This document shows, in pieces, positions 1 through 64,000 of a DNA stretch of 64,000 nucleotides. The stretch comes from Bartonella alsatica (lineage in GTDB: Bacteria; Pseudomonadota; Alphaproteobacteria; Rhizobiales; Rhizobiaceae), in the NCBI RefSeq assembly GCF_013388295.1, contig NZ_CP058235.1:908001-972000 (forward strand), read 5' to 3'. How positions within the stretch are numbered: the first letter of the stretch is position 1; each line of letters opens with the position of its first letter. Position numbers and translations under genes: made by a program. Below the pieces are notes generated by a model. It had not been told where the DNA came from. It made no database searches and was given only the letters and a program-made list of their open reading frames with translations.

Positions 1-145
1 GCAATGCCGTTTGAGAACGTGCTTCTAAGCGGGCGATCTCTTCGCTCATATCAAGACTTCCTTCTTCCTCAGAAATCTTTTTTAATTCGAGAATTTTCCC
101 ATCGAGATCAGCAACCGGTTTTTCAAAATCAAGATAATTATACAT
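1..145 (-). CDS. accA: Acetyl-CoA carboxylase carboxyltransferase alpha subunit (partial, N-terminus)
   Basis: Only the first 48 residues are inside the window; the rest lies beyond the left edge. The protein begins MYNYLDFEKPVADLDGKI, the usual AccA opening in alphaproteobacteria, followed by a Leu/Glu-rich helical segment (EIARLEARSQ). With AccD, AccA moves the carboxyl group from carboxybiotin to acetyl-CoA to give malonyl-CoA, the first step of fatty-acid synthesis, in the cytoplasm. It lies 87 bp downstream of xerD on the same strand. The identification rests on the N-terminus only, so the catalytic half is unseen. Confidence 0.88.
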   Translation of the reverse strand, partial: MYNYLDFEKPVADLDGKILELKKISEEEGSLDMSEEIARLEARSQTAL

Positions 146-232
146 TGCACCCAACTTATTTGGTGTAAGTTATACACTCATAATTCACTTTATAAAGTAT
201 TTTTCAAAAACATCACCACCTCTTTACCTAGT

Positions 233-1162
233 CTACTGCTCATCGGCAAGTGGATGATGTTCATTAACTAAACGATAAAGACCTGCTTCCAAAACATGAG
301 TATAAATCTGAGTGGTAGCAATATCAGAATGTCCTAACAATTGTTGAACAGCACGCAAATCAGCACCATTCTGCAAAAGATGACTAGCAAAAGCATGGCG
401 CAACACATGGGGGGAAAAGTTATTACTTTTTATTCCTGCTCTTGTGGCGAGACTTTTCAACTCCCGTGCAACAACTTGTCGAGCAATATACCCTGTTTCT
501 GACCGTGCAGGAAAAAGATAAAGGCTTGCCGCATCCTTTCCTTGATCACGTAGGTTCAACCACTGCAAAAGAACTTGGTATGCTTTTTTTGATAAAAGCA
601 CCATTCGTTCTTTTTTTCCCTTACCGCGAACTAAAACACTGTACCCCTTTCCCCGGACAGCCTGCACCGGAAGACTCACCAATTCACTAATACGTAATCC
701 TGTAGCATAAAGCATTTCAATCAATACCTGAAGACGCAATGCGCGGAAATAATCTTTGGACCCATAATCTGCTTGATTCACTTCCAACTCTGCCCAATCA
801 AGCAACTTTGTTACCGCATCTTCACTCATAATTTTGGGTAAAGGATATCCTTGACGAGGTGCGTCAATATCATGAGAAGGATCATCTGTTCTCAATCCTT
901 CGGCATAAAGGAATTGATAAAATTGACGCAATGTTGATAAACGACGCGCTTGTGAAGACGCTGCCCAACCAAGAGTGTGCATAAGCGACAAAAGACCAAT
1001 TAAATCTTTTTTTTGTGCTGAAAAAAGTGAAACAGACTGCGAAGACAATACTTCCTGTGCCCACTGTAAATCATGCTTATAAGCCGCAAGCGTATGAGAA
1101 GAAGCCCCTCGTTCCACGCTCATCATCTCAAGAAAATGATCTATCACAGCACCATTTTTCAT
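233..1162 (-). CDS. xerD: Site-specific tyrosine recombinase XerD
   Basis: XerD acts with XerC at dif to resolve chromosome dimers. From the start chosen here (309 aa, near the usual 300) there is an N-terminal SAM-like core-binding domain (DHFLEMMSVERGASSHTLAAY) and a C-terminal catalytic domain with the full set: Arg in TGLRISEL, Lys in VRGKGKKER, HxxR in SPHVLRHAFASHLL, the second His in LLGH, and the Tyr nucleophile in IYTH. The reading frame stays open upstream to 1210. I prefer ATG 1162 because it begins one base after the stop of a small upstream gene, which suggests translational coupling. XerD rather than XerC is inferred from the accA and aroK neighbours. Confidence 0.9.
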   Translation of the reverse strand: MKNGAVIDHFLEMMSVERGASSHTLAAYKHDLQWAQEVLSSQSVSLFSAQKKDLIGLLSLMHTLGWAASSQARRLSTLRQFYQFLYAEGLRTDDPSHDIDAPRQGYPLPKIMSEDAVTKLLDWAELEVNQADYGSKDYFRALRLQVLIEMLYATGLRISELVSLPVQAVRGKGYSVLVRGKGKKERMVLLSKKAYQVLLQWLNLRDQGKDAASLYLFPARSETGYIARQVVARELKSLATRAGIKSNNFSPHVLRHAFASHLLQNGADLRAVQQLLGHSDIATTQIYTHVLEAGLYRLVNEHHPLADEQ

Positions 1163-1163
1163 T

Positions 1164-1325
1164 TTATTGATTCGCTTCTGCAGAAAGATTCCAGGAATCC
1201 AAGGGAACATTGATATACATATCTACAGTTACTGGTTCAACCCAAACCACAAGAGCACCCATTATAATGAAAAGAACAGAAAGTAAAATGAAAAGAATCA
1301 TCAAAAATCTGGTCAATGTTGGCAT
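1164..1325 (-). CDS. Small single-pass membrane protein upstream of xerD
   Basis: A 53-residue ORF begins MPTLTRFLMILFILLSVLFI and continues to IMGALVVWVEPVTVDMYINV. One strongly hydrophobic segment (about residues 6-28) is followed by a short polar tail ending EANQ. The stop codon TAA is one base before the xerD ATG, so the two are probably co-transcribed and translationally coupled. I recall similar small membrane proteins upstream of xerD in other Rhizobiales but cannot check conservation here. No function is assigned. The ORF is short, and its support comes from the transmembrane segment and its position. Confidence 0.6.
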   Translation of the reverse strand: MPTLTRFLMILFILLSVLFIIMGALVVWVEPVTVDMYINVPLDSWNLSAEANQ

Positions 1326-1423
1326 AACACAATAACCTACCTAAAAATATTCTATCTCTTAATTATACTTCACAAAGATTAACAGGAATTGACTTTAAAG
1401 CGGATAAATGCCGAAATAAAATT

Positions 1424-2056
1424 ATGAGAAATAATCGATCTAAACATATTCCGATAACACAAATAAAAAATCAACTCTTATCGTCTCTTGATAAACGAGC
1501 ACTTGTATTTGTTGGTCTTATGGGTGCAGGTAAATCAGTGATTGGGAAACGCGTCGCCACCATGCTCCATTTACCTTTTTATGATTCTGACCAAGAAATT
1601 GAAAAAGTTGTGCAAATGAAAATTACTGAAATCTTTAAAATTTATGGTGAACCGAAATTCCGAGCTCTTGAACAGCGTGTTATACTAAACCTCATAAAAA
1701 AAAGTCCTCTTGTTTTAGCAACAGGTGGTGGTGCCTATATAAATCAAGCCATCCAAAAAGCCATTCATCAAAATGGTATATCCATCTGGCTCAAAGCCGA
1801 TCTTGATACCCTCATGCGACGTGTTTCGCGCCACCCAACGCGACCACTTCTTCAAACAGCAAATCCTAAAGAAACCATGAGAAAACTCATGGAAGAGCGT
1901 TATCCTATTTATGGAAAAGCAAACTTGACAATTAACAGTCATAAAGAAAGCCGTTTTACCGTAGCAAAAAATGTCGTACGGTCTGTACAGCATTACCTCG
2001 ATACAGAAAATAACGATAGGAATAACAAGTATGCAAGCCAAGACCGTTACTATTAA
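1424..2056 (+). CDS. aroK: Shikimate kinase
   Basis: AroK phosphorylates shikimate at O3 using ATP, the fifth step of the shikimate pathway to aromatic amino acids. The 210-aa protein has a Walker A motif GLMGAGKS (residues 31-38), the shikimate-binding Asp in FYDSDQEIE (about 52-60), the GGG motif in LATGGGAYI (about 98-106), and the lid Arg in HPTRPLLQ (about 137-144). It overlaps the start of aroB by 26 bases, so the two form an aroK-aroB operon as in other Rhizobiales. About 25 residues precede the kinase core, a common extension in this order. Confidence 0.93.
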
Positions 2057-3164
2057 ACTGGACAAGCACTGTTATGATATCATCATTGGACCAAATCTCA
2101 TCACGCAAGCTGCTTTGCAAATTAAGCGTTCTCTTCACCATAAAGATTTTCATCAAACACGTTTAGCAATCGTTACAGATACAAATGTTGCATCTCTCCA
2201 TTTGGAGACATTACAGACAGAATTAACAAAAAATAAAATTCATACTGTTCCAATCGTTGTAGAAGCAGGGGAACAATCAAAGTCATTTTCAACTCTGAAA
2301 ACTGTTATTGATAAAATTCTTGCTGCACGTTTAGAAAGAGGTGACTGCATTATTGCTTTTGGGGGTGGTGTTATCGGCGACCTAGGAGGATTTGTCGCAA
2401 GTATCATACGCCGTGGTATGAACTTCATTCAGATGCCCACAACACTGCTTGCACAAATTGACTCCTCTGTTGGAGGGAAAACTGGTATCAATAGCCAATA
2501 TGGTAAAAATCTTATCGGTACTTTTTATCAACCACAATGCGTTCTTGCTGATACTCGTATCCTTGATACATTGCCATCGCGGGAATTTCGGGCTGGTTAC
2601 GCGGAAATGGTCAAATATGGTCTCATTAACCAACCCGATTTCTTTGAATGGCTTGAAAAAAATGGACAAAAAGTTTTTACTAATGATTCAGTACGAATAG
2701 AAGCTATTATCCGCTCATGCAAATTCAAAGCCGACATTGTAGCACGTGATGAATATGAAACAGGAGAACGCGCGTTATTAAACCTTGGTCATACATTTGG
2801 ACACATGCTTGAAACAGCAACCGCTTATGACTCAAACCGTTTAATCCACGGTGAAGCTGTAGCAATTGGAATGATTCTAGCCCATCAATTTTCTGCTCAA
2901 CTAAATTTAATAGATCCCGCACTCACAAATCGCATCGAAACACATCTTAAAACCGTAGGTTTACCTACGAAACTAAAGGATATCCCTGGTAAGCTGCCAG
3001 ATGCTACAACTTTGATGACCTACATTGCCCAAGATAAAAAAGTTTCCCAAAACAATTTGACTTTTGTTTTAACACGTGGACTTGGCCAATCATTTATCGC
3101 AAAAAATGTTTCACCAAATTCAGTTTTAACTTTCTTAGAACAAAAATTAACGAAAATTCGTTAA
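2031..3164 (+). CDS. aroB: 3-dehydroquinate synthase
   Basis: AroB converts DAHP to 3-dehydroquinate, the second step of the shikimate pathway, using NAD and a divalent metal. Visible motifs are the NAD-binding [11 protein letters not shown], the active-site segment [10 protein letters not shown], the [15 protein letters not shown] metal-ligand His, and [11 protein letters not shown] with the second His. I start it at ATG 2031 ([10 protein letters not shown], 378 aa). An open frame extends further upstream to 1971, but that would overlap most of the aroK tail and add residues untypical of the family. It forms an operon with aroK. Downstream lies the split tRNA-Arg gene. Confidence 0.94.
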
Positions 3165-3224
3165 TTCATATTGAATATAATTGATTCGTTTTTATACTTC
3201 TATTAAAGGAAGGAATATGATGAT

Positions 3225-3527
3225 GTCTGCGTAGCTCAGTAGGATAGAGCACAGGATTCCTAAAGAAATTGGGCGCCTTAAGGAGAAATCCTCAAAGTGG
3301 ATCTGCTCAAATTCGGGGAAAGCTTCATGGGAGACCATATGTCAATCCCGAGCCAAGCCTCTCTTTAAACGAAAGGAAGGTGTAGAGACTGAACGGGCAG
3401 CACCTAAAAAGCATAAGCTTCAAGGTGAAGAGACAGTCCAGACCACAAACAGCCTACAAAGCTGGCGGTGAAAACCGAAGTGGTATGAATCCTGGGGTCG
3501 CAGGTTCGAATCCTGCCGTAGACACCA
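3225..3527 (+). tRNA. trnR: tRNA-Arg(CCU), interrupted by a group I intron
   Basis: Exon 1 is 3225-3261 and exon 2 is 3488-3527. Joined, they give a 77-nt tRNA with acceptor stem GTCTGCG/CGTAGAC, D arm GCTC...GAGC, anticodon stem CAGGA/TCCTG, loop TT-CCT-AA, T arm GCAGG-TTCGAAT-CCTGC, discriminator A and an encoded CCA. The anticodon CCU (3259-3261) reads AGG arginine codons. The break is immediately after the third anticodon base. Standard tRNA finders may miss or mis-score the gene because of the long insert. All stems pair fully apart from one G-U in the acceptor, so the spliced product should be functional. Confidence 0.93.
3262..3487 (+). ncRNA. Group I self-splicing intron in tRNA-Arg(CCU)
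   Basis: The 226-nt insert follows a U and ends in G, as group I introns do. A complete core can be folded by eye. P1 is CCU|AA with TTGGG (3259-3263/3269-3273), giving the U-G wobble at the 5' splice site. P2 is AGGA-GAAA-TCCT near 3280-3291. P3 is CTGCTC/GGGCAG (3303-3308/3395-3400). P4 is TCGGG/CCCGA (3313-3317/3347-3351). P5 has a GAGA tetraloop (ATGG-GAGA-CCAT). P6 spans about 3358-3380. P7 is GACTG/CAGTC (3387-3391/3434-3438). P8 is CACCT/AGGTG (3401-3405/3423-3427). Two P9 hairpins follow, one capped GAAA. There is no endonuclease ORF. Group I introns at this tRNA are known in Agrobacterium. Confidence 0.93.
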
Positions 3528-3571
3528 TCGCATCAGTTAAATTATTCTTCTGCGCAATATAGGAAAACATT

Positions 3572-3961
3572 ATGAAAAAAACTTTACATATTTTAGGATT
3601 TTGGGCCGCTTCAAATCTAATACTCTTTAGCTCAGGCAACGCCTTGGCTGGTTCTTTAATTCTTGAAATACCAGAAAATCCAGAAACACAAACCATAACC
3701 TATCAATGTGATACTGGAACAAATAAAGAGCGTGTTGAAGCAACTTATTTCAAAACTGATAATATTTCACTGGTTGATTTCAAATGGAAAGGTGATCGTG
3801 TCATCGCTGCTAATGTTATCGCCGCCACAGGAGCAAAATACGCAGGAGCTCAGTATATCTGGTGGGAAGAAAACAAAGACGTCACGCTTTATGATCTTGC
3901 TCAGGACCCAGAAGAAAAACAACCTATCCTCTGTAAAGATGAATCAACGTTATTATTCTAA
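3572..3961 (+). CDS. Secreted MliC-like (lysozyme-inhibitor family) protein, copy 1
   Basis: A 129-aa protein with a signal peptide of about 26 residues (MKKTLHILGF..., cleaved after GNALA). The mature part has the MliC-type pattern: YQCDTGTNKERVEATYF, the SG/TGAKYAGAQYIWW segment and DVTLYDL, with two Cys likely to form a disulfide. The MliC family binds and inhibits c-type lysozymes in the periplasm or at the outer membrane. The first mature residue is not a lipobox Cys, so this one appears to be soluble periplasmic. An SD-like AGGAAAA precedes the ATG. It is followed 18 bp later by a close paralogue, so the pair arose by tandem duplication. Lysozyme inhibition is inferred from the family. 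Confidence 0.72.
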   Translation: MKKTLHILGFWAASNLILFSSGNALAGSLILEIPENPETQTITYQCDTGTNKERVEATYFKTDNISLVDFKWKGDRVIAANVIAATGAKYAGAQYIWWEENKDVTLYDLAQDPEEKQPILCKDESTLLF

Positions 3962-3979
3962 ATAAATAAAGGACATATT

Positions 3980-4372
3980 ATGAGAAAAACTTCTTTTATT
4001 CTACGATTTTTCGCCGCTTTAAGTCTATCATTCTTCGGTTCAGTGAACGCTTTTGCGTATTCTTTAGTTATCGAGGTACCAGATGATCCAGAACCAACAA
4101 AAGAAACTGTTGTCTATCAGTGTAATATTAAAACAAAAAAAGAACGTGTTGAAGCAACTTACTACAATGCCGGCAATATTGCGTTAGTTGATCTCAAATG
4201 GAACGGAAAGCAGATTATTGCTTCCAATGTCATCGCTGCTTCTGGAGCAAAATATGTGGGAGCTGAATACATTTGGTGGACCCAAAAAGACGAGGTGACA
4301 TTTTATGATCTGATTAATGATCCAAAACAGGAAATGCCCCTCAATTGTGTAGAAGAAAAAGGGACAGAATAA
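3980..4372 (+). CDS. Secreted MliC-like (lysozyme-inhibitor family) protein, copy 2
   Basis: A 130-aa paralogue of the preceding gene with the same architecture: a signal peptide of about 27 residues (cleaved near VNAFA), then YQCNIKTKKERVEATYY, ASGAKYVGAEYIWW and DEVTFYDL. The conserved core (KKERVEATY, GAKY, YIWW, YDL) matches copy 1 closely, while the N-terminal linker and the C-terminal tail differ. An AAGGA Shine-Dalgarno sequence lies just upstream of the ATG. It is likely co-transcribed with copy 1 and converges on phaG. The family suggests periplasmic lysozyme inhibition, but the retained divergence could mean a different ligand. Confidence 0.72.
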   Translation: MRKTSFILRFFAALSLSFFGSVNAFAYSLVIEVPDDPEPTKETVVYQCNIKTKKERVEATYYNAGNIALVDLKWNGKQIIASNVIAASGAKYVGAEYIWWTQKDEVTFYDLINDPKQEMPLNCVEEKGTE

Positions 4373-4390
4373 AGGAAGTTCTTACACACT

Positions 4391-4480
4391 AAAAACCACG
4401 CTGGCTCTTATTATATTGACATTTCTTCTAATGTGGAGGTTGTTCTTTTGTTTTCTGGGACAAAAGAGCCAGCGGTTTTT
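4391..4480. repeat. Inverted repeat spanning the convergent end of MliC copy 2 and phaG
   Basis: The left arm 4391-4409 (AAAAACCACGCTGGCTCTT) and the right arm 4464-4480 (AAGAGCCAGCGGTTTTT) are complementary apart from one bulged A and one T/C difference, with a loop of about 54 nt. The right arm lies inside the phaG coding region. With A/T runs at both outer edges it could act as a long-loop bidirectional terminator, or it may be an old duplicated terminator arm captured in the gene end. The role is not settled. Confidence 0.45.
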
Positions 4481-4799
4481 CTAATGTGTTTTCTGAATGG
4501 TGTCGATAAGCTGCTGCCTGTGATATCAGCATAGAAGCCACCGGTATTGTTACGAATAAAAAAATCATCAATAATATTTCATGAAATACAAAATGATGAT
4601 CCACAAAAATAGAATAAAGAAACGAAGAAATGAGAATACTTCCAGCTCCCCAACTCGTACTTAATGAAAGCATGTGCAAACGCTTATAAAAACTCGAAAG
4701 ACGTACCAATCCTATTGTTCCAATCAATGTGAGACCAGACCCTAATATTAAAAAAACTGTGACAGCAATAGCAGCTACAAGCGATATATCATCTTTCAT
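4428..4799 (-). CDS. phaG: Mrp/Pha cation/H+ antiporter subunit G
   Basis: A 123-aa inner-membrane protein with three hydrophobic segments (LVAAIAVTVFLILGSGLTLI, a middle segment around SWGAGSILISSF, and MIFLFVTIPVASMLISQAA). The GLVRLSSFYKRLHM motif between the first two segments is typical of MrpG/PhaG. It is the last gene of the operon and its start overlaps the stop of phaF by 4 bases. The C-terminal tail is short and polar. The complex exchanges Na+ or K+ for protons; the ion cannot be read from sequence. Confidence 0.87.
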   Translation of the reverse strand: MKDDISLVAAIAVTVFLILGSGLTLIGTIGLVRLSSFYKRLHMLSLSTSWGAGSILISSFLYSIFVDHHFVFHEILLMIFLFVTIPVASMLISQAAAYRHHSENTLEKPLALLSQKTKEQPPH

Positions 4800-5077
4800 T
4801 CAATAATTTCTCCACGCATTAAAAATTTTGCCAGAGCAATACTTGATACAGGACCTAACAGCCCAATAATAAGAGGCACAACGAAATAAATGGTTGTCCC
4901 TGAACGAATATCAAATGTAAGAAACAAAAGAATAGAAGTTACATAAAGAGCATCCAACCCTACAATTCGATCCTGGGCCCGTGGACCACGAATTAATCGA
5001 AACAACGCCAAAATCATTGCCAAACTTAAAAAAAACTGTGAAAGAGAAATCCCCCAATAAAGAATTATCATACTCAT
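4796..5077 (-). CDS. phaF: Mrp/Pha cation/H+ antiporter subunit F
   Basis: A 93-aa protein with three transmembrane helices and the family segment RLIRGPRAQDRIVGLDALYV between helices 1 and 2. The Asp in DRIVGLD is a conserved polar residue of MrpF subunits. It overlaps both neighbours by 4 bases (ATGA type), so it is translated as part of the phaAB-C-D-E-F-G message. Length matches the family. Confidence 0.88.
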   Translation of the reverse strand: MSMIILYWGISLSQFFLSLAMILALFRLIRGPRAQDRIVGLDALYVTSILLFLTFDIRSGTTIYFVVPLIIGLLGPVSSIALAKFLMRGEIIE

Positions 5078-5562
5078 GAGAAAATCTCCAAAAGCAACTG
5101 CTCATAGCGTTGTTTGATCACCTGTTGGTAATTAAATCCATTTTTAAAATTTAAAACATGAAGTAAAAGCTCACCATTTTTTCTATTATAAGCAACCCAA
5201 ATAGTTCCTGGAGTAACAGAAAGGATGCATGCTAAAACAGCTAAAGCGGTACGACTCTCAAGCAAAATGGGCACTACAATAAAACCGGACTGCTGTTTCT
5301 GAAACCTTTTAGTTAAAACAAAGCAAGCCACCGAAACATTGGAAATTATAGAATCGATAAATACACGAAAAATCAGAAGAAAAACTGCACGCCAACTTTT
5401 AATAGTGACCTTTTCCGGTTCAAGAAACCGCATTATCCAGCCACTAAACAAAGCAATTATAATTCCTAAAAGCAATTGGCCCAAACTAAAACCACTTAAG
5501 GCCAACCACATAAAAACAATTGCAGCACTGAAAAAAGGGAAAGGACAAAAATAATTCATCAA
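5074..5562 (-). CDS. phaE: Mrp/Pha cation/H+ antiporter subunit E
   Basis: A 162-aa protein with two N-terminal hydrophobic helices, a third around residues 60-80, and the MrpE signature region SRTALAVLACILSVTPGTIWVAY (SVTPGT), followed by a cytosolic domain (LLHVLNF). It is an accessory subunit needed for assembly of the hetero-oligomeric antiporter. It overlaps phaD and phaF by 4 bases on either side. Confidence 0.87.
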   Translation of the reverse strand: MMNYFCPFPFFSAAIVFMWLALSGFSLGQLLLGIIIALFSGWIMRFLEPEKVTIKSWRAVFLLIFRVFIDSIISNVSVACFVLTKRFQKQQSGFIVVPILLESRTALAVLACILSVTPGTIWVAYNRKNGELLLHVLNFKNGFNYQQVIKQRYEQLLLEIFS

Positions 5563-7181
5563 TTGATTCCTCTATTTTCCAGAGAAAAATCATCTAAAAC
5601 GCTTCCAATATAGTTTTGAGGATTATACAAAACGTTAGCTGTTTCAGACATATAATGGCTAATAGGACCGGCTATAATTGTTATAAGAAAGCAAACAGCA
5701 AGAAGAACTGCGATAGGAGCAAATTCAATCACCTGCACACGCGGTACCCTACCTTCAAGGGAAACCCAAAAAGTTCGAATTCCCGTTCGTGTCAGAGCAA
5801 TTAAAGTCGCAAAACCAGATAACGTAACAAAAATCACAAAAATCCAATTCTGGTAAACTGGTAGCGAAGCAGACCAATCCCCCTTAGTGTGATTTAAAAC
5901 TGCCATGAACATCATAAATTTAGCAACGAAACCAGAAAAAGGTGGCAATCCAATAATTAAAATAGCACAGATACCAAAACATCCTCCAAGAATTGCTAAG
6001 GTTACTGGTAAATAAGTACCAACCACCTCTTCTTCCTCCTCTTCATCGTCACCATACACTTCCATTGTAACAGTTAAAATATTAGCCGCTACATCTTGAC
6101 AGCGTTCAACAAGCTCCACCAGAAGAAAAAAAGCACCAAGTGCTAAAGTTGACGAAATAATATAAAAGAGTGCACCTGCTGTTAGTGCTGTATTACCAAT
6201 CCCGATGGCTGACAATAATGTACCAGAAGAAACAAGAACGCTATAAGCTGCCAAACGTGCTAAAACTTGACTAGCTAAGATCCCAATAAAACCAAAAACC
6301 ATGGTGGCAAGCCCACCATAAAACAAAATCATATGACCAAAATGACTAAAATAACCACTCTCAGGGCCAAACCATAGCAAAGTTAAACGTAAAATAATAT
6401 AAATACCTACCTTGCTCAAAAGTGCAAAAGAAGCTCCAACAGGCGCTGCTGCTGCACTATAAGTCGGTATCAACCAAAAATTAAGTGGCCACATACCCGC
6501 TTTGAGTAGAAAAGCAACACCCAAAAACCCAGCACCTATTTCGAATAAAACAATATCCGTAGAAGCTATATGTTTTATTTTTACAGCTAAATCAGCCATA
6601 TTCAAGGTACCAACGACTCCATAAATAAGCGCTGTACCAATAAGAAACAAAAACGAAGCAACAAGATTAATCACGACATAGTGCAACCCGGCACGCACAC
6701 GTAACTGACCAGAACCATGCAACGCAAGCCCATAAGAAGCAGTTAACATCACTTCAAAAAACACAAATAAATTGAATAAATCACCGGTCAAAAAAGCACC
6801 ATTTATTCCTACCATAAAAAATTGCATCAATGACTGAAAATGAGAACCAGCTTTGCACCAATGAGCCTGTGCAAAAACCAACGCAGCAAACATCAACAAG
6901 CTGGAAAGTAAAAGCATCATAGCACTTAAACGATCGAGCACCAAAACAATTCCGAAGGGAGAAGGCCAATTACCAAGTCGATAAACGCCCGAAGCCGGCG
7001 CAACTTTAAGAGCAAACATCATTAATAAAACAGCGATAATAATCAATAATCCAGCAGAAAAAAGACTTATGAATGACTTAAGTTTTGCACGACGTTCATC
7101 ATAAAAAAGAAGGAGAGCTCCAGTGATTAATGGTAAGAGAATAGGAAAAATAAGAAGATGCTGCACATCGGTTATCATCAC
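5559..7181 (-). CDS. phaD: Mrp/Pha cation/H+ antiporter subunit D
   Basis: A 540-aa NuoM/N-like proton-channel subunit with about 14 transmembrane segments. Key family residues are visible: Glu in VFFEVMLTASYGLALHG, Lys in LLKAGMWPLNFWLIPTYSAA, and Lys in ALLSKVGIYIILR, part of the antiporter proton path. An odd feature is an acidic run GDDEEEEEEVVGT at about residue 380, between two membrane helices, longer and more acidic than I expect for MrpD. It overlaps phaC and phaE by 4 bases. The complex likely exports Na+ or K+ and supports pH homeostasis. Confidence 0.9.
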   Translation of the reverse strand: MMITDVQHLLIFPILLPLITGALLLFYDERRAKLKSFISLFSAGLLIIIAVLLMMFALKVAPASGVYRLGNWPSPFGIVLVLDRLSAMMLLLSSLLMFAALVFAQAHWCKAGSHFQSLMQFFMVGINGAFLTGDLFNLFVFFEVMLTASYGLALHGSGQLRVRAGLHYVVINLVASFLFLIGTALIYGVVGTLNMADLAVKIKHIASTDIVLFEIGAGFLGVAFLLKAGMWPLNFWLIPTYSAAAAPVGASFALLSKVGIYIILRLTLLWFGPESGYFSHFGHMILFYGGLATMVFGFIGILASQVLARLAAYSVLVSSGTLLSAIGIGNTALTAGALFYIISSTLALGAFFLLVELVERCQDVAANILTVTMEVYGDDEEEEEEVVGTYLPVTLAILGGCFGICAILIIGLPPFSGFVAKFMMFMAVLNHTKGDWSASLPVYQNWIFVIFVTLSGFATLIALTRTGIRTFWVSLEGRVPRVQVIEFAPIAVLLAVCFLITIIAGPISHYMSETANVLYNPQNYIGSVLDDFSLENRGIN

Positions 7182-7519
7182 TGCACCTCACGTCCATCAA
7201 CATGATCTGAACCTGTTAATCCACGTGAAACCAGCAGGATAACTAAAAATAAAGCTGTTGTTGCAAAACCGATGACAATTGCTGTTAAAACTAAAGCCTG
7301 TGGAAGAGGATCAACGTAATTTTCTGGATTAATCACCGTGGAAGGATCAACAATTGGCGCAGCATTGCTACGCGGTCTACTCATTGAAAACATAAAAAGG
7401 TTAACACCATAGGAGATCAAAGACAAACCAAGGATGACCTGAAAAGTACGTGGACGCAAAACAAGCCAAATGCCTGATCCGATAAGAACACCGATACCCA
7501 AAGAAAGAACAATTTCCAT
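7178..7519 (-). CDS. phaC: Mrp/Pha cation/H+ antiporter subunit C
   Basis: A 113-aa NuoK-like protein with three transmembrane helices: MEIVLSLGIGVLIGSGIWLV, VILGLSLISYGVNLFMF, and LVLTAIVIGFATTALFLVIL. The motif DPLPQALVLTAIVIGFA is characteristic of MrpC/MnhC. Its ATG overlaps the phaAB stop (TAATG), so translation is coupled. Length is normal for the subunit. Confidence 0.9.
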   Translation of the reverse strand: MEIVLSLGIGVLIGSGIWLVLRPRTFQVILGLSLISYGVNLFMFSMSRPRSNAAPIVDPSTVINPENYVDPLPQALVLTAIVIGFATTALFLVILLVSRGLTGSDHVDGREVQ

Positions 7520-10440
7520 TAATTTTCCTTCTCTCTCAAAACAGGTTTCTTACCGATGCGATAACTCCGAATTGACTGATGTGCAAGTGCAATTAAAATG
7601 AGAACAGTTGCCCCTAAAACTAAAGAAAGCACACCAAAATCAAACAAAAAAGCAGATGTCACAGGAATTTTTCCAATCAATGGAAGATGCACATATTGAA
7701 AAAAGGAGGTTAAAAAAGGATACCCAACGAACCAAGCTCCCATTCCCGTTGCGACTGACAACAATAAGCCAAAACCTAACCACCGTAAAGGCAAAACTCT
7801 CAAATGATTTTCCACCCAACGAATATCCCGTGCAAGATATTGTAAAATAAAGCCTATTGCTAAAGTCACACCACCAACAAATCCACCTCCTGGAAGATCA
7901 TGCCCCCGCATAAATAAATAAATCGAAAAAACGATAATAACTGAAAAGAGCCAACTCATAATAACAGCAGGAATAGTGAGATAATTTAATACTGTATCAC
8001 CCAAATTCCGATCAGACTGTGCCATATCAAAAGCTCTCTGAACACGTTGTTGAAACGGAGCATCAATACTTTCAGGAGCAGGACGAAACCGTCGTAAAAG
8101 AGCAAAAACAGTGAGAGAAACAACACCCAAAACGACAATTTCTCCTATGGTATCAAAACCACGGAAATCAACCAATAATACATTCACAACATTGCGGCCA
8201 CCAGCACCAGAATAAGCATTCCTCAAAAAAAAGTCAGAAATTGTTGAACCTTGAAGGCGTGTCATCATAGCAAAGGAGAGCCACGCCACACCAGAACCTC
8301 CCACAAATGCTATAGCGAAATCACGAATACGGCGTAAATGCACCCAAAAATGAACAGAAGTCGGAGCAGGATTGTACAACCGTTTAGGCAACCACCGTAA
8401 ACCAAGCAATAATAAGACTACTGTCACAACTTCAACAACCAATTGTGTTATTGCTAAATCAGGCGCAGAAAGCCATAAAAAGGTTGCACAAGTCATCAAA
8501 CCAGCCCCACTTAACAGCATCAATGATGCAAGACGATGAAACTTTGCTTGCCAAGCAACTAAAAGTGCACATAATCCACCAACTAACCAAAGAGCAAGAA
8601 AAGGAATATCAAGTGGGAAAAGCGGTAATGGCCCCACTGAAATCAAACCATCCCTCCAAAGTAAAAGACTAACAAATGCAAAACACACAAAAAAAATCCA
8701 ATGCAACTGTATCTGCAAACGGCGTGTTGACAAAACAGATTCCACAGCACGTGCCCATTTCCAAGAAATAATCACGAGAATACGTTCAAAAATACGCGGT
8801 CCTTTCAAGTGACGAAAAAAAGGGGCACCATCATCACAGGATAAAAAATAACGATATCCAACAACATAGAGCAATCCACCTCCTAATAAAGCCACCAAAC
8901 TCATCATGAATGGAGTATTAACACCATGCCAAACAGCTAAATTATAAGGAACTGTCTTCGACCCTAAAACAGATATAACTGCATTATCCAAAATAGGCCC
9001 TATTGTTAAATTAGGAAAAATACCAACCGCCAAACAAATAAATACCAAAAGTTCCATGGGTAAACGCATAAAATGCGGTGGTTCATGTGGAGTTTTAGGT
9101 AAATTAACAGGTTTTGCTCCTAAAAAAACACCATGAATAAAACGTATAGAGTAGGTCACACTAAACAGGCTAGCCAGCGTCGCTACATAAGGTGCAATCC
9201 AATCAAGCCATGATTCCATATGCATTTCAACCGCTTCAGCAAAAAACATTTCTTTCGATAAAAAACCATTCAACAAAGGAACCCCAGCCATCGCCGCACT
9301 TGCCACCAAAGCAAGAGTTGCTGTAATAGGCATAGAACAATAAAGACCTGTCAGTTTACGCATATCACGCGTTCCTGTCTCGTGATCAATAATGCCTGCC
9401 GCCATAAATAAAGAGGCTTTAAAAGTAGCATGATTAGCCATATGAAAGATCGCTGCAACACATGCAAGCGGGCTACCAAGGCTTAAAAGCGTGGTAATCA
9501 ATCCAAGATGACTAATCGTTGAGTAAGCAAGCAACCCTTTCAAGTCTTGCTGAAACATGGAAAAATAAGCACCAAGCAGAAGTGTTGCAAGTCCTGAAAA
9601 GCCAACTAACCAAAACCAAGTTTCTGTTCCAGAGAGTACGGGCCATAAACGAACAAGCAAAAACAACCCTGCTTTCACCATTGTGGCTGAATGTAAATAA
9701 GCCGATACAGGCGTTGGCGCAGCCATTGCATTGGGCAACCAAAAATGAAACGGAAATTGTGCACTTTTTGTTAAACCTCCCAATAAAATACAAATAAGGA
9801 CAAGACGATAAAGAACATTTGATCGGATCATATCCCCAGACTGTAATACCTTATCTAAATCAAAACTGCCAACGATAAGGCCAATCAATAAAACTCCAAT
9901 AAAAAGGGCAAAACCACCAAAACCTGTAACAGTTAAAGCCATACGCGCACCCTCACGTGCACTTGCATTATGGTACCAATAACCGATCAACAAAAAAGAA
10001 AAAACACTGGTGAGTTCCCAGAAAACAACCAAAAAGACGAGATTACCTGATAAGACTAGCCCTGTCATTGAACCCATAAAAGCCAAAAAAAAGGAAAAAA
10101 ACCTCGGTACAGAATCTGCCGGATCCATATAATATCGCGCATAAACGACAACAAGCAGCCCAATTCCTGTAATGAGTAAACAAAAAAGCCATGACAAACC
10201 ATCCATACGGAGAATCAAATTACTTCCCCATTCAGGAAGCCAAGAAATATCTAAACGTACTACGTGGTTCCCACGAACTTCCGGATAAAGCACTATAGTA
10301 AAAAGAAGACAGAAAAGCGCAATAATTCCAGCAAACCATGCTTCATTATTTTTTGCTGTCGAACGAAAAAAACCAATAATAGTACTTCCACCAAAGGGAA
10401 GCAAAACTAGCAATACCAACATTGCTTCCCGTATTGCCAT
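7519..10440 (-). CDS. phaAB: Mrp/Pha cation/H+ antiporter subunit A/B fusion
   Basis: A 973-aa polytopic membrane protein that combines MrpA (NuoL-like, about residues 1-800) with an MrpB domain at the C-terminus (from about 820, including LPGGGFVGGVTLAIGFILQY). MrpA hallmarks are VVFWELTSVFSFLLIGYW with the conserved Glu, HSATMVKAGLFLL with the Lys, and FHMANHATFKASLFM. Fusion of A and B is usual in rhizobial Pha systems and differs from the separate genes of Bacillus. A GGAG Shine-Dalgarno lies 9 bases before the ATG. It is the first gene of a tightly overlapping six-gene operon; the upstream 186 bp must hold its promoter. Confidence 0.92.
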   Translation of the reverse strand: MAIREAMLVLLVLLPFGGSTIIGFFRSTAKNNEAWFAGIIALFCLLFTIVLYPEVRGNHVVRLDISWLPEWGSNLILRMDGLSWLFCLLITGIGLLVVVYARYYMDPADSVPRFFSFFLAFMGSMTGLVLSGNLVFLVVFWELTSVFSFLLIGYWYHNASAREGARMALTVTGFGGFALFIGVLLIGLIVGSFDLDKVLQSGDMIRSNVLYRLVLICILLGGLTKSAQFPFHFWLPNAMAAPTPVSAYLHSATMVKAGLFLLVRLWPVLSGTETWFWLVGFSGLATLLLGAYFSMFQQDLKGLLAYSTISHLGLITTLLSLGSPLACVAAIFHMANHATFKASLFMAAGIIDHETGTRDMRKLTGLYCSMPITATLALVASAAMAGVPLLNGFLSKEMFFAEAVEMHMESWLDWIAPYVATLASLFSVTYSIRFIHGVFLGAKPVNLPKTPHEPPHFMRLPMELLVFICLAVGIFPNLTIGPILDNAVISVLGSKTVPYNLAVWHGVNTPFMMSLVALLGGGLLYVVGYRYFLSCDDGAPFFRHLKGPRIFERILVIISWKWARAVESVLSTRRLQIQLHWIFFVCFAFVSLLLWRDGLISVGPLPLFPLDIPFLALWLVGGLCALLVAWQAKFHRLASLMLLSGAGLMTCATFLWLSAPDLAITQLVVEVVTVVLLLLGLRWLPKRLYNPAPTSVHFWVHLRRIRDFAIAFVGGSGVAWLSFAMMTRLQGSTISDFFLRNAYSGAGGRNVVNVLLVDFRGFDTIGEIVVLGVVSLTVFALLRRFRPAPESIDAPFQQRVQRAFDMAQSDRNLGDTVLNYLTIPAVIMSWLFSVIIVFSIYLFMRGHDLPGGGFVGGVTLAIGFILQYLARDIRWVENHLRVLPLRWLGFGLLLSVATGMGAWFVGYPFLTSFFQYVHLPLIGKIPVTSAFLFDFGVLSLVLGATVLILIALAHQSIRSYRIGKKPVLREKEN

Positions 10441-10626
10441 TCTTTAAGCTCCATCTTGTCCTTAACATTTTGTCATCGACAAATAAAATTATCACCATCC
10501 CTCCCCATTTCTGCATTTACAACAACAAGATTTAATAAAACTTAAAAGTATTTAAAATTTTCATAAAACAACCACTGCACGAAAAAATTGCTCGATACAA
10601 AAGTGTTTTAAAAATTTTTCACCTTT

Positions 10627-11088
10627 TTATCCCTTAAAAAATTGAGAAAAACACTGCCTACGCGACCCATGAAAAGGTTGATAACTATTATCATGTTCAT
10701 TGTAAGAACGATAACGAGCATGACAAGAATCAATATGTTGTTTGAACATCCATGGTTCTTTTTTCTCTAAAGAAGCTGATACCGCTTTTAATGGTATATG
10801 TTTTGCGTCTAAACCTGAAACTGCAAGGAATGCCACTTCAGGATACCACCAATTATCACTATATTTACGATAACCACGCCGATAATGGCGATAACCTTTG
10901 AATCCATTAAGTTCCTTACGTCCTGTAACAACCAAAGGGACCCAATTCTCTGGAACAGAAGATTGATGAAATATCCTAACTTCAGTATTACTTTTTTGCG
11001 CAGAACCAGTGAAATTGCTTACTATTATGAAAACACTGCCAATGAACGCGATAACCAAAGCATAATACAAACTCTTTAACATAGGCAT
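10627..11088 (-). CDS. BA14K family protein
   Basis: A protein of about 153 aa from the start chosen here (MPMLKSLYYALVIAFIGSVF). An N-terminal hydrophobic segment acts as a signal or membrane anchor. The C-terminal block HIDSCHARYRSYNEHDNSYQ followed by PFHGSRRQC matches the BA14K domain first described for a Brucella immunoreactive 14-kDa protein: Cys-x-x-RYRSY-...-G-RR-x-C. A Tyr/Arg/Gly-rich stretch (GYRHYRRGYRKY) precedes it. The frame is open upstream to 11145, which would add 19 residues; the nearer ATG gives a cleaner signal peptide. It is divergent from nspC. The molecular role is unknown. Confidence 0.75.
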   Translation of the reverse strand: MPMLKSLYYALVIAFIGSVFIIVSNFTGSAQKSNTEVRIFHQSSVPENWVPLVVTGRKELNGFKGYRHYRRGYRKYSDNWWYPEVAFLAVSGLDAKHIPLKAVSASLEKKEPWMFKQHIDSCHARYRSYNEHDNSYQPFHGSRRQCFSQFFKG

Positions 11089-11257
11089 AACACAAATCTC
11101 ACAATAACTAAACCAAAATTGAATTACAGACAATTTCTCCATCACGAAATGAAAACAGATTCTCTATCTACGATTTTTTTCGCTTGAGACATTCTGCTAC
11201 TCCATGTACTAAACGTCGATCTCAAGAATAAGATCCTTAAAAAAGAATGGGTAAACA

Positions 11258-12355
11258 ATGATTAGAACTCCCTATTATCTTATCGATAAATCTAAACTCA
11301 TAAGGAATATGGAAATCATCACTCGCTTACGAAAAATGTCGGGAGCAAAAATTTTATTAGCTTTGAAATGTTTTTCTACATGGAGTCTTTTTGATTTAAT
11401 GTCCGAATATATGGACGGAACTACATCATCTTCCCTGTATGAATTGCGTTTAGGCAGAGAAAAATTTGGCAAAGAAACCCACGCTTATTCAGTTGCCTGG
11501 GCGGATAATGAAATTGATGAGGTCTGTGGCTATGCAGATAAAATCATTTTTAATTCAATCCAACAACTTCAACGTTTTGCCAATGCTACCAAAACTATTC
11601 AACGGGGTTTAAGATTAAATCCAGGAATCAGCGCATCAAATTTTGATCTTGCAAATCCCTCTCGACCCTTTAGCCGCTTAGGTGAAACCAATCAAGATGC
11701 TATTAAAGAAATTTTGCCACTCATCAATGGCTTGATGATCCATAATAATTGTGAAAATGCTGATTTTAATCTTTTCAACAAAATGCTTAATCATATGGAA
11801 GAAAAATTTGCAGAACTCTTTACGGCAATTGACTGGATTAGTCTTGGCGGTGGAATTCATTTTACAGCTGAAAATTATCCTCTAAAAGCGTTTGCAGAAC
11901 GTCTAAAAAATTTCTCTCAAACCTACGATGTCACTATTTTTTTAGAGCCAGGAGAAGCGGCCATCACTAACAGTACTACATTAGAAGTAAGTGTGCTTGA
12001 TACATTGTATAATGAAAAAAACCTTGCTATTGTTGATAGTTCAACAGAAGCTCATATGCTTGATCTTTTAATTTATCGTGAAGATGCCAAATTGAAACCT
12101 AATAAAGGTCCTCATGAAATTATGGTTTGCGGAAAATCTTGTCTTGCTGGTGATATTTTTGGAACATTTCAGTTCCCTGAAATCCTTAAAATAGGTGATA
12201 GATTATCTTTTCAAAACGCTGCAGGCTATACAATGGTCAAAAAGAACTGGTTTAATGGTGTTGCCATGCCTGCTATTGTCATAAAAGAGTGCAGTGGAGC
12301 GCTAACAATTCAACGCCAATTTAGCTACAAGGATTATAAAGAAAGCCTTTCATAA
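11258..12355 (+). CDS. nspC: Carboxynorspermidine/carboxyspermidine decarboxylase
   Basis: A 365-aa PLP enzyme of the alanine-racemase-fold decarboxylase group. The PLP Lys is in LLALKCFSTW (K37), the glycine-rich phosphate loop is SLGGGIHFT, and the second-subunit catalytic Cys/Asp are in VCGKSCLAGDIFG. It removes CO2 from carboxyspermidine to give spermidine, or carboxynorspermidine to give norspermidine. The next gene supplies the matching dehydrogenase, so the pair forms the alternative spermidine pathway that does not use decarboxylated SAM. The product, spermidine or norspermidine, is not decidable from sequence. Confidence 0.88.
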   Translation: MIRTPYYLIDKSKLIRNMEIITRLRKMSGAKILLALKCFSTWSLFDLMSEYMDGTTSSSLYELRLGREKFGKETHAYSVAWADNEIDEVCGYADKIIFNSIQQLQRFANATKTIQRGLRLNPGISASNFDLANPSRPFSRLGETNQDAIKEILPLINGLMIHNNCENADFNLFNKMLNHMEEKFAELFTAIDWISLGGGIHFTAENYPLKAFAERLKNFSQTYDVTIFLEPGEAAITNSTTLEVSVLDTLYNEKNLAIVDSSTEAHMLDLLIYREDAKLKPNKGPHEIMVCGKSCLAGDIFGTFQFPEILKIGDRLSFQNAAGYTMVKKNWFNGVAMPAIVIKECSGALTIQRQFSYKDYKESLS

Positions 12356-12413
12356 TCCAAATGACATAAAAAAATCATCATGCGGCAATATTAATCAAGG
12401 AGATAATCCCCAA

Positions 12414-13652
12414 ATGAAGAAAAATGTTCTCATTATTGGTGCTGGAGGTGTTGCACAAGTTGTTGCTCATAAATGCGCCCAAAACAACGATATTCTCGGT
12501 GATATTCATATCGCTTCACGGACACTCAAAAAATGTGAAGCAATTATTACATCAATTAAAAACAAAAAAGCAATGAAAGTAGAAGGCATTATCAAAAGCC
12601 ATACACTTAATGCAATGGATGTTGCAGAAACTGTACAACTTATCCAAAAAACCAAATGCGAAATTGTTATTAACGTTGGTTCTTCTTTTCTTAATATGTC
12701 TGTTCTTTCAGCTTGTATCGAAACCAAGTGCGCTTATATAGACACCGCAATTCATGAAGATCCGTTAAAAATTTGTGAAACACCTCCCTGGTATAGCAAT
12801 TACGAATGGCCTCGACGTAAAGAATGTGAAAAAGTTGGTATAACTGCCATTTTAGGAGCAGGTTTTGATCCGGGCGTTGTTAATGCTTATGCAGCATTAG
12901 CGCATAACGATTATTTTGATACAATCACCGATATTGATATCATTGATATTAATGCCGGAAAACATAATCGTTGGTTTGCCACTAATTTTGATCCAGAAAT
13001 TAACTTTCGAGAATTTACAGGCCAGGTATGGTCATGGCAAAATAAAAAATGGACCTCTAATCAAATGTTTGAAGTCAGCCATGAGTGGGATCTCCCTGTT
13101 GTTGGAAAACAAAAAGCTTATATGACCGGACATGATGAGATTCATTCATTATCCCAAAATCTTGATGTTCAAAACATTCGCTTCTGGATGGGTTTTGGTG
13201 AACGTTATATAACCGTTTTTACTGTTTTGAAAAATCTCGGACTTTTATCCGAACAACCAATTAAAACAGCAGAAGGACAAGAAGTCGTTCCCTTAAAAGT
13301 CGTGAAAGCTGTTTTACCCGATCCAGCTTCTTTAGCGCCTGATTATACAGGGAAAACTTGTATTGGAGACCTTATTAAAGGTGAAAAAAATGGAAAACCA
13401 AGAGAGATTTTTATTTATAATATAGCTGATCACAAACAGGCTTTTAATGAAACTGGCGCACAAGGCATTTCCTATACAGCGGGTGTACCAGCAGCAGCTG
13501 CTGCCATTCTCATTGCTACTGGCAAATGGGACGTGAAAACCATGGTCAACGTGGAAGAATTACCACCGCTTCCCTTCCTCAAATATCTCGATCATATGGG
13601 ACTTTCCACTTGCATAAGAGAACAACAAGAAGAGAAAAAATTACAGTTTTGA
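12414..13652 (+). CDS. Carboxy(nor)spermidine dehydrogenase, saccharopine dehydrogenase family
   Basis: A 412-aa NADPH-dependent enzyme with an N-terminal Rossmann fold (VLIIGAGGVAQVVAHKCAQN, residues 5-24), the family motif ILGAGFDPGVVNAYAA, and a C-terminal substrate domain ending in GISYTAGVPAAAAAILIATG. The family joins aspartate semialdehyde to putrescine or diaminopropane by reductive amination. It lies 58 bp downstream of nspC with an AAGGAG Shine-Dalgarno, so it is likely co-transcribed. A similar fold is used by lysine-forming saccharopine dehydrogenases; the nspC partner argues for the polyamine role. Confidence 0.85.
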   Translation: MKKNVLIIGAGGVAQVVAHKCAQNNDILGDIHIASRTLKKCEAIITSIKNKKAMKVEGIIKSHTLNAMDVAETVQLIQKTKCEIVINVGSSFLNMSVLSACIETKCAYIDTAIHEDPLKICETPPWYSNYEWPRRKECEKVGITAILGAGFDPGVVNAYAALAHNDYFDTITDIDIIDINAGKHNRWFATNFDPEINFREFTGQVWSWQNKKWTSNQMFEVSHEWDLPVVGKQKAYMTGHDEIHSLSQNLDVQNIRFWMGFGERYITVFTVLKNLGLLSEQPIKTAEGQEVVPLKVVKAVLPDPASLAPDYTGKTCIGDLIKGEKNGKPREIFIYNIADHKQAFNETGAQGISYTAGVPAAAAAILIATGKWDVKTMVNVEELPPLPFLKYLDHMGLSTCIREQQEEKKLQF

Positions 13653-13681
13653 GTTTATTCTTTATATAAAATAAAAGGTAC

Positions 13682-13712
13682 AAAAAATCGCCTTTAAAAA
13701 AGGCGATTTTTT
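13682..13712. terminator. Bidirectional intrinsic terminator
   Basis: A perfect 14-bp inverted repeat AAAAAATCGCCTTT / AAAGGCGATTTTTT with a 3-nt loop lies between the polyamine dehydrogenase (plus strand) and lpd (minus strand). The A run and T run at each end give a U tract for both convergent transcripts. Confidence 0.88.
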
Positions 13713-13796
13713 AAAATATACAACCTATCAAATAGTAAAAATAAAATACATCCCCCTACTTCCTGAAGCAGCATTAGAGAACGCTAAAAAGCTTCT

Positions 13797-15203
13797 CTAG
13801 ACATGAAGCGGTTTAGCAAATGTTGCCAAAGCTGCTTCCCGCACTGCTTCTGATAAAGTAGGGTGCGCATGACAACAACGCCCCAAATCTTCTGATGAAC
13901 CACCAAATTCCATCAAAACTGCAATTTCATGAATCATTTCACCAGCACCAAACCCAAGAATATGCCCGCCCAAAACCCGATCTGTTTTTTTATCGGCAAG
14001 AATCTTAACAAACCCATCACTTTTTTGCATTGCGCGTGCACGACCATTGGCCATAAAAGGAAACTTTCCAACATTATAATCAATTCCAGCAGCTTTCAGC
14101 TCTTCTTCTGTCTTACCTACACTAGCAATTTCCGGCTGTGTATAAACAACACTAGGAATAACATTAAAATTAACATGTCCTTTTTGACCTGCCAAAATTT
14201 CGGCCACAGCAATGCCTTCTTCCTCTGCCTTATGTGCTAACATTGGCCCTTTAACAACATCACCAATAGCATAAATTCCTGGAATATTAGTTTGCCAATG
14301 GGCATCAATTGCAATAAAGCCACGTTCATCCAACTGAACACCAGCCTCCTCTAAACCAAGATCTTCTGTATATGGAGAACGTCCAGTGGCAATGAGCACA
14401 ACATCAGCCTCTAGAGTTTCAGATGCACCACCTTTAACGGCTTCAAAAGTCACCTGAGCAATTGAATCAGACCGCGTAATAGCCGTTACTTTTGTACCTG
14501 TTTTATATTCTATTCCCTGTTTTTCCATTAATTTCTGAAATTGCAGTGAAACTTCACCATCCATTGATCCCAAAACTTTATTAAGATATTCAATAATGGT
14601 AACTTTAGCACCTAAACGGCTCCAAACTGAACCAAGCTCTGAACCAATGACACCAGCGCCAACCACAACCATGCGGGTTGGTACTTTTTCAAGTGCAAGT
14701 GCTCCAGTAGAAGACACAACAGTCTTTTCATCAATTTCAACATTCACACCCGGAATACCAGAATTCTCAGAGCCAGTAGCAATAATAATATTCTTTGTGG
14801 TAATCGTTTGTTTATTACCATCTCTAGCCATAACTTCAATTTGCCCTACACCTAAAATTTTGGCTGTACCAAAAAAAGTATCAATTTTATTCTTTTTCAT
14901 CAAAAAAGAAACGCCACTCGTATTCGCAGTTACAACAGCTTTCTTATGTGCCATCATTTGCTCAAGATTAAGCTTAGATTTTACAATAGAAATACCAAGC
15001 GTTTCAAAACCGTGTTGCGTTTCAGCAAACACTTCTGAAGCATGCAACAATGCTTTAGAAGGAATACAACCAACATTGAGACATGTGCCTCCTAATGTTG
15101 TACGCTTTTCAATAATCGCTGTTTTAAGTCCCAATTGCGCTGCTTTGATTGCTGCTACATATCCCCCTGGACCAGCACCGATCACCACCACATCATAAGA
15201 CAT
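13797..15203 (-). CDS. lpdA: Dihydrolipoamide dehydrogenase (E3 of the 2-oxoglutarate dehydrogenase complex)
   Basis: A 468-aa FAD/NAD flavoenzyme. The FAD loop is GAGPGGYVAA (9-18), the redox disulfide is in GGTCLNVGCIPSK (C41, C46), the NAD loop is VVVGAGVIGSELG, the second FAD motif is GIYAIGDVV, and the catalytic His-Glu pair is in HAHPTLSEA. It reoxidises dihydrolipoyl groups to pass electrons to NAD. It is the last gene of mdh-sucCD-sucAB-lpd and starts 32 bp after sucB, which points to service of the 2-oxoglutarate complex; a separate pdh-linked copy may exist elsewhere. Confidence 0.93.
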   Translation of the reverse strand: MSYDVVVIGAGPGGYVAAIKAAQLGLKTAIIEKRTTLGGTCLNVGCIPSKALLHASEVFAETQHGFETLGISIVKSKLNLEQMMAHKKAVVTANTSGVSFLMKKNKIDTFFGTAKILGVGQIEVMARDGNKQTITTKNIIIATGSENSGIPGVNVEIDEKTVVSSTGALALEKVPTRMVVVGAGVIGSELGSVWSRLGAKVTIIEYLNKVLGSMDGEVSLQFQKLMEKQGIEYKTGTKVTAITRSDSIAQVTFEAVKGGASETLEADVVLIATGRSPYTEDLGLEEAGVQLDERGFIAIDAHWQTNIPGIYAIGDVVKGPMLAHKAEEEGIAVAEILAGQKGHVNFNVIPSVVYTQPEIASVGKTEEELKAAGIDYNVGKFPFMANGRARAMQKSDGFVKILADKKTDRVLGGHILGFGAGEMIHEIAVLMEFGGSSEDLGRCCHAHPTLSEAVREAALATFAKPLHV

Positions 15204-15235
15204 TCGTTTTTCCTTTCATCCCGAAAACTGCACTT

Positions 15236-16468
15236 TTACAAGTCAAGAACAAGACGTTCTGGATCTTCCAAACTTTCCTTAACACGTACGAGGAAAGTCA
15301 CTGCTTCTTGCCCATCGACAATACGGTGATCATAAGAAAGTGCTAAATACATCATAGGACGAATCATAATTTGGCCCCCAATAACCATTGCCCGTTCTTT
15401 AATTGCGTGCATCCCCAAGATACCAGACTGTGGTGCATTCAAAATCGGTGTCGACATTAATGATCCATAAACACCTCCATTGGTAATGGTAAAAGTTCCG
15501 CCTAGCATATCAGAAACCGCTAATTTTCCATCACGAGCGAGACGACCTAGACGGCCAATTTCCTTTTCAATTTCTGCAAGCGACATCTGATCTGCATCAC
15601 GAACTACCGGAACAACAAGCCCTTTATCCGTTCCAACAGCAATGCCAGCATTGACATAGTTTTTGTAAACAATATCTGTTCCATCAATTTCTGCATTAAC
15701 AGCAGGAAGTTCTTTTAATGCATGGCAAACAGCCTTGGTAAAAAATCCCATAAAACCAAGCTTAACACCATGCTTCTTTTCAAAAAGATCCTTATAACGC
15801 TTGCGCAAATCCATTACCGCAGACATATCAACCTCATTAAATGTGGTTAACATTGCCGCTGTATTCTGCGCATCTTTAAGACGACGAGCAATCGTTTGAC
15901 GCAATTTCGTCATACGAACCCGCTCCTCACGTATTTCCGAGACGGAAGAAGTATCCGAAGAGCTGGCTACAGAAGCAGAGCTAGCTGTAAAAGCCGTTGA
16001 GGTAGGAGCCTTTATTCTTTGCGTTAATACACTTAAAACATCTTCTTTGAGAATTTGTTCACGTTTTCCAGAACCTAAGATATCATTTTTTGCAATATTA
16101 TTTTCTGCCATCAACTTTGCCGCTGAAGGTGCAGGAGGCACTGTATCGCTTGAAGAAGACTGCTTCAACCCAAATGAAGCAGCAGACATAGGTGGATCAG
16201 AAAAAGATGATGATTTAGCAACACCAACTGCTCCAGCTTCAACCGCCCCCAAGAGCGCGTTCACTGCAACCGTATCGCCTTCCTTCGCAATGATCTCAAT
16301 CAGTTTTCCCCCAACAGGCGAAGGCACCTCAATTGTTACCTTATCAGTTTCTAACTCAACCAAGGGTTCATCTATAGCCACAGCTTCACCAAGCTTTTTA
16401 AACCACTTACCAATTGTCGCCTCGGTAACTGATTCGCCCAAAGTAGGAACACGAATTTCAGTAGTCAT
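15236..16468 (-). CDS. sucB: Dihydrolipoyl succinyltransferase (E2 of 2-oxoglutarate dehydrogenase)
   Basis: A 410-aa protein with three parts: one lipoyl domain (lipoyl-Lys in [15 protein letters not shown]43), an Ala/Ser-rich linker leading to a peripheral-subunit-binding domain ([17 protein letters not shown], about 118-135), a second Ser/Ala linker, and a catalytic domain ending with [13 protein letters not shown] (His and Asp catalytic). It transfers succinyl groups from lipoate to CoA. It is encoded 32 bp after sucA on the same strand. Confidence 0.94.
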
Positions 16469-16500
16469 AATATTTTTCCATACATCAGAGTAGTCATAAA

Positions 16501-19500
16501 TTAAGAGCCTAACGCATCTTCAAGAAACGCAGTAAGCTGTTCAAAATGTTTTACCATCAATCCAGAAGCCGGTGATGCACTTGCAGGACGCCCAGCATAA
16601 CGTGCACGTGAATATTGAGCATTAATATGTGTCAAAACCCATTCTAAATAAGGCTCAATAAATGACCAAGCCCCCATGTTTTTTGGTTCCTCTTGACACC
16701 AAAGAACTTCCGAATGCAAAAAGCGCGACAACACATCCACCAAAGCTTTCGCAGGAAAAGGATAAAGCTGTTCAACACGAAGCAAATAAATATCATTAAT
16801 ACCTCTTTTTTCGCGTTCTTCATAAAGGTCGTAATAAACCTTGCCCGTACAAAGAACGATACGGCGAATTTTATTGTCTTTTTGCAATTTAATAATAGAA
16901 TCTTTGAGGCATTCTGCATCATCAAGCAACAAACGGTGAAAACGGGTGTCCGGTCCCATTTCATTGAGAAAAGAAATAGCCCTTTTATGACGCAAGAGTG
17001 ATTTTGGTGTCATCAAAATTAATGGCTTACGAAAATCACGTTTAATTTGTCGACGCAAAATATGAAAATAATTTGCAGGCGTTGTACAATTAGCAACCTG
17101 CATATTATCTTCTGCACAAAGTTGAAGAAAACGCTCTAAACGTGCCGAAGAATGCTCTGGACCTTGCCCCTCAAAACCGTGAGGTAACAAGCACACAAGA
17201 CCAGACATACGAAGCCATTTACGTTCCGCAGAAGAAATAAATTGATCAAAAATGACCTGTGCGCCATTGGAAAAATCACCAAACTGGGCTTCCCAAAGAG
17301 TCAAACCACGTGGTTCAGCAAGCGAATACCCGTATTCAAAGCCAAGAACTGCTTCTTCAGAAAGCATAGAATTTACAACTTCATAAAGTGCCTGCCCTTT
17401 CTGCAAATGATTCAAAGGGATATAACGAGATTCATTCTCTTGATCATAAAGAACCGAATGACGTTGCGAAAAGGTTCCGCGTTCAACATCTTCACCAGAA
17501 AGACGAACTGGCGACCCTTCTAAACATAACGAACCAAAAGCTAAAGCTTCGGCTGTTGCCCAGTCAATTCCTTCACCAGTTTCAAACATTTTAGCACGGT
17601 TGCTCAAGAAACGTTGAATAGTTTTATGAACATGAAAATCTGTTGGAATTTCAACAAGCTTTTGGCCAATTTCCTTCAACGTTTTTAGCTCAATACCCGT
17701 AGCTCCAGAACGTTTTTCATCAGCATTACTAGCAACTTTAAGACCTGTCCAGCTTCCATCAAGCCAATCAGCCTTATTGGGTTTATAAGTAGCACTCGCT
17801 TCAAATTCAGCTTCAAGTTTATCACGCCACAGTTTTTTTTGCTGTTCAATCTCTTCTAAAGAAATCACTCCTTCTGCTATCAACTGATCACCATAAAGCT
17901 GAAGAGTCGTTTTGTGGTTACGAATAGCCTTATACATAAGTGGCTGTGTAAAAGAAGGCTCATCGCCTTCATTATGTCCATAACGACGATAACAAAACAT
18001 ATCAATTACCACTGGTTTATGGAAAATTTGACGAAATTCCGTTGCTACTTTTGAAACAAAAACAACAGCTTCAGGATCATCACCATTTACATGAAAAATT
18101 GGCGCATCGATCATCTTTGCTACATCAGATGGATAAGGTGAAGAACGCGAAAAGCGTGGATCAGTTGTAAATCCAATTTGATTATTTATAATCACATGAA
18201 CAGAACCTGCAACGCGATAACCTTTTAAACCTGAAAGACCAAAAGTTTCTTGAATAACACCTTGCCCTGCAAAAGCAGCATCACCATGAATGAGCAAAGG
18301 TAAAACTTTTGAACGCTCTTTTAACGGAAGTGCATCAGTGCGCATAGGCCCCACAAGTTGATCCTGTTTAGCACGTGTCTTTCCAATAACAACTGGATCA
18401 ACAATCTCAAGATGAGATGGATTTGCCAAGAGTGATAAATGAATTTTTTTACCATCAAATTCAAGATCCGCTGAAGTTCCCAAATGATATTTTACATCAC
18501 CAGACCCCTCTACATCATCAGGCTTATAAGATCCTCCTTTAAATTCATGAAAAATAGCTCTATGTGGCTTAGCAAGAACTTGTGAAAGAACATTTAAACG
18601 ACCACGATGAGCCATTCCTAAAACAACTTCCTGCACTCCTAAAACACTACTACATCTAATAATTTGTTCAAGAGCAGGAATCAATGCTTCACCACCATCA
18701 ATACCAAAACGCTTTGTTCCTTTATATTTTGTATCTAAAAACTGTTCAAATCCTTCCGCCTCTATAAGCTTATTAAGGATAGCTTTCTTGTTTTGTGGTG
18801 TGAAAGAAATTCGATTATCTGGTCCTTCAATACGCTCTTGAAGCCATGCTTTTTGAGCAGGATCAGAAATATGCATATACTCCACACCAATTGTTGAACA
18901 ATAGGTACGATTGAGAATTTCAAGCATCTGAGGAATAGTTGCATATTCTAATCCTAAAACATTATCAATAAAAATTGGACGCTCATAATCAGTAGAAGTA
19001 AAACCATAAGCTTCTGGAGAGAGTTCTTTGTAATCTTCCAATTTTTCTGCCAATTGAAGAGGATCAAGCCGTGCATGAAGGTGTCCACGAGCTCGAAAAG
19101 CACGAATCATCATGAGTGCACGAATAGAATCACGTGTTGCTTGAATAATATCCTGTTCGCTAGAAATCTTTCCCTCTTTCGTAGCATTCGTGACTACTTT
19201 TTCCTTTATCTTATCAGCAAGATTTTTTTCAAGAACAGACCAATCACCATCGAGAGCAGAAACCAATTCCCCATTTGCCTTTAATGGCCAGTGTTCATGT
19301 TTCCATGTCGCGCCTTCAGCGTTTTTGAGAACATCTTCTTTTTTATCATCAAGGTTTTCAAAAAAAATACGCCACTGTGAATCCACACTAGTAGGGTCTT
19401 TTTCATATTCGGCATAGAGCTGATTTATATAATCCGCATTTCCACCATACAGAAAAGACGTTTGTGCAAAAAGACTATTTATCTCGTCCTGCCTTGCCAT
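16501..19500 (-). CDS. sucA: 2-oxoglutarate dehydrogenase E1 component
   Basis: A 999-aa thiamin-diphosphate decarboxylase. The N-terminus carries the SucB-binding segment ([20 protein letters not shown]). Core motifs are [30 protein letters not shown], the ThDP/Mg segment [10 protein letters not shown], and [15 protein letters not shown]. The E1 C-terminus has EEPKNMGAW. It decarboxylates 2-oxoglutarate and succinylates the SucB lipoyl group in the TCA cycle. A clear GGAG Shine-Dalgarno precedes the ATG. It lies 155 bp downstream of sucD. Confidence 0.95.
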
Positions 19501-19655
19501 ATGCTTCTCCGGAACATTTATTCCGTCTCCTTGTATCTTTTTCCAATCTTAAACGTTTATAAAAAAACGAAGACCAGAAAATCAAAAAAGCTCACCTTTT
19601 ACATCTAACGCTTCATTTGAATAAGGATACATTCTTATTCAGATGAAGTCTTCTT

Positions 19656-20558
19656 TTACCCCTTCAAAACCGACATCAAGGTCTTGCCTATCTGTGATGG
19701 AGAAGGAGAAACCCGAATCCCGGCTGCCTCCATTGCAGCAATTTTATCTTCTGCCCCACCTTTTCCACCAGAGATAACAGCACCAGCATGCCCCATTGTA
19801 CGTCCTGGAGGAGCTGTACGACCAGCAATAAATCCAACCACCGGTTTTTTACGACCTTTTCTTGCCTCATCCTGGAGAAACTGCGCTGCTTCTTCTTCAG
19901 CACAACCACCAATTTCACCAATCATAACAATAGACTGGGTTGCATCATCTGCTAAAAACATTTCCAACACATCAACAAATTCGGTACCCTTAACAGGATC
20001 ACCACCAATACCAATAGCTGTGGTCTGTCCAAGACCTTCATGACTTGTTTGAAAGACTGCTTCATACGTTAAAGTTCCTGACCGTGAAACAACCCCAACC
20101 GAGCCTTTTCTAAAAATAGAACCTGGCATAATACCGATCTTACATTCATTTGGAGTGAGAACACCAGGACAATTAGGACCGATAAGACGTGATTTTGATT
20201 TTTCTAATTTTGCCTTGACTCCAACCATATCCATAACAGGAATACCTTCCGTAATACAGATAATCAAACGGATCTCAGCCTCAATAGCTTCTGTAATAGC
20301 TGCTGCCGCTCCCGCAGGAGGAACATAAATAACTGAAGCATCAGCGCCTGTTTTTTCTTTTCCTTCTGCAACGCTGGCAAAAATGGGAAGAGTTTCACCT
20401 TTTGCACTTTCCCATTTCTCACCACCCTTTTTAGGATTGACACCACCAACCATTTGCGTACCATAATAAGCAAGCGCCTGTTCTGTATGAAATGTTCCTG
20501 TTTTTCCTGTAAGCCCTTGAACCAGAACTTTTGTATCTTTATTCACAAGAATCGACAT
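19656..20558 (-). CDS. sucD: Succinyl-CoA synthetase subunit alpha
   Basis: A 300-aa protein with an N-terminal CoA-binding Rossmann domain ([17 protein letters not shown]), the segment [10 protein letters not shown], and the phospho-His in [12 protein letters not shown] near residue 255. With SucC it couples cleavage of succinyl-CoA to NTP formation. The start is 3 bases after sucC stops, so the subunits are made from one message. Confidence 0.95.
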
Positions 20559-20561
20559 CGC

Positions 20562-21758
20562 TTAAACTCCCTTCACGGCTGCAACAATTTTTTGAGCAGC
20601 GTCATCCAAATCATCAGCGGGAATAACATTTAAACCACTGTCACTGATAATTGCTTTACCTTGCTCAACATTTGTACCTTCAAGACGAACAACCAAAGGA
20701 ACCTTTAAACCAACTTCGCGAACAGCAGCAACCACACCTTCAGCAATGACATCGCAACGCATAATACCACCAAAAATATTAACCAAAATGCCTTTAACAT
20801 TCGGATCAGCAGTGATAATTTTAAAAGCAGCAGTTACCTTCTCTTTTGAAGCTCCACCACCAACATCAAGAAAGTTTGCAGGCTCAGCTCCATAAAGCTT
20901 AATGATATCCATTGTCGCCATAGCAAGTCCCGCACCATTAACCATACAACCAATTGTGCCTTCAAGAGCAACATAAGCAAGATCATGTTTTGATGCTTCG
21001 ATCTCTTTTGGATCTTCTTCTGAAGTATCACGCAATTCTAAAATATCTGGATGACGGAACAGAGCATTATTATCGAAAGAAACTTTCGCATCAAGAATGC
21101 GCAAATGACCATCTTTCATCACAATAAGCGGATTAATCTCAAGAAGGCTCATATCTTTTTCACAAAACACTTTATAAAGAATTGGAAAAAGCTTTTCTCC
21201 ATCTTCTCTTGCACTATCACACAATACCAATGCATCACAAAGCCTTGCACAAACATCAGAGGTAACGCCCTGTGTAACATCAATGGGTAGAGTTAAAATT
21301 TTTTCTGGCGTTTTTTCAGCAACCGTTTCAATATCCATACCACCTTCTGTTGAAACAACAAAAGCCACCCGACCAACGCTACGATCAACTAAAAGTGAAA
21401 GATAAAGCTCCCGTTCTATATCAGCACCATCTTCAATATAAAGACGATTGACCTGTTTTCCTTCTGGACCAGTTTGCTTGGTTACCAAAGTTTTACCAAG
21501 CATTTCTTTTACATTAGCAACAACTTCTTCAACGGATTTTGCAAGCCGAACACCACCCTTTGCATCAAGAGAAAGTTCTTTAAACTTCCCTTTACCACGA
21601 CCACCAGCATGTATCTGACTTTTAACCACATAGAGTGGTCCAGGCAATTTCTTTGCCCATTTTTCAGCTTGCTCTACAGAATAAATAGCAACACCATTTG
21701 CAATTGGCGCTCCATATTCATGAAGCAGACGTTTGGCCTGATATTCATGGATATTCAT
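20562..21758 (-). CDS. sucC: Succinyl-CoA synthetase subunit beta
   Basis: A 398-aa ATP-grasp subunit. It begins [19 protein letters not shown], with the HAGGRGKGK nucleotide-binding motif, LEINPLIV and the C-terminal [13 protein letters not shown]; the FDVGGGA-like loop appears as [11 protein letters not shown]. It binds nucleotide and succinate and pairs with SucD. It is 90 bp downstream of mdh. Confidence 0.95.
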
Positions 21759-21848
21759 GCATTTGTCCTTTTCTTTTATGGATCATTTTATAATACTCAA
21801 ATCCTAATTTTTAAATACTCTGTTCTAATGAATAGAACCTTGCTCAAT

Positions 21849-22847
<999 letters not shown>

Positions 22848-23098
22848 TTACCAGCGCCAGTATAAATATTTCTTTGACTTTAGCCATATTTTAACAATAT
22901 CTTCAAAAGAAAAAAAAGAAGAAATTCACCAAACTTCTTTACTTCATAGAAGCTATAATCCTCCATGGAAACGTGCAATTAGAAAATTATTATGATGTAT
23001 CGATAAAGTGAATTTTTAAAAAATACAATAGAATTATTACACTTCTTTTAAATTCAAAAAGTTATATTCCTACAATTTACGCAAAGATAAAGTTATAA

Positions 23099-24280
23099 TC
23101 AGTTCTTTTCCTTCAAAAGAAAACGTTCTGCCCAAAATTTTAAATAATCCTGGCTTTGCATCTCGAAAAGGCGCGATTGTGTTCTCTGAAATTCAAATGT
23201 TTCAGACGTTTGCGCATGTCCCTTATACAAATCTTCAAGCTTCACTGCCGCTGACATAAACAATCTTATATGGCGTTCATAAAGAACATCAATAAGTAAA
23301 ATAAACCGTTTGGTTTCATTGCGACATGTATCATCCATCACTGGTACATTATCGACAAAAATCGTATGATAACGTTCCCCTAATGCTAAATATTCTGCTG
23401 CCGCCAAAGGTTTTGCACATAAATCTTGATAATCAAAGCGTGCACAACCCGCACCAGAGCGTGGAATATGAACAAGACGCCCTCTCATAAAAAACTCATC
23501 AGATGTTTCTTTTTGTCCTTGCAGCACCAGTGCCCAAGCTTGATCCATGCATTTATCTGCTCTCAACCCTAACGGCGTTATATACACATGTTGTAGATTC
23601 AATTTTTCAAGACGATAATCTGTTTTCGCATCAAGATTGACAACGCGAACATGTGCTTTCAAAACTTGAATAAAAGGTAAAAAGAGCTCTCGGTTTAAAC
23701 CGTTATAATAAAGATTATCTGGAGCAACATTTGAAGTCGCAACAAAGAAAATCCCTTTATCAAATAAAGCAGTGACAAGACGGCCAAGCACCATGGCATC
23801 AGCAATATCGGTTACACTAAATTCATCAAAACAAAGTACTTGGGCTTCTTGTGCAAGATCTTCAGCAACGGCTAAAATAGGATTATCTTGTCTAGCTTTT
23901 TTGTGCGTTGATGTTTGACGATAAATATTAATACGCTCATGCACATCGGCCATGAAATCATTAAAATGGGCGCGTTTTTTACGCTCCTTTGGCAAACAAG
24001 AAAAGAACAAATCCATCAGCATGGTTTTGCCTCGTCCTACTTCACCATAAATATACAGTCCCTGAAAGGAATTATCTCTATTACCTCGTCTTGAAATACG
24101 TGTAAAAGTTTGTTTCTTTCTCTTGAAAAAATGCCCAAATGCCCAACGACGAGAAACATTTTGCTCTGCAATTTTTTGTAACAAATTATCAAAATGCTCT
24201 GCTAAAGCCAATTGAGCAGAATCTAAACTGATTTCTTTTTTGAGCACCAGTTCTTTATAGCGTATTGAAACTAAAGTCAT
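23099..24280 (-). CDS. zapE: Cell division protein ZapE (AFG1-like ATPase)
   Basis: A 393-aa P-loop ATPase. It has Walker A GEVGRGKTMLMD near residue 80 and Walker B VLCFDEFSVTDIADA, followed by the sensor segment FVATSNVAPDNLYYNGLNRE, all typical of the AFG1/ZapE family. In E. coli ZapE acts at the Z-ring under stress. It lies upstream of the mdh operon in the same direction, as in other Rhizobiales. Confidence 0.87.
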   Translation of the reverse strand: MTLVSIRYKELVLKKEISLDSAQLALAEHFDNLLQKIAEQNVSRRWAFGHFFKRKKQTFTRISRRGNRDNSFQGLYIYGEVGRGKTMLMDLFFSCLPKERKKRAHFNDFMADVHERINIYRQTSTHKKARQDNPILAVAEDLAQEAQVLCFDEFSVTDIADAMVLGRLVTALFDKGIFFVATSNVAPDNLYYNGLNRELFLPFIQVLKAHVRVVNLDAKTDYRLEKLNLQHVYITPLGLRADKCMDQAWALVLQGQKETSDEFFMRGRLVHIPRSGAGCARFDYQDLCAKPLAAAEYLALGERYHTIFVDNVPVMDDTCRNETKRFILLIDVLYERHIRLFMSAAVKLEDLYKGHAQTSETFEFQRTQSRLFEMQSQDYLKFWAERFLLKEKN

Positions 24281-24379
24281 CTAAACAACCTTTTTTAAAC
24301 CGTTTTCAATGAGAAATACAGGCTTACTTCATAGACCTATACACATATTCCTTATTTTCTATAAACGGCTAAAAACGTT

Positions 24380-24925
24380 CTAACGGCTCAAAACAACTGG
24401 AAAATCATCAAGTGTACGTCCTTCAAAGCGATCAACATTGGAAGAATAAAGAGTAACAATAATGCGTCCTGAATTATTATAGAAATATAATCTTTTTCCT
24501 TTAACAGCCCACGAATTTACTTGAGAAACGATTCCTGGGCAGTGTAAAGGGCCAGCACGGTATCCTTGGCCAAATTTTGTTTGTGGTGTTGCAATTCGGC
24601 ATGTCTTACCATCCATAGAAAGATTCCATACCCCAGCAATACTCGCAGGAAACAAATCAACGGCATTACCTGGCAATTTGAAATTAGCCATTCGTCCATC
24701 ACTCTGAGAACTTCCTTTCTCATATATAGAAACATCTGCTGCCCCAGACGCTGATAAACGAGAAGACGATACATCAGACATCACTTCTGTTGGCATTTGT
24801 TGAAGTGGATAAAAAACTTCTAATGTGTTGCTACTCTCATAACTGTTAAACTGTGATGTTAAGCATCCTCCTAAAAATGTTACAGTTGATATTACAACGA
24901 AAAATGAAATTTTTGAAAATGACAT
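24380..24925 (-). CDS. Omp19-like outer-membrane lipoprotein (protease-inhibitor Inh fold)
   Basis: A 181-aa lipoprotein. The signal peptide MSFSKISFFVVISTVTFLGG is followed by the lipobox Cys (LGGC). A Ser-rich spacer leads to a C-terminal domain with AGVWNLSMDGKTCRIATPQT, GQGYRAGPLHCPG and a C-terminal VVLSR end. These blocks match Brucella Omp19, an outer-membrane lipoprotein reported to inhibit host proteases. A frame is open 56 codons further upstream, but ATG 24925 has a GGGAAAGAG Shine-Dalgarno and gives a proper lipoprotein signal. Two Cys in the domain likely pair. Confidence 0.85.
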   Translation of the reverse strand: MSFSKISFFVVISTVTFLGGCLTSQFNSYESSNTLEVFYPLQQMPTEVMSDVSSSRLSASGAADVSIYEKGSSQSDGRMANFKLPGNAVDLFPASIAGVWNLSMDGKTCRIATPQTKFGQGYRAGPLHCPGIVSQVNSWAVKGKRLYFYNNSGRIIVTLYSSNVDRFEGRTLDDFPVVLSR

Positions 24926-25157
24926 ATCTATACTCTTTCCCACGACAATAAATAAGCTCACTAAAAGAAATAGCGAACATTCGTTATATGGCATTTTACA
25001 AAGATACATTAACAAATTAAAAAAAACAGGATGAAAATTATCTATTTTGAATGACAAATAATTCTTGCCATCAGTTTTATATCTATTAAGCACTAGAAAT
25101 TTATAAGATTTTCAGTCATATATCTTTGTGGGCATTCACTAAAAATAGAGAAATTTC

Positions 25158-26009
25158 ATGAAAATACCATTCAGCAAAATGAACGGTCTTGGAAATCAAA
25201 TCATTGTTGCTGATATGTGTAATAGCACACATGCTATCACACCAGAGGCAATTTTTGCTTTAGCAAGAGATCCCCAAACATATTTTGATCAAATTATGGC
25301 TATCTATCCAGCTACCCAAAAAGAAGCTGATTTCCGCATCGAAATATGGAACGCTGACGGTTCAATAGCTAAAGCATGTGGTAATGGTACCCGCTGCGTA
25401 ATCGCATGGCTCATTGACCATAATTTTGGTAAAAGCTTTCGATTGGAAACACCCGCTGGAATTATTGAAGGTAAACACCAAAGTGGCAACCTCATCTCTG
25501 TTGATATGGGACGCCCAATTTTCAATGCTAAAGAGATGCCTGTTTCACGTGAAATAGTGGATACCAATCATGTAAAACTTACCGCTGGTCCTTTAAAAGA
25601 TGCTTGTCTTGTATCCGTTGGCAATCTTCATGCTATTTTTTTTGTTGAAAGCAATATTCAACACATTCCATTAGAAAAATATGGACCAAAACTTGAACAT
25701 GATCCCCTTTTTACAGAACGGTGCAATATTTCCATTGCTTGTGCTACATCACAGAAAAGTCTAAATTTACGAACATGGGAGAGAGGAGCAGGTTTAACGC
25801 AAGCATGCGGCAGCGCTGCTTGTGCTGGTGCGGTGTCTGCCTACCGACGTGGACTCACACAACGCCATATTGATGTAAATTTACCAGGAGGGAAACTGAA
25901 TATTTTTTATCGAGAAGACGATCATATTATTATGACAGGACCAGTTAAATACGAATTTAGTGGTTTTTTTAATCCTTTAACAGGAAACTATAAAAAGGAT
26001 TTTTTTTGA
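25158..26009 (+). CDS. dapF: Diaminopimelate epimerase
   Basis: A 283-aa cofactor-free racemase with two Cys in symmetric halves: KACGNGTRC and TQACGSAACAG. It interconverts LL- and meso-diaminopimelate for peptidoglycan and lysine. It begins MKIPFSKMNGLGNQIIVAD, the usual N-terminus. The stop overlaps the mtaB start (TGATG). A parS-like sequence lies inside the gene at 25541-25556, coding for PVSREI. Confidence 0.93.
   Translation: MKIPFSKMNGLGNQIIVADMCNSTHAITPEAIFALARDPQTYFDQIMAIYPATQKEADFRIEIWNADGSIAKACGNGTRCVIAWLIDHNFGKSFRLETPAGIIEGKHQSGNLISVDMGRPIFNAKEMPVSREIVDTNHVKLTAGPLKDACLVSVGNLHAIFFVESNIQHIPLEKYGPKLEHDPLFTERCNISIACATSQKSLNLRTWERGAGLTQACGSAACAGAVSAYRRGLTQRHIDVNLPGGKLNIFYREDDHIIMTGPVKYEFSGFFNPLTGNYKKDFF
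25541..25556. other. parS-like site inside dapF
   Basis: TGTTTCACGTGAAATA matches the canonical parS TGTTTCACGTGAAACA at 15 of 16 positions, with an intact 12-base palindromic core TTTCACGTGAAA. It is about 5 kb from parB and 7.3 kb from the next parS-like site. Confidence 0.6.
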
Positions 26010-27292
26010 TGACTATAGAAATTGTAACTTTTGGTTGTCGACTCAATAGCTACGAAACAGAAATCATACGCAAAGAAAGTGCTTCTTCGGGGCTAGATCA
26101 ACTTAAAGATGGTGCTATTATCTTTAATACTTGTGCTGTCACAGCCGAGGCTGTGCGACAAGCAAAACAAGCTATTCGAAAAGCAAAACGTAAAAATCCA
26201 CATGTTCGTATTATTGTCACGGGATGTGCCGCACAAACAGAAGCGAAAAATTTTGCCCTAATGACAGAAGTGGATCTTATTTTAGGAAATGAAGAAAAGC
26301 TCCATGCTCATTCTTACCGTCAACTCCCTGATTTTGGTATCAACCATGATGAAAAATTGCGTGTCAATGACATCATGGAAGTGCAAAAAATTGCTCCGCA
26401 TATGGTTAGTTCAATGGAAGAACGCACACGCGCTTTTGTACAAATACAAAATGGATGTGATCATCGCTGTACATTTTGTATTATTCCGTATGGACGTGGA
26501 CCATCACGCTCAGTACCTATGGGTACTGTAATTGAACAAATTAAACAACTAACAGGCAACGGTATTCAAGAAGTAGTTCTTACAGGCGTCGACCTCACAA
26601 GCTATGGACACGACCTTCCCGGAAAAACAACCTTAGGAAAATTAACTTCAGCCATATTACATCATGTTCCTGACTTGCCCCGGTTGCGCCTTTCATCAAT
26701 TGATTCTATCGAAGCAGATCAAGAACTTATAAATCTTTTAGCTTATGAAGAAAGGATAATGCCACATTTACATTTATCTTTGCAAGCAGGCGATAATATG
26801 ATTTTAAAGCGAATGAAACGGCGGCACTTGCGCGAACATGCAATTCAATTCTGCCAAGATTTACGCGCCAAACGTCCTACAATGGTCTACGGTGCCGATT
26901 TAATTGCTGGTTTTCCTACTGAAACAGAAGAGATGTTCCAAAATAGTCTCGCTCTGATCAATGACTGTAATTTAACACATCTTCATGTCTTTCCTTTCAG
27001 TCCAAGAGAAGGAACACCTGCCGCACGTATGCCACAAATCAATCGTACGGTAATTAAGATACGTGCAGAAAGATTGCGTAAAGCAGGTGAGAAAGCTTAT
27101 CAAAAGCATCTTACTCACTTACAAAACAGTCAGCAAAAAATTCTTGTTGAAAAAGATGAAATTGGACGGACAGAAGATTATACCCTTGCAAAAGTTAAAG
27201 GTGCAAAAGCTGGAACAATTGTTCAAGCTCTAATTGTTGATCACGATGGCAATAAATTGATTGCTATTCTCCCGGAATTGAATGCAGCCTAA
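26009..27292 (+). CDS. mtaB: tRNA t6A37 methylthiotransferase MtaB
   Basis: A 427-aa radical-SAM methylthiotransferase. The N-terminal UPF0004 domain has Cys residues in FGCRLN, NTCAVTAEA and VTGCAAQ. The radical-SAM cluster is CDHRCTFCIIPYGRGPSRS. It converts t6A to ms2t6A at position 37 of ANN-reading tRNAs. The frame opens at a TTG three bases earlier, but ATG 26009 overlaps the dapF stop (TGATG), typical of coupled genes. ftsY follows after 13 bp. Confidence 0.92.
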   Translation: MTIEIVTFGCRLNSYETEIIRKESASSGLDQLKDGAIIFNTCAVTAEAVRQAKQAIRKAKRKNPHVRIIVTGCAAQTEAKNFALMTEVDLILGNEEKLHAHSYRQLPDFGINHDEKLRVNDIMEVQKIAPHMVSSMEERTRAFVQIQNGCDHRCTFCIIPYGRGPSRSVPMGTVIEQIKQLTGNGIQEVVLTGVDLTSYGHDLPGKTTLGKLTSAILHHVPDLPRLRLSSIDSIEADQELINLLAYEERIMPHLHLSLQAGDNMILKRMKRRHLREHAIQFCQDLRAKRPTMVYGADLIAGFPTETEEMFQNSLALINDCNLTHLHVFPFSPREGTPAARMPQINRTVIKIRAERLRKAGEKAYQKHLTHLQNSQQKILVEKDEIGRTEDYTLAKVKGAKAGTIVQALIVDHDGNKLIAILPELNAA

Positions 27293-27305
27293 GCAGGAAA
27301 TCTTT

Positions 27306-28526
27306 ATGAAAAAGTCTTTTATCAAAAAAATGCTCTCTTTTAAAAAGCCTAAAGAGCCGGAACTGCAACGAATTTCCACTCCGTATGAAGCTGATATGAA
27401 AGACAAAAATGGAATTACAAAAAACAATTTGTCCCCTATAGAAGTTGTAAAAGAAGAGCAAACAGAAAATCAAAGTACAACACCTAAAAACCATACTGGA
27501 GAAACACGACCTTTTGAATCCCATTCTGGCAAAGTAATTGTCACAAACACAATTAGTGAAAAAAAAATTGAAGAACTTTCATCAGTATCCTCTGTCGAAC
27601 AGAAAAAAACAGCGTGGTTTTGGCGCCTTAAAAAAGGTTTAGCCCTTTCTTCACAACGCTTAAACGAATCGATTGGTGACCTCTTTGTTAAAGGAAAACT
27701 TGATGAAGACACATTACAAGAGCTAGAAGATATCCTTATCCAAGCTGATCTTGGTGTAGAAACGGCTACACGTATTACCGATAATCTAGCTTCCAATCGC
27801 TATGAGAAGAATCTATCTTCAGATGACATTCACACCATTATGGAAAATGAAATAAAGAAAGTGTTGGAACCTGTTGCAATTCCACTAGAACTTGATCTTA
27901 ACCATAAACCTCACGTTATTTTATTGGTAGGTGTAAATGGCACTGGAAAAACGACAACTATTGGAAAACTTGCAGCAAAACTCACCTCAGGAGGATTAAA
28001 AGTTATGCTAGCTGCCTGCGACACATTCCGCGCCGCAGCTATTGAACAGCTACACGTTTGGGGTGACCGTACAGGATCTCCTGTTATTTCAACAAAACTC
28101 GGTGCAGATGCAGCTAGCTTAGCATTTGATGCTTATGAAAAAGCAAAAAAAGTAAATAGTGATGTATTGATTATTGACACAGCTGGACGCCTACAAAACA
28201 AAACTGAACTGATGGACGAATTGGCAAAAATCATTCGTGTTTTAGGCAAACACTCTCCCCAAGCCCCCCATACAATCCTTCAAACGCTTGATGCAACCAC
28301 TGGGCAAAATGCACTAAATCAAGTAGATACTTTCCGTAATATTGCTGGTGTTAATGGTTTAGTCATGACAAAGCTCGATGGTACTGCACGAGGAGGAATT
28401 CTTGTCGCCATTGCAGCAAAATATAACTTACCCATTTATTTTATTGGTATAGGTGAGAATATAGAAGATCTTCAGCCTTTTTCTGCTTCTGACTTTGCCA
28501 AAACCATCGTAGGAAGGTACGCATGA
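27306..28526 (+). CDS. ftsY: Signal recognition particle receptor FtsY
   Basis: A 406-aa SRP GTPase. An N-terminal charged, low-complexity A domain (about 110 residues) is followed by the N domain (DLFVKGKLDEDTLQELEDIL) and the G domain with GVNGTGKTTTIGKLA, DTAGR and TKLDGTARGG. It docks ribosome-SRP complexes at the inner membrane. ATG 27306 has AGGAAATC ahead and fits better than an ATG at 27282, which overlaps the mtaB end. It overlaps yciB by 4 bases. Confidence 0.92.
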   Translation: MKKSFIKKMLSFKKPKEPELQRISTPYEADMKDKNGITKNNLSPIEVVKEEQTENQSTTPKNHTGETRPFESHSGKVIVTNTISEKKIEELSSVSSVEQKKTAWFWRLKKGLALSSQRLNESIGDLFVKGKLDEDTLQELEDILIQADLGVETATRITDNLASNRYEKNLSSDDIHTIMENEIKKVLEPVAIPLELDLNHKPHVILLVGVNGTGKTTTIGKLAAKLTSGGLKVMLAACDTFRAAAIEQLHVWGDRTGSPVISTKLGADAASLAFDAYEKAKKVNSDVLIIDTAGRLQNKTELMDELAKIIRVLGKHSPQAPHTILQTLDATTGQNALNQVDTFRNIAGVNGLVMTKLDGTARGGILVAIAAKYNLPIYFIGIGENIEDLQPFSASDFAKTIVGRYA

Positions 28527-29212
28527 AAAAAAACTCTTTTAAGCTTAATTCACACAAAACCCCTATTTCAAAAAATATCAAGAATAACCAAAAAAAGCAC
28601 CTTTCACCAACATTTAAATTTCTCTTAGAAATGGGACCATTGGTTGTATTCTTTTTTGCTAATTATAAAGGGGAATGGTTGATAAACAATATTGGAATTT
28701 TTAAAAATTTTAATAAACCTATTTTTCCTGCGACAGCTTTGTTCATGGTGGCAATCATTGTTTCTCTAAGCTTATCATGGATTTTTGTGCGAAAAATTCC
28801 TATAATGCCCCTTATCTCAGGAGTTTTTGTTCTGGTCTTTGGGTTTTTAACTCTTTGGCTTCACAATGATACTTTTATCAAAATGAAACCAACAATAATT
28901 AATAGCTTATTTGCTCTTATTCTTTTTAGTGGTATTTTTTTAAAAAAACCACTTTTGCGTTATGCTTTAGATTCTACTCTAAAACTTGACGATTTAGGAT
29001 GGCAAAAACTCACCTATCGTTGGGCATTCTTTTTCGTTTTTCTTGCGCTTTTGAATGAAATCATTTGGCGTAATTTTAGCGATAATTTTTGGACCAGTTT
29101 TAAAGTATTTGGTGTTATGCCCCTAACAATTCTCTTTGCGCTTATCCAAATGCCCCTTATTCTTAAACACTCAAAAGGTTTTTTTACAGAAAAGGACAAG
29201 TCTGATTCTTAA
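28523..29212 (+). CDS. yciB: Inner membrane septation protein YciB/IspA family
   Basis: A 229-aa polytopic protein with five or six hydrophobic segments and the family motif FLLEMGPLVVFFFANYKG near residue 33. The conserved C-terminal region WAFFFVFLALLNEIIWRN and WTSFKVFGVMPLT are also present. A Lys/Asn-rich N-terminal tail of about 30 residues is longer than in most homologues. The family is linked to cell-envelope integrity and septation. ATGA overlap with ftsY. Confidence 0.87.
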   Translation: MKKNSFKLNSHKTPISKNIKNNQKKHLSPTFKFLLEMGPLVVFFFANYKGEWLINNIGIFKNFNKPIFPATALFMVAIIVSLSLSWIFVRKIPIMPLISGVFVLVFGFLTLWLHNDTFIKMKPTIINSLFALILFSGIFLKKPLLRYALDSTLKLDDLGWQKLTYRWAFFFVFLALLNEIIWRNFSDNFWTSFKVFGVMPLTILFALIQMPLILKHSKGFFTEKDKSDS

Positions 29213-29268
29213 ACGTACATTGCCCATCACTATACATTATTTTGTAGATTTATCGCTGTAAACTATTT

Positions 29269-30051
29269 ATGGAGAGTAATGTGCTAATTGAGCAATTTAT
29301 CTGTAGAAAAGATAATTTTGGTATTCTCATTCATGATGAAAAGAATGGTCACACAGCCGCAATTGATGCACCTGAAAGTAAAGCGATTCATAGAGCTCTA
29401 AAACGTCGTAACTGGACACTTCAAGCTATTTTTGTGACTCATCATCATCACGACCATGTAGAAGCACTAGAAGAGTTAAAACAAGTTTATAAAGCTGTAG
29501 TTATTGGACCGGAAGCAGAAAAAGAAAAAATTAAACATCTTGACCAAACACTTCAACCTGATGAGTATTTTTTCTTTGGTACACACCCGCTTTTGGCTAT
29601 TTCAACACCTGGTCATACTTTAGGCGCATTATCTTACTACTTTCCTGAAGAGGATTTACTCTTTGCCGGAGACACACTTTTTTCTCTTGGTTGTGGGCGT
29701 CTTTTCGAAGGAACACCTGCGCAGATGCTGGATTCCTTAAAAAAGCTTCGCCAACTTCCGGATGAAACGCAACTTTATTGTGGTCATGAATATACCAAAA
29801 CTAATGCTCTTTTTGCACTGACTCTTGATCCACAAAACCAAAAACTTCATCAGAGAAGAGAAGAGGTTTTTTTGTTGCGTGCTAAAAATGCTATGACTTT
29901 ACCTGTAACCTTAGGACAAGAAAAAGTTACCAATCCTTTTCTTCGCTGGGATGATATTGTTCTACGAAAAAAACTTGCAATGACAGATGCAACAGATGAA
30001 GAAGTCTTTGCTGAAATCCGAAAAAGAAAAGATAATTTTAACTATGTTTAA
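29269..30051 (+). CDS. gloB: Hydroxyacylglutathione hydrolase (glyoxalase II)
   Basis: A 260-aa metallo-beta-lactamase-fold hydrolase. The binuclear metal motif is THHHHDHVEAL, further ligands are STPGHTLG, FAGDTLFSLGCGRLFEGT and LYCGHEYTK. It splits S-lactoylglutathione to lactate and glutathione, the second step of methylglyoxal detoxification. ATG 29269 lies 56 bp after yciB. Length is normal for the family. Confidence 0.92.
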   Translation: MESNVLIEQFICRKDNFGILIHDEKNGHTAAIDAPESKAIHRALKRRNWTLQAIFVTHHHHDHVEALEELKQVYKAVVIGPEAEKEKIKHLDQTLQPDEYFFFGTHPLLAISTPGHTLGALSYYFPEEDLLFAGDTLFSLGCGRLFEGTPAQMLDSLKKLRQLPDETQLYCGHEYTKTNALFALTLDPQNQKLHQRREEVFLLRAKNAMTLPVTLGQEKVTNPFLRWDDIVLRKKLAMTDATDEEVFAEIRKRKDNFNYV

Positions 30052-30517
30052 GTTTGTAGTGCATTTGTTTTTCCCTTTTATTTTTGTAATATATACTCAA
30101 GAAATAGCGACAAAGAGAATAGAAAATCGATTTTGTTTCGCCATATATCATTAGAAATTTTTCTTTAACAGAAAATTTCCTTTTAAAAATAGAATAAGCC
30201 TATAAAGGTTGTAAAGCCTTACCACAAGGACAAAAAGCACCGATATCACACTTGATAAAAGTTTTGAAAGTAGCATCTCTTTTATTTCTGCTTATCCAAA
30301 ACTAATGAAAATTTTAAGAAAAAATGGGGTTACACTCAGAAACTTCGTTCTTGATCTCATAGCCTTTCAAGCAACAATTAATAATGCTTTTCCACAATCC
30401 TGAAGAATTAAAAAAGGAGAGTGTTTTTAAGAAATTTGGAATCCGGTAAAAAATATGTACAGAATAACCGAAATTTTAAGAGCATATTGTGAATAGAATT
30501 TATATTATTTTAATCAC
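30052..30517. other. Gene-free stretch with a small coding-like relic
   Basis: No intact gene is visible in these 466 bp between convergent gloB and parB. On the minus strand, roughly 30290-30200, a stop-free segment ends in IKCDIGAFCPCGKALQPL before a stop, a Cys-rich tail that looks like a decayed zinc-binding gene end. Its upstream frame has a stop at once. No terminator was found. Confidence 0.35.
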
Positions 30518-31423
30518 TTAGTTTTGCAAACGTCTACAGATTTCATCCAATTGTTCTAATGAGGAGTAATGTATTTTTAGATCACCACCCTTTTTACCAT
30601 GTCGGATAATAACTTTCATGCCAATTACATCTGCAAGCAATTTTTCTAAAGATTTTGTCTCTGCATCTTTTTCCAAAGAAGTTCGTTTTTTGACTCTAGG
30701 ATTTGCCTGTTCGTATGCAAGTATCTCTGTTTGACGCACTGAAAGACCTTCACGAATAATTTTTTCGGCAAAATCTTGAGGATTTTCGACGGTAATAAGA
30801 CAGCGTGCATGACCAGCAGAAAGTTGCCCATCAGTTAAAAATTGCTGTACTTTTGATGGAAGTTTTAACAAACGAAGCGTATTTGCAACATGACTTCGGC
30901 TTTTTCCAATCACTTGTGCTAAATCTGCTTGCGTATATCCATGCTCATTCAGTAAAACTTCATATCCCATTGCTTCTTCGATAGGATTAAGGTCGGCACG
31001 CTGAACATTTTCGATAATTGCTAATTCTAAAGCCGTCTTATCATCCACATCTCGAATAATGACTGGCAATTGTTTTAAATTAGCTCGTTGTGCAGCACGC
31101 CACCGCCGTTCGCCAGCAATCAATTCAAACCGCTGTGGATGATTAGGCGAAGATCTTACAATAACAGGTTGAACAACACCATGCTGGCGAATTGATTGTG
31201 CCAAATTATCAAGTTCTGAATCGGTAAAATGGCGCCGTGGATTGTGTGGATTACACGAAATAGATTCAAGTGGGATAAGTCGCTCAGAAAATGTAGAAAC
31301 TGTACTAAACTCTGCTAATTTTTCAGCATTTTGTGAACGTGTAAGACTATTATTCAAATTGATATCACCAATCAATGCTGCCAATCCACGTCCTAATCTT
31401 TTTTTTGATTGATCATCATTCAT
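30518..31423 (-). CDS. parB: Chromosome partitioning protein ParB
   Basis: A 301-aa CTPase and parS-binding clamp. Residues include the N-terminal RLGRGLAALIGD, NPHNPRRHF, the CTP-binding GERRWRAAQ, NVQRADLNPIEEA, and the helix-turn-helix QADLAQVIGKSRSHVANTLR. It spreads from parS and works with ParA to segregate the origin. parS-like sites lie upstream in the same operon (rsmG and mnmG-mnmE gap). It follows parA with a 47-bp gap. Confidence 0.95.
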   Translation of the reverse strand: MNDDQSKKRLGRGLAALIGDINLNNSLTRSQNAEKLAEFSTVSTFSERLIPLESISCNPHNPRRHFTDSELDNLAQSIRQHGVVQPVIVRSSPNHPQRFELIAGERRWRAAQRANLKQLPVIIRDVDDKTALELAIIENVQRADLNPIEEAMGYEVLLNEHGYTQADLAQVIGKSRSHVANTLRLLKLPSKVQQFLTDGQLSAGHARCLITVENPQDFAEKIIREGLSVRQTEILAYEQANPRVKKRTSLEKDAETKSLEKLLADVIGMKVIIRHGKKGGDLKIHYSSLEQLDEICRRLQN

Positions 31424-31470
31424 AATCTTGCTCTTTGAGTTTTCTTTACAAAAATTATTTTTTTACATTT

Positions 31471-32268
31471 CTAAGCAGCAGCGTATGCTTGTTTTTCACG
31501 TTGAATCATTTCCGACGCCAGACGCAAATAAGCCTGACTACCTGCACACTTTAGATCATAAAGCAATACTGGTTTACCGAAAGAAGGAGCTTCTGATACC
31601 CGCACATTTCTTGGAATAACGGTACGGTAAACTTTATCTCCCATAAAAGAACGTACATCTTCAACAACTTGATTTGAAAGATTATTACGTCCATCATACA
31701 TGGTAAGAACAATACCTTGAATTTCTAAAGATGGATTAAGAACAGATCGTACTTGTTTTACTGTTTCAAGTAATTGACTTAAACCTTCAAGTGCTAAAAA
31801 CTCGCATTGCATAGGTACTAAAATAGAATCTGCTGCACCCATAGCATTGAGTGTTAGAAGATTAAGTGATGGAGGACAATCAATTAAAATATAACTGAAT
31901 TTTCTTTCCATCTTTGGATCATCATAAAGTGCCTTACGTAACCGTTGAATACGATCTTTTGATGAAGAAATTTCCATTTCTACACCTAAAAGATCGAGAG
32001 TTGAAGGCACAATATAGAGATTTGGTACAGCTGTTTTTAAAGCTGCTTTTGTCACTGAAATTCCCAAAACCAAAACATCATACGAGGACAAAGGACGGCT
32101 ATTACGATCTATTCCTAATCCTGTACTGGCATTGCCTTGTGGATCAACATCCATAATTAAAACATTTTCTCCAATGGCTGCTAAAGCTGTTGCAAGATTA
32201 ATTGCTGTGGTTGTTTTTCCGACCCCACCTTTTTGGTTTGCAATAGCGATAATCCGTGTTTCGCTCAT
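31471..32268 (-). CDS. parA: Chromosome partitioning ATPase ParA
   Basis: A 265-aa deviant Walker ATPase. The motif NQKGGVGKTTTAINLATALA (residues 11-30) holds the signature Lys, with a Walker A' Asp in VLIMDVDPQGNAST and the switch DCPPSLNLLTLNAM. It drives ParB-parS complexes along the nucleoid. It starts 6 bp after rsmG. The neighbours rsmG and mnmG mark it as the chromosomal par locus. Confidence 0.95.
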   Translation of the reverse strand: MSETRIIAIANQKGGVGKTTTAINLATALAAIGENVLIMDVDPQGNASTGLGIDRNSRPLSSYDVLVLGISVTKAALKTAVPNLYIVPSTLDLLGVEMEISSSKDRIQRLRKALYDDPKMERKFSYILIDCPPSLNLLTLNAMGAADSILVPMQCEFLALEGLSQLLETVKQVRSVLNPSLEIQGIVLTMYDGRNNLSNQVVEDVRSFMGDKVYRTVIPRNVRVSEAPSFGKPVLLYDLKCAGSQAYLRLASEMIQREKQAYAAA

Positions 32269-32274
32269 TTTGCT

Positions 32275-32922
32275 TTACCCTCTACATGATCGAATATGAG
32301 AAACTTCTAAAATAACAGAATTTTCATCAATTTTACTTTTATGTTTTAGCAGATCAAATTGCCAATTGGCAGAGGCATTTTTTATTTCTGTAGAGTAATC
32401 CCGTCCTTTTTGCAAAAGAGCTATTGTTTTTTGTGTTAATAAAGGGAAAATAAGCCTTAAAAGATCATCAAGCGAAGCTAATCCACGAGCTGTTATAACT
32501 TCTGGTGTCCTTATTTTTTTGTACACATCCTCAATTCTACAGTGATAAACTGTTGCTGGAAGATCCAGTTGAGCAATAACTGTTCGTAAAAAAGCTACTT
32601 TTTTTCCATTACTTTCAACAAGGTCAATGTGTCCTGCTTTTTTTTCCTTCAGAAAAATAGCAATAACAATTGCGGGAAAACCACCACCTGATCCAAGATC
32701 ACACCAATGCAGAAAATCACGATATAAAGGATATATTTGTGCCGAATCTAAAATATGACGTACCCACAGAACTGGTATTGTTGTAGCGGATATTAGATTA
32801 ATATGCATATTCCACTGCATTAATAAAGTTTCAAATCGTATTAAATATTCCATCGTTTCACGTGAAACAGAAGGAACTATATTTAAGAGCGCTTGATATT
32901 TTTGTTCTGTCGAAAGATTCAT
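32275..32922 (-). CDS. rsmG: 16S rRNA (guanine527-N7)-methyltransferase RsmG
   Basis: A 215-aa SAM methyltransferase with the binding motif CDLGSGGGFPAIVIAI and the following VESNGKKVAFLRTV. It methylates G527 in 16S rRNA; loss in other bacteria gives low streptomycin resistance. The N-terminal VSRET is encoded by a parS-like site. It directly abuts mnmG with no gap. Length fits the family. Confidence 0.93.
   Translation of the reverse strand: MNLSTEQKYQALLNIVPSVSRETMEYLIRFETLLMQWNMHINLISATTIPVLWVRHILDSAQIYPLYRDFLHWCDLGSGGGFPAIVIAIFLKEKKAGHIDLVESNGKKVAFLRTVIAQLDLPATVYHCRIEDVYKKIRTPEVITARGLASLDDLLRLIFPLLTQKTIALLQKGRDYSTEIKNASANWQFDLLKHKSKIDENSVILEVSHIRSCRG
32854..32869. other. parS-like site inside rsmG
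   Basis: CGTTTCACGTGAAACA matches canonical parS at 15 of 16 positions (only the first base differs) with a perfect 14-base palindrome. It lies in the coding sequence and encodes VSRET. It is about 1.4 kb from parB. Confidence 0.88.
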
Positions 32923-34791
32923 TTAAGCTATTTTAGCCTTTTCACGTCGTTGACGTTGAATATACGTAATAATAAGCGATAATGCTGCAGGTGTCATACC
33001 ATCAATTTTTTGTGCATCAGCAATCGAACGCGGCGAAATTTTTTGAATTTTTGTTTTAAGTTCATTTGAAAGACCCGAAATCGACTGAATATCAAGAGTA
33101 GAGGGAATTTCTAGACGTTCATCTCGCTGAAGAGAAGCAATATCTTGTGCTTGTTTTTCTAAATAAACTGCATATTGTGCTTCAATTTCTAAAGATTCAA
33201 CAGTTTTACAATCAATTGACTTTAATTGTGGCCAAAAATGTGAAAGGCGTTCTAAAGTCATATGAGGATAAGAAAGAAGATCATAAGCCGAGCGTCGGAT
33301 TCCATCGTGATTGATTTGTAATCCATAAGCGGATGCTTCATTAGGCGTTAGAAAAAGCTCTTGGCACATTGATCGTGCTTGATCAAGACGTTGTTGTTTT
33401 TTCTTATAACAATCCCAACGTAATTTACTTACAATACCCCATTTTTGTGCTAAAGGTGTTAAACGAGTATCAGCATTATCAGAACGCAAAGACAAACGAA
33501 ATTCAGCACGTGATGTAAACATTCGATAAGGCTCACAAACCCCACGCGAAACTAAATCATCAACCATTACTCCTATATAAGCTGTAGAACGACTTATAAC
33601 AATTTCACCTAAACCACCTACTTTACGTGCAGCATTCAAGCCAGCTAAAAGACCTTGTGCAGCAGCTTCCTCATAACCTGTTGTACCATTAATTTGACCT
33701 GCTAAAAAAAATCCTTTTAAACAGCGTAATTCTAAGGTTCTAGTTAATTGTTGTGGATTAACAAAATCATATTCAATAGCATAACCAGGTTGTAAGATTG
33801 TAACATTTTCTAATCCTTCAATAGTTCTCAATAAAGAAAGTTGTATATCTTCAGGAAGAGAAGTAGAAAGACCATTTGGATAAATAGTATCATCATTTAA
33901 TCCCTCTGGTTCCAAAAAAATTTGATGTCCATCACGTTCTCCAAACTTAACGATTTTATCTTCAATAGAAGGACAATAACGTGGACCTAACCCTTCAATA
34001 GCTCCAGAATACAAAGCAGATCGATGAACATTTTCACGAATAATTTCATGTGTTTTTGTATTTGTACGTGTTATTGCACATTCAATTTGGGGCTGTTTAA
34101 TTTTTTCTGTTAAAAGAGAGAAGGGAACTGGATCTTCATCAGCTTGCTGTTTTGAAAGGCGTTCCCAATGAATTGTTTTTTTACTAATACGTGCCGGAGT
34201 TCCTGTTTTTAATCTTCCAAGATTTATATTATAACTTTTTAAACGTTCAGCAAGTTGTACACTTGATTGATCTCCCATACGCCCAGACATTCGTGTTTTA
34301 TTTCCAATATGAATAAGTCCATTTAAAAAAGTACCTGTTGTTAAAACAACAGCACTGGAAAAAAGTATCCCTTTATTTTTTAAAACAACACCTGAAACAC
34401 TATTATCTTTAACAATCAAATCAATAACTTCATCTTCGATAAGAATGAGATTATCTTGTTCTTGTAAAAATTCTTGAATTGCTTTTTTATAGAGTTGTCT
34501 ATCAGCTTGTGTACGTGGTCCCCTTACCGCTGGTCCTTTACGTCTATTAAGAAGTCTAAATTGAATTCCAGCAGCATCTGCTGCTTTTCCCATAAGACCA
34601 TCCAAAGCATCTATTTCACGAACTAGATGCCCTTTTCCAAGACCACCAATAGCAGGATTACAGGACATTGTTCCTATGGATGCTATTTTATGTGTAATAA
34701 GAGCTGTCTGTGCTCCAACACGCGCTGAAGCTGAAGCAGCTTCACAGCCAGCATGGCCACCTCCAACAACAATGACATCATATGATTGCAT
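32923..34791 (-). CDS. mnmG: tRNA uridine 5-carboxymethylaminomethyl modification enzyme MnmG
   Basis: A 622-aa FAD enzyme. The FAD motif is [20 protein letters not shown] (residues 8-27), with [20 protein letters not shown] and [14 protein letters not shown]-terminal helical domain contacts MnmE and tRNA. With MnmE it makes cmnm5U34 in tRNA. It lies between rsmG and mnmE; a parS-like site is 30 bp upstream of its start. Length matches. Confidence 0.95.
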
Positions 34792-34821
34792 TAAGCTTTA
34801 TCCCATAGAGAACTGTTCCAA

Positions 34822-34837
34822 AGTTTCACGTGAAACA
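34822..34837. other. parS-like site between mnmG and mnmE (1)
   Basis: AGTTTCACGTGAAACA matches canonical parS at 15 of 16 positions (first base differs) with a perfect 14-base palindrome. It sits in the 110-bp gap upstream of mnmG, about 49 bp from the second site. Confidence 0.9.
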
Positions 34838-34885
34838 GAATATAGAGAATACATGATCTTTTTAATCTGTCTATGAAATAATCAA

Positions 34886-34901
34886 TGTTTCACGTGAATC
34901 A
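34886..34901. other. parS-like site between mnmG and mnmE (2)
   Basis: TGTTTCACGTGAATCA matches canonical parS at 15 of 16 positions (position 14 differs). It ends one base before the mnmE stop codon, forming a pair with the site at 34822. Confidence 0.85.
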
Positions 34902-36206
34902 TTACTTGCCAACACAAAATTCCGAAAAAATAATATCAAGCAAATCCTCAACATCTATATCGCCCGTAATTTTTCCAAGAAAATCACTTGCACGACGAAG
35001 ATATTCCGCACGTAAACTTAAATCAAGATCATAATTTATAGAAGCCTCAATTTCTTTAACAGCCTCTTTTAATAATTGAAGTTGCCTTTTACGTGCTGGA
35101 ATAAGATTTCCAATTTCAGTAGAACGATGTGAACAAAATGACTCAAGTTCCTTAATAAAATGATCAAAATTTAAACCTGTGGATGCAGAAAACTGTATTA
35201 AAAAATGGGATTCATTTTTTTTACAAAGATCAAGCTTATTACCGACACACCATATTTCAGCCGAAGTTTCTGGTAATTTGATCTCCTTTGGCTTTACCAT
35301 ATCATAAACCAAAATAACCAAATCAGCGTCTCTAACATGCTGTTTTGCGACTTCTATTCCTAATTGTTCGATTTTGTTTTCTGTTTCTCTAAAACCAGCA
35401 GTATCTGTTAAAAAAACCGGCAAACCACCAAGAACAAATCTTACTTCTAAAGCATCCCGAGTTGTTCCTTCTTCTTCTGTTACAATAGCGACAGGTTTTC
35501 CAGCTAAACGATTTACAATACTTGATTTTCCAGAATTTGGAGCTCCAGCAATAACAATTTTTAACCCATCACGTAATATACTTGCACGCTCTCCTTCAGC
35601 AATATGGTTTCGAAGAGAAATACAAAGATTTTCCACATCTTTCCATACTTTATCAGATATAGAATCTGGAATATCAGCCTCATCAAAAAAATCAAGCTCC
35701 GCTTCAATAAAAGCACGTGCTTTCATAAGTTTATTGCGCCAATCGCGATAAAGTGTTGTTAAACGTCCACTTGCACCCATAATCGCTAAACGCCGCTGAC
35801 TTTCTGTCTCTGCCTCTATTAAATCAGCAAGACCTTCTGCTTGAACAAGATCTAACTTTCCTTTCATAAACGCACGACGCGAAAACTCACCTGCCTCTGC
35901 AATACGGCAACCAGAAAATGTAGATAATTCATCGAGAAAACGATTTACAACTGCTTTTCCTCCATGCAAATGAAATTCTGCACAATCTTCCCCTGTGAAA
36001 CTATGAGGAGCAGGAAAAAAAACAGTCAAAGCAGAATCTAAAAAGCTACCGTCACGAGCAGTAAGATTTCCATAATGCATAAACCTGGGCTTGGGTAAAC
36101 AACCACAAAGCGTATTAACAACATTTATTACATGAGGGCCAGAAAGTCGAATGACAGCAACCCCTGAAGGCAACAATCCACTCGAAACAGCAAAGATTGT
36201 ATCCAC
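34902..36206 (-). CDS. mnmE: tRNA modification GTPase MnmE
   Basis: A 434-aa GTPase with a folate-binding N-terminal domain, a helical domain and an inserted G domain: GAPNSGKSSIVNRLAG, TTRD (EGTTRDALE), DTAGFRETENKIEQLGI and the NKLD motif. The C-terminus is FCVGK, where most homologues have CIGK with the same Cys. It partners MnmG in wobble-uridine modification. It follows rho by 28 bp. Confidence 0.94.
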   Translation of the reverse strand: MDTIFAVSSGLLPSGVAVIRLSGPHVINVVNTLCGCLPKPRFMHYGNLTARDGSFLDSALTVFFPAPHSFTGEDCAEFHLHGGKAVVNRFLDELSTFSGCRIAEAGEFSRRAFMKGKLDLVQAEGLADLIEAETESQRRLAIMGASGRLTTLYRDWRNKLMKARAFIEAELDFFDEADIPDSISDKVWKDVENLCISLRNHIAEGERASILRDGLKIVIAGAPNSGKSSIVNRLAGKPVAIVTEEEGTTRDALEVRFVLGGLPVFLTDTAGFRETENKIEQLGIEVAKQHVRDADLVILVYDMVKPKEIKLPETSAEIWCVGNKLDLCKKNESHFLIQFSASTGLNFDHFIKELESFCSHRSTEIGNLIPARKRQLQLLKEAVKEIEASINYDLDLSLRAEYLRRASDFLGKITGDIDVEDLLDIIFSEFCVGK

Positions 36207-36234
36207 AGGATGTATCCTAACAAAAATAATATTT

Positions 36235-37500
36235 TTATGTATTCATTGAATCAAAAAACTCACTATTATTTTTAGTTTGTTTTAATTTATCAATCAAAAA
36301 TTCAATCGCATCTGTAACATTCATAGGTGCTAAAATACGACGAAGTACAAAAATTTTGTGTAAATCTTGTCGTGCAACTAAGAGTTCTTCTTTGCGTGTT
36401 CCTGACTTTAAGATATCCATAGCTGGGAAAATACGTTTATCAGCAACTTTACGATCAAGAACAATTTCTGAATTACCTGTTCCTTTAAACTCTTCAAAAA
36501 TAACTTCATCCATACGACTACCAGTATCAATCAAAGCCGTTGCAATAATAGTTAAAGACCCACCTTCTTCAATGTTACGTGCTGCACCAAAAAAACGTTT
36601 TGGACGTTGTAAAGCATTTGCATCCACACCACCTGTTAAAACTTTACCTGATGAAGGAACAACCGTGTTATATGCACGCCCAAGACGTGTAATAGAATCG
36701 AGAAGAATAACAACATCACGCCCATGTTCAACGAGGCGTTTAGCTTTTTCAATAACCATCTCAGCCACTTGAACATGACGTATTGCTGGTTCATCAAAAG
36801 TAGAAGAAACCACCTCTCCTTTAACAGAACGCTGCATATCAGTAACTTCTTCTGGTCGTTCATCTATTAAAAGAACAATGAGATAACACTCAGGATGATT
36901 GGTGGTGATAGAATGAGCAATATTTTGAAGTAAAACCGTTTTACCTGTTCGAGGAGGGGCTACAATTAATCCTCGCTGACCTTTTCCCAACGGAGAGATC
37001 AAATCGATCACCCGTGATGACATATCCTTTTCTGTAGGATCTTGTATTTCCATCTGAAAACGTTCATTTGAATAAAGGGGAGTGAGATTATCAAAGTGTA
37101 TTTTATAACGAATTTTTTCAGGATCTTCAAAATTAATTGTATTAATTTTAAGAAGAGCAAAATAACGTTCTCCTTCTTTTGGACTTCGTATGGGACCTTC
37201 AACAGTATCGCCTGTTTTTAAAGAAAAAGACTGAATTTGTGCAGGTGAAAGATAAATATCATCAGGACCCGGAAGATAATTAGCATCAGCAGATCGCAAA
37301 AATCCAAATCCGTCTTGTAAAACTTCAACAACTCCTTCTCCTATAATTTCTACATCTTGCGAAGCAAGTTTTTTCAAGATAGCAAACATTAATTCTTGCT
37401 TGCGCATCAAAGAAGCATTTTCAACTTCCAATGTTTCAGCAAAAGAAACAAGTTCAACGGGATTTTTACTTTTAAGTTCTTGTAGTTTCATTTCTTGCAT
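36235..37500 (-). CDS. rho: Transcription termination factor Rho
   Basis: A 421-aa RNA-dependent helicase. The N-terminal helical region ([20 protein letters not shown]) and the cold-shock-like RNA-binding domain ([20 protein letters not shown]) precede the motor: P-loop [38 protein letters not shown] and the Q/R loops near [19 protein letters not shown]. The P-loop has Thr where E. coli has Ala. It is the first gene left of the proposed origin and heads the rho-mnmE-mnmG-rsmG-parAB run. Confidence 0.95.
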
Positions 37501-38134
37501 GAAAAATATGCTCTTTAATAAATAGGAAACAAACCTTGAATTAATTATGGAAATTTAGAAAGCGAAATATTCTTATAGGAAAAGATTACTGTACACTCAA
37601 TTTTTTCAATCTGCAAGCACCATTTATACAAATTATTTTTGCATATAGTGAAGTAAATATATAAAGAAATCAATTATGTAAATTGATACATTCGGAAATG
37701 AATACTTTATAAAAAATTTAAATAATATTCAACTAAACTTAAATAAAACATCGTTATATATAATATAAATATGAAATAATATTTATTTTTTAAAATATAT
37801 ATTAAGTGAATTTACAAAATTATTTTAATTTTTCAAGCTAATTTTTATATCAATAAATTTGAAAGAAGAGAGATTATTCTTATTAAAATCTGTGTTTAAT
37901 GTGAATTATTAATTATGCATTATTTATCCTCAATTTTATGCACAAATATAAAAAAGAAAAAAACAAATATAACATTATTTTAAAGATATTATCCCCATCC
38001 TTTCTTCATAAGAGGAGATTAGTTATCATAACTATACAGTTTGTGTATAATAATGGAAAGTTTTTTCTGAGTTTTAGTTTTTTAAAAATTAATGAGCATA
38101 TATACACATTTGTTAACAAGGAGTTAAAATTTTT
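37501..38134. other. Probable chromosomal replication origin (oriC)
   Basis: A 634-bp, very AT-rich gap without genes. Genes on the left run leftward and genes on the right run rightward. Two perfect DnaA boxes (TTATNCACA) occur, TTATGCACA at 37936-37944 and its reverse form TGTGTATAA at 38042-38050. Single-mismatch copies are at 37924-37932 (TTATCCTCA), 37989-37997 (TTATCCCCA) and 38100-38108 (ATATACACA). A nearly pure A/T block at 37620-37920 could be the unwinding element. A perfect CtrA box is at 38113-38127. In Caulobacter and Agrobacterium the origin lies beside the same DUF299 gene. The short ORF at 37938 is not convincing. Confidence 0.75.
38113..38127 (+). promoter_or_regulatory. CtrA box overlapping a Shine-Dalgarno
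   Basis: TTAACAAGGAGTTAA is a perfect TTAA-N7-TTAA CtrA recognition site. Its spacer contains AAGGAG, the ribosome binding site of the DUF299 gene that starts with GTG at 38135. In Caulobacter CtrA bound at the origin blocks initiation. A single occurrence could arise by chance in AT-rich DNA, so location is the main support. Confidence 0.55.
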
Positions 38135-38959
38135 GTGACAAGAGAAAAAAAATCCTTTCATTTACACATGCTTTCTGATGCAACGGGGGAAACATTAATC
38201 TCTGTTGGAAGGGCTGTAGCATCACAATACACAATGAGTCAGGCTACAGAACATATCTATCCGATGATTCGCAATGAAACGCAGTTACAAAGAGCTCTTG
38301 ATGAGATACAGCAAGAGCCCGGTATTGTTCTTTACACAATCATTGATAAAAAAATTAAACTCCTTCTTAAGCGAAGATGTGAGAAAATGAAAGTTCCTTG
38401 CGTTGACATACTGCACCCTGTTTTTGATGCTTTTCAGTCTTACTTAGGAATGCTTACAAATTTGCGTGTCAGTGCTCAGCATGATCTCAATGCAGATTAT
38501 TTTCGTCGTATTGAGGCGTTAGATTTTACAATAGAACATGATGATGGACAATCTCCTAATAGCTTGTCAGATGCAGATGTAATACTTGTAGGTATTTCAA
38601 GAACTTCTAAAACGCCAACCAGTATCTATTTAGCAAATCGTGGAATAAAAACTGCTAATGTTCCTCTTATACCAAGCATTGATTTACCTGAAGCTCTTTT
38701 AGAAGCAAAAAATGCTTTGATTATTGGCTTAATCGCTTCAGCTGAGAGAATCTCACACATCCGCCAAAATAGAGCTTTTGGGAATGGTTTTTCTCTTGAA
38801 AATTACACTGATAGAATCAGTATAGCTGAAGAATTGACCTATGCAAAACGCATTTTCGAGCGTTTTGATTGGCCTATTATTGATGTAACAAGACGCTCTA
38901 TTGAAGAAACCGCTGCAGCGATATTTGAACTTTTATCACGATTTCGTGAAAGAAGATGA
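38135..38959 (+). CDS. ppsR: DUF299 bifunctional kinase/pyrophosphorylase (PPDK/PEP-synthase regulator)
   Basis: A 274-aa protein beginning HLHMLSDATGETLISVGRAV, with the family P-loop VGISRTSKTPTSIYLA near residue 150. The family phosphorylates and dephosphorylates pyruvate phosphate dikinase or PEP synthase. The start is GTG at 38135 with AAGGAG 12 bases before it, and no in-frame ATG gives the complete N-terminus. It is the first gene right of the proposed origin, as in Agrobacterium. The next gene maf begins 12 bp later. Confidence 0.88.
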   Translation: MTREKKSFHLHMLSDATGETLISVGRAVASQYTMSQATEHIYPMIRNETQLQRALDEIQQEPGIVLYTIIDKKIKLLLKRRCEKMKVPCVDILHPVFDAFQSYLGMLTNLRVSAQHDLNADYFRRIEALDFTIEHDDGQSPNSLSDADVILVGISRTSKTPTSIYLANRGIKTANVPLIPSIDLPEALLEAKNALIIGLIASAERISHIRQNRAFGNGFSLENYTDRISIAEELTYAKRIFERFDWPIIDVTRRSIEETAAAIFELLSRFRERR

Positions 38960-38971
38960 AAGAAAACTTTT

Positions 38972-39568
38972 ATGGTAAAAGATACATTAATATTAGCATC
39001 TCTTAGTTCTTATCGTGCACAATTGTTGAAAAAAGCAGGTTTAAGTTTTCTTATTGAAGGGGCTTCTTTTGATGAAAGAGAGGTGGAACGAACAGCAAAA
39101 GTAAAGACACCTAAAGAACTTTGTTGCTTTCTTGCAAGTGAGAAAGCAAAAACTGTTTCTGTTCGCTTTTCTAATGCTTTAGTTATTGGTTGTGATCAAA
39201 TACTTGATTTAGAAGGACAGATTCTTCATAAAGTTATAAGTAACAAGGAAGCACGTCAACGTTTATATACTTTATCAGGTAAAACTCATTCTCTTCATAG
39301 TGCAGTAGCTTTATTTCGAAATGGTCAAAAAATTTGGGTTGAAGCTTTTAGTGCTCATATGTCGGTACGGCCTCTCTCATCCGAATTCATTGAACGTTAT
39401 TTGGCGCGTGTAGGGACAGATGTCTTAAACAGTGTAGGAGTGTATCAAATTGAAGGAGAAGGAATTCAACTTTTTGAAAAAATTGACGGAGATTTTTTTA
39501 CTATTGTTGGTTTACCAATATTACCTTTATTAATAAAACTGCGTGATTTAGGAGTCATTGATGACTAA
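38972..39568 (+). CDS. maf: Maf-like nucleotide pyrophosphatase
   Basis: A 198-aa Maf/Ham1-type protein. The N-terminal motif is [19 protein letters not shown], a divergent form of the usual LASxSPRR phosphate loop, with [17 protein letters not shown] and GVYQIEGEG. Members hydrolyse non-canonical or canonical NTPs and were first linked to septum inhibition. It overlaps aroE by 8 bases, and lies in the ppsR-maf-aroE-coaE-dnaQ cluster. Confidence 0.87.
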
Positions 39569-40442
39569 TTTATCAATAAAGTACAAAGAGAAAAATTCTA
39601 CACGTGCTTTTGTTGTTGGTTATCCTATTCATCATTCAAAATCGCCGAAAATTCACAATTTTTGGCTTAAGCAATACGGTTTACAAGGTGAATATCTAGC
39701 ACAGGAAGTGATACCTGAGAGATTCAAAAAATTTTTTGTATCTATGCAAAAAAGAGGTTTTTGTGGAGGTAATATTACTTTACCTTACAAGCAAGAAGCT
39801 TTTCGTTTAGCGAATCATAAAGATGAGGTGGCAACAATGATTGGTGCTGCTAATACGCTATGGTATGAAGGAAACAAACTTTGTGCTACAAATAGTGATG
39901 CTTATGGTTTTAACGCCAATCTTGATGATTTGGCTCCGGGGTGGACTGGAGAAACAGCTCTTGTTTTTGGTGCAGGGGGTGCTGCACGAGCCATCCTATA
40001 TGCTTTAAAAAAGCGAGGATTTGAACGTATTTGTTTACTTAATCGTACAAAACAACGGGCAGATAGTTTAGCCGAGCATTTCGGAAAACCTGTTGAAGTT
40101 CACGATTGGAATGATGTTGATAAGATAATTTATCAAGCTGATTTGATTGTTAATACGACTTCTATAGGTATGACAAATCCACACGAAAAAAAAAGCGCTT
40201 CTTTTTTTTGCGATTTTCATAAAACAAAAACAACAACATTGGTGACAGATATTGTTTACACCCCATTGATAACACCCTTTTTACAACAAGCAAAAGCTCA
40301 CGGTTTAAGGACAGTTGATGGTCTTGGCATGCTTTTACATCAGGCTGTTGTTGGTTTTGAAAGATGGTTTGGAATAAGACCACAGGTGACAGAGGCGTTA
40401 CGGGCGGCAATTTTAGAAGATATGGGTGAAGAAAAAGGATGA
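39561..40442 (+). CDS. aroE: Shikimate dehydrogenase
   Basis: A 293-aa NADPH enzyme reducing 3-dehydroshikimate to shikimate. Substrate-site motifs are [14 protein letters not shown] and [21 protein letters not shown] and NSDAYGF. The NADP loop is [18 protein letters not shown] 39561 is chosen over an upstream TTG at 39558. It overlaps maf by 8 bases and coaE by 4 (ATGA). Confidence 0.93.
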
Positions 40443-41026
40443 AAATCATAGGACTAACCGGATCAATAGCTATGGGAAAATCAACAGTAGCCGATTTTTT
40501 CAAAAAAGCAGGTATTTCCGTTTTTAGTGCTGATGATACGGTACATCAACTTTATAAGAGTGAACCAACTTTATCACTTATAGAACATACTTTCCCTGGT
40601 GTTATCGAAAATGGTGAAGTTAATCGCCTAAAACTTTCTAAGATTTTAATCAATGATAATGAAAAATTACAAACATTAGAAAAAATAATTCACCCTTTAG
40701 TTCAGGAAAAAGAAAAAGAATTTATTAATGAAGCACGTCAAAAAGGAAAAAAATTGATTGTTCTTGATATTCCTTTGCTTTTTGAAACAAAAAGTGAAAA
40801 TCGTGTAGACAGCGTAGTCGTTGTTTCTGCACCACTGGAAATACAAAAAAAACGCGCAATGATTCGTCCAAATATGAATGAAGAAAAATTTGCATTTATT
40901 AATGCCAAACAAATATCTGATGAAAAAAAACGGGAACGTGCTGATTTTGTCATTGATACAGGAAAAGATTTAGAGAATACATGTCAACAAGTCTTTTACG
41001 TGATAAAAAGTTTGCTAAAGAATTGA
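40439..41026 (+). CDS. coaE: Dephospho-CoA kinase
   Basis: A 195-aa P-loop kinase that phosphorylates the ribose 3' hydroxyl of dephospho-CoA, the last step of CoA synthesis. The P-loop is [13 protein letters not shown] at the N-terminus, with the Asp in [11 protein letters not shown], and FDIPLLFE-like [10 protein letters not shown]. It overlaps aroE and is 4 bp before dnaQ. Confidence 0.93.
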
Positions 41027-41030
41027 AGTA

Positions 41031-41738
41031 ATGCGTGAAATTATTTTTGATATAGAAACAACAGGTTTGAATAAAGAAAAAGATCGCATAATCGAAATCG
41101 GTTGTGTAGAAATGGTGGATCGCTATCTTACAGGGCGACGATTCCACGTTTATTTGAACCCGCAAGGAGTTATTATTCCTGATGAAGTTGTAGCGATTCA
41201 TGGATTGACTAATGAACGCTTAAAGAATGAAAAAAACTTTAGTGATATTGCCGATGCGTTTTTGGAATTTATAAGTGGTGCAACAATGATTGCTCACAAT
41301 GCAAGTTTTGATATTGGTTTTCTTAATGCAGAGTTAGAACGGTCAAATAAGCTACTTATCAGTGTTGATAATGTTCTTGATACATTGGCTATGGCACGAC
41401 GCAAATTTCCTATGGGACCTAATACCCTTGATGTTTTGTGTAAGCGTTTCGGTATTGATAATAGCCATCGCGTTCTTCATGGTGCTCTACTTGACGCGGA
41501 GATTCTCGCCGATGTTTATATTGAATTAATTGGTGGAAAACAGGGTGTTTTTGGTTTTGATAACAGTAGGAATATCGATGAGGACGTTCAAAATGACAAG
41601 AATGTTTTTTCAGTAGCTAAACTTCGTCCACAAATCCTATCTCCTAGACTAAGTGAGCAAGAAAAAAATATGCATGCAAATTTTATAAAACAAATGGGTG
41701 AAAAAGCTTTGTGGAATTGTTTCAAAATCTCCCAATAA
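41031..41738 (+). CDS. dnaQ: DNA polymerase III epsilon subunit (proofreading exonuclease)
   Basis: A 235-aa 3'-5' exonuclease of the DEDDh family: Exo I FDIETTGLNKEKDRIIEIG, Exo II IAHNASFDIGF, and Exo III HRVLHGALLDAEILADVY with the His. It proofreads for the replicative polymerase alpha subunit. The C-terminal region (from about 180) is the usual alpha-binding extension. It ends the five-gene origin-proximal cluster; in other Rhizobiales secB often follows or faces it, but secB is not here. Confidence 0.93.
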   Translation: MREIIFDIETTGLNKEKDRIIEIGCVEMVDRYLTGRRFHVYLNPQGVIIPDEVVAIHGLTNERLKNEKNFSDIADAFLEFISGATMIAHNASFDIGFLNAELERSNKLLISVDNVLDTLAMARRKFPMGPNTLDVLCKRFGIDNSHRVLHGALLDAEILADVYIELIGGKQGVFGFDNSRNIDEDVQNDKNVFSVAKLRPQILSPRLSEQEKNMHANFIKQMGEKALWNCFKISQ

Positions 41739-41791
41739 CTTTTTTTCCCTAAAAAGATAACTTATTGTAGAAATAGTAAAAAAAACACGGC

Positions 41792-41818
41792 CGTTGTGGG
41801 GAGGGGAACACCACAACG
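41792..41818 (+). ncRNA. GC-rich hairpin of unknown function upstream of a mini-ORF
   Basis: CGTTGTGG and CCACAACG form a perfect 8-bp stem with an 11-nt loop GGAGGGGAACA that exposes a purine-rich, Shine-Dalgarno-like tract. No U tract follows, so it is not a plain terminator. It stands out in the AT-rich gap. It could be part of a leader or small RNA; no known family was recognised. Confidence 0.4.
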
Positions 41819-41864
41819 ACCCTTTATCGCTACGCTGCACCTTAGCTATCATAGGAGGAGCAAA

Positions 41865-41906
41865 ATGAAAGCTATTATGTCCTGTAACAGCAAAGAAAAG
41901 CCTTAA
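41865..41906 (+). CDS. Possible 13-residue leader peptide
   Basis: ATG at 41865 follows AGGAGGAG by 5 bases, one of the strongest ribosome binding sites in the window, and encodes MKAIMSCNSKEKP then TAA. The hairpin at 41792 lies upstream. Such a short ORF with a strong site could be a leader peptide, a truncated gene start or part of a small RNA. No homologue is recognised. Confidence 0.3.
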   Translation: MKAIMSCNSKEKP

Positions 41907-42055
41907 GTGCTAAATAATGTAACGACTTCGCACTTTATGAAAAAAAAAAATGGCTTTTTAGAGGCAATTCGATAAATTTAAAAATAATTTTTGAACTAAT
42001 AAAAAAACATAAGAGTAAATTATTTTTTTAGCTGAAATCGAGAAATGGAATTTTC

Positions 42056-44962
42056 ATGGATACAAAAGATCATCTTTTTTTGGTTGACGGGTCGGGTTAT
42101 ATTTTTCGTGCTTATTATGCTTTACCACCTTTAAAGCGAAAAAAGGATGGTCTTCCTGTAGGAGCTGTAGCCGGTTTTTGCAATATGTTATGGAAATTAC
42201 TTTGTAATGCCCGTAATACAGCTGCTGGTGTTGTTCCAACTCATTTTGCGGTCATTTTTGATTATTCTTCTGATACATTTCGTAAACAAATTTATCCTCA
42301 ATATAAGGCTAATCGAGAAGCTCCTCCTGAAGATCTTATTCCTCAATTCGAGTTAATACGGCAGGCAACAAGGGCTTTTAATTTGCCTTGTATTGAAAAA
42401 GAAGGATTTGAGGCAGATGATTTAATTGCTACCTATGCACAATTAGCATCACAGAATGGAATAAAAACAACGATCATTTCTTCTGATAAAGATTTAATGC
42501 AACTGGTGAGTGCACACGTATCTTTGTATGATGGAATGAAAGATAAGCATATTGGAGTTTCTGAGGTCATAGAAAAATGGGGTGTGGAACCTGAAAAAAT
42601 GGTTGACTTGCAAGCTTTGACTGGAGATCCAACAGATAATGTTCCAGGTATTCCTGGCATTGGCCCGAAAATTGCGGCCCAATTATTAAATCAATTTGGT
42701 ACTCTTGATCTTTTATTGCAACATGTGACAGAAATTAAGCAAACAAAAAGACGTGAAAATATTCAAAATTATGCTGAACAAGCAAAAATTTCTCGGGAAT
42801 TAGTTAAACTTAAAACGGATGTACCTATAGATAATGATTTAGAAAGTTTTGTTTTGGAACCACAAGATGGTCCGCGTTTAATCGCTTTTCTGAAGGCTAT
42901 GGAATTTACAACACTCACGCGTCGCGTAGCAGAAGCAACAGCATGTGATGCAACAGTTGTTGATGCATTTGATATAAATATTGATTGGACAAATACTGAT
43001 AATGGGTTCGATCTCAATGTGCAAAAAGATGATACATCACTATCACATAATTTTTCTGAAAATTCTCCACAGATTTTAGCGCAAAAACGTAAAGATCAAG
43101 CTCTCACACAAAAAATTACAAGAGAGGCTTATGAAACTATTCTGGATGAAGAAATTTTGCGAGAATGGTTGTCAGAGGCAGAAGAACAAGGTTATTTCGC
43201 TTTTGATACTGAAACAACTTCTCTTGATCCTATGCAAGCAAAGCTTGTTGGTTTTTCATTAGCATTACAACCTGGTAAAGCAGCTTATATACCACTTGAA
43301 CATGTTGAAGGAGTGGATGATCTTTGGGGAGGTGGACGTATTGCTGAACAAATTGAGTCCCAAAAAGCTTTGGCACTTTTAAAGCCGATATTAGAAAATC
43401 AAGCGGTTTTAAAAATTGGTCAAAATATAAAATATGATTGGTTGGTGATGAAGCAACAGGGTCTTATGATACGCTCTTTTGATGATACAATGCTTTTATC
43501 ATATGCTTTAGATGCTGGAGTTTTAACACATAATTTAGACGCTTTATCTGAACGCTGGCTTGGACATAAACCAATTGCTTACAAGGATTTAACGCATAAT
43601 GGAAAAAAGATTTCTTCTTTTGCGCAAGTAGATTTGAAGCAGGCAACCTTTTATGCAGCAGAGGATGCCGATATAACGCTTCGTTTGTGGCAAATTTTAA
43701 AACCACAGCTTGTTGCCCAAGGAATGACAAAAATTTACGAGCGCATTGATCGACCTCTGATAAAAGTTCTTGCAAAAATGGAAGAACGTGGAATTCTTGT
43801 CGATAGGCAGATTTTATTACGACTTTCAGAAGAATTAGAACAGGCTGCTTTTATTCTAGAGGAAGAGATTTATCAGCTAGCTGGTGAAAAATTTAATATT
43901 GCTTCGCCAAAGCAATTAGGAGATATACTCTTTGGTAAAATGGGGCTGTCTAGAGGAGCTAAGACAAAAGGTGGACAATGGTCAACTTCTGCTCAGACTT
44001 TAGAAGAATTGGCGGCTGAAGGTCATCTTTTACCACGTAAAGTTATTGATTGGCGTCAATTGGTAAAACTAAAATCAACCTATGCAGATGCTTTACCTTC
44101 TTATATTTTACCTAAAACAGGGCGTGTTCATACGAATTATTCTTTAGCAATAACATCAACAGGGCGTTTATCCTCATCAGAACCCAATTTACAGAATATA
44201 CCAGTACGGACTGCTGAAGGGCGTAAAATCCGAAAAGCTTTTATTGCTTCGGAAGGGCATATGCTCTTATCAGCTGATTATAGTCAAATTGAATTGCGTA
44301 TTCTTGCACATATTGCTGATATTGCTGCATTAAAGGAAGCTTTTGCACAAGGTCAAGATATTCATGCGATAACCGCGTCACAAATGTTTGGGGGTTCTAT
44401 AAAAGAAATGCCATCAGATATACGAAGACGTGCAAAGGCAATTAATTTTGGCATTATTTATGGTATTTCAGCTTTTGGATTAGCAAATCAGTTGGGACTT
44501 TCGCGGCAAGAAGCAGGCCGTTATATTCAACTTTATTTTGAAAGATTTCCAGGAATTAGAGATTATATGGAAACAACTAAAATATTCGCACGTCAGCATG
44601 GTTATGTACAAACTATTTTTGGTCGTCGTATTCATTACCCTGAAATAAAAGCTTCTAATCCGCAAATTCGTGCTTTTAACGAAAGAGCTGCTATTAATGC
44701 ATCGATTCAAGGATCAGCGGCAGATATTATTCGTCGTGCTATGATTCAGATGGAAAATGCTTTAGAAAAAGAAAAATTATCAGCAAAAATGTTACTGCAA
44801 GTGCATGATGAATTGATTTTTGAAGTACCAAACGCTGAATGTGATAAGACCATAACTCTTGTTAAAAAGATTATGGAAAATGCTACGATGCCTGTATTAT
44901 CTTTATCTGTACCGCTTGAAGTAAAAGTAGTGGTTGCTCAAAATTGGGATGAAGCACATTAG
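42056..44962 (+). CDS. polA: DNA polymerase I
   Basis: A 968-aa three-domain polymerase. The 5'-3' exonuclease begins LFLVDGSGYIFRAYYALPP and includes IISSDKDLMQLV and GDPTDNVPGIPGIGPK. The 3'-5' proofreading domain has active residues in FDTETTSLDP. The polymerase domain has motif A SADYSQIELRILAHI, motif B RRRAKAINFGIIYGIS and motif C LLQVHDELIFEV. It processes Okazaki fragments and repairs gaps. Its stop overlaps the convergent EEP gene by 4 bases. Confidence 0.95.
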   Translation: MDTKDHLFLVDGSGYIFRAYYALPPLKRKKDGLPVGAVAGFCNMLWKLLCNARNTAAGVVPTHFAVIFDYSSDTFRKQIYPQYKANREAPPEDLIPQFELIRQATRAFNLPCIEKEGFEADDLIATYAQLASQNGIKTTIISSDKDLMQLVSAHVSLYDGMKDKHIGVSEVIEKWGVEPEKMVDLQALTGDPTDNVPGIPGIGPKIAAQLLNQFGTLDLLLQHVTEIKQTKRRENIQNYAEQAKISRELVKLKTDVPIDNDLESFVLEPQDGPRLIAFLKAMEFTTLTRRVAEATACDATVVDAFDINIDWTNTDNGFDLNVQKDDTSLSHNFSENSPQILAQKRKDQALTQKITREAYETILDEEILREWLSEAEEQGYFAFDTETTSLDPMQAKLVGFSLALQPGKAAYIPLEHVEGVDDLWGGGRIAEQIESQKALALLKPILENQAVLKIGQNIKYDWLVMKQQGLMIRSFDDTMLLSYALDAGVLTHNLDALSERWLGHKPIAYKDLTHNGKKISSFAQVDLKQATFYAAEDADITLRLWQILKPQLVAQGMTKIYERIDRPLIKVLAKMEERGILVDRQILLRLSEELEQAAFILEEEIYQLAGEKFNIASPKQLGDILFGKMGLSRGAKTKGGQWSTSAQTLEELAAEGHLLPRKVIDWRQLVKLKSTYADALPSYILPKTGRVHTNYSLAITSTGRLSSSEPNLQNIPVRTAEGRKIRKAFIASEGHMLLSADYSQIELRILAHIADIAALKEAFAQGQDIHAITASQMFGGSIKEMPSDIRRRAKAINFGIIYGISAFGLANQLGLSRQEAGRYIQLYFERFPGIRDYMETTKIFARQHGYVQTIFGRRIHYPEIKASNPQIRAFNERAAINASIQGSAADIIRRAMIQMENALEKEKLSAKMLLQVHDELIFEVPNAECDKTITLVKKIMENATMPVLSLSVPLEVKVVVAQNWDEAH

Positions 44963-45834
44963 TTTTCTTCACTTATTTTTTTAAGGGTGATCATTGCATT
45001 AGCAAGACTAAGACGTGCTTTAATTGGTAAATGATCTGAAGCAATACGCGCAAGAGGTGAAAAATGGTTTTCAACATTTATTACTAATTGATGGGGAAAA
45101 GCAAAAATTCTATCAAGAGCTAAAAAGGGAAAGCAAGAAGGAAAACTTGGCACAATCCCAAGTGCGCTATCGAAATAGGAAGAAAAAAGATTTAAAGACG
45201 ATCTTTTACCTATCCTCCATTCATTGAGATCACCAATCAGAACTGTGGGCATAAGAGGGCGTTTTTGCAGAAGAGTAAGAAGCGTTTTTACTTGTTTATT
45301 ACGAGAGTGGCGCAATAGTCCAAAATGAGCAGCAATAATACGAATTTTACCTATTTTCATCTCTAATTCTACAATCACAGCACCACGAGGTTCAATGCCA
45401 GGCAAAGTAACTTGTAAGATATCACATATACATCCCTGACGCATAAAAAGAGCGTTTCCATGCCAACCATGCCCATTTGGTGACATAGTGTTTAGGGGTA
45501 TGGGCAACAAACCTGTTTTAGCTTTTAAGAACTGGAGATCAATCAAGCCAGTGCGTTCGCCAAAACGTTTATCTGCTTCTTGAAGAGCAAGAATATCAGC
45601 TTGTAGTTCAGTAATAACATGGACTATACGTGTAGGGTTGAAAACTTTATCAACACCTACACATTTATGGATATTATAAGAAGCAACGACAAGATCATAA
45701 TGATGATTATCTTTGATTGTGGTTGATTGATAACCAGAACGATTACAAATAGCGTTTAATAGAGAAGTATGGAGTTTTTGCTGGATAAATGTAGTTGGCC
45801 AGAAAAATTTTCTTTTATAAGGCTTTTTTATCAT
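44959..45834 (-). CDS. Endonuclease/exonuclease/phosphatase family protein
   Basis: A 291-aa protein of the EEP (DNase I-like) superfamily. Motifs are VASYNIHKCVGVDK (Asn), ILALQEADKRF (Glu metal ligand), RIIAAHFGLLRHSR, VLIGDLNEW and the C-terminal ASDHLPIKARL with Asp-His. About 45 basic residues precede the domain. Substrate is unknown; the family includes nucleases and phosphodiesterases. It is convergent with polA and the genes overlap by 4 bases. Confidence 0.82.
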   Translation of the reverse strand: MIKKPYKRKFFWPTTFIQQKLHTSLLNAICNRSGYQSTTIKDNHHYDLVVASYNIHKCVGVDKVFNPTRIVHVITELQADILALQEADKRFGERTGLIDLQFLKAKTGLLPIPLNTMSPNGHGWHGNALFMRQGCICDILQVTLPGIEPRGAVIVELEMKIGKIRIIAAHFGLLRHSRNKQVKTLLTLLQKRPLMPTVLIGDLNEWRIGKRSSLNLFSSYFDSALGIVPSFPSCFPFLALDRIFAFPHQLVINVENHFSPLARIASDHLPIKARLSLANAMITLKKISEEN

Positions 45835-45883
45835 TTGAATATGAATATTGAGATTTAATAGGTGAACACTTAATTAAAAATTA

Positions 45884-45919
45884 AAAGAACCTTGCTTCTT
45901 TTAAGAAACAAGGTTCTTT
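45884..45919. terminator. Intrinsic terminator of the BI-1 gene
   Basis: AAAGAACCTTG (45884-45894) and CAAGGTTCTTT (45909-45919) form a perfect 11-bp stem, extended inside by TTCTT/AAGAA. On the minus strand it is followed by a T-rich run. It lies just downstream of the BI-1 gene stop and upstream of the EEP gene. Confidence 0.85.
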
Positions 45920-45945
45920 AAATTAAACAATAACTGCTGTCGTAA

Positions 45946-46719
45946 TTAATCCCGATTCGAACCAAGAAATTGCAGCAGAAAAACAAACATATTGATAAAA
46001 TCAAGATAAAGATTTAATGCACCCATAATAATTTTACGACCTCGGGTGTCATCCCGATCTCCTTCATAATACATTAATTTTATATTTTGCGTATCGTAAG
46101 CTGTTAAGCCAGCAAAAATAAAAACGCCAATTACAGAGATAGCAAATTGCAAAGCACTGGATCCAAGAAAGATATTAACAATCATGGCAAGCATCAAACC
46201 CACCAAACCGATAAAAAAGAATGAACCCATCGCTGTGAGATCACGTTTCGTTGTATAACCATAAAGTGAAAGAGCACCAAAAGCTGCAGCGGTAATAACA
46301 AATGTTTGCACGACACTTTCTGGTGTATAACGCAAAATGATTGAGGATAGGGAGAGACCAACAAGAGTAGCATAACCAAAAAAGAGGCTACGAGCTGCAC
46401 TTGTACTTAATGTGTTTATTTTAAAACTAAGAAATAGCACAGCCACAAGCGGTGCGAACATAACAATATATGATAATGGTGACGTATAAAATGTCACTCC
46501 GAATGATGTTAAATAGACACTGCTATTGATTTGAGCGGCTGCTTGGCTCATATCCGTTGTTGTAGCCAATGAGGCGATCGCATAAGCGGCAGCGGCTGTA
46601 ATAAGCAAACCAATGGCCATTGTATTATAGACGCCCAGCATATAGCTGCGCAATCCTTGATCGATTGATGCATCCGCATGAGAAACAGACGCCGAACGTA
46701 AATTTTTGAAATCAGCCAT
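45946..46719 (-). CDS. Bax inhibitor-1 / YccA family membrane protein
   Basis: A 257-aa protein with seven hydrophobic segments. The C-terminal hallmark GLTAYDTQNIKLMYYEGDRD and NLYLDFINMFVFLLQFLG match the bacterial BI-1 family (YbhL/YccA). Family members are cation leak channels or modulators of FtsH. It has its own terminator and its upstream region opens to a long non-coding stretch. Confidence 0.87.
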   Translation of the reverse strand: MADFKNLRSASVSHADASIDQGLRSYMLGVYNTMAIGLLITAAAAYAIASLATTTDMSQAAAQINSSVYLTSFGVTFYTSPLSYIVMFAPLVAVLFLSFKINTLSTSAARSLFFGYATLVGLSLSSIILRYTPESVVQTFVITAAAFGALSLYGYTTKRDLTAMGSFFFIGLVGLMLAMIVNIFLGSSALQFAISVIGVFIFAGLTAYDTQNIKLMYYEGDRDDTRGRKIIMGALNLYLDFINMFVFLLQFLGSNRD

Positions 46720-49674
46720 AATATAAAGTCCTTTAGCATATGTTCCGTTAGATGTCGGGGCTTAGAAAGAATTAACAACACAAAAAAACCACGCCACTTT
46801 AGCGGAATTCCAGCATACCTTCTCTTATTATGGAGATTTATTTGAAAATTACAAGAGACTTTTGTTAAAGGAAAGCTTACAAATTGGTAATAAAATAGTT
46901 GATATTGATCAAGGATATTTGATCTTCTTAGTAAATTTTACAAGGTTTGATAGTTTTTTTACAGTAATTAGAATAAAGTCGTTTTATTTGGATAAATTAG
47001 GAAAAAATTGTTTATTTTAGTTCTATTTAGTTGACGTGCAAAAACGAAAATTTATCTTTTTTACCTACCTTGTATTTTACTGAGTGATACCAGCAATTTG
47101 ATAATTATTTTGGTATTAAGTGTGGCTAATTTTAGAACTAAGATTCCAGCTCTTGAGAATAATAAGATTATAAATCGATAACTTATTGGATCTATAAAAG
47201 AATCTTCAATAGTTTTTATGTATATTCTATAGTTGAGAAGATTTTTAATACATTCATAAAAAAGTAAAGTATACTAACTTGAAATTTAGAATACGATATT
47301 AAGCATAATATGGTATAATTATTTTCCGTCTATTTGGCAATGAGCGCGACTTTTTAGATTTTTATCAATTTTTTTAAATCAACAGGTTTATTAACAATAC
47401 TACATAATTTAGAAAAAAGTTCGTAGCATTTGTGTATGTCAGAAAGACTTGAAAAAATGTTCAAATTCATAATTAGGAACAACTTTTGCTCTTGTTTTAT
47501 TAATAGTTATGGCAACACATTCATAAATTTTCATGGAAACTTTTGTAGTAGAGATGCTCTTTTCTAGAAAATAAAAAATACTCTCCTTTGTGTTGCAGTA
47601 TATATGAGATTGCAGTTTGTAAATGGGTGCATCAATAAGAAAAATTGATATATTTAAGAAAGAGACCAAACCACCAAAGTTCTGCAATATTAGCATTGAT
47701 AGCAATGATTGAATTATACCAACTTTCTTGTTTGGCAAATAGCTAGAGCAAGAAGAACATCAAGAAAAGATACGTGATTAAAAGCTAGAATGGGAATTTT
47801 CTTGCTTTGGGAAAGTTTTCTAGGCTTTTAATTTTTAAACAAAAAAATATACAAAAAAGAATAAAAATAAAATTGTGGAAAGGATTAGTAAGCAAAATAT
47901 TTTAGCATAGCAGGTGCAGCTATTAACGATGCAATGCCGAAAATAAAATTATCATATCATGTGAAGAGCTAAAATGTTGAATAAACGTAACAATATTTTC
48001 TCTTAGAAGCATAATGTCAGCATTGAGAAATATACTAGTAGCAATGAACTTGCTCGCTAGTCATGTTTAGCTCAGATTTGCAGTGCTACAAATCTAGGAA
48101 CAACAAGAAAGGTTTTTGAAATTGTTGCTAAAGAAAAATAAAAAATGATGTGCAACAATTGCAGATGAGAAAAGAAATCAAAGAACCTTTTAGCTTTTAA
48201 TTCAGGATGAAGGCTGTTTAGAACAACACTTAAATCGATATAAGAAAGACCATAAAAAAAGTTCTTATAACAGAATTCAACTTTACTGAAAGTCAAGCTA
48301 CAGTTGAAGAATTAACAATACCAGAAATGACAAAAATATTAAGAGTTTCCTGAGAAAGGCAATTAAGAGAAGCAGTTCGTAGAGGAATATTAATGAAAAT
48401 GTAGCTGTTATAAACAAAAACCAAGAAATTATGTTGCTTGCAATCAGTAAAAATTTTTCTTAAGTGTAATATTTGAGAACAAATGTTGTGGCTCGTATAA
48501 AACTGCAGTCAAAAATAATATTCAATTGTACAGGGGTATTATCTAACATAAAGCAGCTTGTAGTTTATGAAAACACAACTAAGGTAATTATTATGATGAG
48601 TGCTAGAATAGTTTGTAATTTGTTTTGAGAATCGAAACTAACTCTAGCCCATAATATTCCTAATAAAATAACGTTAAAGCCTATTATTTCTATTCATACG
48701 TTGGTACGTTACAAAATGAGATTTTTCTGTAGGAACGAGTTTTATAGATCCTAAAAGTGCTGAGGAAAAACTGAAAAGAAATAAGTATACCATAAGAAAA
48801 GTGTAAAGAATAAAAGGAGAGATATGCAGTTGCTAAAACAATGAAAGGAGCAAAAAAATCAATTAAGTTCGCAACTTTTGCTTTACTAAAACAATCAACC
48901 AATAGTCCCTTTGTTATAGAAAATGAAAGATAAGAATAAGCTAAAAAAGCTAGCTTGATATTCTAAAGCGTCACCCATAACAATGAAAAAAACAAAGTAT
49001 CTTTGACAAAATTGTCATTAAAAGCAAGAAATGGCTTTAAAATAAAGGTTCAAGCACATGAACTTAACAAAAAAACGATTGTATGCACATAAAGGGTAGC
49101 GCAAAAATCGAATTCTTTTTTTCTTGTCATTTATATTTTATGTAAAAAAGTCATTATCTTCCGGGAGAAAAGAATAATACTAATGTAATTTTTTCGATTT
49201 CAAGTTAATGAAAACGCTATGCTCTCTATAATGATGAGTGGATATAAATAAGTGAAAAAAAGCAAAAAACACTATTAGTAGATTACATTTTTCTACATAT
49301 ATTCATGATCACATTTTTAAACGCATGGGGTACGTAGTTTGAGTATGACATAGCCAACTAATAGAGATATGATAATTTCTAATGTGCATTTTGCGAAAGA
49401 GCGCTTGTTAACTAATGTCAATGAAGTAATTAATTTACGTAAATGACAGACCGAAAAGAAAACGTATCATAATACCAAACCTAGCTGCTCAATCCATTAT
49501 AATTCCATTGCGATAATTGAAATAGAGAAATATAAATCTCAAAGATAATGGCTTTAAAAAGCAAGACGATTCAATATTTTCTCAACCGAAGTTTATGATT
49601 AAAAAACATAAAATACCACCAATTTCGTTTATTGAGTTATGAAAAGTAGATTACTTGCGAAAGTAAACAGGCTT
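46720..49674. pseudogene. 2.9-kb decayed region without intact genes
   Basis: No full-length gene is visible in either strand. Short stop-interrupted coding-like pieces remain, for example on the plus strand near 48260-48410 a frame reading ITEFNFTESQATVEELTIPE, MTKILRVS, a stop, then ERQLREAVRRGI; and near 48727-48810 SVGTSFIDPKSAEEKLKRNK. Near 49380-49460 a piece reads HFAKERLLTNVNEVINL. These look like relics of several genes. I recognise no parent protein with certainty. ORFs of 60-100 codons here lack good starts or motifs. Confidence 0.5.
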
Positions 49675-50178
49675 TTAGTCACAAGAAATCTTATTGGAAA
49701 GACGTTTTCTTTTTATCCAGATCCGAAATTCGTCAACAAGAATTGCAATAGTACCAAGTGTAATAAAGGTATCAGCAAGATTGAAGACAGCAAAAGAAAA
49801 AATATCATCAATATGAAATAATATATAATCGATAACATAGTGAAAACGAATACGATCAATAAGATTACCTATTGCTCCACCAATAATAAAAATAAGACCA
49901 AGACGCGATAAGAATTTTTTATACTCAGTATTTTTCCATAACCATAAAAGAAAAACAATGATGATTAATGTGAGAGCAATCAGCCCATAATGGGAAAAAG
50001 AAGAAAGAAACGAAAATGCAATACCAGAATTATGCACATGATAAAGGTAAAAAAAAGGAAAGATTGGAATAATTGTACCTAGAGGCATGTTCTGTATAAT
50101 CCAATATTTGATCACTTGATCGAGTCCTATAGTGATAGCTAAACCAAAAAGAAAAAAAGACAGAGATTTATGTATCAT
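49675..50178 (-). CDS. lspA: Lipoprotein signal peptidase (signal peptidase II)
   Basis: A 167-aa inner-membrane aspartyl protease with four transmembrane helices. Conserved pieces are TIGLDQVIKYW, GGAIGNLIDRIRFHYVIDYI with the first catalytic Asp, and FAVFNLADTFITLGT with the second. It removes lipoprotein signal peptides, for instance that of the Omp19-like protein. The frame is open to 50193 (13 bases into the previous gene); ATG 50178 gives the usual N-terminus MIHKSLSFFLFGLA. Confidence 0.92.
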   Translation of the reverse strand: MIHKSLSFFLFGLAITIGLDQVIKYWIIQNMPLGTIIPIFPFFYLYHVHNSGIAFSFLSSFSHYGLIALTLIIIVFLLWLWKNTEYKKFLSRLGLIFIIGGAIGNLIDRIRFHYVIDYILFHIDDIFSFAVFNLADTFITLGTIAILVDEFRIWIKRKRLSNKISCD

Positions 50179-50180
50179 AT

Positions 50181-51038
50181 TTAAGTCTCGCATGATTCAA
50201 GAGTTAAATGAGAACGACGAATTTCGTAAAGCATGATAGCGGTGGCTACCGCCAGATTAAGCGAATCAGCCCGCCCACTTTGGGGAATACGCACAAGTCG
50301 ATCACAACGATTTGCAAGGATATCTGATAAACCTTGTTGTTCATTTCCCATGAGAAGTATAATAGGACCATTTTTGAAATCAACTTTACGGTAATCAACA
50401 TTTCCTTTGAGATGTGTACCAACAATCATGCCCTTAAAGCTCTTAGACCAACTCAAAAACGCATTTTCATCGATACAGTAAAGTGGTACGGAAAAAATAG
50501 ACCCCATCGTTGCACGAACTGTTTCAGGTGAAAAAGGATCTGTTGTTTCACCGATTAAGATAACGCCTTTAGCACCTACAGCGTCAACAGTACGAATAAT
50601 TGTACCAAGATTTCCAGGATCGCGGACTCGATCAAGCGCGACATAGACATCTTCAACCTGTCCTTTGATCATTTCAATTGGTTGCCATTTTTGTTTGAAG
50701 ATACCAATAATTGTTTGTGGATTATCGCGACGGGTAATAGATTCCAACACCTTTTGTGAGGCTTTAATGACAAAACCACCATTGGCTACAGTGCGTGCAG
50801 CGGTTTTTTCGATAGCAGCATTACCAATTTTGCTTTTGGAAAAAATAAGTGTTTGTATTGTCCATCCAAGATTGAAAGCATCAATCACTAATTTTAATCC
50901 TTCTGCTATGAACAGCCCTTCTCGATTACGGTTTTTCTTCTGGCTGAGTGCTCGAAGGCCTTTGATAATAGGGTTGCTAAGGGAGGTAATTTCTTTAACT
51001 TTACCGATTTTTGGTATACACATATTCAGGCAATCCAA
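50181..51038 (-). CDS. SpoU/TrmH-family RNA 2'-O-methyltransferase
   Basis: A 285-aa SPOUT methyltransferase. The N-terminal substrate-binding part includes ALSQKKNRNREGLFIAEGLK. The three SPOUT motifs are visible: VRDPGNLGTIIRTVDAVGA, IILLMGNEQQGL and IPQSGRADSLNLAVATAIML, forming the SAM-binding trefoil knot. It probably modifies an rRNA or tRNA ribose; the exact target (RlmB-like or other) is not decided. Its start overlaps the preceding methyltransferase gene by 13 bases. Confidence 0.85.
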   Translation of the reverse strand: MDCLNMCIPKIGKVKEITSLSNPIIKGLRALSQKKNRNREGLFIAEGLKLVIDAFNLGWTIQTLIFSKSKIGNAAIEKTAARTVANGGFVIKASQKVLESITRRDNPQTIIGIFKQKWQPIEMIKGQVEDVYVALDRVRDPGNLGTIIRTVDAVGAKGVILIGETTDPFSPETVRATMGSIFSVPLYCIDENAFLSWSKSFKGMIVGTHLKGNVDYRKVDFKNGPIILLMGNEQQGLSDILANRCDRLVRIPQSGRADSLNLAVATAIMLYEIRRSHLTLESCET

Positions 51039-51970
51039 CGGCTAAAAAGAGAAGTAGAAAGGGCCCGGCCGGCAGCTTCTTCACGCAAGATTAATTCTCC
51101 TGATTCGACAGTACCACCAAGATTTATCAATTCATCGCACATTAAAGTATGAAGTGCATAGAAGGAAGCACGAATAGAATAAGTAGTAAGTATGATCGCA
51201 AGAGGTGTATCAGAGAGAAGTTTACGACAGTTTGTAATCATAGCCGGTAAATGATCAAACAGTTGCCAAATTTCGCCATGAGGACCACGCCCATAGGCAG
51301 GAGGATCAAGAAGAATTATATCATAGTTTTTTTTACGACGCAGTTCTCGTTCGACAAATTTTATGGCATCATCGCAGATCCAGCGAATAGAGCGATCTGA
51401 TAGTCCTGCTCTTTCTTGATTAGCTTTTGCCCAAACAATAGTTTTTTTGGATGCATCAACATGTGTGACATTTGCACCTGCACGTGCACCAATCAGAGAG
51501 GCAACACCTGTGTAACCAAAAAGATTAAGCATCTTGATGGGACGTTTAGCCTTGACAATTTGTTCTTCCATAAAGCGCCAATGGGCATCTTGTTCAGGGA
51601 AAACACCCACATGACGAAAGGAAGTAAAACGACCTAGAAAAGATAGTCCGTTCCAAGAAAGTGGCCAAGTCTCACAAAGTGGTTTTTTAGGAAAATGCCA
51701 ACGACCAACACCTTCTTCATCTCGGTTACCTGTGAAAATAGCATCAACATTAGTCCATTGTTTTTGTGGTAAAGCAGGTTTCCATAGTGCTTGACCTTCT
51801 GGTCGAATAATACGGTAAGCTCCATAACGCTCTAATTTTTGCCCATTACCAGAGTCAATAAGAGCATAATCCGCACTTGTACCTGTTTCTAAAATAAGAG
51901 GCAAGTTTTCCTGCGGATATTTATTGTTTTGGTAAGATTGAAAATATTGTGCAAGCATATTGGATATCAC
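51026..51970 (-). CDS. SAM-dependent rRNA methyltransferase (RlmI/RlmK-like)
   Basis: A 314-aa class I methyltransferase. SAM-binding motif I is LNLFGYTGVASLIGARAG with the acidic VTHVDASKKTI, followed by the catalytic-type LLDPPAYGRGPHG. These motifs match the PF10672-like family of 23S rRNA cytosine methyltransferases, although this protein lacks an obvious PUA domain. It is followed by the SpoU gene with a 13-base overlap. Confidence 0.8.
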   Translation of the reverse strand: MISNMLAQYFQSYQNNKYPQENLPLILETGTSADYALIDSGNGQKLERYGAYRIIRPEGQALWKPALPQKQWTNVDAIFTGNRDEEGVGRWHFPKKPLCETWPLSWNGLSFLGRFTSFRHVGVFPEQDAHWRFMEEQIVKAKRPIKMLNLFGYTGVASLIGARAGANVTHVDASKKTIVWAKANQERAGLSDRSIRWICDDAIKFVERELRRKKNYDIILLDPPAYGRGPHGEIWQLFDHLPAMITNCRKLLSDTPLAIILTTYSIRASFYALHTLMCDELINLGGTVESGELILREEAAGRALSTSLFSRWIA

Positions 51971-52119
51971 GATATAGGTATTTTAAAAAGTTTATATTAC
52001 AGAATTCTTAGACTTTTTGTAGGAATGCAAAAGGTAAGAGCCAATTCAGGCTTATCGAAAACAAGAAAAGAAGCACTTTTTTCTGTATTGAACACGACAA
52101 GAAAAGAATCCACTAAAAT

Positions 52120-52428
52120 TTATATCATATCTGTGATTGATCTTTTTAATTTTTCGAATTCAGCGTTGCTTTTTTTCAGGGCCTTTTTGCATTTATAATA
52201 TGCAAGCCAATTGATTAAGCCTCCTAATAAAATACCAAGACTGAAAAAAAGAAAGAGCCATACAAAAAAGGGAGCATGGTAAGTAAAACTTTCCGAGTTA
52301 GTTTGAAAAAGATCAAGCGTTAATGTAACCATTTGACGATTGGCTACGATAAAAGCAACCAAAAGCACTGTAGGAATCATTAAAACAATTGCAAAAATAA
52401 TACGTTTTATTGTCATAAATTTTTTCAT
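52120..52428 (-). CDS. LapA-domain membrane protein
   Basis: A 102-aa protein with two transmembrane segments ([20 protein letters not shown] and [20 protein letters not shown]) and a C-terminal coiled tail. The pattern [12 protein letters not shown] with a G-rich second helix is typical of LapA (DUF1049), involved in LPS assembly or envelope biogenesis in other bacteria. It overlaps ihfB by 4 bases, an arrangement also seen in other proteobacteria. Confidence 0.82.
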
Positions 52429-52703
52429 TGATTGAGTCGATCACGCAAATCCTTGCCAGTTTTGAAAAAAGGAATCCATTTTTCTTCCACTGCAACGGCT
52501 TCACCTGTTCGGGGATTACGCCCGTTACGGGCTGAACGGCTTTTGACAGAAAAAGCTCCAAATCCGCGAAGTTCAACACGGTTGCCATTTTCGAGTGCTA
52601 TTGAGATTTCCTCAAAAATAGCGTTCACAATATTTTCTACATCACGTTGAAAAAGATGTGGGTTTTGACGGGCAATAATCTGTACAAGCTCTGATTTAAC
52701 CAA
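52425..52703 (-). CDS. ihfB: Integration host factor subunit beta
   Basis: A 92-aa HU/IHF-family DNA-bending protein. It has [20 protein letters not shown], the core [17 protein letters not shown], and [20 protein letters not shown] containing the Pro at the intercalating tip. The start appears to be TTG at 52703, with GAGG six bases upstream; the only ATG would add an atypical 70-residue tail. It partners IhfA in bending DNA at promoters and in recombination. Confidence 0.9.
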
Positions 52704-52891
52704 AATAGCCTCACTTTCACACCAAAAAGGTTTTCTATAATTGTGCATTTCATGCATGAGCACTACAATATAATGAATAAAAACAAAATAAAACCAAGAA
52801 AAAATAAATTGCAAGAAACAAAATTTGAAAAAACCTCTTATAAAGGTTATACAGGTTGAAAAACACGGAATATTTAAGAGATTAGGATAGT

Positions 52892-53536
52892 ATGTCCGTA
52901 CACAATCATTATCAAGCTTTTTCAGCACAATCATCTTTAGGTGATGTTTTTAAAAAAGCATCTCGTTATTCGCGTTGCATTAACATATTAAAATTTTTTT
53001 TACTTCTCTTAGCATTGGTTGCAGCACTCATTTTTTGCCGGTTTACATTTTTTTTACCTCCTGTTTCTTCTGAGCTTGTAACTTTGAATAATGAAGAGGA
53101 GGGGATAACAAAATTAACAATGCTCCATCTTCAATTAGAAGGTTATACGCGCGCTCATGAACCTTATTGGCTTAAAGCAGAAAAAGCATTTCAAGATCGG
53201 ATACGTGTTGGAACAATTGGATTGCAAAATATTACAGCTGAAGCACTTGTGGACAAAAAGAGACGGCTTTTTCTTAGTGCGCAAGGAGGATTTTACGATA
53301 ATATGCATGGTTGTTTGCAGTTGGATAAGCCATTCACTATTACAACAAATGACGGAATGATTGCACAATTTATAGCAGCAAATATTAATTTATCTGAGGG
53401 ACAATTAAACACAGATCAACGTGTCAATATTCAGCGTGCAGGTCTGCATCTTGCGGCAAATGCTTTGCAAATTCGAGAAAAAGGACAAAGTATATACTTT
53501 CATGGCGGTGTACATTTGATGATTGACAAGCAATAA
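52892..53536 (+). CDS. lptC: LPS export ABC transporter periplasmic protein LptC
   Basis: A 214-aa protein anchored by one N-terminal helix ([20 protein letters not shown]) with a periplasmic beta-jellyroll domain. The beta-rich region includes [20 protein letters not shown] and [19 protein letters not shown]. LptC links LptBFG to the LptA bridge. It heads the lptC-lptA-lptB cluster, divergent from ihfB. The ATG follows an AGGATAG Shine-Dalgarno. Confidence 0.85.
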
Positions 53537-53590
53537 AATCATATTAAGACGAATCTAAATGATCTTTATGAAAGAGGAATATGTGTTTTT

Positions 53591-54229
53591 GTGAACAAAA
53601 AAATAGTGAGAATTGATGAGATAAAGCTGAGGAAATTATACAAAAAATGGATAGGTATGCCCTTTGCTTTGAGCGTGGTAATGTTAGGGTTTAAAACAGT
53701 TGTAGGATATGCTGAAGTAGCCTATTTTGGAATTAATTTAACAAATAACAAAGAACCCGTAGAACTTTATGCAGATTCTTTAGAAATACGTGATAAAGAA
53801 GGAATAGCGCTCTTTAGTGGTGATGTTTCTGTAGTTCAAGGTGAACGTTTTCTGAGAACGGAAAAATTAGTTATTTACTACGATCAAACGTATGAAGTTG
53901 CTGATAAAACTCAAGAGGATAGAGAGACTTCATCATCTGCCTGGTTTGGTTCAACGGGTATTAAGAAGATGGAAGCTTTAGGAAAGGTTTATATAAAAGT
54001 TGCTACGCAGATCGCTACAGGTGATAAAGGCATTTTTGATGGAAAGACAAAAATAATAAGCTTGACAGGAGATAATGTTGTATTAACCGATGGGGATAAT
54101 GTTGCAACAGGGTGCAAACTAACGGCAGATATGAAAAGCGGAAAAACTTTTCTAGAAGGTTGTGAGAGGTCTGAGAAAAAAGGCCGTGTTTCTATTATTT
54201 TTAAACAAAGTCAAAAGAATGGCCATTAA
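53591..54229 (+). CDS. lptA: LPS transport periplasmic protein LptA
   Basis: A 212-aa OstA-domain protein. A hydrophobic signal region (MPFALSVVMLGFKTVVGYAE) is followed by ELYADSLEIRDKEGIALFSG, GDVSVVQGERFLRTEKLVIY and VTLTGDNVVLTDGDN-like ISLTGDNVVLTDG. The C-terminal tail is charged. It bridges the periplasm for LPS. The start is GTG at 53591; a nearby ATG at 53581 is out of frame. It is 6 bp before lptB. Confidence 0.85.
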   Translation: MNKKIVRIDEIKLRKLYKKWIGMPFALSVVMLGFKTVVGYAEVAYFGINLTNNKEPVELYADSLEIRDKEGIALFSGDVSVVQGERFLRTEKLVIYYDQTYEVADKTQEDRETSSSAWFGSTGIKKMEALGKVYIKVATQIATGDKGIFDGKTKIISLTGDNVVLTDGDNVATGCKLTADMKSGKTFLEGCERSEKKGRVSIIFKQSQKNGH

Positions 54230-54235
54230 GGTTTC

Positions 54236-55030
54236 ATGTTTGGAATAAAAAGAAAAAAACAGACAGATAGACATAACCTAAATAGTGAAGCTTTAAGAAA
54301 GCCTTTAAAGGGGACTTTAACTGCCAATAATTTGATTAAAGTTTATCGTGGAAGACAGGCAGTGAAGGGTGTTTCTTTTGGCATTCGTACTGGAGAAGCT
54401 GTTGGCATTTTAGGTCCTAATGGTGCGGGGAAAACGACTTGCTTTTACATGGTTACGGGACTCATTAAGTCTGATGGAGGATCCATTAAAATTGATGAAT
54501 TTGATATCACTCATCTTCCGATGTATCGACGCGCTCGTTTAGGTATTGGTTATCTTCCGCAGGAAGCCTCTATTTTTCGTGGTCTTTCAGTAGAAAATAA
54601 CATTAAAGCTGTTTTAGAAATCGTTGAAAAAGATCATCTTAAACGACGTGAAGAATTAGATAGCCTTTTACATGAATTTAAAATTGATCATTTACGTAAA
54701 ATGCCTGCTCTTTCTTTATCTGGAGGAGAACGTCGGCGACTTGAAATTGCACGTGCTTTAGCTTCTCGCCCCAATTTTATGTTACTTGATGAACCATTTG
54801 CAGGAATTGATCCTATCGCCATTTTTGATATTCAGCAGCTCATTCGTTATTTAACTCAACGTGGAATTGGTGTTTTAATAACTGATCACAATGTGCGTGA
54901 AACATTAGGACTTGTCGATCGTGCATATATCATTCACGCCGGACAAGTATTAGTCCACGGCTGTCCTAACGATGTTATCAACAATATTGATGTGCGCAGA
55001 ATTTATTTGGGAAATCAGTTTTCTCTCTGA
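54236..55030 (+). CDS. lptB: LPS export ABC transporter ATP-binding protein LptB
   Basis: A 264-aa ABC ATPase. Walker A is GPNGAGKTTCFYMVTG, the Q-loop GYLPQEASIFRGL, signature LSLSGGERRRLEIARAL, Walker B FMLLDEPFAGIDP and the switch His in LITDHNVRE. It powers LPS extraction from the inner membrane with LptFG. A 25-residue basic N-terminal extension is present. In Rhizobiales rpoN usually follows; here it is missing and a decayed hpf lies ahead of ptsN. Confidence 0.94.
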   Translation: MFGIKRKKQTDRHNLNSEALRKPLKGTLTANNLIKVYRGRQAVKGVSFGIRTGEAVGILGPNGAGKTTCFYMVTGLIKSDGGSIKIDEFDITHLPMYRRARLGIGYLPQEASIFRGLSVENNIKAVLEIVEKDHLKRREELDSLLHEFKIDHLRKMPALSLSGGERRRLEIARALASRPNFMLLDEPFAGIDPIAIFDIQQLIRYLTQRGIGVLITDHNVRETLGLVDRAYIIHAGQVLVHGCPNDVINNIDVRRIYLGNQFSL

Positions 55031-55500
55031 TTTTACAAATTTTATGTGTTTTCGTTTACGCTTAAATAAATTAATATGAAAACATAAGTAGTCTTTCTTA
55101 CACATTCATGAAATAAAACATATTCCACAGGGGTAGATAAGACTGTGATTTTTCATAAGTTATTATGTGGTATGTATTTTCATTGTATAAGAAAACATTG
55201 TTGCTTCGTTTTAGAAACTATGACGATGTTATTAAAAACTTCAAATAAGTTGAAAGACCCAGTTGTTTAGAAGAAAGAGAGGATAGGTATTTTTTAGTTG
55301 GATTATGCATAAGATTTTTTCAGATGATTGTGTTTATAGTGTTATTGCTAAAAAGTACCTTAATTTACGCTAAGACTTTATCTTAAATTTTTTTAAATGG
55401 TAGAAAAAGGCTTTATCAAAATGGGGTGATATCATTGTTTTATATGTTTAGTTTGCTTTTGATGGTATCATGGAAAAGATATCGCTAGATTAACCTTATA
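55031..55500. other. Gene-free stretch after lptB, site of the missing rpoN
   Basis: About 470 bp without any ORF of note and without recognised RpoN fragments. In related Rhizobiales rpoN (sigma-54) sits here between lptB and hpf. The length is too short to hold it, so it appears deleted rather than just mutated. No terminator is evident after lptB. Confidence 0.45.
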
Positions 55501-56030
55501 ATGAATGGTAAACGAGGCTCTAAGTCAATACACGTGTTGTTAGAAGGTATATAGATATTAACTTCTTTTCGAATCAAACAACATATAGATGAAGCTAGTT
55601 AGGATATTTTGATGGTAGCAGCATATAGTTTTCAAATAAGCTTTATAGTATTTGGGGAGGCCTATTTAAGGCGGGTGTACAACTGTAGGTATCAGATCAA
55701 ATCTGTAAATCTCTTAAAATAATCGTTGAATAACTTAAAGCTTTTAGATTGTTGTAGTCTCACAAAGCTCAAGCTGTTCAGTAATTATCAAAGTAAAATG
55801 TTATTTTTAAAAGCTAGTTCTTAAAAGAAAGAAGAAGATCTGGTGAAGAATTTTACACTAACTGTTGTGATTAAGGAAATTCATAGATGATAGCTTTTGC
55901 TAGTATTGTAGAAAACTTAATTTTATGAACAACGCTGTTTTCTTTGTTTTTTCATGCTGTTAATTAGGAGCTGAATTACTATTTATTGTTACACTGGGAG
56001 TAATATAAGATAAATTGAACCATAATCCGC
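55501..56030 (+). pseudogene. hpf: Decayed ribosome hibernation factor hpf
   Basis: Stop- and frameshift-ridden remains of a long-form Hpf/RaiA protein. In the plus strand a frame reads SIHVLLEGI-stop-ILTSFRIKQHIDEAS, and a shifted frame then gives YFDGSS and YSFQISFIV. This matches the order in family N-termini: beta strand, SFR, HIxEA, YFDG. Later pieces near 55870-55990 (ASIVENLIL, NNAVFFVF, then GELN-like) resemble the C-terminal domain. Position between lptB and ptsN is where rhizobial hpf lies. The gene should be non-functional. Confidence 0.5.
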
Positions 56031-56145
56031 TATAAATTGAAAAGTAAAATCACATGTGATGATGCAAAAAAGTTAAAGAACTTTAAGGAACGCCGTTTAC
56101 AAATTTATAGGTGAGTATTTGAACGTGTAAAAGGAAAATTAAAGT

Positions 56146-56610
56146 ATGAATTTGAGTGAGTTAATTGCACCGGAAGCAATTATTCCGGCTCTTAAGGCGA
56201 ATTCGAAGAAACAAGTTCTGCAGATTTTAGCCGAAAAAGCTGCTAAGCTGACAAATCTTAGTGAACGTGTGATTTTTGATATTGTTTTACAACGTGAAAA
56301 ATTGGGTTCAACGGGATTGGGTGGTGGTATTGCAATTCCTCATGGAAAACTACCGGAGATTAATAGAATCATTGGTATATTTGCACGTCTTGAAAACCCG
56401 GTTGATTTTGAAGCTCTTGATGATGAGCCTATTGATCTTGTTTTTCTCCTTTTGGCGCCTGAAAATGCAGGTGTAGACCACTTGAAAGCTTTATCACAAA
56501 TTGCGCGTGTTTTACGTCATACTGATGTTGTTCAAAAATTGCGCAACACCCATGATGCTAATGCGCTTTATGCTTTATTGATTGAGAATTCAGAGTCGAA
56601 TGCAGCTTAA
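56146..56610 (+). CDS. ptsN: Nitrogen-type PTS EIIA protein PtsN
   Basis: A 154-aa PTS EIIA-Ntr protein. The phospho-His is in GGGIAIPHGKLPEI (H near residue 66), with LGSTGLGGG before it and DEPIDLVFLLLAPENAGVDH downstream. It regulates potassium transport and stress responses in other bacteria. In rhizobia it follows rpoN-hpf; here rpoN is absent and hpf is decayed, so ptsN is kept without them. Confidence 0.92.
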   Translation: MNLSELIAPEAIIPALKANSKKQVLQILAEKAAKLTNLSERVIFDIVLQREKLGSTGLGGGIAIPHGKLPEINRIIGIFARLENPVDFEALDDEPIDLVFLLLAPENAGVDHLKALSQIARVLRHTDVVQKLRNTHDANALYALLIENSESNAA

Positions 56611-57899
56611 AAATAGTGTGGGGATATTACGGGATGGTGGACTGCAGAGCAGGTTAAAAAATTACATAATTATACATAAAAATACTAAGAATCATGAATG
56701 GTATCATGTGATTTAAAAAAACCTCTCTGTAAGGGAATCATCGTTTCTAAAGAACAGGAAACAAAAAACATCGAACTTTTGTTATTTTCACCTATAAATC
56801 TTATTATGCTCTTAGACATTCTTTATTTGGTGGCATCCGTAAATTTATTTCTTTTCGTAAATCAGTATAGTTTAAATATTTTTTATAATATTGATATTTA
56901 GGTTTCAAAAATGGATAAGAGATATTCTATCTTTTGTTTAAAGAGCAGCTTTGTTCTATAGAGTTATACTAAAAAATAATTTTGTAGGGTAAGTATGAAA
57001 ATTATAAATTTTAGGTTAAGCGAAAAATTTTTATGCGTGTACAAGCTTGTCAATCACGATTTAATTAAAAGGGTGTATATAAAGGATAAAGTAGGGAGGT
57101 AGGTGCGATTGTGGAAAAGTTCGATATTTTTATTTATCAATTACATTAAAACAAGATGACAAATTTGCTTAATCAATTCCTCAGAAGGTTTTTGTGAAGG
57201 AGGAAGAAGATTATCGAATACTTAAAATAATATGGTTAAGCTAGTATAGATTACTGGATCACTTCAGAAACTGACAATAAAAATAGTAAAGCATACGGCA
57301 GAAGTAAATGGTAGGAAAGGAAGCAAAATTACGTACGGTGGTTAATACAGGAGTTATATGTTTTAGAGTTTTAAGTTCGTGTAAAGCGGTCTTTAAATGG
57401 TATTGAAGTATAAACTACTGTAGTTGATAAAATAAATATGTGTTTTGCAATTTTTATGAGTGCGAACAGATGGGTATGTTAAGTTTATGAATAATATTCG
57501 AAAACTGTCAAATTTTAGAGTGCTTCTTTATAGGATGCATTTCCAAGATTTGATAACGAATTGTTTGCGGTAAAAGAGCGTAGTTTATTTCTTAATAGGG
57601 TGATGGTATATTCATGCTTTATTTTACATTTTAATTGCTTAAAAAAATAGATTTTTATACGAGAAACAAACTTAGTTGCATAAAATCAAAATATTTTTTT
57701 AATCTGGTTATTAAGTAAAAAATTCATATTTTTGTAACAACTAGAAGGTTACAATTAAGGGTAAAGAACTGGTTTAATTAACATGCGAATGTTTCCGTTT
57801 ACTAAAAGGATTGGAACAATTACACTAAAGCATCAACGAGTTTTTATTGGGATTTTTCAATGAAGAGAATCTTGTTAGATATTAAATGAAGTGAGCTAA
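56611..57899. other. 1.3-kb gene-free stretch between ptsN and the IalB-family gene
   Basis: No ORF with a convincing start, motif or length was found. A 67-codon frame at 56698-56901 shows only low-complexity hydrophobic sequence. Short pieces such as KVFVKEEEDYRILKI near 57190-57230 and AKLRTVVNTGVICFRVLSS near 57325-57380 look like decayed coding DNA, but no parent is recognised. The ialB-like gene promoter should be near the 3' end. Confidence 0.4.
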
Positions 57900-58409
57900 A
57901 TGAAGATGTTTGAAAAGACTGTGATTGCTGCATCTGTAGCAGTTTTTGTTATTGTCGGAGCAGTATGTGCACAAGCGCCAAGCCGTTTGAATCAATTTGA
58001 AGCCTGGGGGGCTTATTCTTATAAATCGCCAAGAAATACAATTTGCTATGTGTTGTCGGTACCTTTAGAGGCACTTCCAACGACAGTTAATCATGGTGAT
58101 AATTTCTTTTTGGTTACCAAGCGTTCTCATTCACCTGTCTCGTTTGAACCGCAATTTATGGCAGGTTATACACTTAAAGAAGGCTCAAAAGTTACTGTGA
58201 CCATTGGAAATAAGGATTTTGATTTTTTCACGAAAGATTCATCGGCTTGGTTAGCCTCATCAGAGTTAGAAAAGCAGCTTGTTTCTGCTATGCGTTCTGG
58301 AATAAATATGACAGTGAAAGCTATATCAAAACGGGGAACTTATACCACCTATACTTATTCCTTAAAAGGAATTACCGCTGCATTAGATGTGATCCAGAAA
58401 TGCCATTAA
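57900..58409 (+). CDS. Invasion-associated locus B (IalB) family protein
   Basis: A 169-aa secreted protein. Signal peptide [20 protein letters not shown] leads to cleavage after VCAQA. The mature part has the IalB-family pattern: [54 protein letters not shown] and C-terminal ALDVIQKCH, with two Cys likely bridged. Bartonella IalB assists erythrocyte invasion; this member is next to rlmN, a conserved rhizobial setting, so it need not be the virulence paralogue. Confidence 0.83.
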
Positions 58410-58449
58410 AGCCTTTGTAACTCTACACTATGATATAAATTGGAAAACA

Positions 58450-59679
58450 ATGGCTATTTCATATGATTATAAACGAGTTGGTTCATGTCTAGCACAGGAA
58501 ACGAATAATATTGTCGTGAAAGAGAGATTCAAGCTGCCTTTAATTGGCTTATCTCAAGATGAAATGATACAAGCTTTAAAAGAAGTTGGTGTACCAGGGT
58601 ATCAGACGCGTATGCGTGTACGTCAGCTCTGGCATTGGCTTTATGTGCGGGGAGTTTCAAATTTTGATGAAATGCGAAATATTTCTAAACCAATGCAAGA
58701 AATGCTTAAAAGTCATTTTTCCATTGCTCGTCCGGAAATTATTGGAGAACAAATATCAAAAGATGGCACGCGTAAATGGCTTTTACGTTTTCCAGCACGT
58801 GGGGCTGGAAGACCTGTGGAAATTGAAACGGTTTATATACCTGAAGAAGGGCGTGGTACGTTATGTCTTTCATCGCAGGTTGGGTGTACATTAACTTGTT
58901 CTTTTTGTCATACGGGAACGCAAGTACTTGTTCGTAATCTAACAGCAGAGGAGATTTTAGCACAATTATTGATTGCGCGTGATTGTCTCGGTGATTTTCC
59001 TGATAGGAATACTCCGGATGGAGCAATTGTTCCCGTTGAAGGGCGCAAAATCACCAATATCGTTATGATGGGAATGGGAGAGCCACTTTATAATTTTGAT
59101 GCAGTCAAAAAAGCTTTATTAATTGCTTCTGATGGAAATGGGCTTTCTTTATCAAAACGTCGAATTACGCTTTCAACCAGTGGGGTAGTTCCTGAAATTA
59201 TTCGGGCAGGAGAAGAAATTGGCGTTATGTTAGCAATTTCACTCCATGCAGTGCATGATACGCTTCGGAATGTACTTGTTCCAATAAATAAAAAATATCC
59301 ACTTGCTCTATTAATGGATGCTTGCCGTAATTATCCTGGTCTTTCCAATGCAAAACGAATTACATTTGAATATGTCATGCTGAAAGATATAAATGATAGT
59401 TTGGATGATGCTAAGCAATTGGTACAGTTACTGAAAAATATTCCAGCTAAGATCAACTTAATCCCTTTTAATCCATGGCCGGGGAGTAATTATCAATGTT
59501 CTGATTGGGAACAAATTGAGCGTTTTGCTGACGTGATTAATCAAGCAGGTTATGCTTCCCCTATTCGGATACCGCGCGGGCGGGATATTTTAGCTGCATG
59601 TGGACAGCTTAAATCAGTTTCAGAGCGTTTACGTAAATCTGAACGTTTGCAATTTGAAGACACAGTAAGTGGTCAATGA
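58450..59679 (+). CDS. rlmN: 23S rRNA (adenine2503-C2)-methyltransferase RlmN
   Basis: A 409-aa radical-SAM methylase. The cluster is [11 protein letters not shown] (CxxxCxxC), preceded by [36 protein letters not shown] and [10 protein letters not shown] follow. It methylates A2503 of 23S rRNA and A37 of tRNAs. The N-terminal region [18 protein letters not shown] is typical. It ends 2 bp from the convergent LysE gene. Confidence 0.93.
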
Positions 59680-59681
59680 AC

Positions 59682-60320
59682 TCAATTTTCGGCTATGAGA
59701 AGATGAAGAGCAAAGCTGGTAAAAGTACCAGCAATAAGCCAGTCAAGAAAGCGCATATAAAGGGAATTTTGTTTGAGACTTTTGAAAAATTTATGGGCCA
59801 TAAAAACTGTAGAAATTGTAATGGGCAAAGAAATAGGAATATAAGAAAGCCCTAGGATGAGTAATTTTTGTGTTACCATAGGATCATTAGCATTGATAAA
59901 TTGTGGTAAAAAAGTAACATTGAAAAGAATAATTTTGGGATTTAAAAGATTAATTCCAATACCAGCAAGATAGTTATGTTTAGAACTTTTATGTTGAGAT
60001 GATACCGGTTCAACAGAAAATTTTGAGTGTCTATATAATGCTTGTATGGCGAACCATAAAAGGTAAAAAGCGCCAGCTATTTTAAGAAGAACAAAAGCGT
60101 GCGGTGAAGCAAAAATAAGAGCTGATAAGCCAAGTGCTACAGCAGTAACTTGAATAACAAAACCTGTTGCACTTCCGAGGGCACACATAATCCCAGCTTT
60201 TTTGCCTTGTGTAATAGTTCGTCCTACAGAAAGCATCATATCAGGTCCTGGAATAAGTGCTAAAATTAACGATGCTACAGAAAATTGTATTAAAATAGGC
60301 CATTCAGGGAAAAATGACAT
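59682..60320 (-). CDS. LysE/RhtB family amino-acid exporter
   Basis: A 212-aa inner-membrane protein with six transmembrane segments. The family motif LIPGPDMMLSVGRTITQGKK near residue 22 and GIGINLLNPKIILFNVTFLP (NPK motif) are clear. Members export lysine, threonine or homoserine lactone; the substrate here is unknown. It faces rlmN and is followed on the plus strand by the argG relic. Confidence 0.87.
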   Translation of the reverse strand: MSFFPEWPILIQFSVASLILALIPGPDMMLSVGRTITQGKKAGIMCALGSATGFVIQVTAVALGLSALIFASPHAFVLLKIAGAFYLLWFAIQALYRHSKFSVEPVSSQHKSSKHNYLAGIGINLLNPKIILFNVTFLPQFINANDPMVTQKLLILGLSYIPISLPITISTVFMAHKFFKSLKQNSLYMRFLDWLIAGTFTSFALHLLIAEN

Positions 60321-60506
60321 GTAAACCTCTTTATTGTTGTGTAAAGATATTCAAATAATTTACAGCTCTTATAAAAAACGCTTCTTTACACTTTCTCGTA
60401 TTTTTTGGGGTATCTTTTAAATGTTGTTCAAAAGGAATTTATTTTTACTTTTTGCATAGTTTTTGAGCTCTAAATTCAAAGAAAATAAACACAGTAAAAT
60501 TTTAAA
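60321..60506. other. Upstream region between the LysE gene and the argG relic
   Basis: A 186-bp AT-rich gap that should contain the promoter of the LysE-family gene on the minus strand. No ORF or terminator was noted. Confidence 0.4.
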
Positions 60507-61505
60507 ATGAAAAAATGGCAAAATGTTAAGTGAGATACATCAACTATTTTAAAATGGTTATGAAATGAAATAGTTTTGAAATTGTAACCTTTACAGCAGA
60601 TTTAAGCCAAAGAAAAAATTAGAAACGGCGTTTTGTAAGCTGAAATATTGAGCATTAAAGAAATTTATATTGAAGATCTATGTGAGAAGCTTATGTGTGA
60701 TTTTGTCTTTCTGATATTTCGAGCGAATACAGTTTATGAAGGCGGGTATCTTTTAGGGATGTCAATTGATCATTAATTTATTGCAAATTTTTGATTCAAA
60801 TTGCTAAAGAAATGGAAGTCAGGTGCAATTGCTTACAAAGCAATGGTGAAAGGTAATGATCAAGTACGCTTTGAGCTTTCTGTTTATGCACTTAATCCTG
60901 ATATAAAAAATTACTCTATGGCGTAATTGATCTTTTAAAAGTTGAAGGGATTTGATTAACTTTGCACATGCACATCAAATTCCTGTGGAGAAGGATAAGC
61001 AAAGCGAAGTGCTTTTGGGAGTTGATCTAAATTTATTGTACTCGTTATCAGAAGGAAAAATTTCGAAAGATTCGACTATTTCTGTTTCTGAATATGTGCA
61101 TATGCATACTCTTATTCTTCGAAGGTTACTCCAGATCAGGCGACCAGAATCACTACTGACTTTAAAAAGGCAATGTCATATTGACTAATGAAAAAAGTTT
61201 ATTTCCTGCGAATTTGATTTCTGAATTGAATGGGTATAGATGCGACAATAATATCGGCCGATTAGGGTTGATAGAAAACTGTTATGTAGATATAAAATCG
61301 CGTGGTATTTATAAGACACCAGTAGGAACTATTCTTTTGACTGCGCACTATGCAGTGAAATTTAAAGAAAAAAATCGCTTTATTCTCATAACTTGGCACT
61401 TTTTGAAAATGATCAAGGTGCTTATGATAACAAAATGCAGCTGGATTTATTAACTTAAATACCTTGCACTTGCGTACATTGGCAGTTGGTTCAAAAGAAT
61501 TTTAA
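60507..61505 (+). pseudogene. argG: Decayed argininosuccinate synthase argG
   Basis: Pieces of ArgG occur in the correct order in changing frames: MKKWQNVK then a stop (60507), DTSTILKWL (60534), [78 protein letters not shown] (about 61020), NNIGRLGLIENCYVDIKSRG, FENDQGAYDNK and finally AAGFINLNTLHLRTLA. The ATP-binding AYSGGLDTS loop is deleted between the first two pieces. It is shorter than a full argG of about 1.2 kb. The gene is dead, so arginine synthesis at this step is lost unless another copy exists. Confidence 0.92.
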
Positions 61506-61899
61506 ATAAACAATCCTATAAAATAACCCTTGCAGTATAATAAGAAGGTATTTTCATATAAAACATTTAATTCTGTCATTTTTCTAGATTATTGATGTTG
61601 ATGAATAGGTTATTTGTCCAATTTTTAATTCACTATTAGAAGATTTTTTTCTTGCTGATAAGTGTAGTAAGAAGAACCTAGAGTAATGACAATTAAAACA
61701 GCAATAATCAAAATGAGTAAATTACATTCATAAACTTATATTTCATTGATGTAAAATAGCATACGGTAGGAAGAATAAGGCAAATGCTGATTATGGAAGA
61801 GTATGTTAAGAATTTTGCACCTTTTTACTTACTTGTATTGACGAATAAATCCAAGAACCATAGACCATGTTTTAAAAAAGTTTAATTTTGGGGATAAAG
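61506..61899. other. Gene-free stretch upstream of lysS
   Basis: About 390 bp of AT-rich sequence with no coding remains I can recognise. It should hold the lysS promoter. Confidence 0.4.
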
Positions 61900-63564
61900 A
61901 TGATGATGCATGATCAGTGTGATACCCTTAACCTTACATCTGAATTAAAAGATGCGGCTATTCAATCAAAAGTTTGGCCATTTGAAGAAGCACGTAAGAT
62001 TGTTAAGCGGTATGAAAAAACAGGTTATCCAGAGATTGTAATATTTGAAACTGGTTATGGACCTTCTGGTTTGCCACATATTGGGACTTTTGGGGAAGTC
62101 GCACGTACAACCATGGTGCGCCATGCATTCCGGGTTTTAACTGACAATAAAGTTAAAACAAAACTACTTTGTTTTTCTGATGATATGGATGGTTTGCGCA
62201 AGATTCCTGATAATGTACCTGATCGCGAAAAAATGGAAAGCTACCTTGGTCAACCACTTAGCCGTGTACCAGATCCTTTTGGAGATATTTATCCTTCTTT
62301 TGGAGCAGCAAATAATGCACGTTTGCGTATTTTTCTTGATCGCTTTGGTTTTGATTATGAATTTGCGAGTGCTACAGATTATTATAGTTCCGGTCATTTT
62401 GACGAAACTCTTTTAAGAATACTTGCCTGTTATGACAAGGTGATGGCAATTATCTTGCCAACATTAGGTGAAGAACGACGTGCTACCTATTCGCTTTTTT
62501 TACCTATTTCCCCCATTTCTGGAAAAGTACTGCAAGTACCAATGATCGCCCGTAATATTGGCAAAGGTACTGTTACTTATATTGAGCCTGAAACAGGTGA
62601 AACTATAGAAACAGAAATCACAGGAGGAAAAGTCAAATGTCAATGGAAGGTGGATTGGGCAATGCGCTGGAAAGCGCTTGGAGTCGATTATGAAATGGCA
62701 GGAAAAGATCTTATCGATTCCACAAATCTTTCTTCTAAAATTTGTAAAGTGCTTGGTGGAAATCCACCCGAGGGATTTAATTATGAGCTTTTTTTGGATG
62801 ATAAGGGACAAAAAATTTCTAAATCCAAAGGAAATGGTTTAACCATTGATGAATGGCTAACTTATGCTCCGACAGAGAGTTTAGGGCTTTATATGTTTTC
62901 AAAGCCAAAAACAGCAAAACGGCTTTATTTTGATGTTATTCCAAAAGCCGTTGATGAATATTATGCGCATCTTTCAGCCTATGGTCGTCAAAAATGGCAA
63001 GAACGGCTTAATAATCCTGTATGGCATATTCATAATGGTTGCCCTCCACAAGTTGATTTGCCGGTATCCTTTGCCATGCTTTTAAATTTGGTAAGTGCTT
63101 CAAATGCGGAGAATAAAGAGGTTCTTTGGGGCTTTATTTCTCGCTATGCTAAGGGAGCTAATGCGCAAACTTATCCCAAACTTGATCAATTGGTACAATT
63201 TGCTATTAAATATTTTGATGTCTTTGTTAAACCAAATAAAAAATTTCGCATTCCTGATGAGAGTGAATGCTCAACGTTAGCGCAAATTGATGCACAATTA
63301 GCTAGTTTACCTGAAACTACTGACGGAAATGTGCTTCAAAATGTACTTCTTGATATTGCCCGTTTAACGGAACGCTATCAAGATCATAGCAAAAAAAGTC
63401 CTGAAGGAGGACCGGGTGTTTCAAATGTCTTTTTTCAAATGCTTTATGAAGTACTTTTAGGGCAAGAACGAGGACCACGATTGGGTTCATTTATCGCGCT
63501 GTACGGGATTAATGAAATGCGTGCCCTCATTTCTGAGGCGCTTGCGCGACCTATGAGGAAATAA
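61900..63564 (+). CDS. lysS: Lysyl-tRNA synthetase, class I
   Basis: A 554-aa class I (archaeal-type, LysK-like) synthetase, which alphaproteobacteria use in place of the class II enzyme. The HIGH motif is [12 protein letters not shown] and the KMSKS motif is [12 protein letters not shown] conserved block [13 protein letters not shown] and [20 protein letters not shown] sits between them. The frame opens at TTG 61888, but ATG 61900 with GGGGATAAAG ahead is more likely. Its stop TAA shares a base with the prfC ATG. Confidence 0.92.
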
Positions 63565-64000
63565 TGGAACAGAGAACACAAGAAGTAAAGCGTCGTCGTA
63601 CATTTGCAATCATTGCCCACCCAGATGCAGGGAAAACAACACTAACAGAAAAACTTTTATTGTTTGGTGGAGCTATTCAGCTTGCTGGTGAGGTGAAGGC
63701 AAAAAAGAACCGTATTCAAACCCGTTCTGATTGGATGAATATTGAACGTGACCGTGGTATTTCGGTTGTAACATCAGTGATGACATTTGAATATAGAGAA
63801 CACATTTTTAATTTATTAGACACTCCAGGCCATGCGGATTTTGCAGATGATACTTATCGCACTCTCACGGCTGTTGACAGTGCTGTCATGGTACTAGATG
63901 GTGCACGCGGAATTGAACCAAGAACACTGAAACTGTTTGAAGTGTGCCGGATGCGGGATATTCCTATTGTCACTTTTGTGAATAAAATGGATCGTGAGGC
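63564..64000 (+). CDS. prfC: Peptide chain release factor 3 (partial)
   Basis: The first 145 residues only; the gene runs off the right edge. It begins [20 protein letters not shown] with the P-loop [15 protein letters not shown], the switch [27 protein letters not shown] and NKMDRE. RF3 is a GTPase that releases RF1/RF2 from the ribosome. It overlaps the lysS stop by one base, so the two are co-transcribed. Confidence 0.92.

Follow-up and report, generated by a model that had tools for sequence, protein, structure and literature searches.

A constrained group I intron in the tRNA-Arg(CCU) gene of Bartonella appears to be old and vertically inherited

Introduction

Why does a tRNA gene keep an apparently catalytic insertion that carries no endonuclease gene of its own? 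The question is raised by a tRNA-Arg(CCU) gene in the window, which is the whole 64-kb stretch of Bartonella alsatica DNA analysed here. The gene is interrupted directly after its anticodon by what is probably a self-splicing RNA, kept in every Bartonella genome examined and found in a minority of sampled relatives. We consider it very probable that the insertion is a catalytic, IC3-like group I intron without an open reading frame (ORF), that it was already present in the ancestor of Bartonella, and that it has since descended vertically and been kept by purifying selection for splicing.

The interrupted tRNA-Arg(CCU) gene

ARAGORN in intron mode found the gene directly in the window, with an intron length of 226 nt. 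Without the intron option, the same program found no tRNA in the 64-kb window. At the gathering threshold, Rfam gave a single match in the window, Intron_gpI (RF00028), at positions 3249-3452 of the plus strand. The match scored 58.9 bits, where the gathering score is 50 (E-value 2.1e-12), and covered model positions 1-253 of 253. The first-pass annotation, made from the letters of the sequence, had read the insert as a group I intron and had staked this reading on an Intron_gpI match, which was thus obtained; its boundaries for the split tRNA are correct to the base. The features of the locus are as follows.

3225-3527, plus strand: tRNA-Arg(CCU) gene with intron (ARAGORN intron option and Rfam)
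3225-3261, plus strand: exon 1 of tRNA-Arg(CCU), ending in the anticodon C34 C35 U36, which is C3259 C3260 U3261 (ARAGORN)
3262-3487, plus strand: group I intron of 226 nt with the terminal (omega) G at 3487, without an ORF of endonuclease size (RF00028, ARAGORN)
3488-3527, plus strand: exon 2 of tRNA-Arg(CCU), with CCA encoded (ARAGORN)
1971-3164, plus strand: aroB ORF directly upstream of the tRNA, named by reading of the sequence and used as the host-gene yardstick

The intron lies between U36 and A37 of the tRNA, as placed by ARAGORN and the sequence, and the exons joined by taking out the 226 nt are called a canonical tRNA-Arg(cct) by ARAGORN. In the single-contig genome of 1.66 Mb, RF00028 has one match, which is this intron. 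The longest open stretch within it is 69 codons, in agreement with the earlier statement that it contains no endonuclease ORF. Across the 71 genomes of the genus, the introns are 220-278 nt long with a longest open stretch of 77 codons, and no endonuclease gene was found in them. The homing endonuclease gene that marks a mobile intron is thus absent from the tRNA-Arg(CCU) intron.

An ORF of 80 residues on the minus strand (3454-3696), antisense to exon 2 and the end of the intron, appears to be an incidental consequence of the tRNA sequence and not a gene. On the 3' side of the tRNA, two similar ORFs in tandem (3572-3961 and 3980-4372) encode small proteins with signal-peptide-like starts.

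Secondary structure and covariation

A P1-P9 structure was drawn by hand on the window sequence and then laid over a sequence alignment of 43 introns, picked for diversity from 97 extracted ones (22 from Bartonella, 8 other Arg(CCU) and 13 Leu(UAA) introns). The elements below are given with their pairing across the cells of this alignment.

3259-3263/3269-3273, plus strand: P1, with the U3261.G3271 wobble at the 5' splice site and the guide GGG at 3271-3273; 98.5% of cells paired
3274-3299, plus strand: P2 with GAAA loop at 3285-3288; double changes in 8 of 9 counted pairs, 87.8% of cells paired
3303-3308/3395-3400, plus strand: P3; 100% of cells paired, 3 pairs changed on both sides
3312-3317/3347-3352, plus strand: P4; 93.8% of cells paired
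3322-3323/3341-3342, plus strand: P5; 98.8% of cells paired
3327-3330/3335-3338, plus strand: P5a with GAGA loop; 88.2% of cells paired
3353-3354/3379-3380, plus strand: P6 (43-intron alignment)
3358-3360/3374-3376, plus strand: P6a (43-intron alignment)
3387-3391/3434-3438, plus strand: P7, forming the P3-P7 pseudoknot; 100% of cells paired, double changes in 3 of 5 pairs
3401-3405/3423-3427, plus strand: P8; 90.7% of cells paired
3409-3412/3417-3420, plus strand: inner P8 helix; 88.2% of cells paired
3442-3446/3480-3484, plus strand: P9 (43-intron alignment)
3450-3453/3461-3464 and 3466-3469/3474-3477, plus strand: P9 hairpins, the second with a GAAA loop (43-intron alignment)
3268-3270 with 3488-3490, plus strand: possible P10; can form in 71 of 71 Bartonella introns, without covariation

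Across the 43 introns, 94.8% of the cells of P1-P9 pair, and 41 of the 64 pairs have changed on both sides. Slid versions of the structure pair in only 27.7-46.0% of cells, a comparison in which the real structure has the advantage of having been drawn from the window sequence. Double-change cells number 362 against a shuffle mean of 106, with none of 500 shuffles as high, in a test that related rows inflate. Stronger evidence than either comparison comes from the numerous double changes, which are spread over separate helices. Pairing is weakest in P2, in P5a, in the inner helix of P8 and in the last P8 pair, which is unpaired in 20 of the 43 rows. Free folding of the pre-tRNA gave a z-score of -2.43, and one of 100 shuffles was as stable.

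The splice-site U.G pair and the terminal G, both pointed out by the first-pass annotation, are present in 43 of 43 aligned introns. The exon-end U, the guide TTGGG, the terminal G and the P4, P7 and P10 motifs were found in all 71 Bartonella genomes, and a simple P3 motif in 69 of the 71 loci, with the two misses still pairing by eye. The guide strand of P1 follows the exon, since 30 rows have CG at the pair 3260-3272, 12 have UA and one has UG. The five pairs proposed for P7, by analogy the guanosine-binding helix, form in every cell. Three GNRA tetraloops had been described, and two of them are conserved (L2 in 43 and L9b in 42 of 43 introns). The third, L5a, which is GAGA in the window, has the GNRA form in only 11 of 43 and is therefore a feature of a lineage. 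The proposed P10 pairing of ATT with AAT is plausible from the sequence, as it is available throughout Bartonella, but covariation is absent across the 43 introns, where 88.3% of cells pair and 157 of 500 shuffles are equally high.

The Rfam score above the cut-off, the covarying P3-P8 core with its pseudoknot, and the U.G pair with the terminal G place the insert in RF00028. Its small size, the lack of an ORF, the position in the anticodon loop and the GNRA loops on P2 and P9 are those of a bacterial tRNA intron. The subgroup name, IC3-like, the kind known from Azoarcus and Agrobacterium, is given by resemblance to the traits of that subgroup.

Closely similar tRNA introns have been described as self-splicing, and the window intron has all the core helices together with both conserved GNRA loops. 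It is therefore unlikely that its RNA is inactive alone and that splicing needs a protein partner, although P2, P6a and P8 are, by eye, AT-richer or weaker than in many relatives, so that the window intron may fold less well alone, and a review describes group I introns that are helped by proteins (PMC3984707).

Distribution in Bartonella

An intron directly after the CCU anticodon was found by ARAGORN in intron mode in 71 of 71 Bartonella genomes, which range from 1.4 to 2.9 Mb. The RF00028 search matched 70 of them, 60 above and 10 below the gathering score. An absence of the intron from the remaining genome was rejected, because a DNA search finds it with 86% identity over query positions 10-321; the RF00028 miss is an effect of the search. 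As the gene is invisible without the intron option and 10 of 71 introns fall below the Rfam cut-off, an annotation can wrongly report tRNA-Arg(CCU) as missing. ARAGORN intron calls of 'tRNA-His(atg)', 'Ser', 'Phe' and 'Stop' were rejected as mis-cut tRNA-Arg(CCU) or tRNA-Leu(UAA) genes, judged by their exon motifs. An intronless CCU tRNA was sought with one self-made sequence pattern, which matched none of the 71 Bartonella genomes.

The aroB gene lies upstream of the intron-bearing tRNA in 66 of 71 Bartonella loci, and in 61 of them 56-71 nt separate the end of the aroB match from the tRNA. In the other five (L004, L005, L018, L032 and L067), the fetched stretch showed no aroB. Among named records, the core pattern had 55 matches, comprising 38 Bartonella, one Commensalibacter and 16 Burkholderiales. 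The best-scoring named match, in a collection that may leave out the window's own record, is Candidatus Bartonella washoeensis, whose intron is 95.1% and whose aroB-tRNA region is 84.8% identical over 2,433 bases.

Introns and intronless genes in the wider family

The R1 core model, derived from 38 introns, matched 68 of 394 genomes of the family: eight of eight Bartonella and 60 of 386 others. The sites of the 60 non-Bartonella matches, assigned with ARAGORN and exon motifs, are Arg(CCU) in 36 and Leu(UAA) in 22; of the remaining two matches, one runs into the end of a contig (G149) and the other is weak and partial (G111). Since no more than seven candidates per genome were scored in the first look, the numbers should be read as minima. 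Outside Bartonella, the intron in tRNA-Arg(CCU) is thus patchy, being present in at least 36 of 386 sampled genomes of the family.

At the level of the class, 50 of 385 genomes match the core model, and the best-scoring 50 of 58 match places were opened. Other alpha-proteobacteria have introns of this family in further tRNA genes, namely those for tRNA-Lys(UUU), Lys(CUU), Thr(GGU), Thr(CGU) and Leu(CAA) (loci L192, L238, L239, L242, L245, L246, L247, L248, L251 and L252; ARAGORN and site assignment). We know of no printed account of Lys, Thr or Leu(CAA) tRNA sites for this family. Commensalibacter intestini A911, a member of the Acetobacteraceae from the insect gut, has an Arg(CCU) intron (L285) that is 74.0% identical to that of the window over 227 columns. 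A 0.9-Mb genome of genus g83 (G384) gave a 22-bit RF00028 match with neither an R1 nor an intronless CCU match, which may be a decayed intron or chance.

The self-made intronless CCU pattern matched 223 of the 394 family genomes. Genomes with an Arg intron rarely have such a gene: it was matched in three of 36 of them against 220 of 350 others outside Bartonella, and in none of the eight Bartonella genomes (Fisher p 1e-10, uncorrected for relatedness). The other 130 of the 350 non-Bartonella genomes without an Arg intron had no match to the intronless pattern either. We opened 22 intronless places, chosen by eye. Of these, 20 were called tRNA-Arg(CCU); no tRNA was called at the match in G446. 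By reading, 13 of the intronless acceptor stems are like that of tRNA-Arg(UCU), four are of a third type and three are like the intron-bearing gene. A genome of another genus of the family (G088, locus L315) has an intronless tRNA-Arg(CCU) with an empty site that differs from the joined exons at two of 77 positions by our own count. No aroB was found beside any of the 22 opened places. With a near-identical intronless gene in a relative and none found in Bartonella, the genus is a clean setting in which to ask why introns without an endonuclease persist.

We tentatively suggest, as a possibility that is less than even, that the family loses the intron-bearing tRNA-Arg(CCU) mainly through replacement by an intronless CCU tRNA of the other type, with an acceptor stem like that of tRNA-Arg(UCU), and not through deletion of the intron. 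Bartonella and the other small-genome carriers of the intron would then have no such substitute and be locked into keeping it, their tRNA gene content acting as a one-way ratchet. The counts agree with such a ratchet, but they do not distinguish it from shared ancestry. In a post hoc, exploratory and weak comparison among the non-Bartonella members of the family, Arg introns occur in seven of ten genomes of at most 2.1 Mb and in 29 of 376 larger ones. Counted by genus, the figures are four of seven small-genome genera against 17 of 102 (Fisher p 0.025, likewise post hoc and exploratory), and several of the small-genome genera share the aroB neighbour and may represent one inheritance.

Constraint and vertical descent

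Distances between introns were compared with those between aroB genes for the 63 of 71 Bartonella loci with a usable aroB, which give 1,953 non-independent pairs. The two correlate with r = 0.91 for four-fold sites and r = 0.95 for codon positions 1+2. At a mean four-fold divergence of 0.355, the intron has diverged by 0.091 and aroB positions 1+2 by 0.083; at 0.619, the values are 0.205 and 0.192. The correlation includes 419 pairs beyond the last four-fold-divergence bin, which lie outside the binned values. The intron thus changes at about the rate of aroB codon positions 1+2, far below that of four-fold sites, which makes the constraint on it about as strong as that on the mostly protein-changing sites of an enzyme gene. 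The first-pass suggestion that an intact ribozyme is here under selection is sustained as far as constraint is concerned.

Because its distances track those of aroB, the intron seems to have been passed on along with the chromosome. As between descent and transfer, a choice that the first-pass annotation had left to comparison with relatives, this tracking and the identical site in all 71 Bartonella genomes point to descent. The intron appears to be old, vertically inherited and constrained in Bartonella and, judging from the sequences compared, was probably present in the ancestor of the genus. The aroB gene also adjoins the Arg intron in some genera outside Bartonella (g7, g27, g77, g84 and g93), and this common neighbour speaks for an ancestor older than Bartonella.

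Constraint and universal retention might also mean that the intron has been co-opted, with splicing regulating the supply of tRNA-Arg(CCU), for example by the level of guanosine or magnesium, or aiding the folding of the pre-tRNA. The intron sequence is under constraint, and all 71 Bartonella genomes keep it, compared with 36 of the 386 sampled family genomes outside the genus. However, constraint and retention are equally expected if the existence of the tRNA needs splicing. Moreover, the peripheral loops differ in length among Bartonella introns of 220-278 nt, and in an unsystematic look we noticed no conserved element beyond the catalytic core. We therefore regard co-option as improbable.

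The insertion sites were compared on a tree of 175 intron rows, which excluded 23 loci with unassigned sites, identical sequences and named Bartonella duplicates. The site labels change 11 times on this tree, for which the minimum is eight. In a quick tree without bootstrap, a branch with an SH-aLRT value of 100 divides the Arg side from nearly all Leu, Lys and Thr rows; interspersed with the Arg rows are the Ile rows and a single Leu row on a long branch (L111). The window intron therefore shares its site and descent with the Arg(CCU) introns rather than with those of tRNA-Leu(UAA). Bartonella was not recovered as one clade in the free quick tree; a tree constrained to a Bartonella clade was 79 log-likelihood units better, and one clade was not rejected (p-AU 0.978).

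A recent mobile arrival by homing or reverse splicing could be imagined, since members of this intron family are found in several different tRNAs of the class and of Burkholderiales, as well as on plasmids and in phage records. Within Bartonella, a recent mobile origin was rejected on the intron tree and the aroB-tracking distances. Given also the constant site in 71 of 71 genomes, the lack of an endonuclease ORF and site labels that change little more often than the minimum, recent mobility is highly improbable.

Occurrences on plasmids and in phages

The window intron matches 1,271 of 72,556 plasmid records, mostly from Enterobacteriaceae and Acinetobacter. Four of the loci were opened (L337, which is pCTX-M3 at 1448-1746, and L338, L339 and L340). 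Each is a tRNA-Leu(UAA), labelled 'Stop' by ARAGORN and read as Leu by its exon motif, with a 219-223-nt intron of the same family. Three of the four lie beside aac(3)-IId and one beside an IS3 transposase. These introns score 140.7-141.4 bits with R1 and give no match with Rfam at the gathering threshold. The tRNA and intron of pCTX-M3 are 95.4% identical over 302 nt to those at L212, in a genome from the same family as Bartonella (genus g51), an identity that hints at the origin of the plasmid segment.

Among 50,697 phage records, three match the window intron, all from large uncultured phages. One (LR756501, 920-1210) contains a tRNA-Leu(UAA) with a 205-nt intron that scores 117.4 bits with R1, and another (LR756511) scores 60.2 bits. 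According to a review, the phage introns observed by 2014 were all in protein-coding genes (PMC3984707).

Decoding of AGG and retention of the gene

AGG is the rarest arginine codon of the window: in a mechanically chosen set of 47 ORFs, it makes up 29 of 16,587 codons and is absent from 26 of the ORFs. The genome has tRNA-Arg(UCU), mnmE and mnmG. In well-studied bacteria, modification of U34 by MnmE/MnmG lets tRNA-Arg(UCU) read AGG too, so the cell could decode AGG even in the absence of the CCU tRNA. Given these three genes, the first-pass description of the interrupted tRNA as the only one that reads AGG is not supported, and the related claim that the intron cannot be lost without killing the tRNA is too strong on the same grounds. 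What stands of it is that the intron-bearing gene is the only CCU tRNA found, as no intronless one was matched in the 71 genomes.

A tRNA survey of the genome gave 36 matches. It named neither tRNA-Ile nor Ala(UGC), genes that usually lie in rRNA operons, and is probably incomplete there; the absence of a second CCU gene consequently rests mainly on the search with the intronless pattern. The data are compatible with an intron that is hard to lose because it lies within the sole CCU gene. It is scarcely credible that the tRNA gene is dead and the insert a relic that no longer splices: AGG is rare and tRNA-Arg(UCU) could cover for the loss, but the exons and core motifs are intact in 71 Bartonella genomes and the intron changes far more slowly than four-fold sites.

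Proposed mechanism of splicing and persistence

Based on the anatomy of the intron and its kinship, ordinary guanosine-started self-splicing is the most likely chemistry. In the folded pre-tRNA, P1 would present the 5' splice site at U3261.G3271. P7 would bind a guanosine that attacks after U3261, and the freed exon 1 would then attack after the terminal G3487. The exons would be joined into a normal anticodon loop, and the intron would leave. Retention is explained most simply if purifying selection maintains the splicing of this tRNA, the only CCU one found, and precise deletion of the intron is rare; the intron would not itself have to be useful.

Comparison with known systems

The window intron is a member of a known family. 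Group I introns in tRNA-Arg(CCU) of alpha-proteobacteria have been known since the 1990s; they were reportedly described in Agrobacterium and relatives by Reinhold-Hurek and Shub in 1992 and by Paquin et al. in 1999. The window intron resembles these introns in residing in the same tRNA after U36, in being small and ORF-less, and in belonging to one side of a well-supported branch. It differs in that 71 of 71 Bartonella genomes carry it, instead of a patchy distribution, and in its P6a and P8, which by eye are AT-rich and partly weakened. The tRNA-Leu(UAA) introns of the family (L109, L112, L212 and others) have cores 59-74% identical to the window intron and the same P1-P9 plan, but they occupy another tRNA, are inserted after U34, and their guide pairs with GACUU instead of UUCCU. 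The IC3 intron of tRNA-Ile(CAU) in Azoarcus and Burkholderiales accounts for 16 of the 55 records that match the core pattern, all of them Burkholderiales tRNA-Ile(CAU). It differs from the window intron in lying before the CAU anticodon, in its length of 248-256 nt (15 loci placed by ARAGORN) and in having another 5' domain. Structures of the Azoarcus pre-tRNA-Ile are cited in the review by Hausner et al. 2014 (PMC3984707), the main text of which has no mention of Bartonella or Agrobacterium. To these systems, our analysis adds the presence of the intron in all 71 Bartonella genomes examined, its constraint and apparent vertical descent, and its near mutual exclusion with intronless CCU genes among the sampled genomes of the family.
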